From Actinomycetota bacterium (GTDB lineage: Bacteria; Actinomycetota; Actinomycetes; Nanopelagicales; Nanopelagicaceae): 64,000 bases of DNA. A program made the position numbers and the translations under genes. The DNA is taken from NCBI GenBank assembly GCA_009701575.1, contig WLJX01000001.1, positions 1 to 64,000 on the forward strand, in the 5' to 3' direction. Shown piece by piece: positions 1-64,000 of the stretch (position 1 is its first letter; every line of letters starts with the position of its first letter). The notes beneath the pieces were generated by a model that saw only the letters and a list, made by a program, of their open reading frames with translations, did not search any database and was not told the DNA's origin.

Positions 1-104
1 GCGAGAGGGAAACGCCCGGTCCCATTCCGAACCCGGAAGCTAAGCCTCTCAGCGTCAATGGTACTGCAAGGGGGACCTTGTGGGAGAGTAGATCGCCGCC
101 GGAC
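1..104 (+). rRNA. rrf: 5S ribosomal RNA, 5' end cut by the window edge
   Basis: The first bases match the conserved core of bacterial 5S rRNA: the CGGTCCCATTCCGAACCCGG loop, the AAGCTAAGCC segment and the closing GGGAGAGTAGATCGCCGCCGG helix strand. About 15 nt of the 5' end lie outside the window. It is followed directly by an intrinsic terminator, so this is the distal end of an rrn operon read on the plus strand. The 3' end is set by similarity and may be off by a few bases. Confidence 0.93.
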
Positions 105-112
105 ATCATTAT

Positions 113-161
113 AAAAAGGAACCTTTCCTTAACTTCGGTTATTGGAATTGGTTCCTTTTTT
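113..161 (+). terminator. Intrinsic terminator of the rrn operon
   Basis: AAAAAGGAACC at 113-123 pairs with GGTTCCTTTTTT at 150-161, giving an 11-bp stem with a U-rich 3' side just after the 5S rRNA. It is the only clear stem-plus-U-tract terminator I could find in the window. Confidence 0.85.
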
Positions 162-203
162 ATTGGAAGCGGATCAATTTCCGAACCCAATTTTGAATTA
201 TTT

Positions 204-235
204 CTATTTTCTATTTTCTATTTTCCTTCTATTTT
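204..235 (+). repeat. Short tandem repeat CTATTTT x3 plus a fourth copy
   Basis: Three exact head-to-tail copies of the heptamer CTATTTT occupy 204-224 and a further copy follows at 229-235 after a four-base interruption. The repeat lies in the 210-bp spacer between the rrn terminator and the SSB-like gene. Nothing else recognisable sits in that spacer apart from a possible -10 element (TAGAAT, 333-338). Confidence 0.75.
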
Positions 236-374
236 CAAGGAAATTAAGTACTTAGTAACAAGCTGCATCTATTCACAGCTAACTTGGGATTAGAAGATCT
301 CCATTATTTGTAGCGCCACAATTTGCTCTTCTTAGAATATCTTTAAGATGTACATTTTATGGATTGGAAATTGT

Positions 375-752
375 ATGGCGAAGATTTTAGAGAAGAAGAT
401 TATCGGCAAGAGCAAGAAGAAAACTGTAGTCAAGCCAGAATTCGATCCGGTAAACGAGGTTTTTTTAGTCGGTCGCGTTACTAGCCTTGCGGTTGAGAAG
501 ATTTTGCCTAGTGGAGACAAGGTCGTTGAGTTTCGAGTTGTAATAGGCAGAGCAAAGTCCAGAGGTTCGAAGAAGGAAGTGGACACCCTTGATGTTGCAG
601 CTTGGTCAGCAACTGCTCGAAAAGCAGCCCTGGCAGTGAAAATCGATAGTTGGGTGCAAGTAAGCGGCTCTGTTCGCAGACGTTTTTGGCGAGCCCCTAC
701 AGGTCTTGCAAGTCGTTGGCAGGTCGAAGCAAGCGAGGTAGTGCGACTTTAG
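375..752 (+). CDS. Single-stranded DNA-binding (SSB-like) OB-fold protein
   Basis: A 125-residue protein with one OB fold. A basic N-terminal stretch of about 25 residues precedes NEVFLVGRVTS, then LPSGDKVVEFRVVIGR, the DTLDVAAWSATARK strand-helix and GSVRRRFWRAPTG. This order is typical of small actinobacterial SSB paralogues. It is shorter than housekeeping SSB (about 160-180 aa) and has no acidic C-terminal tail, so it probably does not recruit the usual SSB partners. I chose the ATG at 375, with GGA 6 nt upstream. An in-frame ATG at 348 would add nine residues and lies 9 nt after a possible -10 (TAGAAT, 333-338). It is the first gene after the rrn operon; the next gene follows after 13 nt. 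The role, perhaps in recombination or uptake, is inferred. Confidence 0.8.
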   Translation: MAKILEKKIIGKSKKKTVVKPEFDPVNEVFLVGRVTSLAVEKILPSGDKVVEFRVVIGRAKSRGSKKEVDTLDVAAWSATARKAALAVKIDSWVQVSGSVRRRFWRAPTGLASRWQVEASEVVRL

Positions 753-753
753 G

Positions 754-759
754 TACGGT
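754..759 (+). promoter_or_regulatory. -10 element, leaderless promoter of the phasin-like gene
   Basis: TACGGT fits TANNNT and is followed by exactly 6 nt before the ATG at 766, so the A of the start codon would be +1. No convincing -35 is visible. Confidence 0.6.
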
Positions 760-765
760 TGACCC

Positions 766-1137
766 ATGGTTTCAGACATCAACGCAATTGTAAAAAAATA
801 CCTTAGCGCAATGGGTAAGAACGAAGCGGGGATTGCAGAACTGACGAGCAACCTGCGGGTTTGGGCTGTTGAGAATGGCGAAGTTTTTAAAGAGAAGATA
901 GAAAAACAGATCGACGATGCTGCTGTCCGCATGGGGTTTGTTAAAGCTTCTGATTTAGATTCACTGTTAGCGCGAATTTCCGAACTGGAAGGGCGCATTC
1001 CCTCCTCCCAGAAAGGGCGAAAAGTTGGCGCCAAAAAATCAAAAGCCAAGAGAGAACCTAAATCAAATGAAGATAAAAAAGTGAGCAAATTTTCAGAGAA
1101 GAAAAAGTCAACGACCAGCAAGAAAGGTAATAAATAA
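766..1137 (+). CDS. Small phasin-like coiled-coil protein with lysine-rich tail
   Basis: A 123-residue protein. Residues 1-80 look helical, ending in a short heptad-like segment (SDLDSLLARISELEGRI) similar to the LxxRVxxLE motif of phasin-like proteins near tlyA in other actinobacteria. From about residue 83 the chain is a low-complexity, strongly basic tail rich in KKSKAKR and KKK runs, which suggests contact with nucleic acid or another polyanion. No catalytic motif is seen. The ATG at 766 is supported by the -10 six nt upstream. Its stop overlaps the next start (TAATG), so the two are translationally coupled. The function is not known to me; polyhydroxyalkanoate-granule phasin is only the nearest fold analogy. 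Confidence 0.6.
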   Translation: MVSDINAIVKKYLSAMGKNEAGIAELTSNLRVWAVENGEVFKEKIEKQIDDAAVRMGFVKASDLDSLLARISELEGRIPSSQKGRKVGAKKSKAKREPKSNEDKKVSKFSEKKKSTTSKKGNK

Positions 1138-1292
1138 TGATAGAAGATGGCTCAACCCCTATTGCAAGTATTGACGATATCAAAATTAGAATTTCACAGA
1201 TATCGCAGAAACCACTCGACCTGCATCCCCAGGAGTTTGAAAATATACATAGCGACTTGACTCAAGTTTTATCGGGAATTGACGGGCTCTAA
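1137..1292 (+). CDS. Very small conserved actinobacterial protein (Rv1693-like)
   Basis: A 51-codon frame that ordinary length filters miss. It begins at an ATG overlapping the preceding stop by one base (TAATG) and ends 9 nt before tlyA, with AAGGA between, so it sits inside the operon. The predicted protein ends with a helix of the type PQEFENIHSDLTQVLSGID. This resembles the small protein encoded just upstream of tlyA in mycobacteria and streptomycetes (Rv1693 position), where a similar VYEDVHRRLQDAL..LD pattern occurs. Support is position, coupling and that weak similarity. The function is unknown. Confidence 0.6.
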   Translation: MIEDGSTPIASIDDIKIRISQISQKPLDLHPQEFENIHSDLTQVLSGIDGL

Positions 1293-1301
1293 GGATTTAA
1301 T

Positions 1302-2090
1302 ATGAAGACGCGCCTTGATGCAGAGTTGGTTCGGAGAGGTCTGGCAAGATCTCGAGATCATGCTGCAGATCTAATTGAATCAAGGTCAGTCTTGGTGATT
1401 GGCATCCCAGCTTCAAAACCAGCTACTCAAGTAGATGCTGAAACCTCAATAACTATTCAAGGTGACAGAAGCGATTTTGTATCACGTGGCGGCCATAAAC
1501 TTTCGGGTGCTCTAGATGCTTTTCCAGAAATTGTAGTTGAGGGGAAACGCGCTCTCGACGCTGGCGCTTCAACCGGTGGATTCACCGATGTGCTCTTAAA
1601 ACGTAACGTCGAAAGTGTTATCGCGGTCGATGTTGGTTATGGACAATTAGCATGGGAGCTTCGAAGTGATCCAAGAGTTACTATTTTGGATAGGACTAAT
1701 GTTCGACATCTTACGATTGAGCAAGTAGGCGAAGCAGTTGATTTGGTAGTTGCAGACTTATCATTTATCTCACTAACACTTGTACTTCCAGCCTTAGTAG
1801 CAGTTTCAAGAACTAGCGCGGATTATTTAGTAATGGTGAAACCCCAATTCGAAGTTGGTCGAGAGAAACTCGGCGCTGGTGGGGTAGTGCGTGATAGCTC
1901 GCTGCGCAGATCAGCAGTTCTAGAAGTGGCCGATTGTGCATATGACATGGGGCTAGGTTGTAATGGGGTAGTGGCCAGTTCACTCCCAGGACCTTCTGGA
2001 AATGTTGAATATTTCCTATGGTTAAAACGAGGAGCAACAGAGATGTCGGCCGAGATTCTAGACACAGCAATAGCTCAGGGGCCACAATGA
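1302..2090 (+). CDS. tlyA: TlyA, 16S/23S rRNA (cytidine-2'-O)-methyltransferase
   Basis: A 262-residue protein of normal family length. Residues 1-60 form an S4 RNA-binding domain (TRLDAELVRRGLARSRDHA). The rest is an FtsJ/RrmJ-type SAM methyltransferase with the glycine-rich loop DAGASTGGFTDVLL, the acidic pair in AVDVGYGQLAWELR, and the VVADLSFISL and MVKPQFEVG motifs. In mycobacteria TlyA 2'-O-methylates C1409 of 16S and C1920 of 23S rRNA and gives sensitivity to capreomycin. The ATG at 1302 has AAGGA (1290-1294) as ribosome binding site. It overlaps nadK by 4 nt (ATGA). The order tlyA-nadK-recN is the usual actinobacterial one. Confidence 0.95.
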   Translation: MKTRLDAELVRRGLARSRDHAADLIESRSVLVIGIPASKPATQVDAETSITIQGDRSDFVSRGGHKLSGALDAFPEIVVEGKRALDAGASTGGFTDVLLKRNVESVIAVDVGYGQLAWELRSDPRVTILDRTNVRHLTIEQVGEAVDLVVADLSFISLTLVLPALVAVSRTSADYLVMVKPQFEVGREKLGAGGVVRDSSLRRSAVLEVADCAYDMGLGCNGVVASSLPGPSGNVEYFLWLKRGATEMSAEILDTAIAQGPQ

Positions 2091-2938
2091 AGAAGATTCT
2101 TTTGGTCGTTCATCCAACTAGACCTGCTGCAGCAAAATTTGGCAATATTTTGTCAGAGAAATTCTTAGCTGAAAAATTTGAAGTTTATTCAAATCAACCT
2201 CAATTGATTTCCGATACCAAACCTATTGCCAATCTAGAGAACCTCGATTTGGTGATTGTTTTGGGCGGGGATGGAACAATCCTGCGTGCCGCTGAGATTG
2301 TGCGTGGTTTCGAGATTCCAATAATTGGAATTAATTTAGGAAATGTAGGTTTCTTGGCAGAAATCGCGCAGCCAACTGCGGATGAGATTGTCTCTGCGAT
2401 TAGAAGTGGCAAAGTTCATCGTGAACCGAGATTGGTATTGAAGTATGAAGTTCTGCGCAATGAGAAATCGATTTATCAAGGGTGGGCGCTAAACGAAGTT
2501 ACAGTTGAGCGAAGCTCAACGCAGATGCTGGAACTCTTCTTACAAATCGACGGTCGACCACTTTCAAAATGGGGTTGCGATGGCGTTATTTGTGCGACGC
2601 CGACAGGATCTACGGCATATGCATTTTCAGCTGGTGGCCCAGTTGTCTGGCCAGAAGTGAGCGCACTTGTCCTCCTACCACTCGCCGCACATGCACTATT
2701 TTCAAGACCGATGGTCGTGTCGCCCGAATGTGAAATCGTAATTGATGTTATTTCTAACGAAGCCCAAATTTCAGCGGATGGATTGCGTCAGATTGAATTG
2801 CAGGTAGGCGATCGAATAATTCTAACTAAGGACCAAGATGAAATTCAACTTGCATACATCAACGAAGGAAATTTCACAGATAGATTAGTTGCCAAATTTA
2901 GATTACCAATCGAAGGTTGGCGCGGAGAAAGTTCTTGA
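2087..2938 (+). CDS. nadK: NAD kinase
   Basis: This enzyme phosphorylates NAD to NADP in the cytoplasm, using ATP or polyphosphate. The 283-residue chain has the NAD kinase signature GGDGTILRAAE at about residues 60-70, the GINLGNVGFLAE segment, ALNEVTVERSS, and TPTGSTAYAFSAGGPVV near residue 185. The start at 2087 is chosen because it gives a canonical MKKILLVVHP N-terminus and a 4-nt ATGA overlap with tlyA; a longer frame from 2018 would run through tlyA coding sequence. recN follows about 20-30 nt downstream. Confidence 0.96.
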   Translation: MKKILLVVHPTRPAAAKFGNILSEKFLAEKFEVYSNQPQLISDTKPIANLENLDLVIVLGGDGTILRAAEIVRGFEIPIIGINLGNVGFLAEIAQPTADEIVSAIRSGKVHREPRLVLKYEVLRNEKSIYQGWALNEVTVERSSTQMLELFLQIDGRPLSKWGCDGVICATPTGSTAYAFSAGGPVVWPEVSALVLLPLAAHALFSRPMVVSPECEIVIDVISNEAQISADGLRQIELQVGDRIILTKDQDEIQLAYINEGNFTDRLVAKFRLPIEGWRGESS

Positions 2939-2959
2939 TAGCGCGTCCGGTTGTTCTGA

Positions 2960-4711
2960 TTGGTTCATCTCTTGAAATCTAGAGTCCAGAAGAGTTCGCT
3001 CTCGGAGCTTACGATCCGGAGCTTAGGCGTAATTGAATCTGCCGAGATTGAATTTGGCGATGGATTAACGGTGCTTACAGGTGAAACAGGTGCTGGGAAA
3101 ACTATGGTTTTAACAGCGCTTAATCTAATTCTTGGCGCTAAGTCCGATGCAGATTTCGTTCGCAACGGCGATGAGCGATTGGTTGTGAGCGGGAAGTTTA
3201 AATTGAATGAGGTTATGGTAACGAAGGTCGAAGAGGCTGGCGGATTTATAGAAGATGGAGAGGTGATTTTAAATCGCAGTGTAACTAGCCAAGGTAAATC
3301 AAAGATTTCTCTCGGTGGAGTGGTGACAACCGCCTCGCAAGTTTCGGATTTGGCCGAAGACTTAGTTGAGATTCATGCGCAGGCTAGTTCGGCCAGATTG
3401 AGTAAATCAAGTATCCAGTGTGAATTGCTAGATGCATTTGGAGATTATCAAGAAGTTCTCAAATCCTATGGTGAGAGTTACGCGGAATTCATTGTCTTGC
3501 GGAAACGTATTACAGATCTTAAAGTTCAGCTTTCGGTTCGTGATATTGAGATGGCGAAGCTTCAAGGCTTGGTTGGCGACTTTGCAAAAGTAGCACCAAA
3601 GCAAGGTGAATTGAATAGTGTTGAAAATGAAATTAATCGATTGGGTTCAGTGGAAGATTTGAATACTGGGGTGGTGGCCGCGCTCTCTGCCATATCAAGT
3701 GAGGAAAATTCTGCTCTTTCTGCCTTGAATACCGCTAAGAAATTTCTAGAGCATTTGCGTGGCAAGGATTCACAATTAGATGGCCTTATTGATAACTTTG
3801 TGGAATTGGTCTACGAAATTAATGAAACCAATTCCGGTATGGAAAGATATCTTGCACGTCTCGAGGCTGATCCTGCAAAATTTGATCAATTGCAGACCCG
3901 AAAAAATGAAATTCTTGCCCTGATAAAGAAGTATGGAAAAGGCAATGATCGTGAGCTCGCTCTAGAAAATCTTTTTACAGAGGCCGCAGATGCGACTTCT
4001 AAACTCTTAGACCTTCAGGGTGGAGATTCCAAATTGGCAGAATTGACGTTGGAGAGCGAGAAAATTTTTGGTTCTCTACGAAAGATTGCCAAATCACTAA
4101 CGGAAGCTAGGCGGTTAGCGGCGAAAGAACTATCAAATGCGATAACTATTGAACTCACTGAATTGGCAATGCCGAACTCGAAACTTTCCGTGGAAGTAAC
4201 TTCTTCCTCTGAAGAAGTGCCTACCAATTATTCTGTTACAGGTCTTGATGAAATTGCCTTTTTATTCACAAGTCATAAAGAGGGAAAATTGCTCCCACTA
4301 AATAAGGCGGCAAGTGGCGGTGAACTTTCCCGGGTTATGTTGGCGATAGAAGTAGTACTCGCTAAAAATTCAACTGTCGGAACATATATTTTCGATGAGG
4401 TCGACGCCGGAGTAGGTGGCAAAGCGGCGGTTGAAGTTGGTAAGCGGCTTGCGCAATTAGCCAGAAATTCGCAAGTTATAGTCATAACTCATCTGGCTCA
4501 AGTTGCCAGTTGGGCGGATCAGCATCTTGTTGTAACAAAGAGCGAGAATGGTTCCGTGACTCAGAGCAATGTCGTTGAGGTTACTGGAAGTGAGAGACGT
4601 AAAGAGATTGCTAGATTGCTATCTGGACAAGATGAATCCATTTCGGCTCAGGAACACGCGGGGGAATTACTCGAATTGGTAGCAGCAGCACGGACGGAAA
4701 TGATAGGTTAA
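2960..4711 (+). CDS. recN: DNA repair protein RecN
   Basis: An SMC-like ATPase of double-strand break repair, about 580 residues. The N-terminal Walker A (GETGAGKT, about residues 41-48) follows the diagnostic LGVIESAEIEFGDGLTVLTG. A coiled-coil middle region of about residues 150-390 comes next, then the ABC signature KAASGGELSRVMLAIE and the Walker B/D-loop (YIFDEVDAGVGGKAA) with the ITHLAQVA motif. No ATG exists near the conserved N-terminus; the start must be TTG at 2960 or TTG at 2972, and neither has a clear ribosome binding site. Compared with mycobacteria, steA and mctB are missing between recN and pyrG, leaving a 6-nt gap. Confidence 0.94.
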   Translation: MVHLLKSRVQKSSLSELTIRSLGVIESAEIEFGDGLTVLTGETGAGKTMVLTALNLILGAKSDADFVRNGDERLVVSGKFKLNEVMVTKVEEAGGFIEDGEVILNRSVTSQGKSKISLGGVVTTASQVSDLAEDLVEIHAQASSARLSKSSIQCELLDAFGDYQEVLKSYGESYAEFIVLRKRITDLKVQLSVRDIEMAKLQGLVGDFAKVAPKQGELNSVENEINRLGSVEDLNTGVVAALSAISSEENSALSALNTAKKFLEHLRGKDSQLDGLIDNFVELVYEINETNSGMERYLARLEADPAKFDQLQTRKNEILALIKKYGKGNDRELALENLFTEAADATSKLLDLQGGDSKLAELTLESEKIFGSLRKIAKSLTEARRLAAKELSNAITIELTELAMPNSKLSVEVTSSSEEVPTNYSVTGLDEIAFLFTSHKEGKLLPLNKAASGGELSRVMLAIEVVLAKNSTVGTYIFDEVDAGVGGKAAVEVGKRLAQLARNSQVIVITHLAQVASWADQHLVVTKSENGSVTQSNVVEVTGSERRKEIARLLSGQDESISAQEHAGELLELVAAARTEMIG

Positions 4712-7271
<2,560 letters not shown>

Positions 7272-7664
7272 CTACTTACCGCGTAAGCGTCTTGCAATAA
7301 TACTTTGATCGCCCTTTGTTTCTAGATCAGCGATAATGATCGCTAGAGACTCACGAACTATTCGACCGCGATCTACAGCTAAACCTAAATCTCCACGCAA
7401 CGCCAACCTAGCTTGTTCAAGATCATAAAGTTCCTCAGGGGATAGATAAACCGTAATTTTTTCATCATGGCGTTCGCGCCCACTTGGTGATTTGTCAAAA
7501 GAATTTACTCTACGACGTGGTGTCGTTCTTACAGATTTCTTATTGGTGATGGGTGCAGTCGGGACATCTTCAATCGGTGTCGGCACTTGTGATGGAACGG
7601 CGCTTAATGTTGTGGTCTGACGAAAAAGTTCATCAGCGCCCGGAAGGCTTACTCTGCGACTCAT
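7272..7664 (-). CDS. Ribbon-helix-helix-like partner of the orphan ParA
   Basis: A 130-residue protein in two parts. The N-terminal half begins with SRRVSLPGADELFR and continues as a proline/threonine-rich, probably disordered linker with a basic patch. The C-terminal 65 residues (RHDEKITVYLSPEELYDLEQARL to RRLRGK) have the strand-helix-helix outline of an Arc/MetJ/CopG ribbon-helix-helix DNA-binding domain. Its ATG overlaps the stop of the parA gene by 4 nt (ATGA), so it is translationally coupled to it. The same pair occurs upstream of scpAB in other actinobacteria. A centromere-binding or gene-regulatory role as ParA partner is inferred; no canonical ParB domain is present. Confidence 0.72.
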   Translation of the reverse strand: MSRRVSLPGADELFRQTTTLSAVPSQVPTPIEDVPTAPITNKKSVRTTPRRRVNSFDKSPSGRERHDEKITVYLSPEELYDLEQARLALRGDLGLAVDRGRIVRESLAIIIADLETKGDQSIIARRLRGK

Positions 7665-8581
7665 TTTGCTCCTCCTCGATAAATTAATTCTCGGGCTAAT
7701 CTTCGATATGAGACTGCTCCAGTAGAACTACTTGCATAGGTTGTTATTGGCTCGCCCTTAACTGTTGATTCTGAGAATCGGACCGTTCTAGCAATGATCG
7801 TGTCAAGAAGATCTTCCGGAAACTCTTTATAAATTAACTCTAAAACTTCGCGCGAGTGAGCTGTCTTGCGTTCAAACATTGTTGCAAGAATCCCATCGAT
7901 TTTGAGGTTGGGATTTGTGTTACTCCGAACCTTATCAATCGTTTCACGCACTAAGCCCAATCCCAAAACTGCAAAATATTCACACTCCATAGGGATTAGC
8001 ACACCGTCAGAGGCGGTTAGTGCATTAATTGTTAAAGTTCCCAACGAGGGAGAGCAGTCAATCAAAATATCGTCATATTGATTAATTATTGGTTCTAGCA
8101 ACTTTCGCAACTTATGTTCTTTTGCTAATTCTGAAACAAATGCGGCATCTGCGGCGGCCAAATCTTTATGTCCACGTATAAAATCCAAACCCGGTACGTT
8201 TGACTTCAAAATAAATTCTGAGATATTCGCCTGGGAATCATTGAGCAAATACCAAATCGAACCATATTGCTCTTTGATCTGGACGGGCTTAATACCTAAA
8301 CCTGTTGTCATGCTTGCTTGCGAATCAAAATCAATTAATAAAACTCTGCGTCCCAATTCAGCGAGAGCCGCGCCCAAATTAATGGTTGTCGTTGTTTTGC
8401 CAACGCCACCCTTCTGGTTCACAACTGAAATAACTCGAGCAGGCCCAGCGCTAGGAGGGGACTTAACTTGCGGAAATTCAATTAATTTTTTTCCAAGGAC
8501 ACTCGAAGTTGCCGAAAACTCTTCATCCCGATTTGTCGATTTAGTTCCTAAGCGAGAAACCTTCGAATTGCTTTTTGCCAT
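7661..8581 (-). CDS. ParA-family ATPase (orphan, PldP/Rv1708 type)
   Basis: A 306-residue protein with a 45-residue variable N-terminal tail followed by a deviant Walker A ATPase: KGGVGKTTTT at about 57-66 in VVNQKGGVGKTTTTINLG, the LLIDFDSQASMTTGLG switch and ILIDCSPSLGTLTINAL as Walker B region. It sits beside scpA/scpB, as does Rv1708 in mycobacteria and the ParA-like division protein PldP in Corynebacterium. It therefore differs from the oriC-proximal ParA that works with ParB. Roles in cell division site choice or chromosome positioning are known for PldP; for this protein they are inferred. A leaderless promoter with a good -35 supports the start at 8581. Confidence 0.88.
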   Translation of the reverse strand: MAKSNSKVSRLGTKSTNRDEEFSATSSVLGKKLIEFPQVKSPPSAGPARVISVVNQKGGVGKTTTTINLGAALAELGRRVLLIDFDSQASMTTGLGIKPVQIKEQYGSIWYLLNDSQANISEFILKSNVPGLDFIRGHKDLAAADAAFVSELAKEHKLRKLLEPIINQYDDILIDCSPSLGTLTINALTASDGVLIPMECEYFAVLGLGLVRETIDKVRSNTNPNLKIDGILATMFERKTAHSREVLELIYKEFPEDLLDTIIARTVRFSESTVKGEPITTYASSSTGAVSYRRLARELIYRGGAK

Positions 8582-8587
8582 TGGTGG

Positions 8588-8616
8588 ACTCTACGGCGGT
8601 GCGATTGGGTGTGCAA
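8588..8616 (-). promoter_or_regulatory. Leaderless promoter of parA (TTGCAC-17-TAGAGT)
   Basis: On the minus strand, -35 TTGCAC (8616-8611) and -10 TAGAGT (8593-8588) are separated by 17 bp. Six nt separate the -10 from the ATG at 8581, so transcription should begin at the start codon itself. It interleaves with the divergent scpA promoter. Confidence 0.75.
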
Positions 8617-8634
8617 GCGTAAGTGCATTACCTT
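8605..8634 (+). promoter_or_regulatory. Leaderless promoter of scpA (TTGGGT-18-TACCTT)
   Basis: On the plus strand, TTGGGT (8605-8610) and TACCTT (8629-8634) are 18 bp apart, with 6 nt to the ATG at 8641. This picks the ATG at 8641 over the upstream in-frame GTG at 8623. The two divergent -35 elements lie side by side at 8605-8616. Confidence 0.72.
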
Positions 8635-8640
8635 TGCGCA

Positions 8641-9510
8641 ATGAATGACGGTCAGATCGAGGTTTCAGAAGCGAAAGAGGCAACGCCGGGCTTCTCCGTA
8701 CACCTGACCAACTTCGAAGGACCATTCGACCTACTTCTCCAGCTTATTTCGCGTCACAAAATGGATGTTACAGAAGTAGCACTAGGCGTTGTCACGGATG
8801 ATTTTATAGCCTACATACGAGCTTTAGAGGGCTCGGAAGAGGGCTGGGACCTAGATCAGACAACAGAATTCTTGGTTGTTGCAGCAACGCTCTTGGATTT
8901 AAAGGCGGCCAGGCTTCTTCCTTCCGGTGAAGTCGAGGATGAGGGTGATTTAGCCCTTCTGGAGGCCCGTGATCTTCTCTTTGCCCGACTGCTTCAGTAT
9001 CGCGCTTTCAAGTCCATTGCAACCATTTTCACCGAGCGCCTTGCTCGTGAAGAGAAGAGTTTTGCACGGGTAGTCGCGCTCGAGGCCCATTTTTCAGCTC
9101 TTCTACCGGAGGTTTTGATTGGTGTTGGCCCTGAGCGTTTTGCAGCCATTGCCCAAAGAATCCTCTCACCCAAGGTAATCCCGACAGTTGGGATCGACCA
9201 TATTCATAGGCCTTTGGTGAGCGTCGCTGAAGAGGCGGTTCGGATAGTGGATGAGCTAAGGAGAACGGGGAAAAGTACCTTCCGTCACCTAATTAGTGAT
9301 GCGAGTTCGACGCTGGTAGTAGTCGCACGCTTTCTAGCTCTTTTGGAGTTATATCGTGAAGGGGTAGTGCGTTTTGAGCAAGTAATTGCTCTCGGTGAAA
9401 TCGCCATAACTTGGATAGGAAGCGCTGTGGGGGAGATTGAAGTGAGTGATGAATTCGATATTCCGCAAGTTCAATCTGAAGATGATACAAATGGGGGAAT
9501 GAATGTCTAA
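8641..9510 (+). CDS. scpA: Segregation and condensation protein A
   Basis: The kleisin subunit of the SMC-ScpAB condensin, which compacts and separates newly replicated origins. The 289-residue chain has the kleisin N-terminal signature FEGPFDLLLQLISRHKMDVTEVALG at residues 26-50 and the acidic segment LDLKAARLLPSGEVEDEGDLALLEARDLL. A C-terminal winged-helix segment (VVARFLALLELYREGVVRFEQ) completes the family layout. The start at 8641 is fixed by the leaderless promoter. It overlaps scpB by 8 nt. Confidence 0.95.
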   Translation: MNDGQIEVSEAKEATPGFSVHLTNFEGPFDLLLQLISRHKMDVTEVALGVVTDDFIAYIRALEGSEEGWDLDQTTEFLVVAATLLDLKAARLLPSGEVEDEGDLALLEARDLLFARLLQYRAFKSIATIFTERLAREEKSFARVVALEAHFSALLPEVLIGVGPERFAAIAQRILSPKVIPTVGIDHIHRPLVSVAEEAVRIVDELRRTGKSTFRHLISDASSTLVVVARFLALLELYREGVVRFEQVIALGEIAITWIGSAVGEIEVSDEFDIPQVQSEDDTNGGMNV

Positions 9511-10060
9511 TTCGGAACTTAACAGATCGATTGAAGCGATCCTGATGGTCGTAGATGAACCGGTTTCAGAGCTAATTTTGGCTCAGATCACTGAAACTCC
9601 AACTGAATTGGTTTTGGAGTCGCTAGTCGGACTAGCCGCAGAGTATGAGAGCTCTGGAAGAGGGTTCGAACTACGTCAAGTTTCGGGGGGATGGCGCTTC
9701 TATAGCCACCCAGACCTTGCTCCGGTAGTGGAGAAATTCGTACTTGATGGGCAGCAATCGCGCCTCACTCAGGCTGCGTTGGAGACGCTGGCCGTAATTG
9801 CATACCGACAGCCAGTTTCAAGGGCCCGCGTTTCAGCGATTCGTGGCGTTAACGTCGAGGCAGTGATGAAAACGTTGGTAACTAGAGGGTTGGTGGAGGA
9901 AGCTGGAATTGAGCACGAAACTGGTGCCATTCTGTACTCGACCACTTCATTCTTCCTGGAAAAATTAGGGTTGAATCATGTAGGGGATTTGCCAGCACTG
10001 GCTCCATTCCTTCCTGATGTAGATGCACTAGATGAGGTTCTCTCCACTCTTACCGATTGA
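9503..10060 (+). CDS. scpB: Segregation and condensation protein B
   Basis: The kite subunit of condensin. The 185-residue protein has two tandem winged-helix domains: residues 1-75 (IEAILMVVDEPVS, GRGFELRQVSGGWRFYSHPDLAP) and 85-160 (LTQAALETLAVIAYRQPVSRARVSAIRGVNVEAVMKTLVTRGLVEE). The latter is the most conserved ScpB segment. Its start overlaps the end of scpA. A 109-bp spacer to rluB follows, in which I see no clear terminator or promoter. Confidence 0.95.
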   Translation: MSNSELNRSIEAILMVVDEPVSELILAQITETPTELVLESLVGLAAEYESSGRGFELRQVSGGWRFYSHPDLAPVVEKFVLDGQQSRLTQAALETLAVIAYRQPVSRARVSAIRGVNVEAVMKTLVTRGLVEEAGIEHETGAILYSTTSFFLEKLGLNHVGDLPALAPFLPDVDALDEVLSTLTD

Positions 10061-10169
10061 TCTACCAATAATCGAAGTTGGGCAATTGGTGTGTACTGGT
10101 TTTTTAGCGTAATCTGAGCACAAATCCACCTATTCCACGCTGTTGAAGCAGTTGAAAAGAGGTCCAAAA

Positions 10170-10904
10170 ATGGGGCTAATTCGTCTCCAAAAAATCCTGG
10201 CCGATGCCGGAGTAGCAAGCAGGCGCGCAAGTGAGCAACTGATATTGGATGGCAGAGTCAGTGTCGACGGTAATCAAATTTTCGAACTTGGAAGAAAATT
10301 TGACCCAGAAATCTCTAAAGTTGAGGTAGACGGTGAGGCGATTAAACAAAATAAGGTTAAGACTTACCTTGCATTTTATAAACCAAGGGGAGTTATTTCC
10401 ACCATGTCCGACCCTGAAGGACGTGCAAATCTAGGAGATTATTTCAAGACTCGTAATGAGCGCCTTTTTCACGTGGGCCGTTTGGATAGAGAGAGTGAAG
10501 GTCTCATACTTCTTACCAATGATGGCTCCTTAACGCACCGAGCTACCCACCCAAGTTACGGGATGATTAAAAAGTATCTTTTGGAGATTGAAGGCCCTTT
10601 CACCAAGGAGAATATAGATCAGCTTCTAGAGGGCGTGATTCTGGAAGACGGGATGGCCAGAGCGCTAGATGTGAAGGTTATTAGAGAGATCAATCAGAAG
10701 CACAGGTGGGTCGAAGTTTCAATCCATGAGGGACGTTTTCATATCATCCGGCGAATGTTTGAGTTTTTAGAGATTGAGGTACTCAGATTGATAAGAACTG
10801 ATTTCGGTCCCATTTCCATGGGGGACACGAAAGAAGGTCGTTGGCGTGTGCTAAACACGGTTGAGCTAGATTACCTATTTAAAGCTTTAAAGTTAAATCT
10901 ATAA
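10170..10904 (+). CDS. rluB: 23S rRNA pseudouridine synthase, RsuA/RluB family
   Basis: A 244-residue enzyme with an N-terminal S4 domain (RLQKILADAGVASRRASEQLI). The catalytic domain of the RsuA/RluB/RluE/RluF family has the catalytic aspartate in GRLDRESEGLILLTNDG, plus KYLLEIEG and GRFHIIRRMFEFL. In other actinobacteria this position (Rv1711) is annotated RluB, which would make the pseudouridine of the peptidyl-transferase region of 23S rRNA; the exact target is inferred. The ATG at 10170 is chosen over an upstream frame start because AGAGG lies 7 nt before it. Confidence 0.9.
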   Translation: MGLIRLQKILADAGVASRRASEQLILDGRVSVDGNQIFELGRKFDPEISKVEVDGEAIKQNKVKTYLAFYKPRGVISTMSDPEGRANLGDYFKTRNERLFHVGRLDRESEGLILLTNDGSLTHRATHPSYGMIKKYLLEIEGPFTKENIDQLLEGVILEDGMARALDVKVIREINQKHRWVEVSIHEGRFHIIRRMFEFLEIEVLRLIRTDFGPISMGDTKEGRWRVLNTVELDYLFKALKLNL

Positions 10905-11135
10905 ATAGAAATAATCAAAATTAATATATCTATATATTGTTAATGCTAGGACAAAATATTATCGATAAAGCAATTTACCTGCGCATGAAAATGTCACAAA
11001 TATAGATATATCTCTATTCGAACAATTCTTTCTGTCATGCGAGATTTTTGTCGATATTTTGGAATAGATTGATATCGATAAAATGTTTAAAAGATTAATA
11101 GGTTTAAAGGCAAACGTGAATTCCTTCGGTAGAGG
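10905..11135. other. AT-rich intergenic region with palindromes
   Basis: This spacer between rluB and the chorismate mutase gene is visibly more AT-rich than the surrounding genes and is the longest gene-free stretch in the window. It holds the palindrome TTATCGATAA at 10959-10968, whose core TATCGATA recurs at 11073-11080. It also holds AGATATATCT at 11004-11013 and a 7-nt inverted repeat CGCATGA/TCATGCG at 10982-10988 and 11035-11041. No convincing reading frame is seen on either strand. It may hold the rluB 3' end and regulatory sites for the aroH-tyrA unit. Confidence 0.6.
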
Positions 11136-11141
11136 TAACAT
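11136..11141 (+). promoter_or_regulatory. -10 element, leaderless promoter of the chorismate mutase gene
   Basis: TAACAT is followed by exactly 6 nt (TGCCCA) and the ATG at 11148. No strong -35 can be seen. This is the likely promoter for the aroH-tyrA pair. Confidence 0.65.
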
Positions 11142-11147
11142 TGCCCA

Positions 11148-11537
11148 ATGAAATCAGTGCGGGCCTTTAGGGGCGCTACCCAGCTTCTAGCCGACGACAA
11201 GCTAGAGATGAGAGGGGCCGTTGTAGAGCTTTTGGAAGAGATTTTGCACGGAAATGAAATTGGTAGCGAGGATCTAATATCAATTCTATTCACTGCTACA
11301 CCAGACCTAAAATGCGAATTCCCAGCGGTTGGGGTCCGCATGTACGGGATAAATGATGTTCCTCTTATTTGTGCACAAGAGATTGATGTGATTGGTTCTC
11401 TGCCTCGAACGATCAGGATATTGATTCACGCAGAAACTAAGCGGTCGAGGGCTGAAATAGTGCATAAATATTTAAGAGGGGCCCAGGTTTTGAGACCGGA
11501 TTTGGCTGAAGACGCAGATCTTAAGAACGGCCAATAA
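11148..11537 (+). CDS. aroH: Chorismate mutase, AroH (monofunctional) type
   Basis: Converts chorismate to prephenate, feeding phenylalanine and tyrosine synthesis. The 129-residue protein matches the trimeric AroH fold. It has the active-site arginine in RAFRGATQ near the N-terminus, the conserved FTATPDLKCEFPA and QEIDVIGSLPRTIRILIH segments, and a C-terminal YLRGAQVLRPDL. It is unlike the AroQ type of E. coli and of secreted mycobacterial enzymes. The next gene, prephenate dehydrogenase, starts 1 nt after its stop, so the two enzymes of the tyrosine branch are coupled. Confidence 0.92.
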   Translation: MKSVRAFRGATQLLADDKLEMRGAVVELLEEILHGNEIGSEDLISILFTATPDLKCEFPAVGVRMYGINDVPLICAQEIDVIGSLPRTIRILIHAETKRSRAEIVHKYLRGAQVLRPDLAEDADLKNGQ

Positions 11538-11538
11538 A

Positions 11539-12618
11539 TTGGTCATAAAGGGAGCAATCAAAGTTGTTGGATGCGGGCTAATCGGTACTTCTCTTGCACT
11601 CCGTTTAAAGGAGCTCGGAGTCCCGCTTTTGCTCTCAGATTCAAGCAGCAAGAACCTTTTATTGGCTCAGGACCTAGTGGGAGCCAATTCTGAAGGTGGA
11701 AATGATCTAGTTCCCGAGATAGTAATTGTGGCTACTCCACCAGACGTGGTTTTCAAAGTTGTGAAAGATGAATTTACAAGATACCCGAACTCTATATTTA
11801 TAGATGTAAACGGTATAAAGTCTAAACTTGTTAATCAGGTTCAAGGAATTTCAGCGCTGTCTGAGCGTTTCATTTCGGTACACCCAATGGCTGGCAGAGA
11901 GATCTCCGGTCCGGAGAGTGCAAGAGCTGACCTCTTCGAGTCTCGGGCTTGGATAATTTCTCAAACTCAAAATTCAAGTCAACGAACTGTTGAGATCGCT
12001 AAGGAACTTGGCAGAATTATGGGTGCAGCTATTTATGAATTGGATCCAAAGACTCATGATTCCGTAATTGCGGGGATATCTCATTTGCCGCAAATTCTTA
12101 GCTCAGCCCTTGGTGGCTCGCTTGAGAATGAGGACTCCTCGCACCTAAACCTTGCGGGGCAAGGCCTACGCGATGTCTCGCGCCTGGCAGATTCTGATCC
12201 AGATCTTTGGGTTGCGCTGTTGGCCGGAAATTCAGAAGAAATTCTGCCAAAACTCTCTCTAGTCATAAATCGACTTTCAACTTTGAGCAAAGCTCTCGAG
12301 ATGGGGGAAAGCCAGGCGATTAAATCTTTTCTTTCGGAAGGCAGAGCTGGGCGCAATCGCATTCCCGGCAAGCATGGGTTGGCGAAACGCGACTACACAT
12401 TTGTGCCAATTGTAATTGACGATAAGCCTGGTGGACTGGCGCGAATTTTTAACGAGTGTGCTGCTATTGATGTAAACGTTGAAGACTTAACAATGGAACA
12501 CAGTCCCGGTCAGGCGGTAGGTCTGATCACACTGGCTCTTTCAGAAAGGGATGCGATTAAATTGCAAAAGCACTTAGTCTCAAAAGGTTGGTTAGCGCAC
12601 TCACCTAGAAAACATTAG
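11539..12618 (+). CDS. tyrA: Prephenate dehydrogenase with C-terminal ACT domain
   Basis: Oxidatively decarboxylates prephenate to 4-hydroxyphenylpyruvate with NAD. The 359-residue chain has the Rossmann motif VVGCGLIGTSLALRLKELG at about 9-27 and the HPMAGREISGPESARADLFE substrate loop. A helical dehydrogenase domain with GISHLPQILSSAL follows. From about residue 288 there is an ACT domain (VIDDKPGGLARIFNECAAIDVNVEDL), expected to give feedback control by tyrosine. The only start in place is TTG at 11539, one base after the chorismate mutase stop; re-initiation is likely. Confidence 0.92.
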   Translation: MVIKGAIKVVGCGLIGTSLALRLKELGVPLLLSDSSSKNLLLAQDLVGANSEGGNDLVPEIVIVATPPDVVFKVVKDEFTRYPNSIFIDVNGIKSKLVNQVQGISALSERFISVHPMAGREISGPESARADLFESRAWIISQTQNSSQRTVEIAKELGRIMGAAIYELDPKTHDSVIAGISHLPQILSSALGGSLENEDSSHLNLAGQGLRDVSRLADSDPDLWVALLAGNSEEILPKLSLVINRLSTLSKALEMGESQAIKSFLSEGRAGRNRIPGKHGLAKRDYTFVPIVIDDKPGGLARIFNECAAIDVNVEDLTMEHSPGQAVGLITLALSERDAIKLQKHLVSKGWLAHSPRKH

Positions 12619-12640
12619 AAAGCGCTAGCAATTAAGGCAG

Positions 12641-12646
12641 TAAGGT
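12641..12646 (+). promoter_or_regulatory. -10 element, leaderless promoter of cmk-der
   Basis: TAAGGT is followed by 6 nt (TCACCT) and the ATG at 12653. This supports a separate transcript for the cmk-der fusion although it follows tyrA by only 34 nt. Confidence 0.62.
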
Positions 12647-12652
12647 TCACCT

Positions 12653-14617
12653 ATGGCCGGAATAGTTGTAGCAATTGACGGTCCAAGTGGATCAGGTAAA
12701 TCAAGCACTGCAAAATCAATAGCAATTCGTGCAAATTGGAACTATTTAGATACCGGGGCTCTGTATAGGGCGGCAACTTGGATAGCGCTAAAGGAGAACG
12801 TCTCTGAGGGTTGGGAGATTATTTCTGCGATAAAGAATCAGCCAATTAGATTCTCATCAGACCCGAAAGATCCCAAAATATTTTGCGGTGACGTGGATGT
12901 TACGGACGAGATTCGCGGAGCAAGAATTACCGACAGTGTTAGTCAGATAAGTCAGATTCAAGAACTTAGAGCGTTCTTAGTCGATATGCAGCAAACAATT
13001 ATTAATGGTTGCGAAACTGGAATCGTTGTTGAAGGTAGAGATATTGGAACAGTCGTTGCCCCCGATGCTGATCTAAAAGTATTCTTATATGCGGATTTGC
13101 AAGCACGAACTTTACGTAGAGAGTCTGAAGAGATAAGGGCCGATAAACCTAGTGATGTTGCAGCCTCTTTGAGCAACCGAGACCTTATTGATTCAACAAG
13201 GAAGATCTCTCCGCTTCGTCCAGCTGACGATGCACTTGAGCTAGATTCCACTGAGTTGGACTTGAAGGAAGTTGTCGAAGTTATTTGGGAGTGGTTGACC
13301 CGCAAAAATTTATTGGGCTTACCAAAGGTGGCGGTGATTGGAAGACCAAATGTTGGAAAATCAACGTTAGTGAATCGAATTATCGGCCGGCGTGAAGCGA
13401 TCGTCGAAGATACTCCTGGCGTAACTCGTGACCGAGTTAAATATGAGGCCGAATGGAATGGTCGCAGATTTATTTTGATTGATACGGGCGGCTGGGAAGT
13501 TGCGCCTGAGGGTATCTCAGAGAAAATAACTGCGGGTTCAGAGGCAGCGATTGCCGAATCGGATATTGTGCTCTTCGTAATTGATTCTCAAGTAGGAGCG
13601 CTCGACGAAGATGAATCGCTCGTGAGTTTGCTTCGTAAATCTAAGAAGAAGGTAATTGTTGCGGCAAATAAAGTTGATGGCCCAACTGAAGAGGCAGATG
13701 CTCATGCTCTTTGGAATTTAGGATTTGGGGAACCACGATTTGTTTCAGCGCTGCACGGCCGCGGAAGCGGAGATTTATTAGATTATCTCGTTAAAGAACT
13801 GCCAGAAATTGGTTCAGAGAAAGCAGATGACGGTTTTCGCAGAATCGCTCTCGTCGGCCGTCCGAATGTAGGAAAATCAAGTTTGTTAAATATTCTTGCT
13901 GGTGAATCACGAGTTATCGTCGACGACGCGGCTGGAACAACTCGAGATCCAGTAGATGAACTTATTGAAATTGGTGGATCTACTTGGCGTTTTATCGACA
14001 CTGCTGGTATTCGTAAACGTGCGCGCCAGGATAGTGGAACTGATTATTACGCTTCACTTCGAACTGCCACGGCTTTGGAGCGGGCTGAGGTTGCAGTGGT
14101 AGTTCTCGATGCCTCGGTTCCTTTGACTGAACAAGATCTACGAATAGTTAGCATGGTCGAAGAAGCTGGACGTGGTTTAGTAATTGTGATGAACAAGTGG
14201 GATTTGGTTGATGAAGAGCGACAACTCCAATTGGATAAGGAATTAGAGCGAAATCTCGAACGCTTTCCATGGGCGCAACGAGTCAACGTCTCGGCGAAGA
14301 CTGGCTGGCATCGAGATCGCCTAGCACCTGCACTTCGAACTGCAATTTCTAGTTGGGAGAAGCGAGTTCCAACGAGCAAGTTGAACTCATTCCTCGGAGC
14401 ACTGATTGCGGCGACTCCGCCACCGGTCCGGAGCGGCAAGCAGCCAAAGATCCGCTTTGCAACACAGGCAGCAATTTGTCCTCCTAAGTTTGTTGTCTTT
14501 GCTAGTGAGTTTGTTGAAACCGCATATCGACGTTTTATTGAACGAAGGTTGCGGGAGGAATTTGGGTTTCCGGGAACACCTGTAGAGGTTGTCGTCAAAG
14601 TTAAAGAACGAGACTAA
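12653..14617 (+). CDS. cmk-der: Fused cytidylate kinase / ribosome-assembly GTPase Der
   Basis: A 654-residue fusion with no internal stop or restart. Residues 1-220 are CMP kinase (P-loop GPSGSGKS at 10-17, [29 protein letters not shown] lid), phosphorylating CMP/dCMP. From about 224 comes Der (EngA) with two GTPase domains: GRPNVGKS at 230-237 with DTPGVTRDR and DTGGWE, and GRPNVGKSS near 405 with [18 protein letters not shown] and NKWD. A KH-like domain (about 540-654) ends the chain. Der acts in 50S subunit maturation. The two genes are adjacent in mycobacteria (Rv1712-Rv1713), and fused forms are known in some actinobacteria. Confidence 0.95.
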
Positions 14618-14640
14618 CTTTGTTGGCACGAAATGAGATC

Positions 14641-15174
14641 ATGACGATCCCGAATGCAATTACGGGAGTTCGCGCTCTAGGTATACCGCTCTTTCTCTGG
14701 TGCTACCTCAGTCTTGATAACGTTGCTTTATCTTTAGTAGTCCTAGTTGTTGGCGCGCTTTCAGACTACTTCGATGGCAAAGTGGCGAGGGCCTTGCACC
14801 AGGAATCAAAACTTGGTGCAATGTTGGATCCAACCATTGATCGGGCGTATATTGCTGCAACTGTAATTGCACTGGTTATAAATGAAGTAGTTCCATTCTG
14901 GTTGTTAGTGTCTCTAGTTGGTCGAGATCTTTGGGTAGCGCTGGCTCTACTTGTGAAGAGACGTAATGGCAGCGGCGTATTCGAAGTGACCTTCCTAGGG
15001 AAAGCGGCGACATTCAATCTACTTTATGCCTTCCCATTCCTTCTGGTTGCAGGAGAATCTGGGCTTGGACGGATCTTTTTGATTGTAGGTTGGACTTTCG
15101 CTATTTGGGGTGTCGGTCTATATTTGGTCACCGCGTTGCAGTACACATATGTTGCGTTTAAGAATTCAAAGTAA
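14641..15174 (+). CDS. CDP-alcohol phosphatidyltransferase (PgsA2-like)
   Basis: An integral membrane enzyme of about 177 residues with four to six hydrophobic segments. The family motif D-x2-DG-x2-AR-x8-9-G-x3-D-x3-D is complete in SDYFDGKVARALHQESKLGAMLDPTIDR-type order at about residues 43-70. It would transfer a phosphatidyl group from CDP-diacylglycerol to glycerol phosphate or another alcohol. Position before gcvH and garA matches Rv1822 (pgsA2), but the acceptor cannot be read from sequence. The ATG at 14641 is preferred; a TTG at 14620, just after the der stop, is possible. Confidence 0.82.
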   Translation: MTIPNAITGVRALGIPLFLWCYLSLDNVALSLVVLVVGALSDYFDGKVARALHQESKLGAMLDPTIDRAYIAATVIALVINEVVPFWLLVSLVGRDLWVALALLVKRRNGSGVFEVTFLGKAATFNLLYAFPFLLVAGESGLGRIFLIVGWTFAIWGVGLYLVTALQYTYVAFKNSK

Positions 15175-15209
15175 ATTTCGCAGACTAGATTTAATCGTCA
15201 GGGGAGAAG

Positions 15210-15590
15210 ATGTCATCAGTTCCAGAGAATCTGCAATACACAAGTGAGCACGAGTGGGTCGCAGCTGGTGTAAATACAAATACTTTCCGAATTGGGATTA
15301 CAGATTTCGCACAGAGTGCCCTTGGTGACATTGTTTACATCCAACTCCCAAAGTTGGGTAGCGCAGTAACCGCGGGCGCGGTGTGTGGTGAGATTGAATC
15401 GACCAAGAGCGTTTCGGAAATTTATTCACCTCTAACGGGAAAGATAGTCGCAGTTAATGGTGAGTTGGATTCTGCGCCTGAATCCATAAACTCAGATCCA
15501 TATCAAAAAGGTTGGATTGCCGAGATTGAGATTGAAGGACCGGTTCCTACTCTGCTGTCCGCCGATGAATATAAGGGAATTACGGCTTGA
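15210..15590 (+). CDS. gcvH: Glycine cleavage system H protein
   Basis: The lipoyl carrier of the glycine cleavage complex; it shuttles the aminomethyl group from GcvP to GcvT. The 126-residue protein has the lipoyl domain layout, with the modified lysine at residue 66 in EIESTKSVSEIYSP, and the N-terminal YTSEHEWV. The ATG at 15210 has a strong ribosome binding site (AGGGGAG, about 6 nt upstream). gcvP is encoded 2.5 kb downstream; gcvT and the lipoamide dehydrogenase are not in the window. Confidence 0.97.
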   Translation: MSSVPENLQYTSEHEWVAAGVNTNTFRIGITDFAQSALGDIVYIQLPKLGSAVTAGAVCGEIESTKSVSEIYSPLTGKIVAVNGELDSAPESINSDPYQKGWIAEIEIEGPVPTLLSADEYKGITA

Positions 15591-15669
15591 CCCCTTCGCT
15601 TTCAATGAATAGTGTCAGCCTATAGTTGAACCTCACGGTTTGAGGTTAATAGATAATTGGGGGCAAGAA

Positions 15670-16185
15670 GTGGTCACAACACCTTCAGATATCCCAGAAA
15701 TTCCAGGCTCTAAAGCCAACTTCAAAGGCGTTGATCTAACTACCACGCTGCATATTTCATCGCTTCGATCAGTGCCAGATTCTCAATCTGACAATTCCTT
15801 GCTCGATGCTCTGAGTTCAGAAGAGTTTAATATTTTGAAGGACTTGGCCAAAGATTGTGCAATGTTCATTTCGTTAGCAGGCCCAGGAAAAGGCGCGCGT
15901 TTTCTCTTAAACAGTGATTGCATAGCAATTGGGCGAGAATCTTCAAGTGAAATCTTTCTAGATGATGTAACTGTTTCCAGAAAGCATTGCCAGGTTCTTC
16001 GATCACGCATCGGATCAGTGACTACCTTTGAGATTGAAGATTTAAAGAGTTTGAATGGAACATATGTAAATGCAATATCCAAGGTTAAAACTTCCCTTAA
16101 CCATGGCGATGAAGTCCAGGTAGGTAAGTATCGATTAACTTTCTTCAGCCCGGTGTCGGGCCAGAGAACTAACGAAATTCAATAA
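15670..16185 (+). CDS. garA: FHA-domain regulator, GarA-like
   Basis: A 171-residue protein with a disordered N-terminus and a C-terminal FHA domain (about 85-165): ARFLLNSDCIAIGRESSSEIFLDDVTVSRKHCQV, then LNGTYVNA. In mycobacteria and corynebacteria (GarA/OdhI) the FHA domain binds and inhibits 2-oxoglutarate dehydrogenase and related enzymes; phosphorylation of an N-terminal threonine by PknB/PknG switches it off. Here VDLTTTLHISSLR near residue 30 offers a threonine cluster, but the exact ETTS motif is absent. The GTG at 15670 is chosen because GGGGG ends 6 nt upstream. The position after gcvH matches Rv1827. Confidence 0.86.
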   Translation: MVTTPSDIPEIPGSKANFKGVDLTTTLHISSLRSVPDSQSDNSLLDALSSEEFNILKDLAKDCAMFISLAGPGKGARFLLNSDCIAIGRESSSEIFLDDVTVSRKHCQVLRSRIGSVTTFEIEDLKSLNGTYVNAISKVKTSLNHGDEVQVGKYRLTFFSPVSGQRTNEIQ

Positions 16186-16194
16186 GGGGAGTAC

Positions 16195-16908
16195 ATGAGC
16201 GTTCCAGCGCGTGCCTATTTAAGTATCGGCGAAGTTTTAAGCAAGCTCCGTGGTGAATTTTCGGATATCACGATATCGAAAATTCGATTCCTCGAATCTG
16301 AAGGTCTGATCGACCCACAACGGACACCATCTGGATATCGAAAATTCACAAGTGTTGATCTTGAACGATTGCGTTATGTCTTAGCAGCGCAACGCGACCA
16401 ATATCTACCGTTGCGCGTTATCAAAGAGAATTTGGATGCGCTAGATCGCGGATTAACCCCGTCTGACAAGCCGGGTTCTCCTGCAGCGCCTCGTCTAGCG
16501 ACAATCGATGGTGAATTTGCACCTTCAAATTTCGTCCATGACAGTCAGTTGCGGTTATCGCGTGAAGAACTTCTTCAGTCCTCAGGTTTGCTCGAAGCGC
16601 AGTTGTCACAAATTGAATCATTCGGATTAGTTGAAATGAAGGGTCGCTACTTTGATGCAGATGCACTTGCGGTTTCAAGAGCTGTTGCCGAGTTAGCATC
16701 ATTTGGAATTGAAGCTCGCCATCTTCGCAGTTTTAAAACTGCCGCGGATCGCGAAGTCGGTTTGGTCGAGCAGGTAATTACGCCTTTGCTCCGCCAAAAG
16801 GGTTCAGATGCTCAGGCTCGAGCAGAAGAAGTTCAACGCGAACTTGCCTCTCTTTCTATTCGTTTGCATGCTGCATTGGTTGCATCCGGATTACACCGAA
16901 CTAAATAG
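16195..16908 (+). CDS. ftsR: MerR-family regulator, FtsR-like
   Basis: A 237-residue regulator. The N-terminal winged helix (YLSIGEVLSKLRGEF, then ISKIRFLESEGLIDPQRTPSGYRKFTSVDLERLRYVLAAQRDQYLPL) is a MerR DNA-binding domain followed by a dimerisation helix. A second helical region with SREELLQSSGL occupies the C-terminal half. Order and sequence match Rv1828 and corynebacterial FtsR, which activates ftsZ. It has no metal-binding cysteines. The ATG at 16195 has AGGGGAG as ribosome binding site. It lies 9 nt after garA. The target genes here are unknown. Confidence 0.85.
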   Translation: MSVPARAYLSIGEVLSKLRGEFSDITISKIRFLESEGLIDPQRTPSGYRKFTSVDLERLRYVLAAQRDQYLPLRVIKENLDALDRGLTPSDKPGSPAAPRLATIDGEFAPSNFVHDSQLRLSREELLQSSGLLEAQLSQIESFGLVEMKGRYFDADALAVSRAVAELASFGIEARHLRSFKTAADREVGLVEQVITPLLRQKGSDAQARAEEVQRELASLSIRLHAALVASGLHRTK

Positions 16909-16920
16909 TCTCGTTCGTTA

Positions 16921-17391
16921 ATGAAATACCATTTGGTTGAGGTTGTTGGTGTTCGTGTTGAGATGCCATCTAACCAACCCATAGTTTTGCTTAAGGAAGT
17001 TGAAGGGATCCGTTACCTGCCAATCTGGGTAGGAGCAACTGAAGCGACCGCAATTGCTTTCGCCCAACAGGGTTTAGTTCCACCGCGGCCTTTGACTCAC
17101 GATTTAATGAAGACAATCATTGAAAACTTGAGTTCGCGGGTTGATTCGGTTCAGTTAACAGAATTGCTTGACGGAGTCTTCTACTCGAAGATCATCTTCG
17201 ATGCTGGGATAGAAGTTTCAGCCAGACCAAGTGATGCCATCGCCCTTGCTCTCCGAAGTGGGGCTTCGATTCTTGCCTCAGAGAAGCTCTTTGAAGATGC
17301 CGGGATAGAAATTCCAGACCAATCTGATGATGAGGTTGAGGCCTTTCGTGAGTTCCTTGACCAGATAAACCCCGAGGACTTCCTAGCCTAA
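16921..17391 (+). CDS. Bifunctional nuclease family protein (DUF151, Rv1829-like)
   Basis: A 156-residue protein of the BFN/DUF151 family. It shows VEVVGVRVE, QPIVLLKEVEGIRYLPIWVGATEATAIAFAQQG and the SARPSDAIALALRSGASILASEKLFEDAG segment that defines the family. A plant member was reported to have DNase and RNase activity; the bacterial role is not settled. It sits between the two merR genes exactly as Rv1829 does. The last dozen residues are acidic. No clear ribosome binding site precedes the ATG at 16921. Confidence 0.85.
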   Translation: MKYHLVEVVGVRVEMPSNQPIVLLKEVEGIRYLPIWVGATEATAIAFAQQGLVPPRPLTHDLMKTIIENLSSRVDSVQLTELLDGVFYSKIIFDAGIEVSARPSDAIALALRSGASILASEKLFEDAGIEIPDQSDDEVEAFREFLDQINPEDFLA

Positions 17392-17503
17392 CCCTCAAGG
17401 AAAACTTTAAGGTTTCGCGTGTCGGTCATTGCTGGTTAGGGGCTATAGAACTAATCTTCTCTCAAATCCGATAAGGATCTTCCCCCATAGAAGTGAGTTC
17501 GAA

Positions 17504-18037
17504 ATGTCTCTAGTGAGTGACCCTTCGGCACCTGAAATTGGCTACCGCGGCGCAACTGCATGTGTTGCTGCTGGAATTACTTATCGCCAATTAGATTATT
17601 GGGCAAGAACAGGCTTAGTTGAACCAAGTGTCCAGAGTGCGAGCGGATCTGGTTCACAGAGACTTTATGGCTTCCGAGATATTTTGGTTTTAAAGATTGT
17701 AAAGCGCTTATTAGATACTGGGGTCTCGCTTCAGAATATTCGCTCTGCAGTTGAACATCTAAGGTCGCGCGGAATTAACGATTTAGAGCGAATGACCCTT
17801 ATGAGCGATGGCGCAACAATTTATGAATGCGCAAGCGCGGACGAAATAGTTGACTTACTACAAGGTGGTCAAGGAGTTTTCGGCATTGCGATTGGTAAGG
17901 TTTGGAGCGAAGTTGAAGGTTCTCTTGCAACCCTACAGGGCGAGAACGTCACAACTGGAGAGAGCGTTATCGGTGGTTCTGGATTAGAATCAGCAACTGA
18001 CGAACTTTCGAATCGAAGAAATCGTAAATTAGCTTAA
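17504..18037 (+). CDS. MerR-family regulator (Rv1830-like)
   Basis: A 177-residue regulator whose N-terminal domain (GYRGATACVAAGITYRQLDYWARTGLVEPSV, then GSQRLYGFRDILVLKIVKRLLDTGVSLQNIRSAVEHLR) is a MerR/HspR-type winged helix. A short C-terminal region follows, with DGATIYECASADEIVDLL. No effector-binding cysteines are present. The start ATG at 17504 gives a normal N-terminus; a frame from 17429 is open but carries an unlikely extension. The gene lies immediately upstream of gcvP as in mycobacteria, so control of glycine cleavage is an attractive but unproven guess. Confidence 0.8.
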   Translation: MSLVSDPSAPEIGYRGATACVAAGITYRQLDYWARTGLVEPSVQSASGSGSQRLYGFRDILVLKIVKRLLDTGVSLQNIRSAVEHLRSRGINDLERMTLMSDGATIYECASADEIVDLLQGGQGVFGIAIGKVWSEVEGSLATLQGENVTTGESVIGGSGLESATDELSNRRNRKLA

Positions 18038-18060
18038 ATCAAATCCTTCCCCAAGGAGTT

Positions 18061-18074
18061 GAAACCTAGGTTTC
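18061..18074. promoter_or_regulatory. 14-bp perfect palindrome upstream of gcvP
   Basis: GAAACCTAGGTTTC reads the same on both strands. It lies in the 60-bp gap between the merR gene and gcvP, 24 nt before the gcvP start. It could be an operator for one of the two neighbouring MerR regulators; no experimental motif is being matched. Confidence 0.4.
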
Positions 18075-18097
18075 ACTAATTTTAGGGGAGTGTATTG

Positions 18098-20962
18098 ATG
18101 AGTTCGGTCCGTTCCAATTTCGCTGATCGCCATATCGGACCAGATGCAAAACAAATCAAATTTATGCTGGATGAACTGTCCGAGAAGGAATTAGAAGCAT
18201 TTATCTCGAAAGTTGTACCAGCGAATATAGCTTTAACCCATAAGATCTCGAGTGTTCTTCCAGATGCCATTTCTGAAGTGGATGCGTTATTGGAACTTCG
18301 TGAGTTAGCGGCCGAAAATAGAGTCGTTAAATCTTTAATCGGAGTTGGTTATTACGGAACTATTACACCACCAGTAATCTTGCGGAATGTTCTAGAGAAC
18401 CCATCTTGGTACACCGCTTACACGCCCTATCAACCCGAAATTAGCCAGGGGCGGTTAGAGGCAATATTCGCTTTTCAAACAGTTGTAACAGATTTAACTG
18501 GATTAGATGTTGCCAACGCCTCAATGCTTGATGAAGCTACTGCTGCTGCGGAATCTATGACGCTTGCTAGAAGAGTGTGGCAGGGGAGTGATGATTCGGT
18601 ATTTGTCATCGACGAAGGATTACACGCTCACATCAAGGCGGTTATAGCCACCAGAGCAGCGCCGTTAGGTATAGAGATTGTTGAAGTTTCACCCTTAAAG
18701 AATGAGATAAATGCAATAGCCAAACCAATTTTCGGTGCAGTATTTGCACAGGTTTCTAGCGATGGTGAAATTCGTGATCTAGGGGATGCAATCGACTTGG
18801 TTCATTCACATTCCGGCCTTGCTGTTATCGCTTGTGATCTTTTAGCGCTTACTATTTTTAAGTCAGCGAAAGAAATTGGCGCAGATATCGCAATCGGTTC
18901 CGCTCAACGTTTGGGTGTGCCGATGGGCTTTGGGGGACCACATGCTGGTTTTATGGCAGTACGTAATGGTTTAGAACGTTCTCTACCGGGAAGGCTAGTA
19001 GGACAAAGCGTGGACGCGCATGAAAACCCAGCGCTACGACTTGCCCTGCAAACGCGTGAACAACATATTAGGCGCGACAAGGCGACATCAAATATTTGTA
19101 CCGCGCAAGTTCTTCTCGCTGTCATGTCCGCCTTCTACGCAATGTGGCACGGACCGCAAGGTTTAACAGAGATAGCTAAACAGATACGTGCGAAATCTTA
19201 TGCACTTAGGAGCGCTCTCAAGAAAGCGGGTTTGAGAGTTTCTGAAGGGGAAATATTCGACACTTTTACAATCGATAGAATCGACAGTAATTCAGTTGCA
19301 GAGAAATTGCTTTCAGTTGGATTCAACGTCAGGATCAAAGGTACAGATTCCTTAGGAATCACGATTGACGAGACAATAACTGAGGAAGATTTGCATACGA
19401 TTTCATCAGCGTTTGGAGCAAAATATTCCAAGGTTTCGGCGCCTGATATTGAATCGGCCTTTGCTCGAGTTGGAAAATTTTTAGAACATCCACTTTTTAA
19501 TACTTATCACTCTGAAACTTCTATGTTGCGCTATCTAAGAAGTCTTGCTGATCGTGATCTAGCGCTTGATCGAACAATGATTCCACTTGGCTCTTGCACG
19601 ATGAAGCTGAATGCAACTACTGAAATGATTCCGGTAACCTGGCGTGAATTCTCAGACCTACATCCTTTTGCGCCATCTGATCAAAGCACGGGCATTCGGA
19701 AGGTTATTGACCAACTTTCATCTTGGTTAATTTCGATAACCGGGTATGACGCAGTTTCACTTCAGCCAAATGCCGGTTCGCAAGGTGAATTCGCAGGTTT
19801 GCTAGCGATTCGCAACTACTTGGATGCCAAGGGCGAGCAGAAACGAAAGATCTGCCTAATCCCTTCAAGCGCCCACGGTACAAATGCAGCTAGCGCGGTT
19901 ATGGCAGGAATGCAGGTTGTCGTAATCGCTTGCGATGAAGAGGGCAATGTAAGTATTGACGACTTAAAGCTCAAGATATCTGAATATCACGGAACCTTGG
20001 CAGCGCTTATGGTCACCTATCCATCGACACATGGAGTATTTGAAGAAGCAATCTCAGAAATTTGTTCACTGATTCATGCCGCTGGGGGACAGGTATATGT
20101 AGATGGTGCGAATTTGAATGCCCTCGTCGGATTGGCGAAGCCAGGCGAGTTCGGCGCAGATGTTTCACATTTAAATTTGCATAAAACATTTTGCATTCCA
20201 CATGGTGGTGGCGGGCCAGGAGTTGGGCCCGTAATTGCTAAGGCACATCTAGCGCCATTCTTACCAAATCATCCGATGGATAAGTCGAGTGGACCGTCAA
20301 CCGGACCAGGTCCAGTCAGTTCGGCGCCATTTGGCTCTGCTGGAATTTTGCCTATTTCGTGGAGTTACATTCGGATGATGGGAGGAGATGGCTTAACCAA
20401 AGCAACGCAAATTGCTATCTTGTCTGCGAACTATCTTGCGGCGAAATTGGATCCTCATTTTCCCGTTCTTTATCGCGGTAAAAATGGTTATATCGCGCAT
20501 GAGTGCATTATTGATTTACGCGGTATAACTAAGTCGACCGGAGTAACCGTCGACGATGTAGCAAAACGCTTAATGGATCACGGCTTTCATGCGCCAACGG
20601 TCAGTTTTCCAGTTGCTGGAACGATGATGATTGAACCGACAGAGTCTGAAGATTTGCGCGAGATGGATAGATTCATCAACGCAATGGTTTTGATTCGCGC
20701 TGAAATTGCGGATATCGAACAAGGAGAGTTGGCAGTAGAGGAATCTCCACTTCGTTTCGCTCCACATACCAGTGCCGATTTACTTCGCGATGATTGGGAT
20801 CGAAAATATTCTAGAGAAGTTGGCGCCTTTCCATCTGGAATCAATACTGAATTAGGTGCAATTGGAAAATACTGGCCGACAGTTGGACGTATCGATGGTG
20901 TTTACGGGGATAGGAACTTAGTTTGTTCATGCCTGCCTATAAGTGAGCTCGCAATTAATTGA
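18098..20962 (+). CDS. gcvP: Glycine dehydrogenase (decarboxylating), P protein
   Basis: A PLP enzyme that decarboxylates glycine and loads the aminomethyl group onto GcvH. The 954-residue single chain is the fused P1+P2 form. It begins FADRHIGPDAKQI, carries the N-terminal P1-like half (to about 440), and in the active half has PNAGSQGEFAGLLAI, AHGTNAASAVMAG and the PLP lysine in HLNLHKTFCIPHGGGGPG at about residue 696. The ATG at 18098 is chosen because AGGGGAG lies 7 nt upstream; an adjacent TTG at 18095 is less likely. It converges on the next gene across a 34-bp spacer with no clear terminator. Confidence 0.97.
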   Translation: MSSVRSNFADRHIGPDAKQIKFMLDELSEKELEAFISKVVPANIALTHKISSVLPDAISEVDALLELRELAAENRVVKSLIGVGYYGTITPPVILRNVLENPSWYTAYTPYQPEISQGRLEAIFAFQTVVTDLTGLDVANASMLDEATAAAESMTLARRVWQGSDDSVFVIDEGLHAHIKAVIATRAAPLGIEIVEVSPLKNEINAIAKPIFGAVFAQVSSDGEIRDLGDAIDLVHSHSGLAVIACDLLALTIFKSAKEIGADIAIGSAQRLGVPMGFGGPHAGFMAVRNGLERSLPGRLVGQSVDAHENPALRLALQTREQHIRRDKATSNICTAQVLLAVMSAFYAMWHGPQGLTEIAKQIRAKSYALRSALKKAGLRVSEGEIFDTFTIDRIDSNSVAEKLLSVGFNVRIKGTDSLGITIDETITEEDLHTISSAFGAKYSKVSAPDIESAFARVGKFLEHPLFNTYHSETSMLRYLRSLADRDLALDRTMIPLGSCTMKLNATTEMIPVTWREFSDLHPFAPSDQSTGIRKVIDQLSSWLISITGYDAVSLQPNAGSQGEFAGLLAIRNYLDAKGEQKRKICLIPSSAHGTNAASAVMAGMQVVVIACDEEGNVSIDDLKLKISEYHGTLAALMVTYPSTHGVFEEAISEICSLIHAAGGQVYVDGANLNALVGLAKPGEFGADVSHLNLHKTFCIPHGGGGPGVGPVIAKAHLAPFLPNHPMDKSSGPSTGPGPVSSAPFGSAGILPISWSYIRMMGGDGLTKATQIAILSANYLAAKLDPHFPVLYRGKNGYIAHECIIDLRGITKSTGVTVDDVAKRLMDHGFHAPTVSFPVAGTMMIEPTESEDLREMDRFINAMVLIRAEIADIEQGELAVEESPLRFAPHTSADLLRDDWDRKYSREVGAFPSGINTELGAIGKYWPTVGRIDGVYGDRNLVCSCLPISELAIN

Positions 20963-20996
20963 CTTGTCTGAGCCTAATATTCTGACATAATGTAGA

Positions 20997-21737
20997 TTAT
21001 CGGCGAATTATCCTATTCACCAATCGTCTAAATCCCAGCTTGGTTACATATTTGAAGGCTTCAAAGGCAATTTCGGAGCTCATTTTCGACTTCCCAGCTG
21101 TTCGCTCTATGAATGTGATCGGAACCTGGGATATTCGAAAACCATTTACATGCGCCTGAAAAGCAATCTCAATTTGAAAACCGTAGCCTTTGGTTGAAAT
21201 GGAATCCAAATCAAGAGATTGAAGAAAATCTCGACCCAGTACGCGATATCCGCTGGTTAGATCCCTATAAGGAAGGCGTAAAAGAAGTGAAGCGTATGTA
21301 GTTCCAAATTTTGAAATAATTTTACGATACCAAGGCCAATTATCGATTTTTCCACCGGCCATCCATCTAGTTCCTATTACTAAGTCGCTATGAGCAGAGC
21401 TGGTTAAAAGTTCTGGTAATTGGGAAGCTAAATGGCTTCCGTCGGCATCTATCTCTACGAAATAATCAAAACCACGCTCTAAACCCCACTTAAAGCCCGA
21501 TATGTATGCAGGTCCCAGGCCATTTTTACCACGATTTACTATCTGAGAAAAGTTTTCCAACTTCAAATCCATCGCGATAATCGCTGTTAGATCTGGTGAG
21601 TTATCGTCAATATTCAATACTGTCATTTCAAATGAATTTACTAAAGTTTTTCTTACTTTATCTATTTCTAATAATTGCTCTGCAATATTCTCACGCTCAT
21701 TATAGGTAGGAACCATTACCAAAACTTTAGTTGACAT
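20997..21737 (-). CDS. Polyprenol-phosphate mannosyltransferase-like glycosyltransferase
   Basis: A family 2 glycosyltransferase of about 246 residues. Motifs are MVPTYNERENI, LNIDDNSPD, the metal-binding VEIDADGSH and the SGYRVLGRDFL region with IPITFIERTAGKSKMS. These are characteristic of dolichol/polyprenol-phosphate mannose synthases (Ppm1 catalytic domain), which make the lipid-linked mannose used for glycolipids and O-mannosylation. No C-terminal membrane domain is attached. The ATG at 21737 is preferred; an ATG at 21749 overlapping the upstream gene by 7 nt is possible. Sugar specificity is inferred. Confidence 0.85.
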   Translation of the reverse strand: MSTKVLVMVPTYNERENIAEQLLEIDKVRKTLVNSFEMTVLNIDDNSPDLTAIIAMDLKLENFSQIVNRGKNGLGPAYISGFKWGLERGFDYFVEIDADGSHLASQLPELLTSSAHSDLVIGTRWMAGGKIDNWPWYRKIISKFGTTYASLLLRLPYRDLTSGYRVLGRDFLQSLDLDSISTKGYGFQIEIAFQAHVNGFRISQVPITFIERTAGKSKMSSEIAFEAFKYVTKLGFRRLVNRIIRR

Positions 21738-21742
21738 AGCGC

Positions 21743-22642
21743 TTACCATCCTAAGGCGGCGATTAGGCGATCTACGCTTGCGCCCAAGCCGTAATCCTTT
21801 TGGTATTGATAAATCTCGTCCAGATTTTGCGGACGTTTAGGCATCTTTAAATCTAAGTTAGGTAACGGCACGTCTAGCGCACAATGCACTAATTTTGGAG
21901 CAATTTTCGCATAATCACTAGATTCCAACAATTTCGTGCGAGCATTTGGTGTCAATCTTTCGTCTGAATTTTTTGCAGCGACCATCACATCCTCAAGTGT
22001 TGTAAATTGTTTTGCGATAACGGCTGCACCCTTCTCTCCGATTCCCCTGATTCCAGGAAGTCCATCAGATGCATCACCTCTAATCATTGCGAATAGGGCA
22101 TAGCGCTCCCCCGGAATGTCATATTTATCTGCTATCCATTTGAGATCGACATGGTCATGATTTGAAATCCCTTTCGCCAAATACACGACAGAAATCTTTC
22201 TAGCGTCATCAACTAGTTGAAAAAGATCTCGATCTCCAGTCACAATCTTGATAGGACCCTCCTCCTTTACGGAATATGACGCCATCACATCATCGGCCTC
22301 GTAATCGTCGACACCAACCAAAGGAATACCGAAGGCCTCGAGCAGATCAAGCAAAATCGGGATTTGTGGTCCTAAAGTGTCAGGCTCTTCCTCTTCGCCT
22401 TCGACGTCCAAACGATTTGCCTTGTACTCGGGGAACAATTCCACACGCCAGCTAGGTCTCCAATCACCTTCGATGCAAGCAACGATGCGATTGGGTTTAT
22501 ATATATTCATCAACCGTGCTGTCATATCTAAGTACCCACGGATTGCATTAACTGGTTCTCCACTAGGCGAGAGCAGAGTATCTGGCATTCCAAAATATGC
22601 GCGATACCAAAGCGATGCACTATCCAAGAGCATTAGTGTCAT
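21743..22642 (-). CDS. 5'-3' exonuclease (PolA N-domain homologue)
   Basis: A stand-alone 299-residue homologue of the 5' nuclease domain of DNA polymerase I. It has the N-terminal MLLDSASLWYRAYFGMP, the metal-binding YEADDVMAS and TGDRDLFQLV acidic clusters, and the helix-hairpin-helix GLPGIRGIGEKGAA. It would remove RNA primers or flaps. In mycobacteria Rv2090 has the same neighbourhood (near helY and tatAC). Its ATG overlaps the helY stop by 4 nt. Confidence 0.9.
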   Translation of the reverse strand: MTLMLLDSASLWYRAYFGMPDTLLSPSGEPVNAIRGYLDMTARLMNIYKPNRIVACIEGDWRPSWRVELFPEYKANRLDVEGEEEEPDTLGPQIPILLDLLEAFGIPLVGVDDYEADDVMASYSVKEEGPIKIVTGDRDLFQLVDDARKISVVYLAKGISNHDHVDLKWIADKYDIPGERYALFAMIRGDASDGLPGIRGIGEKGAAVIAKQFTTLEDVMVAAKNSDERLTPNARTKLLESSDYAKIAPKLVHCALDVPLPNLDLKMPKRPQNLDEIYQYQKDYGLGASVDRLIAALGW

Positions 22643-25017
22643 AGGACTGCCCCTGCGTAAGCAATAACGCCGCGATCTATCCGACCTAGCGCATCCGAAA
22701 CTAACGGTGAAAGATGTGGCGAAGCAATTGCAATCTGACGAAGTAGATCAATTATCTGCTTCATTGATCGAACAAAATCTCCAACTGTTAATTCCGTTCC
22801 TTTGAGAATTGCGGTTAGAGAATGACCACTCGCCCATCTATATGACGCCCAACAAAATCCTGCATCTGGTTCACGAATAGGTTCAAGGCCAAGCTCTGTC
22901 TCTAGATCATTAATCTCTACCCAGGTTTTAACTAGATCTGCAAGAACATCTTCGACGTTACCTCTTGGCAATTTCGGTTGGCTTTCTTTGCGACTTTCAT
23001 GTACGAATACCGAAACAATCGAGACAAGTTCCGCCGCGGTCAATTGGCTAAAAGCCTCTCTACGAATCATCTCCGCGATAAGTAGGTCGGTCTCTCCATA
23101 AATCTTTGAAAGCAGCTTTCCATTGGGAGTTATTACATCATTTGAAAGGTAGCCGAATTTCTCGAGCATTATCTTGATTAGATCGAATCTTCGAGCTATC
23201 ACGTGCGTGCGATTTGCTACCCGAGTTTTAAGGCCATCATTTTCGCGGCGCAATCTATCGGCTCTCTCAGCGATTCGGGCATGAGTCTCACGGTCGCTAC
23301 ATCCGTGACATGCATGGTTTCGGAGAGATTTACGAGCTTCCGAAATCTTCTCCTCTTCAAACTCTCTAGCCTTGCGTTTCTTAGTTGAGAGACCTTTCTC
23401 CAGCTCTTTGATTTCAAATCTAATTTGAGCATACTCAACAAAGTCGCCAAGATGACAGTTAATCTCAGATTCCAATTCCTTGATTGCTTCAGTATTGCGA
23501 TGGATCTGACGAGCGAGCCCAACTACCGCTTTATCCGCTTGAAATTGTGCGAATGAAGACTCAAGTGAAGTTCGTGCTCGTTGCGCTCCAAATTGTGAAA
23601 TCAAATTGATTGTCATGTTATATGTCGGTTTAAAGGAACTTTTCAATGGATATGTACGGGTCGAAGCTAAACCTGCTGCTGACGCACTATCGATATCTTT
23701 ATTCCAAAGGATGACGGCATTCCCTTCAATATCAATACCTCTACGCCCCGCTCGTCCAGTTAGCTGTGTGTACTCCCCCGGCGTAACAGAAACATGGGAT
23801 TCACCATTCCATTTCGTCAATTTCTCTAATACAACTGTTCGTGCTGGCATATTGATACCTAGCGCCAGAGTTTCAGTTGCAAATACCGCTTTGATTAAAC
23901 CCCTTTGGAACAACTCTTCTACGCACTCTTTGAATGCTGGTAAAAGGCCAGCATGATGGGCCGCGATCCCGCGCTCCAAAGAGTCAACCCATTCGTGATA
24001 CCCAAGAACAATTAAGTCATCTTCAGGTAACGACTTTGTTTTCTCAGCAATTACTTGCCGAATCTCAGATCTTTCTTCGGCATTAGTCAGTCTTAAACCT
24101 GATGCCACGCACTGACGAACGGCGCTATCACATTGCGCACGGGAGAAAATAAATGTGATGGCGGGCAAAAGACCCTCTCGATCCAATTTCTCAATTACAT
24201 CGGAACGACCGAGAGCCTTTATGGTTGGAGTTATCTGGGCGTTATCGCGCCATTGTTTCTTTCCTTGGCCACCGCTATATCTGGTTTTCACGCTGCGGAG
24301 AGACTCTTTTTCTAGCCGCAATATCTCGGGGTTCACCTTTGTGCTGGCCGAGAATAGATCCAACAACCGATTACCAAAGAGGACATGTTGGTATAACGGA
24401 ACCGGGCGTATTTCACTAACTATTACTTTCATCTCACCACGAACTGTTTGGAGCCAATCTCCAAATTCTTCCGCATTGGAAACGGTGGCTGAAAGTGCAG
24501 CAACCTGAATGCTTTCCGGTAGGTGAATCAAAATTTCTTCCCACACTGCACCGCGAAATCTATCTGCTAAATAATGAACTTCATCCAGAACAACAAATCG
24601 CAAATCCGAGAGAGTTTTCGATGAAGAATAGATCATGTTTCGCAGTACTTCTGTCGTCATAATCACGATAGGAGCTTCAGAATTTATGCTCGTGTCCCCA
24701 GTCAACAATCCAACGTTACTATCGCCATACATTGAACATAAATCTTGGTACTTCTGATTGGAGAGCGCCTTAATTGGGGTTGTATAGAAGCATTTTTTGC
24801 CAGTCGTAATGGCTAAGTGTGCGGCGAATTCACCAACAATAGTTTTACCCGCTCCCGTAGGCGCCGCTACTAGAACAGATTTTCCGCTTTCAAGAGCGTG
24901 ACAACCTTGGACTTGAAATGAATCCATCTCGAATGGGTACCTTGAAATGAAGGCATTAGTCGCTGGATGAGCTCCTTTAATTTTTGATTGAGTAAGCCTT
25001 TCGGCTGGAGTCAACAT
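22639..25017 (-). CDS. helY: HelY-type DExH RNA helicase
   Basis: A 792-residue Ski2/Mtr4-type superfamily 2 helicase. Motif I is APTGAGKT near residue 52, motif II DEVH in VLDEVHYLADRF, motif III SAT in AALSATVSNAEEFG. The HHAGLLP and TETLALGINMPA motifs and QLTGRAGRRGID (motif VI) follow. The C-terminal third has the CHGCSDRETHARIAERADRLRRE segment and a DSHCT-like helical domain. It is somewhat shorter than mycobacterial HelY (about 900 aa). A role in RNA turnover is inferred from the family. GGAAG precedes the ATG at 25017. It is separated by 66 bp from tatC. Confidence 0.9.
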   Translation of the reverse strand: MLTPAERLTQSKIKGAHPATNAFISRYPFEMDSFQVQGCHALESGKSVLVAAPTGAGKTIVGEFAAHLAITTGKKCFYTTPIKALSNQKYQDLCSMYGDSNVGLLTGDTSINSEAPIVIMTTEVLRNMIYSSSKTLSDLRFVVLDEVHYLADRFRGAVWEEILIHLPESIQVAALSATVSNAEEFGDWLQTVRGEMKVIVSEIRPVPLYQHVLFGNRLLDLFSASTKVNPEILRLEKESLRSVKTRYSGGQGKKQWRDNAQITPTIKALGRSDVIEKLDREGLLPAITFIFSRAQCDSAVRQCVASGLRLTNAEERSEIRQVIAEKTKSLPEDDLIVLGYHEWVDSLERGIAAHHAGLLPAFKECVEELFQRGLIKAVFATETLALGINMPARTVVLEKLTKWNGESHVSVTPGEYTQLTGRAGRRGIDIEGNAVILWNKDIDSASAAGLASTRTYPLKSSFKPTYNMTINLISQFGAQRARTSLESSFAQFQADKAVVGLARQIHRNTEAIKELESEINCHLGDFVEYAQIRFEIKELEKGLSTKKRKAREFEEEKISEARKSLRNHACHGCSDRETHARIAERADRLRRENDGLKTRVANRTHVIARRFDLIKIMLEKFGYLSNDVITPNGKLLSKIYGETDLLIAEMIRREAFSQLTAAELVSIVSVFVHESRKESQPKLPRGNVEDVLADLVKTWVEINDLETELGLEPIREPDAGFCWASYRWASGHSLTAILKGTELTVGDFVRSMKQIIDLLRQIAIASPHLSPLVSDALGRIDRGVIAYAGAVL

Positions 25018-25083
25018 TGAATTCTTCCGCGCAAGAAGAGGTAGGCGCTGCTCATGCCAAGATTTATGAAAACCGGTTTCTTT

Positions 25084-25860
25084 CTAGTCGTCATCATTGG
25101 CAGATCGCCTTCGTCTCGACTTATCAACCAAGAGAGAGATTGCGCCCGCCGTTAAGTAGAGGATTGTAAGTGGGACAGCTAGGAAAAACATCGTGATTGG
25201 ATCGCCGGTAGGTGTTGCAATTGCGGAGAATAGGGTGATAGCAAAAATTGCATATCGCCATGGTTTCAAAATGGATGTGCCACTAAGAATATGTGCAAGA
25301 TTCAGAGAAACGAGAAATACTGGGAGTTCAAAAGCGAATCCAAAAACGAAAATTAATTGCATTACAAAGCTGAGATAGTCATCGAACTTAACTAAGTTCG
25401 AAAGTGAAGCGGGGGTAAAACTTAAAAGAACATCTACTGCTATTGGTAAGACTAAATAACCGGCAAAAACACCAATTGCAAAAAATGGAACTGCAAAGAG
25501 AACGAAAAGAATTGAATTGCGGCGTTCTCTCTTATGTAAACCAGGTGAAATAAAGGCCCATAATTGGTAAAGCCAAACCGGAGAGGCAATCAGAACTCCC
25601 AAAATTATTGATATCTTGAATTTGAGATCAATCGGACCCAGAACTCCATTGATGTAGAGGACTCCGCACGATTTCGAACCTGAATCTGCTGCCATTTGTA
25701 GATCGCAGATTGGAGCAGCCAATCTATTGATAATTTTTTCGTAGAGAAACCATCCAACGAAACTACATGCGGCAATAGTTAAGGCGGATTTGAATAGCCG
25801 TTTGCGCAGTTCATTAAAGTGAGAGAGCAACGGCATCGCCTTAGCCGAATTACCCTTCAT
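25084..25860 (-). CDS. tatC: Sec-independent translocase subunit TatC
   Basis: The receptor subunit of the twin-arginine translocation system, which exports folded proteins. The 258-residue protein has six predicted membrane segments, the conserved LLSHFNELRKRLFKSAL N-terminus and the SPVWLYQLWAFISPGLHKRERR loop. The F-E-x-P element is seen in GFAFELPVFLVSL. The C-terminus is basic (KSRRRRSANDDD). It follows tatA by 27 nt. No tatB is present, as is usual in several actinobacterial loci. Confidence 0.95.
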   Translation of the reverse strand: MKGNSAKAMPLLSHFNELRKRLFKSALTIAACSFVGWFLYEKIINRLAAPICDLQMAADSGSKSCGVLYINGVLGPIDLKFKISIILGVLIASPVWLYQLWAFISPGLHKRERRNSILFVLFAVPFFAIGVFAGYLVLPIAVDVLLSFTPASLSNLVKFDDYLSFVMQLIFVFGFAFELPVFLVSLNLAHILSGTSILKPWRYAIFAITLFSAIATPTGDPITMFFLAVPLTILYLTAGAISLLVDKSRRRRSANDDD

Positions 25861-25887
25861 TGAATCGCCAATCAGAAATCGCAGAAA

Positions 25888-26073
25888 TTATGAATCGGAC
25901 TTTGGAGCGTCGCCTTTATCGTTCTTATCGTTGCCATCCTTCATCTCACTCTTAAATATCTTGAGTGATTTAGCAATCGATTTAGCTGAATCGGGAAGCT
26001 TCTTTGCGCCGAATAACAAGACGAACACAACTGCAACAATCACGAAATGCCAACCCTCGAGTCCGCGTAGCAT
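25888..26073 (-). CDS. tatA: Twin-arginine translocase subunit TatA
   Basis: A 61-residue pore-forming subunit with one membrane helix ([32 protein letters not shown]) that includes the FGAKKLP hinge and amphipathic helix of the TatA family, then an acidic/lysine tail. The start is the ATG at 26073, preceded by GGGGGAG 5 nt upstream; a longer open frame from 26130 lacks such a signal. A 123-bp spacer separates it from pafC; no clear terminator is seen there. Confidence 0.92.
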
Positions 26074-26196
26074 CTTCACTCCCCCGCTCCTATTAGAACT
26101 TTGATAAATATCGGTAACGCTTAATGGCAAATACTAGTTCCATAAGAGCTTCCGAGCCCAACATATCCGTCCAAGCCCTCTTGAAATACCCTTTTT

Positions 26197-27123
26197 CTAC
26201 TCATAAACCTTTCGGATTGCCTTGGCGCGGGAGTGAACCTTACTTATTAGTTCTATGGGTTCTTTAACTGAAATTCCTCCACCAAAGCCAAGAATTGAAC
26301 GCACGAGCCAATCTTCATCTACTGGATTGAGTTTCACTAGAAGTTGTTCACTTCCAACAATATCCTCGATGTTATCAATAATTGATCGGTTGTCATCAAT
26401 AAAATTCCTAGAGCTCTTATCAACTAAAAGCAGGGCGCCTTGCAGCTCCGTGAAAATATTCCCGCGATCTTTGGATTGGCTAATTTCCGCTTTCTGGATC
26501 ACTTCACACTCGATTATCCGATCCAATCGGAAAGTTCGGTCTCCATTGGATGTATTGCACCATGCGCTCAAGTATGTTGCTTGGTTCGCACGATAGATCT
26601 CAAGAGGAAAAATAGTTCTATCGGTACGTTCATCTTTATTACCGCTGAGATAGACAATTCTAAGAGCCGACGATTTGGCAATAGCCATCTCCAATTCATG
26701 CAAGTAAGGGCTGGCTTCGTGCTCTTGTACTACAACGAAAGGATTCTCAAATTGCAGGCTTGAGAGAAGTTTTTTCTGCAAGGATTCAATTTCATGACGT
26801 ATGTCATCACTTCTCATTGTTTTCAGTAAATCAAGAGAAACAAGAATCGAGGTCATCTCACTTCTTCCCATTTTTCGGGGACGGTTAAAACTTTGTGGGT
26901 CTGAGACGGTTACATATCCATCCTCGTAGTACATATCGATAAGTTCGAGTGGCGTATATCCTGGTAGACCGCACATATGAATAAGTACGAGATCCTGGTT
27001 AATCTGTTTCTCGGTTACTCCAAAAACACTTGCTAATTCAGCGATAGAAATACCCTGATGCTCAAGGAGGTAGGGAACTAAATCTAAAGCGCGAGCGGTT
27101 CGTTCTAGCGCTGATTCAGTCAT
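26197..27123 (-). CDS. pafC: PafC, WYL-domain transcription regulator
   Basis: A 308-residue protein with an N-terminal helix-turn-helix (LLEHQGISIAELASVFGVTEKQINQDL) and a WYL domain from about residue 140 (SSALRIVYLSGNKDERTDRTIFPLEIYRANQATYLSAWCNTSNGDRTFRLDRI). PafB and PafC form the heterodimer that turns on LexA-independent DNA damage genes in mycobacteria. The start overlaps the pafB stop by 4 nt, as expected for subunits made in equal amounts. It is followed by tatA-tatC. Confidence 0.9.
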   Translation of the reverse strand: MTESALERTARALDLVPYLLEHQGISIAELASVFGVTEKQINQDLVLIHMCGLPGYTPLELIDMYYEDGYVTVSDPQSFNRPRKMGRSEMTSILVSLDLLKTMRSDDIRHEIESLQKKLLSSLQFENPFVVVQEHEASPYLHELEMAIAKSSALRIVYLSGNKDERTDRTIFPLEIYRANQATYLSAWCNTSNGDRTFRLDRIIECEVIQKAEISQSKDRGNIFTELQGALLLVDKSSRNFIDDNRSIIDNIEDIVGSEQLLVKLNPVDEDWLVRSILGFGGGISVKEPIELISKVHSRAKAIRKVYE

Positions 27124-28055
27124 TTTGTTACACCACCCATCAAAGTTATCAGAGCATCTTTCAAAGAAACTGGCTCAACAATCATGATATTTGACTCATA
27201 CCAGATTAGCTCGCGCAAGAAGGAGAGCTCATTCTCGTAAGTCAGTTCGAAGGTTTCATACTCTCCATCTTGCTCTAAGAAAACCCCTCGATTTCGAAGT
27301 ATTAGGGCTGAATCCTTTCGAATGTTTATCTTTGCGCGGTGCAATATGGCTACATCACTTTTCGGCAAGTAATCGGTTGCTTGAAAGTTATCCGGAATCT
27401 CGAACTCATCCTTCTTCTTAGATATTTGAATTGCTGAGACAAAACGGGATAGTTTGAAGATTCGAATCTCCTTACGATCCAAATCCCGTCCAATTAAGTA
27501 CCAAAAACCATTCCAGAAAAGAACTCGATATGGTTCCAGATGCCTCACTTTCAGGGTTGTTGAATCGTAAGAGAAAGTAACCTTAGATCTCTGATTTATT
27601 GCGGTGGACAAAACTTCCAAATTTTGAGATGGATTTTCAAAGCGGTATTTCATTCTGAAATCAAAGTCCACGACGGCGGGAATCCCAAGCGACTGCAATT
27701 TGCGAATGCCCGACTGCGCACTAGGTGCGAGTATTGAGTCATTCCAAAAATTTGAAGCGATAGAAATTAGTGCCAATTCTCGTCCGGTCAATTCAGGCAC
27801 AACCAACTCATATGATTTTTGAGGAATTCGATAGCCAGGTTCATCTTCAAAGAAGACATCCAAATCACCTACTTCTATCTCAATTCCGAGCGACCTGAGG
27901 TCATCCTTATCGCGTTCGAACATCCGTTCTTTTGCCTCTTGGGTGCCCTTATAGCCAGCTACATTTTCGAGAATCTCAGACTTCGTTAAATATCTTTTTG
28001 TCGCGAGAAGGGCCAATGTGAGATTGATTAGGCGCTCCGTTTTGTTGTCTGCCAC
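27120..28055 (-). CDS. pafB: PafB, WYL-domain transcription regulator
   Basis: A 311-residue partner of PafC. It has a winged-helix N-terminus (ERLINLTLALLATKRYLTKSEILENVAGY) with RMFERDKDDLRSLGIEIE, and a central WYL domain (RSKVTFSYDSTTLKVRHLEPYRVLFWNGFWYLIGRDLDRKEIRIFKLSRF). In mycobacteria PafBC binds an upstream element of many repair-gene promoters. The start is GTG at 28055, set by a -10 six nt upstream. Retention of pafBC without the proteasome genes next to it is discussed as a finding. Confidence 0.9.
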   Translation of the reverse strand: MADNKTERLINLTLALLATKRYLTKSEILENVAGYKGTQEAKERMFERDKDDLRSLGIEIEVGDLDVFFEDEPGYRIPQKSYELVVPELTGRELALISIASNFWNDSILAPSAQSGIRKLQSLGIPAVVDFDFRMKYRFENPSQNLEVLSTAINQRSKVTFSYDSTTLKVRHLEPYRVLFWNGFWYLIGRDLDRKEIRIFKLSRFVSAIQISKKKDEFEIPDNFQATDYLPKSDVAILHRAKINIRKDSALILRNRGVFLEQDGEYETFELTYENELSFLRELIWYESNIMIVEPVSLKDALITLMGGVTK

Positions 28056-28061
28056 AAGAAA

Positions 28062-28067
28062 ACCCTA
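28062..28067 (-). promoter_or_regulatory. -10 element, leaderless promoter of pafBC
   Basis: On the minus strand TAGGGT (28067-28062) is followed by 6 nt (TTTCTT) and the GTG at 28055, so pafB is probably leaderless with a GTG start. No good -35 is visible. Confidence 0.62.
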
Positions 28068-28140
28068 GCGGTTTGGTAACCTAGGTGCATTAGTAATAGC
28101 GGAAACAACCGAAAACTCTTTCGAATTGAATTGGAGAAAT

Positions 28141-28674
28141 ATGTCTGGGACGTGTCTAGTTGGCTCAATTTGCAAGAAAAAGGCGATAATCGTGGGAGCT
28201 CTATCTGTGATGATGCTTTTGACCTCTTGCACATTAGATGGTGGAACCGGCAGCGGAAATAAGGAGCAATCAATGGCAAGCAATGAACGTGAATACCTCT
28301 CAGTTTCTGACAACTCCGGAGCTGAACCCACAATTGGCCAACCTGTTGGAAGCGCACCTTCGACTCTGGTAACAAAAGATATTGTCATTGGAACTGGAGC
28401 TGAAGTTTTACCAACATCAACTCTCACTGTTCACTATGTTCTTATCTCTTGGAAAACTGGAAAAGTACTTCAATCTTCTTGGAGCGGACAGCCAGCAATC
28501 TTTCCACTAAGTGGCGTGATTAAGGGTTGGCAAGAAGGAATGCCTGGGATGAAGATTGGTGGCCGACGTTTATTAGTGATCCCTCCTGATTTGGCTTACG
28601 GTCCATCCGGTTCTGGTCCTATTGGCCCAAATGAAACTCTTGCATTTGTTGTTGACGTCGTAAACGTAAACTAA
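28141..28674 (+). CDS. FKBP-type peptidyl-prolyl isomerase lipoprotein
   Basis: A 177-residue exported folding catalyst. Residues 1-32 are a lipoprotein signal: basic KKK, hydrophobic AIIVGALSVMML and the lipobox LLTSC with Cys 32 (approximate). The FKBP domain covers about 75-177, with VHYVLISWKTGKVLQSSW, VIKGWQEGMPGMKIGGRRLLVIPPDLAYG and GPNETLAFVVDVVNV. The start ATG at 28141 has GGAG 4-5 nt upstream. It is divergent from pafB and converges on trmI with only 6 bp between stops. Streptomyces also has FKBP genes beside pafBC. Confidence 0.9.
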   Translation: MSGTCLVGSICKKKAIIVGALSVMMLLTSCTLDGGTGSGNKEQSMASNEREYLSVSDNSGAEPTIGQPVGSAPSTLVTKDIVIGTGAEVLPTSTLTVHYVLISWKTGKVLQSSWSGQPAIFPLSGVIKGWQEGMPGMKIGGRRLLVIPPDLAYGPSGSGPIGPNETLAFVVDVVNVN

Positions 28675-28680
28675 AAGGAT

Positions 28681-29541
28681 TTAACTTTCCGCCTCGCTCG
28701 TTCCGTACGCACCTTTCGATGGTCTACGGCGGCGAGCAGGCGCGATGGTGTTTGGCGCAAGACGTCTAGCCATTATCAAGAATGCAGTGTGTCCAATCAT
28801 TCTATGTTGCGGTCGAACAGCAAGGCCTTCGTGGTGCCAACCTCGAACAATAGTTTCGGTACTTTCTGGTTCCGTGAAGTTCCCAGAGGACTTTATTGCT
28901 TCTGCAGTCTGAGAGAGCTGAGTTGTAGTTGCAACATAGGCGATAAAAACACCGCCGGGTATAAGAACATCACTAGCCATTTGGATGCATTCCCAAGGTG
29001 CCAACATATCTAGTACTACTCGGTCATACATCTGCGTGTGAGGAAATTCTTGAACTGCTCCAAGTTGTAAATTCCAGTTAGCTGGTTTAGATCCGAAATA
29101 ATTAGTTATATTTTTTTCAGCAATAGTTGCGAACTCTTCACGCTTTTCAAATGAATCAAGAGCGCCATTCTCTCCAATTGCCCGCAATAAAGAGATCGAG
29201 AGGGCGCCAGAACCAACTCCCGCTTCCAATACGCGAGAACCTGGTGCTATATCAGCGAAGCCCAAAATCATGGCGGCATCTTTCGGATAAACGATGGTTG
29301 CTCCGCGTGGCATAGCAAGAACATAATCAGCCAATAGTGGTTTAAAGGCTAAGAATTTTAATCCGCCAGTGGTTTCTACTACGGAACCTTCAGGCAACCC
29401 GACAACCTCGTTATGGACAATCCATCCATTATGGGTATGCCACTCTTGATTCAATTGAAGTGTAATTGTGTGCATCTTGCCTTTAGCATCAGTTAATTGC
29501 ACCCGATCGCCAACTTTGAAATTGCGATCCATAGAATTCAT
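28681..29541 (-). CDS. trmI: tRNA (adenine-58-N1)-methyltransferase TrmI
   Basis: Makes m1A58 in the T loop of tRNA. The 286-residue protein has an N-terminal small beta domain (VGDRVQLTDAKGKMHTITL) and a class I SAM methyltransferase domain: GATIVYPKDAAMIL, the glycine loop EAGVGSGALSISLLRAIG, YDRVVLDMLAPWE and the final GHTAFLIMARRLA. It matches Rv2118c, a structurally characterised actinobacterial TrmI. The ATG at 29541 is supported by AGGA 7 nt upstream. In many actinobacteria the proteasomal ATPase gene lies next to it; here FKBP does. Confidence 0.92.
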   Translation of the reverse strand: MNSMDRNFKVGDRVQLTDAKGKMHTITLQLNQEWHTHNGWIVHNEVVGLPEGSVVETTGGLKFLAFKPLLADYVLAMPRGATIVYPKDAAMILGFADIAPGSRVLEAGVGSGALSISLLRAIGENGALDSFEKREEFATIAEKNITNYFGSKPANWNLQLGAVQEFPHTQMYDRVVLDMLAPWECIQMASDVLIPGGVFIAYVATTTQLSQTAEAIKSSGNFTEPESTETIVRGWHHEGLAVRPQHRMIGHTAFLIMARRLAPNTIAPARRRRPSKGAYGTSEAES

Positions 29542-29550
29542 TGGGAAATC

Positions 29551-30195
29551 CTAGTGCAGAGCGAAGAGATCCTCGACGCTCATCCCTTCAAGAGATTTTA
29601 CGACAACAACTTGCTCATCCCCCACAATTTCAATCAGATGTGGAATAGCTACAACATTTGCCCCACTGGCTCGAGCCGAAGCGACACCAGTTCCGGAATC
29701 CTCGAGAATTAAACATTCAGAGATATCTAAACCAAAAAAGTCTGCTGCCTTTAAATAACATTCGGGACTGGGTTTTGACTGAACAACATCATCACTCGAA
29801 ATTAGGAGTTCAAGGCATTTTCCCTCTAAAACGCGAAAGGTTGCTTCGAGCATCTGCCTCGGACTCGCTGAAACTAATGCGAGCCTAATTCCATTATCAG
29901 AGAGCGCCTTCAAAAGTTCTAAAGCTCCTGGCATAAACGTTAGACGCTCTTCAAAGTCAGTGCTGACCATAGAGATCAAAGATTCAATGAAGAACTGCGG
30001 ATTGTTCTGCCCATTAACAAGTGCTGACATGTAATTGCCAGTTTTTTGTATCGGTCCACCAATGCAGTTCATCTGATCTTGAATAGTCCAGGAATAATCA
30101 AATTGAGCCATCAGTTTGACTTCATTCTCAAACCAAAGGGGTTCGCTGTCTATGAGCGTTCCATCCATGTCGAAGAAAACTGCTTTCGGTCTCAT
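29551..30195 (-). CDS. HAD-superfamily phosphatase, beta-phosphoglucomutase-like
   Basis: A 214-residue HAD hydrolase with motif I FFDMDGTLIDSE near the N-terminus, motif II LVSASPR, motif III lysine in VVQSKPSPECYL and motif IV LILEDSGTGVASARASGA. The helical cap is of the beta-phosphoglucomutase/phosphatase subfamily. The substrate cannot be told from sequence. Its ATG overlaps the metH stop by 4 nt, so the two are co-translated, and trmI follows 9 nt later. Confidence 0.85.
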   Translation of the reverse strand: MRPKAVFFDMDGTLIDSEPLWFENEVKLMAQFDYSWTIQDQMNCIGGPIQKTGNYMSALVNGQNNPQFFIESLISMVSTDFEERLTFMPGALELLKALSDNGIRLALVSASPRQMLEATFRVLEGKCLELLISSDDVVQSKPSPECYLKAADFFGLDISECLILEDSGTGVASARASGANVVAIPHLIEIVGDEQVVVVKSLEGMSVEDLFALH

Positions 30196-33100
30196 GTTGC
30201 GTTGAAGTACTTAGCTTCTGGGTGGTGAACAACTATTGCCGAAGTTGATTGCTCTGGATGTAGTTGGAATTCTTCGCTAAGTTCCACGCCGATACGTTCT
30301 GGTTCGAGCAATTCACAGAGTTGACGTTGTTGTTCAAGGTCAGGACAAGCGGGATAGCCGAACGAATAGCGCGAGCCTCGATACCCTTGGTCTAGGATTT
30401 CAGAAATATCCTTCGAATCCTCTTTCGAGAAACCTAGCTCCTCTCGGATGCGACCATGCCAGTGTTCGGCTAGGGCCTCCGTTAATTGAACAGAAAGTCC
30501 ATGTAACTCTAAATATTCACGGTACTCATTCGCTGCGAATAACTTTGAAGTTGCATCACTAACGCTCTGCCCCATTGTTACAACGTGAAAAGCAACTGTA
30601 TCTAACTCCCCTGAATCTTTACTTCGGAAGAAGTCACTCAAACATAATCTTCGATCGCGGCTCTGTCTTGGGAATGAAAAGCGGGTGCGCTCTTTGCCCT
30701 TCTCCGGACCTTCGTGATGGAGAATTACTAAGTCATTGCCTTCGCTGTAACAAGGGAAATATCCATAAACTACTGCTGCGTTTAACCAACCATTTGCTTG
30801 AACATCATTAAGCAAGGTACGCAATCGAGGTCGGCCCTCACTTTCAACCATCGCTTCGTATTCTCCGCGCTTGCCTTGTAAACCCCATTGCCCAACAAAT
30901 AGTGCACGTTCATCGAGCGCACCAAGGTAGGAAGCTAGTTGAATTCCCTTGACGATGCGAGATCCATAAAACGGAGGCTTAGGCAATTCGTTATCTGAGA
31001 GAACATCGCTTCGATTTGTATCAAGATTTGGTTCACGATTGGCTCGCGTATTTGGAGTTCTTCGCTCACGAAGTGGAGGAAGAGTGACCGAAGTATCCCC
31101 TCGTTTAATTGCCATCATCGAATCCATAAGATTCAAACCTTCGAAAGCATCCTTCGCATATCGAACGGTTCCATCAAACTCTCCAGCAAGATCTTGCTCA
31201 ACGAAACTTCGAGTAAGGGCCGCTCCACCTAAAATAATTGGCCACTTTGTTGCAAGGCCCCGCGATGAAAGTTCTTCTAAGTTCTCCCTCATAATTACCG
31301 TTGATTTAACCAAAAGCCCTGACATTCCGATTACATCCACGTCAGATTCGGTTGCAGAATCGATAATCTGATTTACAGTCTGCTTGATACCGATATTCAC
31401 GGTGGTATAACCATTATTGGAGAGAATAATGTCTACCAAGTTTTTACCAATATCGTGTACATCGCCCTTAACGGTCGCAAGCAATATTTTTCCTTTCCCA
31501 GCGTCATCGCTCTTCTCCATGTGGGGTTCTAAGAAGGCTACGGCGCTCTTCATAACTTCTGCAGATTGAAGAACGAAGGGAAGTTGCATCTGTCCGCTGC
31601 CGAAGAGCTCTCCCACCTTTTTCATACCGGTCAAAAGATGTTCATTAATAATGACAAGTGGTTTAATGCCATTAGACATCGCCTCTTGAAGATCAATTTC
31701 TAGCCCAACTTTTTCCCCATCAATAATTCTTCGCTCAAGTCTTTCAATTAGTGGAAGCGCTGCAAGCTCTGCCGCTCTAGTTAATTTGGAAGATTTTGTT
31801 TCAACACCATCAAAGAGTTCTAGATAAATAGATAGTGGGTCGTATGTGCAATTACCACTCTCATCAAATTTACGTCGGTCATATACCAAATCGAGGGCAA
31901 TTTCTAACTCCTCAGGCTTGATACGTGCTATCGGCGTGATTTTTGACGGGTGAACAATTGCTGAGTCCAGTCCAACCTTGACTGCTTCTGCAAGGAATAC
32001 TGAGTTAAGAACAATTCGAGCGGCTGGGTTCAATCCGAATGAAACATTTGATACACCGAGCGTTGTTTGAACGTCTGGATACTTTGATTTCAACTCTGCG
32101 ATTGCATTAAGCGTTTCGATTCCATCGCGCCTGGTCTCTTCTTGACCCGTTGCAATTGGGAAGGTAAGGCAGTCAATCAAAATGTCACTCGTCAACATTC
32201 CCCAATTTTTCGTTAAATCTTCAATCAAACGTGATGCGACTGCAACTTTCCATTCTTGAGTACGGGCCTGGCCAGTCTCATCGATAGTTAAGGCAACAAC
32301 AGCGGCACCATGTTCTTTAACAAGCGGCATAATCTTTGCAAATCTAGACGTTGGCCCATCGCCATCTTCGTAGTTCACAGAGTTGATAACTGAGCGACCA
32401 CCCAAATGTTCAAGTCCGGCCTTCAAAACTGCTGGCTCGGTCGAATCGAGGACAATTGGAAGCGTAGAACTTGTAGCTAGCCTTGATGCAAGTTCATTCA
32501 TGTCGGCAACGCCATCTCGCCCAACGTAATCAACCGAAAGATCAAGCATATGCGCGCCATCGCGAATTTGGTCGCGCGCTATTTCAATGCAACTCTGCCA
32601 ATCTTCTACTAAGAGCGCATCTCTAAAGGCCCGCGAACCATTTGCATTAGCCCGCTCCCCAATCGACATATAGGTTAGATCTTGTCTAAATGGAACGAAT
32701 TGGTAGAGCGAGGATGCACCAATCTCTCGATCCACGTTACGTTTTACAATTGGGCGTTTATCCAATTTTGCGACAACGGCTTTCATGTGTTCTGGTGTTG
32801 TACCGCAGCAACCACCAACCAGAGTCAAACCATACGACTCAACAAAATCATCTAAGTAATCGGCTAGTTCAACTGGACCAAGTGGGTAGGTCGCACCCTT
32901 TGGACCGAGTTGTGGAAGTCCGGCATTTGGCATAACTGATATCCCGATTGAACTATTTTTGGATAAAACTCTTAAATGTTCGCTCATTTCTGCTGGACCA
33001 GTTGCACAATTCAATCCAATTAAATCTATTTCCAGAGGTTCTAGCGCGTTTAGCGCCGCTCCTATTTCTGAACCCAACAACATGGTTCCTGTTGCTTCTA

Positions 33101-33680
33101 CTGTCACTTGGGCGATTAAAACGATATCGCGATCACATTTATCTATCGCTTCACGTCCGCCATTTATCGCTGCTTTAGCTTGCAAAAGATCTTGAGTAGT
33201 CTCGATGAGCAAGGCATCCACGCCGCTATCGAGGAGCCCCATAGAAGCTGTGTAATAAGCCTCTTTCAACTTCACGTATTCGGTATGTCCCAGAGTTGGA
33301 AGTTTTGTCCCGGGTCCAAGTGATCCGAGAACCCAACGAGGTTTATCTGCAGTACTAAATTCCTCAGCAACTTCCTTTGCAAGTTTTCCACCAGCGTAGG
33401 CGAGTTCATAAATTCGCTCTTCGATTCCGTATTCTGCAAGATTCGCCCAATTTGCTCCAAAGGTATTTGTCTCAATCGCATCCACACCAACTTCGAGATA
33501 TTTACGATGGACTGATTTAACCAATTCAGGTTGAGACACATTTAGAATCTCATTGCAGCCTTCATGACCTTGGAAATCTTCAAGAGAAGGATTCGCTTCC
33601 TGCAACATCGTCCCCATTGCGCCGTCGGCAATAATCACACGCTCTAACATTGCGCTTCGCAGTGAGGATGACGTCTTCAT
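30192..33680 (-). CDS. metH: Cobalamin-dependent methionine synthase
   Basis: Transfers the methyl group of 5-methyltetrahydrofolate to homocysteine via methylcobalamin. The 1162-residue chain shows the full order. The homocysteine-binding barrel (IADGAMGTMLQEANP; zinc cysteines in GLNCATGP and VGGCCGTTPEHM) comes first, then the pterin domain (TYMSIGERANANGS). The cap and B12-binding domain follow with the cobalt-ligand motif DVHDIGKNLVDIIL near residue 740. The SAM-dependent activation domain ends the chain (QGYRGSRYSFGYPACPDLEQQ). No cobalamin riboswitch fits in the 16-bp gap to mshC. Confidence 0.96.
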   Translation of the reverse strand: MKTSSSLRSAMLERVIIADGAMGTMLQEANPSLEDFQGHEGCNEILNVSQPELVKSVHRKYLEVGVDAIETNTFGANWANLAEYGIEERIYELAYAGGKLAKEVAEEFSTADKPRWVLGSLGPGTKLPTLGHTEYVKLKEAYYTASMGLLDSGVDALLIETTQDLLQAKAAINGGREAIDKCDRDIVLIAQVTVEATGTMLLGSEIGAALNALEPLEIDLIGLNCATGPAEMSEHLRVLSKNSSIGISVMPNAGLPQLGPKGATYPLGPVELADYLDDFVESYGLTLVGGCCGTTPEHMKAVVAKLDKRPIVKRNVDREIGASSLYQFVPFRQDLTYMSIGERANANGSRAFRDALLVEDWQSCIEIARDQIRDGAHMLDLSVDYVGRDGVADMNELASRLATSSTLPIVLDSTEPAVLKAGLEHLGGRSVINSVNYEDGDGPTSRFAKIMPLVKEHGAAVVALTIDETGQARTQEWKVAVASRLIEDLTKNWGMLTSDILIDCLTFPIATGQEETRRDGIETLNAIAELKSKYPDVQTTLGVSNVSFGLNPAARIVLNSVFLAEAVKVGLDSAIVHPSKITPIARIKPEELEIALDLVYDRRKFDESGNCTYDPLSIYLELFDGVETKSSKLTRAAELAALPLIERLERRIIDGEKVGLEIDLQEAMSNGIKPLVIINEHLLTGMKKVGELFGSGQMQLPFVLQSAEVMKSAVAFLEPHMEKSDDAGKGKILLATVKGDVHDIGKNLVDIILSNNGYTTVNIGIKQTVNQIIDSATESDVDVIGMSGLLVKSTVIMRENLEELSSRGLATKWPIILGGAALTRSFVEQDLAGEFDGTVRYAKDAFEGLNLMDSMMAIKRGDTSVTLPPLRERRTPNTRANREPNLDTNRSDVLSDNELPKPPFYGSRIVKGIQLASYLGALDERALFVGQWGLQGKRGEYEAMVESEGRPRLRTLLNDVQANGWLNAAVVYGYFPCYSEGNDLVILHHEGPEKGKERTRFSFPRQSRDRRLCLSDFFRSKDSGELDTVAFHVVTMGQSVSDATSKLFAANEYREYLELHGLSVQLTEALAEHWHGRIREELGFSKEDSKDISEILDQGYRGSRYSFGYPACPDLEQQRQLCELLEPERIGVELSEEFQLHPEQSTSAIVVHHPEAKYFNAT

Positions 33681-33696
33681 TAAGGATAAGGCTACC

Positions 33697-34938
33697 TTAG
33701 AGCGCTAGACCCAAAGCCGCATCAATGAATCTCGAGAGCTCACCAACACTGCCTCCGATTTCACCTCTCTCGGTTTGCTCTGCCCAATCATCAAGTGCTA
33801 AAAGTGCTTCGGGAGTATCCAAGTTATTTGCGATATTCGCTGCTATTTCACTAATGACTTTTTCAGTGGGTGCTACTTCGATTCTTGCTAAAGCGCTTCG
33901 AATTCTTGCAATACGCACCTCCGATTTTTGAAGAGTTTTCTCATGCCACATTCGATCAGATGAATAATTCTCGCTCAAGAGCGCATGTCTGATAACCATG
34001 GGGTCGATGCCCGCTTTTAGTAAATTTGAAACTAGAACAAGATTGCCTTTGCTCTTGCTCATCTTCTCGCCATCTAAACCAACCATTCCAGCATGAACAT
34101 AAGCAGATGCAAATTCCGTATCAGTTAACGCCTTACCGATTGCAGCTGTCATGAAGTGGTGCGGAAATATTAGATCGCTTCCTCCACCTTGGAGATTTAT
34201 AGCGAAATCACTCTTAATAGTGCCAGCCAAATAATTTCGGCCAATCAAATTTTCTAACGCAATCACTGAACATTCCACATGCCAGCCGGGGCGACCAAAG
34301 CCCATTTTCGAACTCCAACCTGGTTCATTGTCCTTGTTCGCAACCCAAACAATTGGATCTAATGCGTTCTCCTTGCCTGGCGTACTTGGATCACCACCAC
34401 GTTGCGCAAAGATTGAAGTTGCTTCATAAATTGGAATCGTGAGCAGTGGCAAATGCGCCGAGATTCGGAAATAGATATTTCCATTGAGCTCATAGGTAAA
34501 CCCATCGGAAACTAATTTCTCAATGGCAACAATTATCGATTCCATCGCATGTGTTACTGCGACGTAATCTTTAGGCGGTAGTACTCGGAGGGCAGCCATA
34601 TCGCTCTCGAAGAGGGCAACTTGCGACTCCCCCAGCTCTTCCCATGATTGGTTATCGCGCTTTGCTCGCTCAAACAGTGGATCATCAATATCTGTAATAT
34701 TTTCGACGAAATCAACTTTGTGACCAGCTAGTTTGAGATAGCGATTAATTACATCGAAAGTTACATAGGTTGCAGCGTGTCCTAAATGGGTAGCGTCGTA
34801 AGGAGTAATTCCACATACATACATTCGAAATACATTTTTTGAATCCTCGGCGTCAAAAGTGCCAGATGTCGTCTTTATCCGCAATGTTGGCATGATGAGG
34901 TCAGTGCGGGGAATGGTTACCGCGGGCCAGTTAGTCAC
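33697..34938 (-). CDS. mshC: MshC, cysteine:glucosaminyl-inositol ligase (mycothiol synthesis)
   Basis: Joins cysteine to 1-O-(2-amino-2-deoxy-glucopyranosyl)-inositol using ATP, the third step to mycothiol. The 413-residue protein is a CysS paralogue told apart by MYVCGITPYDATHLGHAATYVTFD, where cysteinyl-tRNA synthetases have GPTVYD. It retains the HxGH-type (HLGHA) and KMSKS motifs and the zinc-binding cysteine/histidines, and lacks the tRNA anticodon domain. GTG at 34938 is supported by a -10 six nt upstream. It shows that the organism makes mycothiol. Confidence 0.94.
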   Translation of the reverse strand: MTNWPAVTIPRTDLIMPTLRIKTTSGTFDAEDSKNVFRMYVCGITPYDATHLGHAATYVTFDVINRYLKLAGHKVDFVENITDIDDPLFERAKRDNQSWEELGESQVALFESDMAALRVLPPKDYVAVTHAMESIIVAIEKLVSDGFTYELNGNIYFRISAHLPLLTIPIYEATSIFAQRGGDPSTPGKENALDPIVWVANKDNEPGWSSKMGFGRPGWHVECSVIALENLIGRNYLAGTIKSDFAINLQGGGSDLIFPHHFMTAAIGKALTDTEFASAYVHAGMVGLDGEKMSKSKGNLVLVSNLLKAGIDPMVIRHALLSENYSSDRMWHEKTLQKSEVRIARIRSALARIEVAPTEKVISEIAANIANNLDTPEALLALDDWAEQTERGEIGGSVGELSRFIDAALGLAL

Positions 34939-34944
34939 GTGCCT

Positions 34945-34950
34945 ATCGTA
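34945..34950 (-). promoter_or_regulatory. -10 element, leaderless promoter of mshC
   Basis: On the minus strand TACGAT (34950-34945) is followed by 6 nt (AGGCAC) and the GTG at 34938. It lies just after the stop of the upstream gene, so mshC may have its own promoter. Confidence 0.6.
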
Positions 34951-34971
34951 GATTAGAAGGCTTGGGATTTC

Positions 34972-35658
34972 TTAATATGGCGGCCACGGGACTGCAGGCC
35001 AATCACTGTTTGGAAGTGGGAATTTAGCCTCAACCAATAGATTGCGAATTCTCGTCTGCAGCGCATCTACTTCAGCACCTGTTAACAGTGATTGCAAGTA
35101 ATCAACATCCAAATCATTGAGAAGTTGACTCAACTGTTCAATCTCGGCAGAAAAGAGTGAGGTATCAGCAAATTGCCAGATAACTGTTCGAAGTTTGTTC
35201 TCTTCATGAAAAGAAACTCCATGATCACAGCCGTAGATTTTTTCATCTGTGGTGATCAAGATATGTCCAAATTTGCGATCCGCGTTATTCACTACGACAT
35301 CGAAGAGCGCCATGTTCCTCAATTCGGGGGAACTCACTTGTGCAATCGCCACAATATCCTTTGAATCATCAACTTCTATCCAACGTTGTACAGCACCCAT
35401 TCCAAAAGGTCCGTCGCGTAGAACCGTTTTTGGTACTAAACCAAAGTTACCGACTTCGCTTATGTAAAATGCAGCCACTTCTCGTGAGGCTAAGTTCCCA
35501 TCTGGAAAATCCCACAGCGGCCTTTCTCCCGAGATGGGTTTGTAAATGGCCTGCGCGCCATCCTCTAACTGGCACAGTAGCGAAGCATTTGAAGCGTCAA
35601 CCAGGCGTCCTAACACTTCCAATTCGCCGGTAATCAAAACTTTATCTTCGGTATCCAT
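34972..35658 (-). CDS. SCO1664-family protein, PI3/4-kinase-like fold
   Basis: A 228-residue member of an uncharacterised actinobacterial family. It carries elements that resemble the PI3/4-kinase and HipA kinase fold: QAIYKPISGERPLW (candidate ATP-binding lysine), REVAAFYISE (candidate helix-C glutamate), a catalytic-loop-like DVVVNNADRKFGHIL and a metal-binding-like YGCDHGVSFH. I infer an ATP-dependent kinase; the substrate is unknown. The ATG at 35658 is chosen because GAGGG lies just upstream; it overlaps the DUF3090 gene by 17 nt in another frame. Always seen with the next two genes, near mshC. Confidence 0.75.
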   Translation of the reverse strand: MDTEDKVLITGELEVLGRLVDASNASLLCQLEDGAQAIYKPISGERPLWDFPDGNLASREVAAFYISEVGNFGLVPKTVLRDGPFGMGAVQRWIEVDDSKDIVAIAQVSSPELRNMALFDVVVNNADRKFGHILITTDEKIYGCDHGVSFHEENKLRTVIWQFADTSLFSAEIEQLSQLLNDLDVDYLQSLLTGAEVDALQTRIRNLLVEAKFPLPNSDWPAVPWPPY

Positions 35659-36211
35659 TAGCCCTCGGACATAAATGACCTGCTGTATCGATTGGCAATC
35701 CACAGAACGGACACACTGGGCGACCTGATTTCACAATCTTTTCCGCCCGATTGCAGAAACCTTTTACTTGATTGAGTCGAACAGTTAGGCGTAATAAATC
35801 AGGAGGATCTTCAACTTCTGCCAGATCTTCCTCATCTGAGATCAATTCCGTAAATTCACCATCAGCGATTGACTGAATCTCAACACTAACTCGTTGCGAA
35901 TCTGGATCCCACGATATTCCCATTACGCCAGCTTTGAACTCCTCATCAATCGGAAATTCCAAACCTTCATTGTCGATAACTGGTGCAAGGCCTAACTCAT
36001 CCAGGCTGGCCAACTTGCTTCTGCGAACTTCAGTAAGCAATTCCAGAAGGCGTTCACTCAACGCAACTACTTGAGACTTCTCGACCGCAACTGTGGTGAT
36101 TCCCGCAACTGAACGTACCTGAATGTAAAAAGCTCGCTCTCCAGGAGAACCAACTGTTCCTACTATAAATCGCGCGGCCTCTTCATGTTCGAAAATTATC
36201 CGATCGCTCAT
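35642..36211 (-). CDS. DUF3090 zinc-ribbon-like protein
   Basis: A 189-residue conserved actinobacterial protein. The N-terminal part (FEHEEAARFIVGTVGSPGERAFYIQVRSVAGITTVAVEK) is a beta-rich domain. The C-terminus has CPFCGLPIDTAGHLCPRANG, a likely zinc site (CxxC...HxC). No enzyme motif is seen. It is coupled on both sides: a 4-nt overlap with the phosphatase gene upstream and 17 nt with the kinase-like gene downstream. The tight linkage suggests a three-part module in which this protein may be an adaptor; that is inference. Confidence 0.78.
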   Translation of the reverse strand: MSDRIIFEHEEAARFIVGTVGSPGERAFYIQVRSVAGITTVAVEKSQVVALSERLLELLTEVRRSKLASLDELGLAPVIDNEGLEFPIDEEFKAGVMGISWDPDSQRVSVEIQSIADGEFTELISDEEDLAEVEDPPDLLRLTVRLNQVKGFCNRAEKIVKSGRPVCPFCGLPIDTAGHLCPRANGYRR

Positions 36212-36891
36212 TTTCGCTTAGCCCCACTGTCGCCGCCCAAATTAATCTTCTGGATATCTCTTTCGGGTAAATCCTCATCACGTAAATGTGTAGTGCTGTT
36301 TATAGTTTTTAAACTAACTCGATCATCCGAAATTTCAAGAATAGTTATTGAAGCCGGATCAATGCTCAACCGTTGGAAGGAATCAAGTGGTAGCCCTATC
36401 AACCCAGCAACAATTGCTTTTATGACATCTCCGTGTGAGCAAATCAAGATCTCTGACCCTGGATTTGCTACGTTTTGAACGCTCTCCATCGCTCGAGTCT
36501 GCATCTCCATAAAGCTCTCACCATTCGGAAAACGGACCAAACTTGGTCTATTTTGAATAGTCTTCCAAAGTTTAGTTCGGGCAAGTGATACCAATTTCTT
36601 ACCTGACCAATCACCATATTCCATCTCAATTACACCATCAAGAGATTCAATTTTTGCACCGTTGGTGATTGCAACTAATGGTTCAAGGGTTTCTAAACAT
36701 CTCGGCAAGGGACTGCTATAAAACGAATCAAATTTCCTACTCTTTAACTCCTGCGCAACTGATAGGGATTGTTTAACTCCAAGTTTGGACAGTGAAACCT
36801 TAAAATCCCTGCTGGCTAGTATCGCCTTTGCATTCGCAGTCGAATGTCCATGTCTGACGAGATAAATCACTGCTGGTTTATTGGCGCGCAC
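36208..36891 (-). CDS. Histidine phosphatase (MSMEG_4193 family)
   Basis: A histidine-phosphatase-superfamily protein of about 227 residues. It has the catalytic LVRHGHSTANAKA, the FDSFYSSPLPRCLETLEPL arginine, the EMEYGDWSG glutamate and the second histidine in ILICSHGDVIKAIVAG. The family is often annotated as putative phosphomutase, but the motif set fits a phosphatase equally well. I prefer the GTG at 36891 (a -10 sits 7 nt upstream and it gives the short N-terminus usual for the family); GTG at 36924 would add 11 residues. First gene of the trio with DUF3090 and SCO1664. Confidence 0.8.
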   Translation of the reverse strand: MRANKPAVIYLVRHGHSTANAKAILASRDFKVSLSKLGVKQSLSVAQELKSRKFDSFYSSPLPRCLETLEPLVAITNGAKIESLDGVIEMEYGDWSGKKLVSLARTKLWKTIQNRPSLVRFPNGESFMEMQTRAMESVQNVANPGSEILICSHGDVIKAIVAGLIGLPLDSFQRLSIDPASITILEISDDRVSLKTINSTTHLRDEDLPERDIQKINLGGDSGAKRK

Positions 36892-36898
36892 ACGGGCA

Positions 36899-36904
36899 AG
36901 GTTA
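36899..36904 (-). promoter_or_regulatory. -10 element, probable leaderless promoter of the phosphatase trio
   Basis: On the minus strand TAACCT (36904-36899) is followed by 7 nt (TGCCCGT) and the GTG at 36891. The stretch GGTAACCTTGCCC is close to the aroH promoter (GGTAACATTGCCC). Confidence 0.5.
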
Positions 36905-36928
36905 CCGATTAAATGAAGAGCCACTTGC

Positions 36929-36934
36929 TAGGGT
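36929..36934 (+). promoter_or_regulatory. -10 element, leaderless promoter of the aldo/keto reductase
   Basis: TAGGGT is followed by 6 nt (GTCGAC) and the ATG at 36941. It is divergent from the phosphatase-trio promoter, the two -10 boxes lying 24 bp apart. Confidence 0.65.
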
Positions 36935-36940
36935 GTCGAC

Positions 36941-37891
36941 ATGGATATGCGGATACTCGGAAATTCAGGCCTTCGGGTCTCACGACTAGCTCTTGGAACT
37001 ATGACATGGGGTCGCGATACCGATGAGCATGAAGCAGCAGACCAATTAAAAACTTTCCTGGATGCTGGGGGGAATCTAGTCGACACAGCCGCAATGTACG
37101 GTGATGGCGATAGTGAGCGGGTAATCGGCGGTTTTATTGGAACGTTAGCTAAGCGGGAAGATCTAGTTTTAGCTACGAAAGCTGGCATCTCTTTTAATTC
37201 TGGCGAACGAAGCGTTAATAACTCCCGAACAAATCTTTTGAGCGATTTAGATAAATCCCTGTCAAGACTGGGCGTTGAATACATAGATTTATGGCAAATT
37301 CATACTTGGGATTCCATGGTGCCGCTTGAAGAAACTCTTTCAGCAATAGACCAAGCAGTGTCATCGGGACGTGTTCGCTATGTTGGTGTTTCCAATTTCT
37401 CCGGTTGGCAATTAGCAAGGGCAGCTACTCTTCAAAATCCCCTCTTTGGAAAGGCGCCAATAATTTCGAGCCAAGTCGAGTATTCACTTTTGAATCGAGG
37501 AATTGAAGCCGAAGTTATTCCTGCGGCGATTGAGATGAACGTTGGAATTCTCGCTTGGTCACCACTCGGACGTGGCGTTTTAACGGGCAAATACCGAAAT
37601 GGTTCACCGTCAGATTCAAGAGGAGCTAGCCCACACTTCAGTGGATTTATTGCGCCATACCTCGACGAGCGTTCTCGTAAAATTGTTGAAGCGGTTTGCG
37701 TTGCAAGTGATGGACTCGGTTATTCACCCCTAGAAGTTGCTCTCTCTTGGGTCCGAGAGGGATATGGCGTTACTAGCGCAATAATTGGGGCACGAACCGC
37801 TGCGCAATTGCGTGGCATATTAACAGTTGAGGAAATAACACTTCCGGATCAGGTGAGAGCCGCGCTCGATGAAATATCAGCAGATGTTTAA
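36941..37891 (+). CDS. Aldo/keto reductase
   Basis: A 316-residue NADPH-dependent oxidoreductase of the TIM-barrel aldo/keto reductase superfamily. The catalytic tetrad is visible: Asp and Tyr in NLVDTAAMYGDGDSE, Lys in VLATKAG, His in WQIHTWD. The cofactor region SAIIGARTAAQL is near the C-terminus. It resembles YajO/Tas-type members, whose physiological substrates are mostly unknown. Its stop is directly adjacent to the convergent peptidase gene. Confidence 0.88.
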   Translation: MDMRILGNSGLRVSRLALGTMTWGRDTDEHEAADQLKTFLDAGGNLVDTAAMYGDGDSERVIGGFIGTLAKREDLVLATKAGISFNSGERSVNNSRTNLLSDLDKSLSRLGVEYIDLWQIHTWDSMVPLEETLSAIDQAVSSGRVRYVGVSNFSGWQLARAATLQNPLFGKAPIISSQVEYSLLNRGIEAEVIPAAIEMNVGILAWSPLGRGVLTGKYRNGSPSDSRGASPHFSGFIAPYLDERSRKIVEAVCVASDGLGYSPLEVALSWVREGYGVTSAIIGARTAAQLRGILTVEEITLPDQVRAALDEISADV

Positions 37892-39217
37892 TTAACTATT
37901 TTGTAAAAATTCATTAAGGACTTTAACCCCGAAGCGAAGACCATCTATTGGAATTCGTTCGTCGACGCCGTGGAAAAGTGCAAAGAAATCAAGATCTGCA
38001 GGAAGTTTTACTGGGCTAAATCCATAACCAGTAATTCCTAAATCTGAGAGCGCTTTGTTATCCGTTCCACCACTCATTAAATATGGAACCGGAATTCCTT
38101 CAGGATCATATTTTGCTATCGCTGCTTTCATAGCATCAACTAAGGGTCCTTCGAAATCAACTTCCAAGGCTTTATCGCGAACGAGAACTTCGATTTCGAT
38201 CTCATCGCCTGCAAGCTTCTTTACAGTGCTCATGAGATCTTCTTCAAATCCTGGCAGAAAGCGACCGTCTACAACAGCGGTTGCGTGTTGCGGAATAACA
38301 TTCGCCTTGTAACCTGCGTTTAACATCGTCGGATTTGAGGTGTTTTGAATAGTTGCCCCCATCATGCGAGCGGCACCACCTATATGTTTAAGCAAAGGTC
38401 GAACATTTGCAGGTTCGTACTTCTCCCCAGTTAGCTCAGCTACTTTTGACCAAAATTTGCGCCCCGTTTTGGTTTCCACTTGAGGCCATTCGTAAGAACC
38501 GATGCGAGCAACTGCCTCCGATAACTTACTAATTGCATTCTTTGGGTTAATAAATGAACCGTGTCCTGCTTCTCCAGAAGCCTTCAGTTGCAGCCAGTTA
38601 ATTCCTTTCTGGGCGCTCTCAATAAAATAGAGTCGGTGTCCCCCAGTTATTGTTACGGAGAAACCTCCAACTTCAGAGATCGCTTCAGTGTAACCCTCAA
38701 AAATTTCTGGACGATTCTTCACTAAATAACGTGAGCCATATTCACTACCTGCCTCTTCGTCAGCAAAGAATACGAGGAGAATATTTCTTGGTGGTAGGTA
38801 ATTTGCCCTTTTCCAAGCGCGAACAGTCGCAATAATCATTGCGTCCATATCCTTCATATCTACCGCGCCGCGACCCCATAAATAGCCATCTTTAATTTCT
38901 CCACCAAATGGGTCGACCGACCAATCATCAGCATTCACTGGAACAACATCGAGGTGTCCATGCACGACAAGCCCGGGTCGATTCTGATCTGCTCCATTAA
39001 TTTTTGCCACGACATTTACACGATTCTCGCCTGTGACAATCAATTCGCAATCTATTCCAACTTCGGCGAGCTTCTTAGCTACATAATCGGCGATAGCTCT
39101 CTCATCCCCAACTCCCTCACCAAAGTTAACGCTTGGGATCCGGATCATCTCCTGACAGATTGAAATGCATTCTTCTTCGAGAAGAGCAATATCTATCGGG
39201 GTGGCTGCGTTCGTCAT
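37892..39217 (-). CDS. M20-family metallopeptidase (dipeptidase/deacylase)
   Basis: A 441-residue zinc hydrolase. Metal ligands and catalytic residues are seen in VVHGHLDVVPVNADDWSVDPFGG, GRGAVDMKDMDA, FADEEAGSEYG (catalytic Glu) and the C-terminal PYLMSGGTDNKAL region (His replaced position lies downstream in LFHGVDERI). The central dimerisation domain is present. Related actinobacterial proteins are called dipeptidase or acetylornithine deacetylase-like; substrate uncertain. I use the ATG at 39217 with AAGGA 5 nt upstream; in-frame starts at 39235 (ATG) and 39271 (GTG) are possible. Confidence 0.85.
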   Translation of the reverse strand: MTNAATPIDIALLEEECISICQEMIRIPSVNFGEGVGDERAIADYVAKKLAEVGIDCELIVTGENRVNVVAKINGADQNRPGLVVHGHLDVVPVNADDWSVDPFGGEIKDGYLWGRGAVDMKDMDAMIIATVRAWKRANYLPPRNILLVFFADEEAGSEYGSRYLVKNRPEIFEGYTEAISEVGGFSVTITGGHRLYFIESAQKGINWLQLKASGEAGHGSFINPKNAISKLSEAVARIGSYEWPQVETKTGRKFWSKVAELTGEKYEPANVRPLLKHIGGAARMMGATIQNTSNPTMLNAGYKANVIPQHATAVVDGRFLPGFEEDLMSTVKKLAGDEIEIEVLVRDKALEVDFEGPLVDAMKAAIAKYDPEGIPVPYLMSGGTDNKALSDLGITGYGFSPVKLPADLDFFALFHGVDERIPIDGLRFGVKVLNEFLQNS

Positions 39218-39307
39218 ATTTTCCTTCTTCGACATAGGCCTATCTTGCCTCAATTGGGATGATGCGCGCACGATTGGTATCGTTGTGCCACTAAAAGATT
39301 TCCATCG

Positions 39308-39391
39308 GTCCGGGTGGCGGAATTGGCAGACGCGCTAGCTTGAGGTGTTAGTTCCCGCAAGGGATTAGGGGTTCAAGTCCCCTCTCGGACA
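39308..39391 (+). tRNA. tRNA-Leu (anticodon GAG)
   Basis: The 84-nt sequence folds as a class II tRNA: acceptor GTCCGGG pairs with CTCGGAC (one G-U), the D-arm contains GGCGGAATTGGCAGACGCGC, the anticodon stem CTAGC/GTTAG holds the loop TTGAGGT with anticodon GAG. A variable arm (TTCCCGCAAGGGA) and T-arm GGGGTTCAAGTCCCC follow. It would read CUC and CUU. The 3' CCA is not encoded (the bases after the discriminator are CGA), so CCA must be added by nucleotidyltransferase. Confidence 0.95.
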
Positions 39392-39452
39392 CGAGATGTT
39401 AAATTGCAACTCGTTAGGTCTTGCAATACATGAGTTAACCAAAGGGAGAAAC

Positions 39453-40493
39453 ATGCAGTCAAAGGGATACGCAGTTCTAGAAGCATCAAAGGCTTTAGTT
39501 CCATTTTCCTTTTCGAGGCGCGAATTGCGCCCAGCAGATGTTGCACTAAAGATTGAGTATGCTGGAATTTGCCACTCTGATATCCACCAAGCCCGCGAAG
39601 AGTGGGGCCCAGCAATCTTTCCTATGGTTCCAGGTCATGAAATCGCTGGTGTTGTTACGGAAATTGGAAATTCAGTAACCAAGTTTAAAGTTGGCGATCG
39701 TATAGGTGTTGGTGTCTTCGTAGATTCTTGTCGCAAGTGCGATTCATGTAAAGCAGGTTTAGAACAGTATTGTGTCGAAGGAATGACTGGAACATATAAC
39801 GGTTACGAACGAGATGGAAAGACCGTTGCTCAAGGTGGATATTCGGATACGTTCGTTGTCGATCAAGATTATGCAGTAACCATTCCTGCTAATTTAGATA
39901 TGGCTGGAGTTGCCCCTCTTCTCTGTGCGGGCATCACTCTTTATTCCCCTCTTAAGAACTGGGGCGCAGGTAAAGGGAAGAAAGTTGGAATCATAGGGCT
40001 AGGTGGACTTGGGCACATGGGACTCAAATTCTCAGTTGCACTTGGTGCACACACAACCGTTTTCTCGCATTCACCTTCTAAAGAGGCAGATGCTAAAAAA
40101 ATGGGAGCTCATGATTTCGTTGTTACCAAAGATCCCGCAACTTTGGCTGCGATGGCTAAGGATTTCGACCTTATCCTGAATACAGTTTCTGCAGATATGG
40201 ATTTGACCCCATTTCTTGAGCGCCTGAAATTGGATGGCACTTTGGTTTTGATTGGTCTTCCAGGTAAACCTTATGAAATTAGCACACCAACTCTTCTAGC
40301 TCAACGTCGTTCTCTTGCTGGCTCGATGATCGGCGGAATTGCTCAAACTCAAGAAATGCTGAACTTCTGTGGCGAACACAATATTGTGAGCGATGTTGAA
40401 GTAATTGAACCTACTTACATCAACGAAGCGTACGAAAGAACAGTCAAGAGTGATGTGAAGTATCGCTTCGTAATTGATGCTAAAAAGTTTTAA
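39453..40493 (+). CDS. Zinc-dependent alcohol dehydrogenase (YahK/cinnamyl-alcohol type)
   Basis: A 346-residue medium-chain dehydrogenase/reductase. Catalytic zinc ligands are in AGICHSDIHQ and PGHEIAGVV; structural zinc cysteines in VDSCRKCDSCKAGLEQYC. The nucleotide-binding motif is VGIIGLGGLGHMGLKFSVALGA. It is most like NADP-dependent YahK/AdhC aldehyde reductases acting on varied alcohols. The ATG at 39453 is preceded by AGGGAG; a longer frame from 39396 lacks a signal. It starts 61 nt after the tRNA-Leu gene on the same strand. It converges on the DUF554 gene with a 5-bp gap. Confidence 0.9.
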   Translation: MQSKGYAVLEASKALVPFSFSRRELRPADVALKIEYAGICHSDIHQAREEWGPAIFPMVPGHEIAGVVTEIGNSVTKFKVGDRIGVGVFVDSCRKCDSCKAGLEQYCVEGMTGTYNGYERDGKTVAQGGYSDTFVVDQDYAVTIPANLDMAGVAPLLCAGITLYSPLKNWGAGKGKKVGIIGLGGLGHMGLKFSVALGAHTTVFSHSPSKEADAKKMGAHDFVVTKDPATLAAMAKDFDLILNTVSADMDLTPFLERLKLDGTLVLIGLPGKPYEISTPTLLAQRRSLAGSMIGGIAQTQEMLNFCGEHNIVSDVEVIEPTYINEAYERTVKSDVKYRFVIDAKKF

Positions 40494-40498
40494 TTTTC

Positions 40499-41233
40499 TT
40501 AGTTAAAGATATGTAGTAACGCTGCAATAATTGGGGCGAGAAACAGTGCTGGTAGGAGATTTCCTACTGGCACTTGTTTTATTTTGAGCATGCGCAGACT
40601 GATTCCAAGAAGCAGGATTCCTCCCGTAACCGTCATGGCAAGTATTTGATAATCCGCCAATACTGCGCCAAGAAGAAATCCAACTCCCGTCCAAGCAAAC
40701 TGGTAAATTCCAACAGGAAGTGCCGATACTGCTACTCCCCAACCTAGGGTTGCAGCAAATGCGATAGATGTAACACCATCAAGAATGCTCTTTAGAACTA
40801 ATAAATCAATCCCGGCTCCGGTTCCATCACTAATTGAACCGAGTATGGCCATCGGACCAATCACGAATAGAAGTGAAGCTGATACAAATCCATCAACGAA
40901 TGGACTGGAACCATTCGGATCAAATCGATTCTTCAAGCGAATTCCTACAACTTCTAACCGCTTCTCAATATGAAGAGCGCTGCCGATGAGTGCGCCAAGA
41001 AGTAGTGATGCCAGAATTGTTAGAATTGCCCAGCCCTTGGGAAGAGCATCTACAAAATCAATATTCCATAAATGGCGGAGGGCATCTGCAGCAGCCAATA
41101 ACGTCACGAATCCAAGTGCTGTTGTGATCAGGTCGCGAGTTTCTTCTTTAAACTTTGATCCAGCGAAAATTCCTATGGCTGAACCAAGAAGTATTGCAAG
41201 AACATTAATTATTGTTCCAAGACCCGTAAACAT
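40499..41233 (-). CDS. DUF554 membrane protein (YdfK-like)
   Basis: A 244-residue integral membrane protein with about six to seven hydrophobic segments. The opening MFTGLGTIINVLAILLGSAIGI and the repeated small-residue pattern (LLGALIG, FLLGAVLADYQILAMTVTGGILLLGISLRML) are typical of DUF554. The function of the family is not known; transport of an unknown solute is only a guess. GGAGG precedes the ATG at 41233 by 9 nt. It is divergent from the YczE/YitT-type gene, with -10 boxes that overlap in a palindrome. Confidence 0.85.
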   Translation of the reverse strand: MFTGLGTIINVLAILLGSAIGIFAGSKFKEETRDLITTALGFVTLLAAADALRHLWNIDFVDALPKGWAILTILASLLLGALIGSALHIEKRLEVVGIRLKNRFDPNGSSPFVDGFVSASLLFVIGPMAILGSISDGTGAGIDLLVLKSILDGVTSIAFAATLGWGVAVSALPVGIYQFAWTGVGFLLGAVLADYQILAMTVTGGILLLGISLRMLKIKQVPVGNLLPALFLAPIIAALLHIFN

Positions 41234-41258
41234 TTGTGAAAACCTCCGGTCGAATCGG

Positions 41259-41267
41259 TAGACTCTA
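41259..41267. promoter_or_regulatory. Palindromic TAGACTCTA: overlapping divergent -10 elements
   Basis: TAGACT (41259-41264, plus strand) has 6 nt to the GTG of the gene at 41271. TAGAGT (41267-41262, minus strand) sits where a -10 for the DUF554 gene would be, giving a short leader with its GGAGG. The two share the palindrome TAGA-C-TCTA. Confidence 0.55.
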
Positions 41268-41270
41268 ACA

Positions 41271-41960
41271 GTGAATTTAAGAGATATCGGTGGGAAAATT
41301 GCTCACTTCCTGAAACCAGTACGAACAATCCCAATCACACCATGGACTGCGAAATCTCGTTGGTCTATAACCCCACGAATTGGTGTTGTTCTATTTTTGG
41401 GATTGGCAATTTTCGGTTTCGGTGAATCTCTACTGATTCAGTCAACTATTGGAAACTCTCCCTGGGTTGTTTTGGCCGAGGGTCTTTCGCTTCAAACTGG
41501 ACTTACGATCGGTCAAACTACTGCACTGGTTTCGATCTGTGTTCTTGCGCTCTGGTGGCCGCTACGAGAGCGGCCAGGATTTGGCACTCTAAGCAACATT
41601 GCTGTTATTGCAGTGTTCATTCAGATTGGTGTTGACCATGTTCCAGAAGTGCGTGACTTTCTCGCTTTGCAGCTTCTATATGTTCTAGTTGGCATCGGTT
41701 TAGTTGGCGCAGGTTCGGCTCTATACATAACCTGCGGAATGGGACCCGGGCCTAGAGATGGTCTTATGACATCAATCCATCGACATACCGGGATTAGAAT
41801 CTCCAGAGCAAGACTTAGCGTTGAGGTAACTGTTCTAGTTATTGGAAAATTACTCGGTGGTTCGCTCGGGATTGGAACTGCAATGTTCGCGCTCTTTATC
41901 GGTAATTCAATAGCAACCAATCTGGGTTTTGTCTCTAAAATTTCCAATCGATTGCGCTAA
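41271..41960 (+). CDS. YczE/YyaS/YitT-family membrane protein
   Basis: A 229-residue protein with about six membrane helices (first at GVVLFLGLAIFGFGESLLI). It has the family hallmark ALYITCGMGPGPRDGLMTSIHRHTGIRISRARLSVE, a conserved glycine/proline loop followed by a helix. It belongs to the YczE/YyaS/YitT group (COG2364). In some bacteria these lie near multidrug or metabolite regulators; no role is established. Starts at GTG 41271 by a leaderless promoter. Its 3' end overlaps the convergent ung gene by 26 bp. Confidence 0.85.
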   Translation: MNLRDIGGKIAHFLKPVRTIPITPWTAKSRWSITPRIGVVLFLGLAIFGFGESLLIQSTIGNSPWVVLAEGLSLQTGLTIGQTTALVSICVLALWWPLRERPGFGTLSNIAVIAVFIQIGVDHVPEVRDFLALQLLYVLVGIGLVGAGSALYITCGMGPGPRDGLMTSIHRHTGIRISRARLSVEVTVLVIGKLLGGSLGIGTAMFALFIGNSIATNLGFVSKISNRLR

Positions 41961-42564
41961 CACTTAAATTATTCAATAGAGCATTGGTCCCACTAAAAGG
42001 TTTCGAACCAAAAAAACCACGATATGCCGACAGTGGACTTGGATGTACCCCCATTATCAATTTTTCTGTATCAATTAGCGGTGCAAGTTCCTGTGCACTT
42101 CTCCCCCATAAAATGAAAATAATTTCGCGCTCGGCTAGAAATTTCACAACCGCTTCAGTAAAGCTCTCCCACCCAAGTTTCGCATGGGACTGACTTAAAT
42201 GCGGTGTCGTTGTAAGAACTCGATTTAAAAGAAATACTCCCCTATTTTGCAACTCCGAAAGATCTCCACTATTTGGAATTGCGCCCACATCGTCGAACAA
42301 TTCCTTAAAAATATTCTTTAGTGTCGGCGGAAATTTTTTCACATCACCCGGGACACTGAAAGCCAGACCCATCGCATGCTCTGGGTTTGGATAGGGGTCC
42401 TGGCCCAAAATAACTACTTTGATAGATTCGATCGGAAGCTCGAAGGCTCGAAAAATCAAGCCATCCTCTGGAATACGTGACTTAGGAAGATCAATTGCTG
42501 ATAACAGGCGCTTTGAATCTGGAATCGCTTGCTGCCATTGATAGGGAAGCTTTTCGTAAAGCAT
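41935..42564 (-). CDS. ung: Uracil-DNA glycosylase, family 1
   Basis: Removes uracil from DNA. The 209-residue protein has the catalytic water-activating loop VVILGQDPYPNPEHAMGLAFSVP, the uracil-binding region GVFLLNRVLTTTPH, and the minor-groove intercalation loop GVHPSPLSAYRGFFG with its catalytic histidine. All are diagnostic of family 1 UDG. It follows the ABC ATPase gene by 10 nt on the same strand and overlaps the convergent membrane-protein gene. Confidence 0.95.
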   Translation of the reverse strand: MLYEKLPYQWQQAIPDSKRLLSAIDLPKSRIPEDGLIFRAFELPIESIKVVILGQDPYPNPEHAMGLAFSVPGDVKKFPPTLKNIFKELFDDVGAIPNSGDLSELQNRGVFLLNRVLTTTPHLSQSHAKLGWESFTEAVVKFLAEREIIFILWGRSAQELAPLIDTEKLIMGVHPSPLSAYRGFFGSKPFSGTNALLNNLSVSAIDWKF

Positions 42565-42574
42565 TGATTCAGTT

Positions 42575-43360
42575 CTAACTGATTGCGTTTGCTGTGAAAC
42601 GATTATTAGTTACTGAGACGTTGATTGGCATTTCATACGCAGTAGTTAAATTCTCTGACGTAACGACTCCACCAATTGGGCCACTTGCGACTACGCTTCC
42701 CGATTTCAATAAGAGAGCATGTGTTGACCCGGCGGGAATTTCTTCAATGTGATGCGTAATCATAAGCGTTGCGGGTGAGAAAGGATCAGATGCAAGGGCA
42801 TCAAATCGGCGCAGTAAATCTTCACGTCCACCTAAATCCAGCCCAGCAGCTGGTTCATCAAGTAGCAAAATTTCTGGATCCGCCATTAGCGATCGCGCTA
42901 TTAGAGTTCGTTTCTTCTCTCCTTCGCTTAAGGTAAAAAACTTGCGCCCAGCCAATTCGCGCACTCCCAGAGTTGTCAGAAGTCCTTGCGCCCTAGATTC
43001 ATCCCAAAGCTCATAAGGTTCTTGCCACCTACCTAACATTGCGTACGCAGCTGTTAAAACTACATCCAAAACTTTTTCATCTTCAGGAAATTGGTTTACA
43101 AGAGTGGAACCCATGAAACCAATTCTGGGGCGAAGTTCAAATACATCTACGGCGCCCAATCTCGATCCAAGAATATGAACGGTGCCCGTAGTTGGATGAA
43201 TCTGACTTGAGCAGAGCGAGAAGAGCGTAGATTTACCTGCGCCATTTGGCCCAAGGATTACCCAGCGTTCATTCTCTTCCACTTGCCAATCGATCGGACC
43301 AAGAATAGTTTTGCCGTCACGAACAACAGTTACATTCGCTATTTGCAGAACCTGAGCCAC
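42575..43360 (-). CDS. ABC-type ATP-binding protein (orphan)
   Basis: A 261-residue ABC ATPase with Walker A LGPNGAGKS, Q-loop RIGFMGS, signature LSEGEKKRTLIARSL, Walker B ILLLDEPAAGLD and the switch histidine in LMITHHIEEI. It is closest in style to ModF/YlmA-type soluble ATPases. No permease or binding-protein gene is nearby, so either its membrane partner is elsewhere or it has a non-transport role. GTG at 43360 is supported by a -10 seven nt upstream. It is divergent from serB. Confidence 0.85.
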   Translation of the reverse strand: MAQVLQIANVTVVRDGKTILGPIDWQVEENERWVILGPNGAGKSTLFSLCSSQIHPTTGTVHILGSRLGAVDVFELRPRIGFMGSTLVNQFPEDEKVLDVVLTAAYAMLGRWQEPYELWDESRAQGLLTTLGVRELAGRKFFTLSEGEKKRTLIARSLMADPEILLLDEPAAGLDLGGREDLLRRFDALASDPFSPATLMITHHIEEIPAGSTHALLLKSGSVVASGPIGGVVTSENLTTAYEMPINVSVTNNRFTANAIS

Positions 43361-43367
43361 AGGCGTA

Positions 43368-43373
43368 AAGATA
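43368..43373 (-). promoter_or_regulatory. -10 element, probable leaderless promoter of the ABC ATPase gene
   Basis: On the minus strand TATCTT (43373-43368) is followed by 7 nt and the GTG at 43360. It is back to back with the serB promoter in a 59-bp divergent spacer. Confidence 0.5.
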
Positions 43374-43407
43374 CCTGTATCGGGCGCAAGTTAATGCGAC
43401 GAACCGC

Positions 43408-43413
43408 TAATCT
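43408..43413 (+). promoter_or_regulatory. -10 element, leaderless promoter of serB
   Basis: TAATCT is followed by 6 nt (AGGTCC) and the ATG at 43420. No clear -35 is visible. Confidence 0.6.
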
Positions 43414-43419
43414 AGGTCC

Positions 43420-44625
43420 ATGAGCCATGAAAAAATTGAACACACTGGCCTAATCCTAATTTCTGGCATAGATGCTCCCGGAGTTACGCAAGCCCTTTTT
43501 GCTACGTTAGAACCCTTCGCCATAACAATTTTAGATATTGAGCAAGTTGTAATAAGAGGTCGATTGATTTTGACGGCCCTGATCTCCCTCGACCCGGCGC
43601 ATGCAAATGCGATCGAGAAAGATCTTTTGGAGATAACAAATCATCTCGGTTTGGATTTGGCGATTGATTTTACAGACGAGTCGAAACGAGATGTAAAAAG
43701 CTCAAACTTACATATCGTGGCGCTCTCTCAACAGCTATTTCCATCTGGCATAGCCGCTCTGGCAACAAAGATTGCCGAACAAGGCGGAAATATCGACCGG
43801 ATTCATCGGACCGCTTCATATCCTCTAACAGCTATTGAATTTGAAGTCACTCTAGAATCAAGTGAGAACAGCCTAAAGATTATTCAACGCGAACTTGCCG
43901 AAATTGCGCGAGCGAATGGTATGGATATTGCAGTGGAACAGAGTGGTCTCACCAGGCGGGCTAAAAGAATTGTCTTACTTGATATGGATTCAACGCTTAT
44001 TCAACAGGAAGTTATCGATTTGATCGCTGCCAAATATGGAGTTGGTGATCAGGTTGCTGGGATTACCGAAACTGCAATGCGAGGTGAATTGGATTTCGTT
44101 GCCTCTCTCAACGCCCGTGTGGCACTTCTGACGGGCGCTGATATCTCTATTCTTGATGAGGTTAAGGCCGAGATAACTCTTACTCCGGGAGCTAGAACGT
44201 TAATTCGCACATTGCACCGACTTGGCCACAAGGTAGGTGTGGTTTCCGGTGGCTTTCTCAATGTGATTGAGCCGCTACTAAAGGAACTAAATATTGATTT
44301 CTACCGCGCAAATATCTTGGAAACTTCTGGTTCAAAATTGACAGGAAAGTTAACTGGAGCGATTATCGATCGAGCTGCAAAAGCCGATGCCTTGCGCGAA
44401 TTCGCTTCTCGAGAAGGCGTTGCTCTCTCTCAAACAATCGCAATCGGTGATGGTGCTAACGACCTCGGAATGCTCGAGATTGCTGGACTTGGGATCGCAT
44501 TCAATGCTAAACCAGCCGTTCAAGCAGCAGCAGATAGTTCGATAACTTCACCGTATCTAGATTCAGTTTTATACCTAATGGGGATTACCCGAAAAGAAAT
44601 TGAAAGTGCGGATCTAGAAAGCTAA
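43420..44625 (+). CDS. serB: Phosphoserine phosphatase with N-terminal ACT domains
   Basis: Last step of serine synthesis. The 401-residue protein is the long actinobacterial form: two ACT-like domains in residues 1-175 (LILISGIDAPGVTQALFATLEPF and LHIVALSQQLFPSGIAALATKIAEQGGNIDRI), then a HAD phosphatase with VLLDMDSTLIQQEVIDLIA, GHKVGVVSGGFLNVI and IGDGANDLGMLEIAGLGIAFNAKP. The ACT domains suggest allosteric control by serine. The stop is 3 nt before the convergent hisG stop. Confidence 0.95.
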   Translation: MSHEKIEHTGLILISGIDAPGVTQALFATLEPFAITILDIEQVVIRGRLILTALISLDPAHANAIEKDLLEITNHLGLDLAIDFTDESKRDVKSSNLHIVALSQQLFPSGIAALATKIAEQGGNIDRIHRTASYPLTAIEFEVTLESSENSLKIIQRELAEIARANGMDIAVEQSGLTRRAKRIVLLDMDSTLIQQEVIDLIAAKYGVGDQVAGITETAMRGELDFVASLNARVALLTGADISILDEVKAEITLTPGARTLIRTLHRLGHKVGVVSGGFLNVIEPLLKELNIDFYRANILETSGSKLTGKLTGAIIDRAAKADALREFASREGVALSQTIAIGDGANDLGMLEIAGLGIAFNAKPAVQAAADSSITSPYLDSVLYLMGITRKEIESADLES

Positions 44626-44628
44626 TTC

Positions 44629-45477
44629 TTATAGGCGACAGGCGTGGATATCAGTTACCAAAATTCCTCTAGCGCCAACCGCCCACAACTCATCCATGAT
44701 TCGATTTATATCTGAACGTTTAACCATTGCACGTACTGCGTTCCAGTCGGTTTTCTGAAGCGGTGAAATAGTTGGCGATTCAATTCCAGGGGTAATTGCG
44801 CACGCACGTTCTAGGTCAATGCTTTTAACGTCGTAGTCGACCAAAACATATTGTCGGGCAATGACAACGCCACTCAATCTACGAGCCAAAGTCTCAATAA
44901 CAGGTGGTTGCGTAGATCCATTACGCGTAATTAGGATCGCTTCACTCTGGAGAAGAACTTCACCAAATATGGCAAGGCCTGCAGCGCGCAATGTGCCACC
45001 AGTCGAAACCACATCCGCAATTACATCTGCAACGCCGAGTCGAATTGCACTTTCAACGGCTCCATCCAAACTGACAATCGAAGCCTTCATGTTCCGCGTA
45101 GTCAAATAATTTTGAAGTAGTCCCGGATAAGCGGTTGCAATTCTTTTTCCTGCTAAATCCGCCTCACCCAATTTCTTTTCTACCGGACCAGCAAATCTGA
45201 AAGTACTCTTACCAAAATCAAGTGGCAGAATTTCTGAAGCGTCAGCCCCAGAGTCGAGCAATAAATCCCTGCCGGTAATACCAGCTTCGAGTTCACCACT
45301 TCCAACATAAACTGCAATATCTCTAGGTCGCAAGTAATAAAATTCAACGTCGTTATCTGGGTCAATAAAAACCAGATCGCGAAGGTCCGTGCGCTGGCGA
45401 TATCCGGCTTCTCTAAGCATCAAAGCAGAGCTCTCCGCGAGTGAACCCTTATTCGGTACCGCAATTTTAAGAACCAC
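44629..45477 (-). CDS. hisG: ATP phosphoribosyltransferase, long form
   Basis: First step of histidine synthesis: condenses ATP with PRPP. The 282-residue chain is the long homohexameric form with a C-terminal ACT-like regulatory domain (about 210-282), where histidine binds for feedback inhibition. Motifs include IAVPNKGSLAESSALMLREAGY, YVGSGELEAGITGRDLLLDSGAD and the PRPP-binding VADVIADVVSTGGTLRAAG. The start is GTG at 45477 with AGGA 5 nt upstream, 11 nt after hisE. The other his genes are not in the window. Confidence 0.95.
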   Translation of the reverse strand: MVLKIAVPNKGSLAESSALMLREAGYRQRTDLRDLVFIDPDNDVEFYYLRPRDIAVYVGSGELEAGITGRDLLLDSGADASEILPLDFGKSTFRFAGPVEKKLGEADLAGKRIATAYPGLLQNYLTTRNMKASIVSLDGAVESAIRLGVADVIADVVSTGGTLRAAGLAIFGEVLLQSEAILITRNGSTQPPVIETLARRLSGVVIARQYVLVDYDVKSIDLERACAITPGIESPTISPLQKTDWNAVRAMVKRSDINRIMDELWAVGARGILVTDIHACRL

Positions 45478-45488
45478 AGTTTTCCTAT

Positions 45489-45752
45489 CTATAGCTTCTT
45501 GTATACATCGTCTAACTCAATTCCTCGCGCAATCATTAAAACTTGAAGATGGTAAACCAATTGGCTAATCTCGAGTGCAAGTTCTTCATCACTTTGATAC
45601 TCCGCAGCGATCCATACTTCGCCTGCTTCTTCAATAATCTTCTTACCAATGGCGTGGATTCCTGAATCCAACTCCTTGACCGTGCGAGAATCACTAGGTC
45701 TGGACGCAGCTAATTGATTCAACTCTGCCCACAATGAATCAAAGTTCTTCAT
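45489..45752 (-). CDS. hisE: Phosphoribosyl-ATP diphosphatase
   Basis: Second step of histidine synthesis, hydrolysing PR-ATP to PR-AMP. The 87-residue all-helical MazG-like protein has the metal-binding [42 protein letters not shown]. Separate hisE next to hisG is the common actinobacterial arrangement. The ATG at 45752 is fixed by a -10 six nt upstream; a TTG two codons earlier is less likely. Confidence 0.95.
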
Positions 45753-45758
45753 GGCCAA

Positions 45759-45764
45759 ATTTTA
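45759..45764 (-). promoter_or_regulatory. -10 element, leaderless promoter of hisEG
   Basis: On the minus strand TAAAAT (45764-45759) is followed by 6 nt (TTGGCC) and the ATG at 45752. It lies in the 37-bp gap after rpe and may give hisEG an independent transcript. Confidence 0.65.
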
Positions 45765-45789
45765 ACCTACTTACTACCAAGCACGTTCA

Positions 45790-46449
45790 CTAATTAGAGA
45801 GCGCTGCCGCCCGAAGCAATTCGATCATTTCACCTGGATTAGCCGCCTTGAAAACCGCGCTTCCCGCGACAAAGGTGTCGGCACCCGCTTCACTAGCCAA
45901 GGCGATAGTTGCAAGTGAAATTCCGCCGTCTACTTGCAACCAGATCTTCTCGAAATATTTACTGTCAATTTCAGCCCGAGCCTTTGTAACTTTGGACATC
46001 ATCTCCCCCATAAAGCTTTGGCCACCAAATCCTGGCTCAACAGTCATGATTAGAACCATATCTATTTCGCTCATTAACGGCGCTAAAAGTTCGAAAGGAG
46101 TATCCGGCTTTAAAGCGATACCTACCCGTGAACCTTCACTGGCTATCATCGCAATGGTTTCACGAGGTTTTTTGCTAGCTTCCAAGTGGAAAGTGACACT
46201 AGCCGCACCAGCCTTTGCGTATAGGTAAGCCTGTTCATCTGGATCAGCGATCATCAAATGCGCATCAACAGGAATAGAAGTTTCTGAAATAATCTTCCGA
46301 GATTCATCTAAAGAAAATGTTCTATTTGGCACAAAAATATTGTCCATTACATCCAAGTGCAATAGGTCGGAGGTACTAGAAATTTTATCGATCTCCGCAG
46401 AAAGATTGTTGCGGTCGGCATTTAGAATACTTGGACAGATCCTAATCAT
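45790..46449 (-). CDS. rpe: Ribulose-phosphate 3-epimerase
   Basis: Interconverts ribulose 5-phosphate and xylulose 5-phosphate in the pentose phosphate pathway. The 219-residue TIM barrel has ICPSILNADRNNLSAEI, the metal ligands in LLHLDVMDNIFVPN and VDAHLMI, and MTVEPGFGGQSFM with WLQVDGGI. GGGGGGGA precedes the ATG at 46449 by about 7 nt. It follows rsmB after 53 nt, as in mycobacteria (fmt-fmu-rpe). Confidence 0.96.
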   Translation of the reverse strand: MIRICPSILNADRNNLSAEIDKISSTSDLLHLDVMDNIFVPNRTFSLDESRKIISETSIPVDAHLMIADPDEQAYLYAKAGAASVTFHLEASKKPRETIAMIASEGSRVGIALKPDTPFELLAPLMSEIDMVLIMTVEPGFGGQSFMGEMMSKVTKARAEIDSKYFEKIWLQVDGGISLATIALASEAGADTFVAGSAVFKAANPGEMIELLRAAALSN

Positions 46450-46502
46450 TATTCGATCCCCCCCAATTCTGAAGCTAAACGTGTCTCAACTATAAAGGTG
46501 AA

Positions 46503-47858
46503 CTACTTTGATTTTTGGAGCAACGCCATAAACATTGAATCTGAACCTTCGATGTGGGTCCACAACTGAAGAGTGCCATCATCGTTAACACCAACATTGC
46601 CTGCTGGTGAGAATTGAGAGATATCCAAGAGCATCAGATCCTTATGGCGGTACTGTGCATCCAAAACTTGACCTTTTGTTTCAGCCAATAGTGGTGAACA
46701 AGTTGCGAAAGCGATGATGCCACCTGGATTTAACATCTCGTAAGCGGAATCAATCAACTCTCGTTGCAATGGCAGTAGCTCTTTAAGATCGCCCAAGGTT
46801 CGTCGCCACCTCGCTTCGGGTCTCCTACGTAGCGCCCCGAGTCCCGAACAAGGTGCATCTATGAGAATGCGATCGAACTTCTTTCCAAAGCTTTCAAAGT
46901 TGCGACCATCGTTTGAAACGATTTTTGATCTGGGAACGACGCGAGCGACCAACTCTGCTCGGTGCTCACTTGGTTCATTGGCAAGAAATTCGTACGCCTC
47001 ATCACTCTGGGCGAGTAAATTATTTAGGAGTGCGGCCTTACCTCCAGGCCCCGCACATAAATCCAGCCACTCTTTGGCGTTCGATGTTCTCGTTGCAAAA
47101 AATGTCTCTGAAATCAACTGTGAACCCATGTCCTGAATTCCAGCGCGCTTATCTTTGATGGCAGGATATTCATTTGGCAGATGATCGGAGAGAACTGAGA
47201 ATGTTCCCAAGGCCAACTTCGTACCACCGACTTCAAGAATTTCAGCAACGGTTGATTTTCCGGGCCACGCGATAATGTGAGGAGCTACCGGGACATTATT
47301 TACTTTGAGGAGCTCTATTACCGCATCCCAATCCTTTAGTTGATCATAATAAGCGGAGATGATCCAAGTTGGGTGTGAGTGCAAGATTGCAAGTTTCTCT
47401 AAGTTAGATATCGATTCATCTTTTTCCAGCCGCTCGTAAATTTCTAGATCTGTTGATATGGAGCGGAGAATTGCATTTACATAACTGGCCTTTGATTCTC
47501 CAGCGACAGCTCGCGCAACTTCAACGGTTTCACCGACAGCCGCATGAATCGGAACGCGCATCTCAAATATTTGGTGAATTCCTAATCGGAGAAGATCCAC
47601 AATCTTCTCATCAAGTTCGCTGAAGGGTCTATCCGCATTTTTGGAGATTGCGTAATCATGCTTACCTTGCATGCGCAGAGTTCCATAAGCGAGTTCAGTA
47701 GCGAATGCCCGATCTCTCAATTCAAGATCGGAGTTATCAAGCAACTCTGGAAGTCGAAGGTTTGCATAAGCGCCACCGCGGTTAACTTGAGTAATTAAAT
47801 CGTAGGCTAAAAGCCTTGCTCCACCCGGTTTTGGTTTAGAAAACTGTTTACTACTCAA
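46503..47858 (-). CDS. rsmB: 16S rRNA (cytosine-967-C5)-methyltransferase, RsmB/Sun family
   Basis: A 451-residue protein with an N-terminal NusB-like RNA-binding domain (about 1-140, ARLLAYDLITQVNRGGAYANLRLPELL). The Rossmann methyltransferase domain has the SAM motif LDLCAGPGGKAALLNNLL, and the two catalytic cysteines are in IDAPCSGLGALRRRPEARWRR and FATCSPLLAETKGQV. The second motif normally reads ATCSP/ATCT followed by ...NE, so it is intact. The start overlaps the fmt stop by 8 nt. Confidence 0.93.
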   Translation of the reverse strand: MSSKQFSKPKPGGARLLAYDLITQVNRGGAYANLRLPELLDNSDLELRDRAFATELAYGTLRMQGKHDYAISKNADRPFSELDEKIVDLLRLGIHQIFEMRVPIHAAVGETVEVARAVAGESKASYVNAILRSISTDLEIYERLEKDESISNLEKLAILHSHPTWIISAYYDQLKDWDAVIELLKVNNVPVAPHIIAWPGKSTVAEILEVGGTKLALGTFSVLSDHLPNEYPAIKDKRAGIQDMGSQLISETFFATRTSNAKEWLDLCAGPGGKAALLNNLLAQSDEAYEFLANEPSEHRAELVARVVPRSKIVSNDGRNFESFGKKFDRILIDAPCSGLGALRRRPEARWRRTLGDLKELLPLQRELIDSAYEMLNPGGIIAFATCSPLLAETKGQVLDAQYRHKDLMLLDISQFSPAGNVGVNDDGTLQLWTHIEGSDSMFMALLQKSK

Positions 47859-48768
47859 ACTTCGATCCCTGAATCAAACGAGCTCCTCGCGCAAAATCTG
47901 CGCCACTCATTCTCTTTTTCCCCGCAGGAATAACTTCATTAACCTGGATAACGCTATCTGCTGTTCTAACAAGAAGATCTCCGCCAACTAGTTCAATATC
48001 ACCCGCATTTATCAAAGAATTTTGCTTCAGTACTTCGCCTAAACCGAAGAGAGAGATTCGTTCTCCCTCAAAGGTGCTCCAAATTCCGGGGTTATCAGAG
48101 AGCGCACGGTCCTGTCGAAGTATCGTCTCCGTCGGACTCGACCAATCTATGCGCGCCATATCCTTTGAAATCTTTGGCGCAAGTGTTGCGCCGGTCAATG
48201 GTTGGGCCGTCGGTTTGGTCTTACCAATTGTAGAAATAACATCTAGTAAGTCGGGGGCCGCCAACCTTGCTAACTTCTCCAATAAAATCGGCGTAGTGTC
48301 GCTCTCTGAAATGTTCACTTCTTTTGAGAGATAAACAGGACCGGTGTCCATTCCCTTATCTAATTTGAAAATTGAATAACCAGTACTGGTTTCGCCATTT
48401 AGTATCGCCCATTGCACAGGTGCAGCTCCCCGCAATTTAGGAAGAATTGAGAAATGAAGATTAATCCAACCAAATCTTGGTCCGTGCAAGAGTTCTACTG
48501 GAATAAACCGACCATAAGCGCAGGTAATAATTAGTTGGGGTTGAGCGGAGAGAAGATGTCGATTCAATTCTGAGGTGTCAGCTGGCTTGGAAACTTTCAA
48601 ACCTTTCTCGTCTGCCCATTTTGCTAAATCATTAGCCTCAATCTTTTTTCCTCGACCAGCTGGCTTGTCAGGATTTGTGATGATTGATCCCAACGTATGC
48701 TCACTTGCTAATACCGCCTCGATGATTGGGATAGATACTAGAGATGAGGATGCTACAGAAATCTGCAT
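47851..48768 (-). CDS. fmt: Methionyl-tRNA formyltransferase
   Basis: Formylates initiator Met-tRNA with 10-formyl-THF. The 305-residue protein has NPDKPAGRGKK, the catalytic region ITCAYGRFIPVELL, INLHFSILPKLRGAAPVQWAILNGE (Asn, His) and KGMDTGPVY (Asp), plus a C-terminal OB domain. The first strand normally reads FAGTPEFA; here it is VASSSLVS, an unusual change in an otherwise conserved loop. It begins 2 nt after def, its usual partner in formyl-methionine metabolism. Confidence 0.93.
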   Translation of the reverse strand: MQISVASSSLVSIPIIEAVLASEHTLGSIITNPDKPAGRGKKIEANDLAKWADEKGLKVSKPADTSELNRHLLSAQPQLIITCAYGRFIPVELLHGPRFGWINLHFSILPKLRGAAPVQWAILNGETSTGYSIFKLDKGMDTGPVYLSKEVNISESDTTPILLEKLARLAAPDLLDVISTIGKTKPTAQPLTGATLAPKISKDMARIDWSSPTETILRQDRALSDNPGIWSTFEGERISLFGLGEVLKQNSLINAGDIELVGGDLLVRTADSVIQVNEVIPAGKKRMSGADFARGARLIQGSKFE

Positions 48769-48770
48769 AT

Positions 48771-49331
48771 CTAGATCGCCAAGCCATTTGTTGAATGCGG
48801 ACTCAAACGAATAATCGGTGAATTACCAAGAGCGGTCGCTTCGCCAAACCAGTCCGAATTTCGAATATCAGCCATCGCCAATTTTCGCTCCGAAGAGAGC
48901 AGGCGATCAATGAAGACAATCCCCTTCAAATGATCAGTTTCGTGTTGCAGCACACGCGCCAAAAGTTCCGTTCCTTCAATCGTTACCGGCTCTCCGTGCA
49001 TGTTGAAACCTTTCGCAACAGCACGAAGCGCCCGTGGAGTTTCGTATACAAGGCCTGGAAAACTCAAACAACCCTCTTCGCCTTCTTGTAAATCTTCTGA
49101 AAGATCCAAAGTCGGATTGATTAGATGTCCATCACCCTCTTCAATATCCCAAACAAAAACTTGGAGTGAGACTCCGATTTGTGGCGCTGCAAGACCCGCA
49201 CCAGGTGCATCGTGCATAGTTTCAGTGAGGTCTGATACTAAAGTCCGAAGTTCTTTATCAAAAGTAGTTACCAAATCAGCCGGCGTCGTAAGAACGGGAT
49301 CACCGAATAAGCGAATTGGTTGAACAGGCAC
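48771..49331 (-). CDS. def: Peptide deformylase
   Basis: Removes the formyl group from new proteins. The 186-residue metalloenzyme has the three family motifs: GAGLAAPQIG, EGCLSFPG (Cys metal ligand) and LQHETDHLKGIVF (HExxH variant HETDH with catalytic Glu). The start is GTG at 49331, supported by a -10 six nt upstream. It is immediately upstream of fmt and downstream of priA. Confidence 0.96.
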   Translation of the reverse strand: MPVQPIRLFGDPVLTTPADLVTTFDKELRTLVSDLTETMHDAPGAGLAAPQIGVSLQVFVWDIEEGDGHLINPTLDLSEDLQEGEEGCLSFPGLVYETPRALRAVAKGFNMHGEPVTIEGTELLARVLQHETDHLKGIVFIDRLLSSERKLAMADIRNSDWFGEATALGNSPIIRLSPHSTNGLAI

Positions 49332-49337
49332 GCCCCA

Positions 49338-49343
49338 ATTCTA
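49338..49343 (-). promoter_or_regulatory. -10 element, leaderless promoter of def-fmt-rsmB
   Basis: On the minus strand TAGAAT (49343-49338) is followed by 6 nt (TGGGGC) and the GTG at 49331. It provides a likely internal promoter within the long pyr-to-his gene run. Confidence 0.65.
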
Positions 49344-49364
49344 AGGCCGCTAATACTGTTTTAC

Positions 49365-51236
49365 CTAAATTGAAAAAGGATCCATCCGAAGCTGCAATGG
49401 CGACAGCGCTTTAATTCCGCGATAGCGCGATAAATCACGGAAGAATTCAGAGAATTCCTCGGAGCGCGCAATCTCAGTTCGAAGAATCAATTTTGCACTT
49501 TGATTTGCCGTACCTTTTTCTTGCGAGTTATGTATAACAGAAATCGAACTGAAGAGATCATTCTCGTCAAGGGAACGTGCGAGTGAACGGATTGCCGAAC
49601 TCTCCCCTACTAGCGTTGCTAATCTAGTAAATGGCGGCAACTTTGAACTTTTCCGTTCTTCTATTTCATCTAGACATAATCGGTAGGCATCGCTCCGCAA
49701 TAGCCCTTGGGAAATTGGATTTGTAGATTGAATATCCAAATGAATAGCCGATCCTTCACTCTTTGACACCCGATTCATATTTTCGAAAATAACACGTCTC
49801 GCGAACTCAAGACTTCGCAGTTCAACTCGATTCGTTAAATTCTCAAGAGACTTCAATATCACTGCAGAATAACTCCCACTCGGTTCACAACCATAGCTAG
49901 AAATTACTATTGCGTTTTCGGTATTTTCGGGAAGGAAATCTAGCCGTAGGGCACCTTTACTTATCAAAACTCTCGTTCCAGGCACTGCCTTACCAATTTC
50001 TTCTGCGAATCTAGTAGATCCCTTGCTAATCGCTCTTATCGTTTTTTCATTGCACCAAGCACATTGCCAATCCTTAAATTCTTCATCACATAAGAAACAT
50101 TTCGGATAACTTTGTTTTGTTGGTATATATAATTTACCGCCGCAGGAACACTTAGCTTGATTTCGGCATTTTTGACATCCCATTGCATTCACGTAACCAG
50201 TCTCAGCCATTACAACTAATACATTTCCACGTTTCAACCCATTTTTAATCACGGAAATATCCGATACGTTCGAGTCGGCGAAATAGATCGGTATCTTCCT
50301 TATTTGCGATTCGCTTCGTTCTTGCTTCGCCTTTATCCAACCCAATTCAGCTAGCCTGACGATTTCTAAAGTTGGGCTTGCGCTTAGGAAATGGAGAGAG
50401 AATTCACTGCTACGTAGCATTGCTATGTCTCTCACATTCCATGTCGGGAATCGCCGTTCATACATGGATTCATCACCATCATTGAAAATCAGTATCGTTG
50501 AATTCGCAGAAAGAGGTGTAAAGATTGCACTTCGTGTTCCTATAATTAATCGTGGTTGATCAAATCTAGTCTTTAAGTAATTTCCGTAGCGCAAAGTTTT
50601 CGAGTCTAAGGAGGTGAGAATGATTGGAGTTTCATTTAGATTTGCGCTGGTAATCTGAAAGACATCCCGTTCATCCGGAACAATCACAAGCAATTGCTCC
50701 ATACCCTTAAGGCCGCTCAGAATCTCATTAATCTTGCTACTGAGGCCATCTTTGTTTTCGGTTACGGTCAATTCATGTCCGTGCTTCGAGGCGCTCTTCA
50801 CAGACGCTGGTAGATCACGCTCAAGGAATGCTTTCTCTACTCCAGCCATACGCATTGGAATAGCACTTCGAATGACATCCCAGGGTTTGCAGGAATAACG
50901 TTCACATGTCAGCTCGATGATTTCGATTAGTTCATCGGTTAGCAATGGGATGGGAGAAATTATTTTTAAAATCGGTTTCAATTTGGACGGTTCCAAATCG
51001 GATGAATTTCGACTGACCACATAACCTGAAAGTTCATTTGGCCCGAATTGAACCTTCACAAACACACCGGGTCTAATTAGATCGGAAAAATCCTCGGGAA
51101 CCAGATAATCAAAAGAATTTGCAAGATGGAATACCCCAGTATCAACACAGATTTGTGCTGTTGGTGAATCCGCTGCGATTGCAACTCTCTTTGCTACCCG
51201 TTGCGCCTTAAGACGCAGTGGCTTTACTTCAGCCAC
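49365..51236 (-). CDS. priA: Primosome protein N' (PriA), helicase-degenerate form
   Basis: A 623-residue PriA homologue. The N-terminal DNA-binding domain (AQICVDTGVFHLANSFDYLVPEDFSDLIRPGVFVKVQFG), two zinc-binding cysteine clusters (CQKCRNQAKCSCGG and CFLCDEEFKDWQCAWC) and the C-terminal part are recognisable. The Walker A expected before LLVIVPDERD is missing (GLKGMEQ in its place) and the DEAH box is replaced by LIFNDGDESMYE. Such helicase-dead PriA is known in actinobacteria, so it is probably a replication-restart loading platform without unwinding activity. GTG start at 51236, with only 6 nt after metK. Confidence 0.88.
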   Translation of the reverse strand: MAEVKPLRLKAQRVAKRVAIAADSPTAQICVDTGVFHLANSFDYLVPEDFSDLIRPGVFVKVQFGPNELSGYVVSRNSSDLEPSKLKPILKIISPIPLLTDELIEIIELTCERYSCKPWDVIRSAIPMRMAGVEKAFLERDLPASVKSASKHGHELTVTENKDGLSSKINEILSGLKGMEQLLVIVPDERDVFQITSANLNETPIILTSLDSKTLRYGNYLKTRFDQPRLIIGTRSAIFTPLSANSTILIFNDGDESMYERRFPTWNVRDIAMLRSSEFSLHFLSASPTLEIVRLAELGWIKAKQERSESQIRKIPIYFADSNVSDISVIKNGLKRGNVLVVMAETGYVNAMGCQKCRNQAKCSCGGKLYIPTKQSYPKCFLCDEEFKDWQCAWCNEKTIRAISKGSTRFAEEIGKAVPGTRVLISKGALRLDFLPENTENAIVISSYGCEPSGSYSAVILKSLENLTNRVELRSLEFARRVIFENMNRVSKSEGSAIHLDIQSTNPISQGLLRSDAYRLCLDEIEERKSSKLPPFTRLATLVGESSAIRSLARSLDENDLFSSISVIHNSQEKGTANQSAKLILRTEIARSEEFSEFFRDLSRYRGIKALSPLQLRMDPFSI

Positions 51237-51242
51237 CTACAT

Positions 51243-52436
51243 TTACCTAGTTGCCGCTTCTTTTAGTGCAGCTGCTCGGTCTGTACGTTCCCAAGTGAAG
51301 TTAGGCAGCTCGCGACCAAAATGTCCGTAAGAAGCAGTTGCAGAATAAATTGGGCGTAATAGATCTAAATCACGAATAATCGCAGCTGGTCGAAGATCGA
51401 AAGTCGCCATAACAGCATCTGCGATTTTGTTAGACGCTACTTTCTCAGTTCCGAAAGTTTCAACAAATAGACCTACAGGCTGGGCTTTCCCTATCGCGTA
51501 TGCCACTTGAACTTCGCAGCGACTTGCTAGCCCAGCAGCAACAACGTTCTTGGCGATCCACCGCATTGCATACGCAGCGCTGCGATCAACCTTTGAAGGA
51601 TCTTTACCTGAGAACGCGCCACCACCATGTCGGGCCATCCCGCCGTATGTGTCCACGATTATTTTTCGCCCGGTGAGTCCCGCGTCACCCATGGGTCCAC
51701 CAATTACGAAACGTCCCGTTGGATTTATCAAAATTCGAACATCCGAGGTATCTATATTCAAACCTTTGATTATCGGATCAATTACTAGTTTCTTCAATTC
51801 AGGTGCAAGTGTTTTCTCAAGGTCGACATGGGGTGCGTGTTGCGTGGAAATTACAACGGTATTTAGTGCAACTGCTTTATCGCCATCATATTCAATTGTT
51901 ACTTGAGTTTTGCCATCCGGACGTAGGTAATCAACTTCGCCTGATTTACGAACTTTAGAGAGTTGCAAAGCAAGTTTGTGTGCGAGTGAGATAGGTAGCG
52001 GCATTAATTCTGGAGTGTCATCACAAGCATAACCGAACATTAAACCTTGATCACCAGCACCTTGAAGATCCATTGGATCGACAGATGATGAAATTCTTTT
52101 TTCGAAAGCAGAATCTACACCTTGCGCAATATCACTTGATTGCTGGCCTATCGAGAGTGAAACACCACATGAGTTGCCGTCAAAACCCTTATCTGAAGAG
52201 TCATAGCCAATATTTAGAACCGTATCGCGAACAATCGACATAACATCTGCATAACCGTCAGTCGTAACTTCGCCTGCAACATGTACTTGTCCAGTTGTTA
52301 TAAGAGTTTCTACGGCGACTCGACTTTTGGCATCCTGTGAAAGTAATGAATCTAGAATCGCATCCGATATTTGATCAGCCATCTTATCTGGATGGCCTTC
52401 GGTAACAGATTCGGAAGTAAAGAGGCGTTTAGTCAT
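51243..52436 (-). CDS. metK: S-adenosylmethionine synthetase
   Basis: Makes SAM from methionine and ATP. The 397-residue chain has [49 protein letters not shown] (family signature), and [27 protein letters not shown]. Start ATG at 52436 lies within the last codons of coaBC (8-nt overlap). In mycobacteria rpoZ-dfp-metK-priA is the same order. Confidence 0.97.
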
Positions 52437-53631
52437 TGGCCCAGCCTAACTTAGTAAGCGCTTGATTTAGTAACAGATCGGCTAGCGTGTCTTTCTCTTG
52501 CTCTGCACATTCCAATACAACACCATTGCTGTCTATCAATTTACCTTGCGTTTTCTCTGAACCGAAGATAGCTCCGTGACTTACATCATTTAAAAAGAGT
52601 AAGTCAGCGCCTTTACTATTCAATTTAACTCTCGCAGCTTCAATATCTGCATCTCCAGTTTCAGCCGCAAATGCAACAAGTACTTGAGAGGCGCGCCGTT
52701 TCTTTGACAGATCTGAGAGTAGATCCGGATTTAGCTGCAATTCAATGTTATCGAAACCTGACTTCTTTATCTTCTCTGAAGCCACCGAAACTGGCCGTGC
52801 ATCCGCTACCGCAGCGGCCATAAAAAGGAGATCACATTCTGAGAAACGAGAATTCAATGCATCCTGCATCTGCAGCGTTGAGCTCACCGAAATTGTTTCT
52901 ACCCCCACAAGATTCGGCAAGTTCGAATTAGCAGAAATTAGTACAACTTGAGCTCCTCTATTACGAGCTGCTTTTGCAATTGCGTAACCCTGCTTACCGC
53001 TTGAATGGTTTCCGATAAACCGAACGGGATCAATAGCTTCACGGGTGCCACCTGCTGTAACTAGAACCTTTCTGCCCAATAAATCAGATTTGAGTTCGGC
53101 ATATGCAGAAAGTTCTGAAATTATTCGACTCACTTCTGGATAGCGACCAACTCCAGAATCATCACCCGTCATGCGACCTTCATCTGGTTCGATAACCAAA
53201 TACCCACGTTCGCGAAGTAAAGCTACATTCTTCTTGGTTGCAGGATTACTCCACATCTCAGTGTGCATAGCAGGAACAAAAACAACCGGCGAAACCGTTG
53301 CACTCAATACGTTTGTTAAGAAATCATCGGCCAAACCGGAAGCAACCTTTGCCAATAAATCCGCGGTTGCAGGAGCTACAACGATCAAATTGCTGTTTCG
53401 CGCCGCTTTAATATGCGGAACTTCATGAACATTATTCCAAAGATTTTCAGTTACCGGACGACCTGATAGCGCTTCCCAAGTAGCCGTTCCTACAAAATTG
53501 AGGCTTGCTCGCGTTGGGATCACTGTGACTCCAAAGCCAATATCTTGAAGGCGTCGCAAAAGCTCTGCCGATTTGTAAGCAGATATTCCACCACCCACTC
53601 CGAGGATTAATTCACGACCCAAGAGTGTCAT
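52429..53631 (-). CDS. coaBC: Bifunctional phosphopantothenoylcysteine decarboxylase/synthetase
   Basis: Two steps of coenzyme A synthesis. In the 400-residue chain residues 1-185 are the FMN-dependent decarboxylase CoaC ([18 protein letters not shown], catalytic His in [45 protein letters not shown]). From about 190 comes the CTP-dependent synthetase CoaB ([31 protein letters not shown]). It follows rpoZ after 31 nt. No clear ribosome binding site precedes the ATG at 53631. Confidence 0.96.
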
Positions 53632-53662
53632 CGTAATATTTGGTTATCTAAATAATTTAGAT

Positions 53663-53941
53663 TTATTCAGCAACTACTGCTTCAGGAGCAATTGGCTCAA
53701 GATTTTCAATTGTGAGAAGGCCTTCGTTGATTTCACGGAGCGCAATAGAGAGTGGCTTCTCATGAACATAGGTTTCAACAAGAGGTCCTACATATTCCAA
53801 AAGGCCTTCACCTAGTTGTGAGTAGTAAGCGTTGATCTGACGGGCGCGCTTTGCTGCATAAAGAACCAGGCTGTACTTTGAACCAGCAGCTTCTAACAAT
53901 TGATCGATTGGTGGGTTTGTAATGCCATCCATTGTTGTCAT
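53663..53941 (-). CDS. rpoZ: RNA polymerase omega subunit
   Basis: A 92-residue omega subunit, which helps assemble and stabilise RNA polymerase. It has [40 protein letters not shown] and the actinobacterial C-terminal extension with [22 protein letters not shown] precedes the ATG at 53941 by 6 nt; a 56-bp gap to the upstream gene contains a possible TTAAGA-17-TATTCT promoter. Confidence 0.94.
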
Positions 53942-53997
53942 AACGAGCCTTTCTTAAATCTTTAGAATATGCGAAGGTGGAACAATTCTTAATTTCT

Positions 53998-54888
53998 TTA
54001 CCGGAGCCGATTAGCCCTCGAAGTCGCTAAGGATAGCAGTGCCGAGGCCACTTCCTCGACCTCATGATTTATCAGAACCTCATCAAACTCCCCCGCACAG
54101 GCCATTTCTTCCTCAGCCAGAGCTAACCTCGCTGCCCTGCGTTCGGTCGAATCTGTTCCCCTGCTCGTTAGTCGTTCTACTAATTCTTCCCAAGATGGTG
54201 GCGAAATAAATACGAGAAGTGCTTCTGGTTCAGCCCTTCTGATCTGTCGTGCTCCCGCTATTTCAATCTCGAGCAGTACATGTTTGCCCAAATTTCGGGC
54301 GCTCTCAACAGCATCCTTAAGAGTTCCATATCTTGCACCTGCAAATTCGGCCCATTCTAGAAATTCATTCTTAGCAATTAATTGGTCGAATTTTTCTTCA
54401 GTTATAAAATGGTAATCGTATCCGTCGCGTTCATTTTCACGCGGCTCGCGTGTTGTGGCAGACGTACTCACCCAAATCGCTGGATGGTTTCGAAGATGCG
54501 CAGTGATAGTGCTCTTCCCAACGCCACCAGGACCAGACATAACAATTAGCGCACCTTGGTTGACAGGTACTTTATTCAAAATCATCTCGCTTCTTAATCT
54601 CTGCAGTTGATGTTTACCCAGCCCAGCAATTCTACGCGTCTCCGATATACCTGCCTTCGACATAATCGTGAACGCTCGTCGTGGCCCAATTCCTGGTGCG
54701 GCATCAAGTAGTTCGCGAACTCGCATTCGCTGAATCGATTCTCTACCATCATTTATTGCATCAAATATTCCAATTTCACCGCCTGTAAGCGCCGCCTTGA
54801 TCTCAGCTCGATCACGTCTAGCAGCAACTGCTTTTTCCCCAGCTGCCTTCCGTTGTATCGGTGAGAGTTCAGGCGGTCTGTTGGCCAT
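53998..54888 (-). CDS. mihF-gmk: Fusion of mIHF nucleoid protein and guanylate kinase
   Basis: One uninterrupted 296-residue frame joins two proteins that are separate neighbours in other actinobacteria. Residues 1-102 match mIHF: SPIQRKAAGEKAVAARRDRAEIKAAL helix, then the helix-turn-helix-like DNA-binding part VRELLDAAPGIGPRRAFTIM and SETRRIAGLGKHQLQRLRSE. Residues 112-290 are guanylate kinase, GMP to GDP: P-loop GPGGVGKST (119-127, usually GPSGxGKxT), TTREPRENERDGYDYHFI, EWAEFAGARYGT. The linker is about ten residues (MILNKVPVNQ). There is no internal ATG with a ribosome binding site near the junction except Met 102 and Met 117. It begins 3 nt after pyrF. Confidence 0.93.
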   Translation of the reverse strand: MANRPPELSPIQRKAAGEKAVAARRDRAEIKAALTGGEIGIFDAINDGRESIQRMRVRELLDAAPGIGPRRAFTIMSKAGISETRRIAGLGKHQLQRLRSEMILNKVPVNQGALIVMSGPGGVGKSTITAHLRNHPAIWVSTSATTREPRENERDGYDYHFITEEKFDQLIAKNEFLEWAEFAGARYGTLKDAVESARNLGKHVLLEIEIAGARQIRRAEPEALLVFISPPSWEELVERLTSRGTDSTERRAARLALAEEEMACAGEFDEVLINHEVEEVASALLSLATSRANRLR

Positions 54889-54891
54889 TAG

Positions 54892-55593
54892 TTATTTCAA
54901 ACTATCCAAAATCCTCGCGGCGCCATCACTCATTTCCGATGGAGATATCTTTGCTAAATCTGTAATCGGTCTGCCAATCACTAAATAATTCGCCCCTGCT
55001 GCTATTGCTTCTACAGGGCTCATGACTCGTTTCTGATCTCCGAAATCCCCACCAGATGGTCGTACTCCGGGGGTGATGATTTCAATCTCCGGGCCCACCA
55101 CATTTCGAACTTCGTTTGCTTCAAAAGGTGAGCAAACTATGGAACGTGCGCCACTATTTTTCGCAAGAATCGCAAGTTTGATAGCGCTCTCTTTCGCGCC
55201 TTTTGCGAAGCCAATCTCAGATACATTTTCATCTGAAAGTGAAGTAAGAATTGTTACTGCAGTAATTGAAACTTCTGGCGCCGCATCACTAGCACTTCGA
55301 ATCATTTCCGAGCCACCGCTTGCGTGAACGGTTAGAAACTTTGGTCCTAAATCCTTGACCGAAGCTACCGCCCCAGCAACGGTATTAGGGATATCGTGAA
55401 GTTTTAAATCTAAGAAGACTTGGAAATCCCCAGAACTTTTCAATTCGCGCAAACCTACGGCGCCAAATTTCAGGAAAAATTCCAATCCAACTTTGTAGAC
55501 AGAAATTGAGGCATTAGTAGCGGAGATCCAACTCTTCGCTGTATCTAGATCCTTGGTGTCGAGAGCCAAAATTATCGGCGAGTTGGCGCTCAT
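54892..55593 (-). CDS. pyrF: Orotidine 5'-phosphate decarboxylase
   Basis: Last step of UMP synthesis. The 233-residue TIM barrel is of the short (bacillus-like) type, with IILALDTKDLDTAKSWI, the catalytic FLDLKLHDIPNTV (Lys-Asp network) and TPGVRPSGGDFGDQKRVMSP phosphate-binding region, ending YLVIGRPIT. Mycobacterial PyrF is the longer type 2, so this differs from that lineage. It overlaps pyrD by 4 nt. Confidence 0.95.
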   Translation of the reverse strand: MSANSPIILALDTKDLDTAKSWISATNASISVYKVGLEFFLKFGAVGLRELKSSGDFQVFLDLKLHDIPNTVAGAVASVKDLGPKFLTVHASGGSEMIRSASDAAPEVSITAVTILTSLSDENVSEIGFAKGAKESAIKLAILAKNSGARSIVCSPFEANEVRNVVGPEIEIITPGVRPSGGDFGDQKRVMSPVEAIAAGANYLVIGRPITDLAKISPSEMSDGAARILDSLK

Positions 55594-56525
55594 TGGTTTC
55601 CATCCTTTCGATGTGCGTAACCAACGGCTTCTCGTAATGAATCAAAGCCATGAGCGATCAATTGCGTCTGTAACTCCTCTTTAATCTTAATCACCGCGGT
55701 TGGGTTACCAAATGTTGCGGTTCCTACTGAAACTGCTGAAGCTCCAGCAAGAATTAATTCGAAGGCGTCTCGGCCAGATGCGACTCCCCCCATTCCGAGG
55801 ATTTTTACATTTGGTAGCGCTTCATGAACTTGATAAATCGCCCTTACCGCAACTGGTCTAATCGCAGGTCCTGATAGCCCACCAGTCTTTCCGGCTAATT
55901 TAGGGCGCATCGTATTTGTATCTATAACCATTCCAAGAACGGTATTAATTAACGCAAGTGCATCCGCTCCTGCAGCAACAACCTCTTCGGCTATTTCAAC
56001 AATGCTCGTAACATCCGGTGTTAACTTCGCGATGATTGGGAGTTCACCACCGATATTTCTACGTACGGCTTCAATCGCTGCCCGCGCTGTTGCTGGTTGG
56101 CAAGCGAATACTTGACCGCGGTTTTCAACATTCGGGCACGAGATGTTTACTTCCAAAGCCGATATGCCTTGCACAGCGCGCAACTTTCGAGCGAGGACCG
56201 CATAATCTTCAACGCTCTCACCAGCGATACTCACAACTATTCGTGCGCCTTGATCGCGAAGCCAGGAAATATCTTTCTCTAAAAATAAATCAATTCCTGG
56301 TCCTTGCAAACCAATCGAATTAAGCATGCCACTTGGAGTTTCTGCCATTCTGGGCGTAGCTCTTCCAGATCTCGCCTTAAGCATTATTGACTTCGTTACT
56401 ACCGCACCAAGTTCAGTAAGGTCGAAGAATTGAGCCAACTCTTTTCCAGATCCTGCGCAGCCACTTGCGGTAAATATCGGATTCTCGAACTCAGCCTGCC
56501 CCAAACTTGTGCGAAAATTAAACAT
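55590..56525 (-). CDS. pyrD: Dihydroorotate dehydrogenase, class 1B catalytic subunit
   Basis: Oxidises dihydroorotate to orotate. The 311-residue FMN enzyme has the class 1 active-site cysteine in LEVNISCPNVENRGQVFACQP and lacks the membrane-targeting N-terminal helix of class 2. With PyrK it forms the NAD-dependent PyrD-PyrK complex. The start ATG at 56525 overlaps the pyrK stop by one base (TGATG); a TTG one codon earlier is possible. Confidence 0.95.
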   Translation of the reverse strand: MFNFRTSLGQAEFENPIFTASGCAGSGKELAQFFDLTELGAVVTKSIMLKARSGRATPRMAETPSGMLNSIGLQGPGIDLFLEKDISWLRDQGARIVVSIAGESVEDYAVLARKLRAVQGISALEVNISCPNVENRGQVFACQPATARAAIEAVRRNIGGELPIIAKLTPDVTSIVEIAEEVVAAGADALALINTVLGMVIDTNTMRPKLAGKTGGLSGPAIRPVAVRAIYQVHEALPNVKILGMGGVASGRDAFELILAGASAVSVGTATFGNPTAVIKIKEELQTQLIAHGFDSLREAVGYAHRKDGNQ

Positions 56526-57382
56526 CAATTTGCTCCCCAGGTTCCCTCAGGGATTTGACGCTTTGAATTCCAGATCACGCTAGAACCATCAACAACAGGT
56601 CCATCGATGCATGAGCGCAACATTCTAATTTCGCCATCTTCACCTCTGATAGGCAAAACACAAGTCATGCAAACACCAATTCCACAGGCCATAGATTCCT
56701 CAACAGCACACTGGTGAACTACTCCCAAATCTGTTGCAATCTGATTTATCGCTTCCAGCATTCCCATCGGACCACAGGAATAAATTATGTCTATCTGATT
56801 TGTTTCGATAATTCCGGGAAGCACATCAGTCACTTTCCCGGTGATTCCAGTCGTTCCATCCTCAGTGGTGATCGTCAGGCTACTAACAGAGCGCTTCCCA
56901 TCTAGCGGCGCGTAGATTTTCATCGCAGTACTTGCGCCCAAAACCATATCAACTCGACATCCTCGGTTCTTTAAAACTTCAGAGAGACCAAATAGCGGCG
57001 CGCTTCCATAACCACCACCGACAAGAAGTGCACGAATAGGTTCTGTTGGTATACCAAATGCGGTTCCAAGTGGTGCAATTAAATCAACCTTAAACCCAAC
57101 ACTTTGATTCGTGAGCCAGGTACTTCCAGCGCCATGTGGTGCAACAACAATCTCAAGAAGTCCACCATTGGTACCACGATCAAAAGCTCGATAAATGGCG
57201 AAAGCTCGGCGTAAAACCATCGAACTACTTTCGCCGCCCACTGCAATTGCAACAAAGTTTCCTGGCTTTGCAAATTTCGCCAACTCGCCTACTGCAAAAA
57301 CAATATGGTGGTAGGCACCCACCTTCTTATTGCTGACAATTTCTGCCATGACCTGGCTCGCGTTCTTATTTATCCCCATCAT
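56525..57382 (-). CDS. pyrK: Dihydroorotate dehydrogenase electron-transfer subunit PyrK
   Basis: FAD and [2Fe-2S] subunit passing electrons from PyrD to NAD. The 285-residue chain has an FAD-binding beta-barrel ([23 protein letters not shown]), an NAD-binding [12 protein letters not shown] and the cluster cysteines in [16 protein letters not shown] and SCIDGP. I use the ATG at 57382, which gives the ATGA overlap with carB; ATGs at 57400 and 57379 are alternatives. Confidence 0.92.
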
Positions 57383-60300
57383 TCGCTTGTTGCCAGCCAT
57401 TCTTGGATGGAATTAATACCAAAACTCTTACCTTGTAAATCAGAAATTCCAGCAACTGCTGCTTTAAATCCCGCAATCGTCGTTATGCATGGAACTCCCC
57501 GTTGGATAGCAGCGGTTCGAATCATCCAACCATCGAATCTGGTCCCTCGACCTAGCGGCGTATTTATAACTAAACCAACCACGCCTTCGGTTATCAAATC
57601 GACCGCGGTTAATTCGCCATTTGCTCCACGCCCCTGTGAATGCTTGCGAACAAGTTCAGAGCTGACACCACTTTCCGAAAGATATTGATGTGTGCCTTGA
57701 GTCGTAAACAACTTGAAACCTAATTGCGAAAGTGTTCGCGCTGGTTCAAGGGCTGATTTTTTATCTCTCTCGGATAGCGAGAGGAATACTGAGCCTGATA
57801 ACGGCAACGCCCCAAAGGCTGCAGTCTGACTTTTCGCATATGCCTCACCGAAAGTTTTGGCGATCCCCATCACTTCACCTGTTGACCGCATTTCTGGTCC
57901 TAGAACAGAATCAACTCCAGTTCCATCATTTCTTCGGAATCTATTCCACGGGAGAACTGCTTCTTTTACAGAAATACCTTTTGGTACACCATCGCCCGAA
58001 GCCGGCAATAACCCAAGCCCTCGGAGATCTGAAATCTTTTTCCCGGTAGCGATAAGTGCGGCGCACTTTGCCAGTGGATTTCCTGTTGCCTTACTTACAA
58101 ATGGCACAGTTCTTGAAGCGCGTGGATTGGCCTCTAAGACGAACAACTTCTCAATATCGCTAGAATTATTGACAACTGCGAATTGAATATTAATAAGGCC
58201 ACGAACGCCAATGCCACGGGCAAGTTTTTCAGTCGCACTGCGTATCTCTTGACGTAGCGCACTTCCGATTGAGTAGCTTGGTAAGACACACGCCGAATCA
58301 CCTGAATGCACGCCTGCTTCTTCTATATGTTCCATAACTCCTGCAAGATACAACTCTTCGCCATCGAATAACGCGTCAACATCTATTTCAATTGCATCAT
58401 CCAAAAACTTATCAATCAAAACTGGATGGTTCGGAGTTATCTCTGTTGCCTTCTGGATAAAGCCCGCTAGTGACTCATCGTCGTAGACGATTTCCATTCC
58501 ACGACCACCTAGAACGAAAGAAGGTCTAACAAGTACTGGGTAAGTGATTCGATGAGCGATTGCAACTGCTTCTTCGAAAGTATCTGCCATCCCGAAAGTT
58601 GGTGCATCTAGCGAATTAACTTCTAATAGCTCACCGAATTGGCCGCGATCCTCCGCCAAATCAATAGCATCTGGTGAGGTTCCCAAAATGGTTACACCTG
58701 CATCTTGAAGACCACGTGCTAATCCAAGCGGAGTCTGCCCACCAAGCTGAGCAATAACGCCAATAACTGGGCCGGCAAGTTCTTCTGCATAAATAACCTC
58801 TAGAACATCTTCGAGAGTTAGCGGTTCGAAGTAAAGACGATCTGAAGTGTCGTAATCTGTTGAAACAGTTTCTGGATTGCAATTAATCATAATTGTTTCA
58901 AAACCGGCCTCTTTGAGGGCGAATGCTGCATGCACACACGAATAATCGAACTCAACGCCTTGACCAATGCGATTTGGCCCACTGCCTAAAATAATAACTG
59001 CTGGTTTCGTTCGAGGGATTACTTCGCTCTCTAAATCATAACTTGAATAGTGATATGGGGTATGAGCCTCAAATTCGGCGGCACATGTGTCAACCGTCTT
59101 AAAAACCGGGCGCAATCCAATTCGATGTCTCGTAGCTGTGATATCAATTCGGCTTTGACCAGTTAACTCAGAAATTTGGGTGTCGGAGAAACCATTGCTC
59201 TTTGCAATTCGAAGCAAATCATCGGGCAGCGAAGCCGCACTTTTAATCTGTTGCGCAATCTCATTGATGGCCACAATTTGCGCTAAGAACCAGGGATCAA
59301 CTTTCGTCGCCGAAAATACTTCTTCAACACTGGCTCCAAGGTAAAGTCCAAGTTGGATCTGTTGTAACCGGTGCTCAGTTGGAATCGCCATTGCAGAAAG
59401 CAGATAATCTTTTGTTACGCCAGCTGTATTCCAATGAAAACTCGTTCCCTTTTTCTCTACCGACCTCAACGCTTTCTGTAAGGCTTCTGGGAATGAACGG
59501 CCAATTGCCATCGCTTCTCCGACGCTCTTCATGGTCGTGGTTAATTTAGTATCCGCTTCAGGGAATTTCTCAAATGCAAATCTAGGAACTTTCACAACAA
59601 TGTAGTCCAATGTCGGTTCAAAAGAGGCAGGCGTCGATTTTGTAATATCGTTTTGGATCTCATCGAGCGCATAGCCGATCGCCAACTTTGTAGCAATCTT
59701 TGCGATTGGAAATCCTGTTGCCTTAGAAGCCAAGGCGGAAGATCTTGATACCCGTGGATTCATCTCAATTACAATGATTCGTCCATCCGCAGGGTTAACT
59801 GCGAATTGAATATTGCAACCACCTGTCGCAACACCAACCTCGCGAATAATTTTGATTGAAAGATCGCGAAGTTTTTGATACTCAACATCAGTCAAAGTAA
59901 GCGCTGGAGCAACGGTGATTGAGTCTCCCGTGTGAACTCCCATTGGGTCGATATTTTCAATACTGCAAACTATTACAACGTTGTCCTTATGATCGCGCAT
60001 AACTTCTAATTCAAATTCTTTCCAACCAATGATGGACTCTTCAAGAAGCACTTCCGTAGTTGGGCTGTGCCGCAAGCCAGCGCCGGCAATTAGTTCTAAA
60101 TCATTCTGATTGTATGCAATACCCGACCCAAGACCGCCCATAGTGAATGAAGGCCTAACGACTACTGGATAGTTTAAAATATGAGCACCGGCGATACATT
60201 CGCTCATGGCGTGACAAATAATGGACTTCGCGGATGAACCACCGATTTTTTCTACTATCGTCTTAAATACTTCACGGTCCTCTCCCCGCTTGATGGCAGG

Positions 60301-60660
60301 AATATCAGCACCAATTAATCTCACACCTAATCGTTCCAATGAACCGCGCTCGTAAAGTTCCATTGCTGCATTTAAGGCAGTCTGCCCGCCAAGGGTTGCA
60401 AGGATTGCATCTGGCTTCTCTTTGATAATAATCTGCTCAATGATCTCAGGAGTTATCGGTTCAATATAAGTCGCATCTGCAAACTCTGGATCTGTCATGA
60501 TTGTTGCCGGATTCGAGTTAATCAAAATCACTCTGATCCCTTCACTTCGAAGAACGCGACAGGCCTGGGTGCCGGAATAGTCGAATTCACATGCCTGACC
60601 AATAACTATCGGCCCACTGCCAATTACAAGAACGCTCTTAATTGATTGATCTTTAGGCAT
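57379..60660 (-). CDS. carB: Carbamoyl-phosphate synthase large subunit
   Basis: Makes carbamoyl phosphate from bicarbonate, ammonia and two ATP. The 1093-residue protein has two homologous ATP-grasp halves: the carboxyphosphate domain ([22 protein letters not shown], residues about 1-400) and the carbamoyl phosphate domain ([21 protein letters not shown] onward, 550-930). The C-terminal MGS-like allosteric domain carries [36 protein letters not shown]. The start ATG at 60660 gives the canonical [17 protein letters not shown] and an 8-nt overlap with carA; ATG at 60675 is less likely. Confidence 0.97.
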
Positions 60661-61774
60661 TCGAAACCTTTGCATTCGTCATAAGAGTTACAAATTGATC
60701 AAAAAGATAATTTGCATCATGCGGTCCAGCCGCGGCTTCAGGGTGGTACTGAACGCTGAAGACCGGACTCTCCAATAGTTCGAGACCTTCAACTACCCCA
60801 TCATTTAAACAGATATGCGAAACAAAACCAGCACCATAAATAGTGTTGAAATTTCCCTCAACTGGTGCCGCAACAGCAAACCCGTGATTGTGTGCAGTTA
60901 TCTCAACAACTCCACTTCGGAGATTCTTAACTGGTTGATTAATTCCCCGATGACCGAAAGGTAATTTGTAGGTATCAAAACCGAGAGCGCGTCCGATTAT
61001 TTGGTGTCCGAAACAAATCCCAAAGAGTGGGATATGAGCCGCCATAATTTCCCGCACTAATGCAATCGCATCAACCATTGTCGCTGGATCTCCAGGACCA
61101 TTTGAAAGAAAGATCCCATCGGGCTTTAGCGCCATGATTTCTGTCATGCTTGAGGTCGCAGGCAAAACATGAACTTCGATAGCACGCTCTGACATCGACC
61201 TTGGGGTCGCCGCTTTAATTCCCAAATCCAAGGCAACGACAGTGAACTTCTTTTCACCAATCGCTGGGACTATATATTTTTCTAGCGTTGAGACGCTATC
61301 TGCTAGAAACGATCCGGCCATCTGCGGAGACTTACGCACTTTAATTATCATTTCTTCCCGGGTTAATTCGGTATTTGAGAAGATTCCTACTCGCATCGAT
61401 CCTAAATCTCTTAAATGCCGGGTAATTGCTCGCGTATCTAAACCTTTAATTCCTACAACGTTATTCGCGATCAAATCATCTTCAAGGGTCCGCTCTGAAC
61501 GCCAATTACTTACAACGGGTGAGGGATTTCTTACTACAAACCCACTTACCCAAATCTTCTTTGATTCCTCGTCACTCGAATTCATTCCTGTATTACCAAT
61601 ATGAGGAGCCGTCATGATGACTACCTGCTTGTGGTAGGAAGGATCAGTCAGTGTTTCTTGATAGCCCGTCATACCCGTTGAGAACACAGCCTCGCCGAAA
61701 GTTTCGCCCTCGCAAGCCCAACTTTCTCCCTCAAATACCGTTCCATCATCTAGAACGAGGAAAGCTTTGCTCAA
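60653..61774 (-). CDS. carA: Carbamoyl-phosphate synthase small subunit
   Basis: Glutaminase subunit that supplies ammonia to CarB. In the 373-residue protein the N-terminal half has [27 protein letters not shown]. The class I amidotransferase domain has ISNGPGDP-like [12 protein letters not shown], the nucleophile Cys in [17 protein letters not shown], and the His/Glu in [13 protein letters not shown]. It overlaps pyrC by 4 nt. Confidence 0.97.
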
Positions 61775-63063
61775 TTGCTTCCTCCATTCACAACTAGGCC
61801 ATTGTTAAGTACTTGCTTACCGTTTAAGAAGGTGTGGATTACTTGGCTAGGTAATTTCATGCCTTCAAACGGGGTGTTCTTACTCTTAGAGCTGAGTCTA
61901 TTGCGGTCAACAATCCACGTCTTATCCGTGTCAATGATTGTTAAATTCGCTTGTGCGCCCTTAATGATTTGATTTCCATGCTTGGAATAACCTGCGATTT
62001 TAGCCGGGGCAATAGACATCCGATCAACCAAATCAGACCAGTTCATCAAATTGCTCTCAACCATGGATTTAACCACGACCGAAAGTGCCGTTTCGAGTCC
62101 GACCATTCCAAAAGCTGCGCTCTGCCATTCACAATCTTTATCTTCAGTCGGATGAGGCGCGTGATCTGTGCCCACAATATCGATTGTCCCATCGGCTAAA
62201 CCATTGCGTAACGCTAGGACATCCTTTTCGGTGCGCAATGGTGGGTTCACTTTGAAGATTGGATCATAATTTTGTACTAATTCATCAGTGAGGAGTAAGT
62301 GGTGTGGCGTAACTTCAGCGGTGACGTTAATCCCCCGTGATTTTGCAAAGCGTACTAAGTCAACGCCACCTGCTGTTGTTAAATGACAGATATGAAGGCG
62401 GCTTCCTACATGTTCCGCCAGAAGAATATCTCGAGCGATAATCGCCTCTTCCGCTACCGCAGGCCAACCTGTAAGGCCAAGGCGGGCAGAAACGATTCCC
62501 TCGTTCATCTGCGACCCAACAGTTAGCGCAGGATCTTGTGCGTGTTGGGCAATAATTCCATTAAAAGTTTTGACATATTCGAGTGCTCGGCGCATTAACA
62601 ACGGATCCGAAACGCACTTTCCGTCATCACTAAAAATTCTCACCTTAGCTTTTGAATTTGCCATTGCCCCAAGTTCCGCAAGTGCTTCGCCTTTAAGACC
62701 TTGTGTCACGGCACCAATAGGGAAGACATCACATAAGCCTGCTTCTTGACCCAACCTATAAACCTGTTCAACTACTCCCGCTGTATCTGCAACTGGGAAA
62801 GTATTCGCCATTGCAGAGATTGCGGTGTAACCACCCTTTGCTGCTGCCGCACTTCCCGTGGCCACGGTCTCAGAATCTTCTCGACCAGGTTCGCGCAAAT
62901 GAGTATGCAAATCAACCAACCCAGGAATAAGCAAATTCTTTTTGGCATCGATAAATTCACCAACTTTTAACCCACTACCGATTTCGGAAATCACATCACC
63001 GTTAATAACTACATCAACGATATTTCCATCCAACATTCGGGCATTTCCAATTGTGAAATGCAT
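61771..63063 (-). CDS. pyrC: Dihydroorotase
   Basis: Cyclises carbamoyl aspartate to dihydroorotate. The 430-residue amidohydrolase is of the long (class I) type. Zinc ligands are in [50 protein letters not shown], and the catalytic aspartate in [13 protein letters not shown]. The ATG at 63063 directly follows the pyrB stop with no spacer. Confidence 0.96.
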
Positions 63064-64000
63064 TTACGCACTCACCTCTCCGGCAAGTGCTGCCCCTCCA
63101 AGTAATTGATAAAGAACTGCCATCCGTACGAGAACACCATTCGAAACCTGTGCAAGTACCACTGACTGATGAGAGTCCGCGCTCTCTGCAGAAATTTCTA
63201 ACCCACGATTCATCGGACCGGGGTGCATAACTATTGCCTTGGACTTCAAAGAATTTAACCTAGCCAAATCTAAACCGTAACCTCGCGAATATTCTCGTTC
63301 CGATGGGAAGAATGAATCGGCCATGCGTTCTGATTGCACCCGAAGAACCATAAGTACATCTACTTTATTAATTACCGAATCGAGGTCATAACTAACATCT
63401 ACTTTCCAATCTGTAACACCTACTGGGATCAAAGTTGGTGGTGCGATAAGTGTTACGTGGGCTCCAAGTTTAGTTAGCAACAAGACGTTGCTACGGGCGA
63501 CCCGAGAATGGAGAATATCGCCAACAATTCCAACCTTTAAGCCGGCAAAACTCTCGCGAAACTCCGGAAACTTACTGCGGATTGTGTAGGCATCTAAAAG
63601 CGCTTGGGTCGGATGTTCATGGGTTCCATCACCCGCGTTGATTACCGACGCGCTTATCCAACCTGAATCTGCTAATCGTTGAGCAGCGCCCGAGGCACCA
63701 TGTCGAATGACTACTGCATCCGCGCCCATGGCTTGGAGAGTTTGCGCCGTGTCCTTAAGAGATTCACCCTTGCTAACGCTCGAACCTTTTGCTGAAAAAT
63801 TTATAACATCAGCAGATAACCGCTTTGCCGCGGATTCAAAGGAGATCCTTGTTCTAGTCGAATCTTCAAAGAAAAGATTTACAACTGTTCGCCCACGCAA
63901 GGTAGGGAGCTTCTTCATTGGTCCATCGGAAATCTTCGCTAATTCACTCGCGGTGTTCAATATCTCAAGCGCATCCGAAGCACTTAAATCGTTTATCGAG
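63064..64000 (-). CDS. pyrB: Aspartate carbamoyltransferase catalytic subunit, 5' end outside the window
   Basis: First committed step of pyrimidine synthesis. The visible part, about 311 residues, has the carbamoyl-phosphate loop [47 protein letters not shown] and [19 protein letters not shown]. The reading frame stays open to the window edge ([20 protein letters not shown]), which is the normal internal start of the family, so a few dozen residues and the start codon lie beyond position 64000. It is the most promoter-proximal gene of the pyr run that can be seen. Confidence 0.95.

Follow-up and report, generated by a model that had tools for sequence, protein, structure and literature searches.

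The window, by which we mean the whole stretch of 64,000 nucleotides that was analysed, holds a single reading frame in which a small nucleoid protein, the actinobacterial-type integration host factor (mIHF), runs directly into guanylate kinase (Table 1). The DNA likely comes from a freshwater actinobacterium. The fused frame has no internal stop (the other two forward frames have 17 and 26), and where the junction with pyrF was read in the sequence, the pyrF stop lies 3 nt ahead of the ATG. Both halves exceed curated cut-offs, bearing out the preliminary description of one frame encoding both proteins: the first matches the NCBIfam model NF041260 (actino_IHF, cut-off 60) over model positions 3-100 of 102, and the second matches TIGR03263 (guanyl_kin, curated equivalog cut-off 160.45) over positions 1-178 of 180. 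Pfam concurs on both domains (H2TH_5, PF22525, 57.2 bits against a cut-off of 27, and Guanylate_kin). The mIHF half also matches sIHF 4itq (E 2.6e-19) and mIHF 6tob (E 2.3e-13). VIA-align listed no mIHF structure, its list being filled by the kinase domain, and the assignment to IHF rests on sequence. The gene for RNA polymerase omega follows, as the preliminary description stated; mihF-gmk-rpoZ is the common order in relatives where the two genes are split. A search for a separate, free mihF or gmk found no second copy in the 1.17-Mb genome (36 contigs, about 79% complete). The predicted product would be one protein carrying an enzyme onto DNA.

Table 1. The fused gene, its parts and its immediate neighbours (positions in the window)
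Feature	Position	Strand	Remarks
fused mihF-gmk gene	53998..54888	-	single open frame, 296 codons plus stop, ATG start
mIHF (actinobacterial-type integration host factor) domain, residues 6-101	54586..54873	-	NF041260, 93.8 bits
S13-like H2TH part of mIHF domain, residues 47-100	54589..54750	-	PF22525
RRIAG motif, residues 85-89	54622..54636	-	aligned to sIHF RRVRG; third Arg replaced by Ala
linker, residues 103-112	54553..54582	-	constrained against three close relatives
guanylate kinase domain, residues 112-288	54025..54555	-	TIGR03263, 211.4 bits
P-loop GPGGVGKST, residues 119-127	54508..54534	-	identical letters in 120 of the 120 best relatives listed
rpoZ, RNA polymerase omega, next gene downstream	53663..53941	-	TIGR00690, 73.4 bits, cut-off 23.6
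pyrF, orotidine-5'-phosphate decarboxylase, next gene upstream	54892..55593	-	NF001273, 230.9 bits, cut-off 193

A joined frame can be the product of an error, and the window does come from a draft genome of 79% completeness. A missed stop or frameshift introduced in sequencing or assembly, which the preliminary description had named as something that would undo the fusion, is nevertheless scarcely credible as the way the two genes were joined. The same long frame is found in 17 of 17 genomes of the window's genus (cut by a contig end in one) and in single-contig genomes of the family; with independent genomes agreeing in this way an assembly artefact is ruled out. The best 120 relatives listed from a set of 5.8 billion proteins are likewise all single chains with both domains, 293-297 aa long, and the gap between the domain matches is 10 residues in every one of them.

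Between close relatives the frame also evolves as protein throughout. In comparisons of the window with three close relatives (L034, L083 and L085), dN/dS is 0.056-0.065 for mIHF, 0 for the linker and 0.028-0.040 for the kinase (values are given only for unsaturated pairs, silent sites being saturated in most wider pairs). The linker has undergone no amino-acid change among these sequences despite divergence at its silent sites (dS 0.9-2.1), which means that there it is translated and constrained as protein. This does not extend to every fused lineage: in three pairs from other fused groups (L097/L098, L115/L117 and L122/L123) linker dN/dS is 0.75, 0.75 and 0.92, and the linker evolves almost freely.

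All 56 fused proteins compared match both family models at E <= 0.001, and fifteen positions of the kinase half are invariant among them: G119, P120, G124, K125, S141, S143, T146, R147 and R150, together with E153, Y159, E178, Y187, G188 and T189. These we take to be the P-loop and the GMP site. The P-loop itself, GPGGVGKST, had been singled out as unusual, and a tie between it and the fusion was considered and rejected: the unfused genera g6, g7, g142 and g144 share it, and the fused genera g4 and g145 have GPSGVGKS. The arginines of the sIHF RRxRG motif, the third included, are presumably DNA contacts. Whether the fused protein had lost such residues was a point raised at the outset, and the answer is divided: two of the three arginines are kept, and the third is alanine here but is retained in other fused proteins. 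Across the 61 loci aligned, arginine or lysine occupies the third position in 24 of 31 split loci and in 0 of 30 fused ones, so that a rule by which fusion always loses this arginine holds on those loci; it fails in a wider set of 116 fused proteins, 55 of which retain the residue, and loss of the third arginine is accordingly not a rule of fusion.

These observations bear on the idea that the mIHF half is a degenerate leftover, persisting solely to extend the kinase at its N terminus or to help it fold. The half evolves faster than its partner (dN 0.059-0.068 against 0.025-0.033 between the window and its close relatives), it scores 80-102 bits against the HMM in the window's genus compared with 130-138 in the split genera g6, g8, g144 and g146 (split g7 also scores low), it has lost the third arginine, and some Microbacteriaceae have no mIHF before gmk, all of which would fit. 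Against it, a dN/dS of about 0.06 indicates purifying constraint, R24, R27, G68, G91 and Q94 are invariant in the 56 fused proteins and K31 and R86 nearly so, and the 79%-complete genome yielded no other mIHF copy. We regard a leftover as improbable.

The fusion is found well beyond the window. In the window's family, apparently the freshwater Nanopelagicales (acI) group, 94 of 131 genomes have an IHF match within a frame of 197-344 codons and were counted as fused (two of these frames, of 197 and 249 codons, end at contig ends); 31 have a short frame (105-154 codons), one an interrupted frame and one a partial match below the cut-off, and the IHF-model search gave no match in the remaining four. 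By genus, 11 of 17 are fused and six split, and direct inspection of 34 family loci, the window included, gave 21 fused and 13 split. Two metagenome genomes, those of L035 and L040, are titled Bifidobacterium breve; the fused gene in each shares about 80% identity with that of the window, and the titles look misassigned. The preliminary description had asked whether carriers of the fusion form one clade, and restriction to a single clade is rejected by its occurrence in Microbacteriaceae, in two genera of the family f34 and at one locus of another class. In f36, which we infer to be Microbacteriaceae (Cryobacterium and others), 118 of 120 genomes give a match, 110 of them over both halves in one row, and of these 102 have no inside stop and eight have one. 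One-row matches with a counted stop were called fused only after sequence inspection, and the fusion is thus present in at least 102, and in up to 110, of the 120 genomes. The other eight loci, where the match either was confined to the kinase half or fell in two rows, comprise seven without detectable mIHF and one with mIHF in another frame. In those seven (L187-L193; six of the seven genomes measure 1.1-1.7 Mb) the nucleoid half seems to have been lost or to have diverged too far to be recognised.

In f34 both halves fall in one row in seven of 59 genomes, belonging to genera g94 and g108. Two other genera of that family, g58 and g105, have gmk with no mIHF detected in genomes whose completeness reaches 99%; this suggests that some Actinomycetota can do without mIHF. 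A phylum-wide sample of 296 genomes supplied the other classes, for which the matches are those listed: among 45 with both halves in one row, 44 are split by a stop and one is fused (the 45 loci were chosen for a one-frame match and so give no estimate of the frequency of a shared frame). The fused exception, L183 in genome G888 (family f52), has a frame of 287 codons, its family relative L184 is split, and the fusion there is apparently a recent extra event.

Public records annotate the fused proteins simply as guanylate kinase, and named Cryobacterium records are among those that bear the fusion. Such records hold the fused chains and NCBI types NF041260 as an equivalog_domain, so the architecture is already in databases. 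A description of an mIHF-guanylate kinase fusion was not found in open-access full text, subscription journals lying mostly outside that scope, nor in the portions available of six papers (PMC6155035, PMC3724605, PMC10028186, PMC4255298, PMC2229807 and PMC8365161). The fusion is therefore widespread and recurrent, with well-known parent families and no description found in open-access text.

How many times the genes were joined can be approached through a tree of the locus. The tree was built for 61 loci from five neighbouring genes, with mIHF and the kinase excluded (pyrD, coaBC and metK were named from sequence as search seeds; pyrF and rpoZ were checked by family models). It needs five changes of state, four of them forced by well-supported branches. 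Three changes are needed within the window's family alone: a single clade of all 21 fused family loci is rejected by the AU test (p 0.019). Leaving out genus g141, whose linker has 25 residues, a single clade is not rejected (p 0.171), and either one gain followed by re-splitting in g7 and g142 or two gains then fits. In f34, split g108 loci lie between the fused loci of g94 and those of g108, which takes two changes. Adjacent separate genes in the order mihF-gmk-rpoZ would be the ancestral state, and at least five gains (in the window's family, Microbacteriaceae, g94, g108 and f52) are likely, although some of the changes may be re-splitting, and gain and loss are not distinguishable from counts on a tree alone.

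Operon neighbours could have been joined neutrally, with the halves working without cooperating and C-terminal additions to mIHF simply being tolerated, and to this we give close to an even chance. The two genes are adjacent in split relatives, seven of the 31 split loci have them in the same frame, and 44 of the 45 same-frame matches listed from other classes are parted by one or a few stops over 24-99 nt; with the frame shared and the gap so short, few mutations are needed for a fusion. The linker varies among lineages in both length and sequence, it evolves almost freely in three pairs, and in Microbacteriaceae it is predicted to be disordered. Neutral joining fits less well with the retention of the fusion across most of the Microbacteriaceae genomes and in 11 of the 17 family genera, with a 10-residue linker throughout the best 120 relatives listed that is unchanged against the three close ones, and with the fixed joint predicted for the window's lineage.

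That prediction concerns the geometry between the domains. In the AlphaFold2 model for the window's lineage, helices in the mIHF part span residues 41-45, 50-53, 57-63, 68-78 and 92-104, and residues 101-110 have a block mean pLDDT of 92. The pTM is 0.88 for this lineage against 0.62 for Microbacteriaceae, which suggests a joint that is fixed in the former and floppy in the latter (pTM is weak evidence by itself, and the alignments behind the two models drew on different mixes of rows).

A further possibility is that the locus makes two products, the full-length fusion and a free kinase from an internal start near the linker, which would uncouple the doses of the two halves. Met102 and a TTG at residue 104 are candidate starts in the window; their Shine-Dalgarno energies of -2.9 and -5.5 kcal/mol are of ordinary strength, and among 2052 internal start codons of neighbouring genes 16% score at least as well as the latter. 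Stronger candidates occur elsewhere. In L093 and L094 (genus g5) an ATG lies 24 nt before the kinase match with energies of -9.1 and -11.2 kcal/mol, a level found in 1% of background, and one g1 locus has a TTG with -10.1. When the strongest candidate near the linker is taken from each of the 21 fused family loci, the median is -4.8, as compared with -3.0 for random windows; this shift together with the g5 ATGs makes dual products plausible at least in g5. The control medians were -7.2 kcal/mol for rpoZ starts, -3.1 for mIHF starts and -2.9 for split gmk starts, and from the weak scores of the last two it follows that the Shine-Dalgarno method would miss true starts. Five fused loci (L087, L088, L090, L096 and L101) nonetheless have no in-frame start between the domain matches, and the linker is constrained as protein between close relatives. 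We think dual products unlikely, if less so than a leftover mIHF half.

The reading that we consider probable, judging from sequence comparison, is that the product has two activities: it would bend DNA through its mIHF half and, sitting on the nucleoid, turn GMP into GDP. Guanylate kinase supplies the GDP from which RNA, DNA and alarmones are made. The ancestors of the fusion would have been split operon neighbours, and loss of the stop between them would have produced one frame; both domains would have retained their ancestral chemistry; and translation as a single chain would fix mIHF and kinase at 1:1 and place the kinase on DNA. This two-activity reading is supported by the single frame, the lack of another copy in the genome searched, the protein-level constraint, the conserved placing of the gene, with pyrF before it and rpoZ after, and the presence of the fusion in several separated branches. 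Neutral joining is a serious rival to it, but the two overlap and both may hold.

Free mIHF shows no preference for sequence in bending and compacting DNA (PMC3724605). In mycobacteria it is a highly abundant, essential organiser of the chromosome (PMC6155035), and in Mycobacterium tuberculosis it is essential and is reported among the ten most abundant proteins (PMC6155035); deletion of mihF in that species required gmk and rpoZ in trans on account of polar effects (PMC6155035). In M. smegmatis several fluorescent or tag fusions of mIHF substituted for the native essential protein; growth was normal with most of them and slightly delayed with Dendra2 (PMC10028186). By analogy, a C-terminal kinase might be tolerated in the same way. 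Several findings speak against the two-activity reading: the candidate kinase starts (Met102 and TTG104 in the window and the strong internal ATG in g5), the loss of the third RRxRG arginine in the window, the near-free linker in three other fused pairs, the six family genera that stay split and the seven Microbacteriaceae loci without detectable mIHF before gmk. The abundance of mIHF in M. tuberculosis adds another, as equal numbers of so plentiful a protein and a housekeeping kinase would be odd if expression had not shifted. Forcing a nucleoid protein and a housekeeping enzyme to equal numbers is a puzzle of dosage in its own right.

The link to (p)ppGpp suggested in the preliminary description would be speculative; as context, the genome of the window encodes a RelA/SpoT homologue, and PDB entry 4qrh is titled as a guanylate kinase regulated by (p)ppGpp. 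Lsr2 gave no match in the genome (79% complete). A partial match to the HU family, covering positions 54-89 of 90, lies in a 96-codon frame (G000:C23:98978-99085), which may encode a diverged HU and so a further nucleoid protein. A bolder proposal, which we offer as a long shot, is that Actinomycetota repeatedly invented a nucleoid-bound kinase and that the fixed joint of the window's Nanopelagicales lineage couples the halves and lets binding of GMP or (p)ppGpp at the kinase site alter DNA bending. If that were true, the same molecule would read guanine nucleotide status out as chromosome structure. A fusion present in freshwater Nanopelagicales and in most of the Microbacteriaceae sampled, by events that are likely separate, makes it testable whether the organisation of the nucleoid has a functional tie to the supply of guanine nucleotides, for which adjacency of the genes alone is insufficient, and the named Cryobacterium records that have the fusion make the question a practical one in culture.

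Compared with known systems, the mIHF half most resembles the free actinobacterial IHF proteins (Streptomyces sIHF, SCO1480, 4itq and 6bek; mycobacterial mIHF, Rv1388, 6tob): the alignment extends over residues 6-101, the H2TH part is shared, and the free proteins too are encoded ahead of gmk and rpoZ. They differ in standing alone at about 105 aa, whereas here the domain is the N-terminal third of a 296-aa chain and the third arginine of RRxRG is replaced by alanine. M. tuberculosis Gmk (Rv1389, 1s4q and 1znw) has no mIHF domain, unlike the window's kinase with its N-terminal mIHF, and the window's P-loop, GPGGVGKST, differs from that of Gmk in a form common to some unfused relatives. Close parallels are the Microbacteriaceae records of about 300 aa named guanylate kinase (Cryobacterium, Curtobacterium and Salinibacterium), which have the same domain order in one chain. 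Their fusion, however, is likely of separate origin by the tree and its joint is predicted to be flexible, with a linker 15-17 residues long in 118 of the 120 listed and the P-loop GPTAVGKG in all 120 listed. Further afield, the guanylate kinase-like domains of MAGUK proteins (for example, PSD-95) offer another case in which the guanylate kinase fold is joined to other domains.
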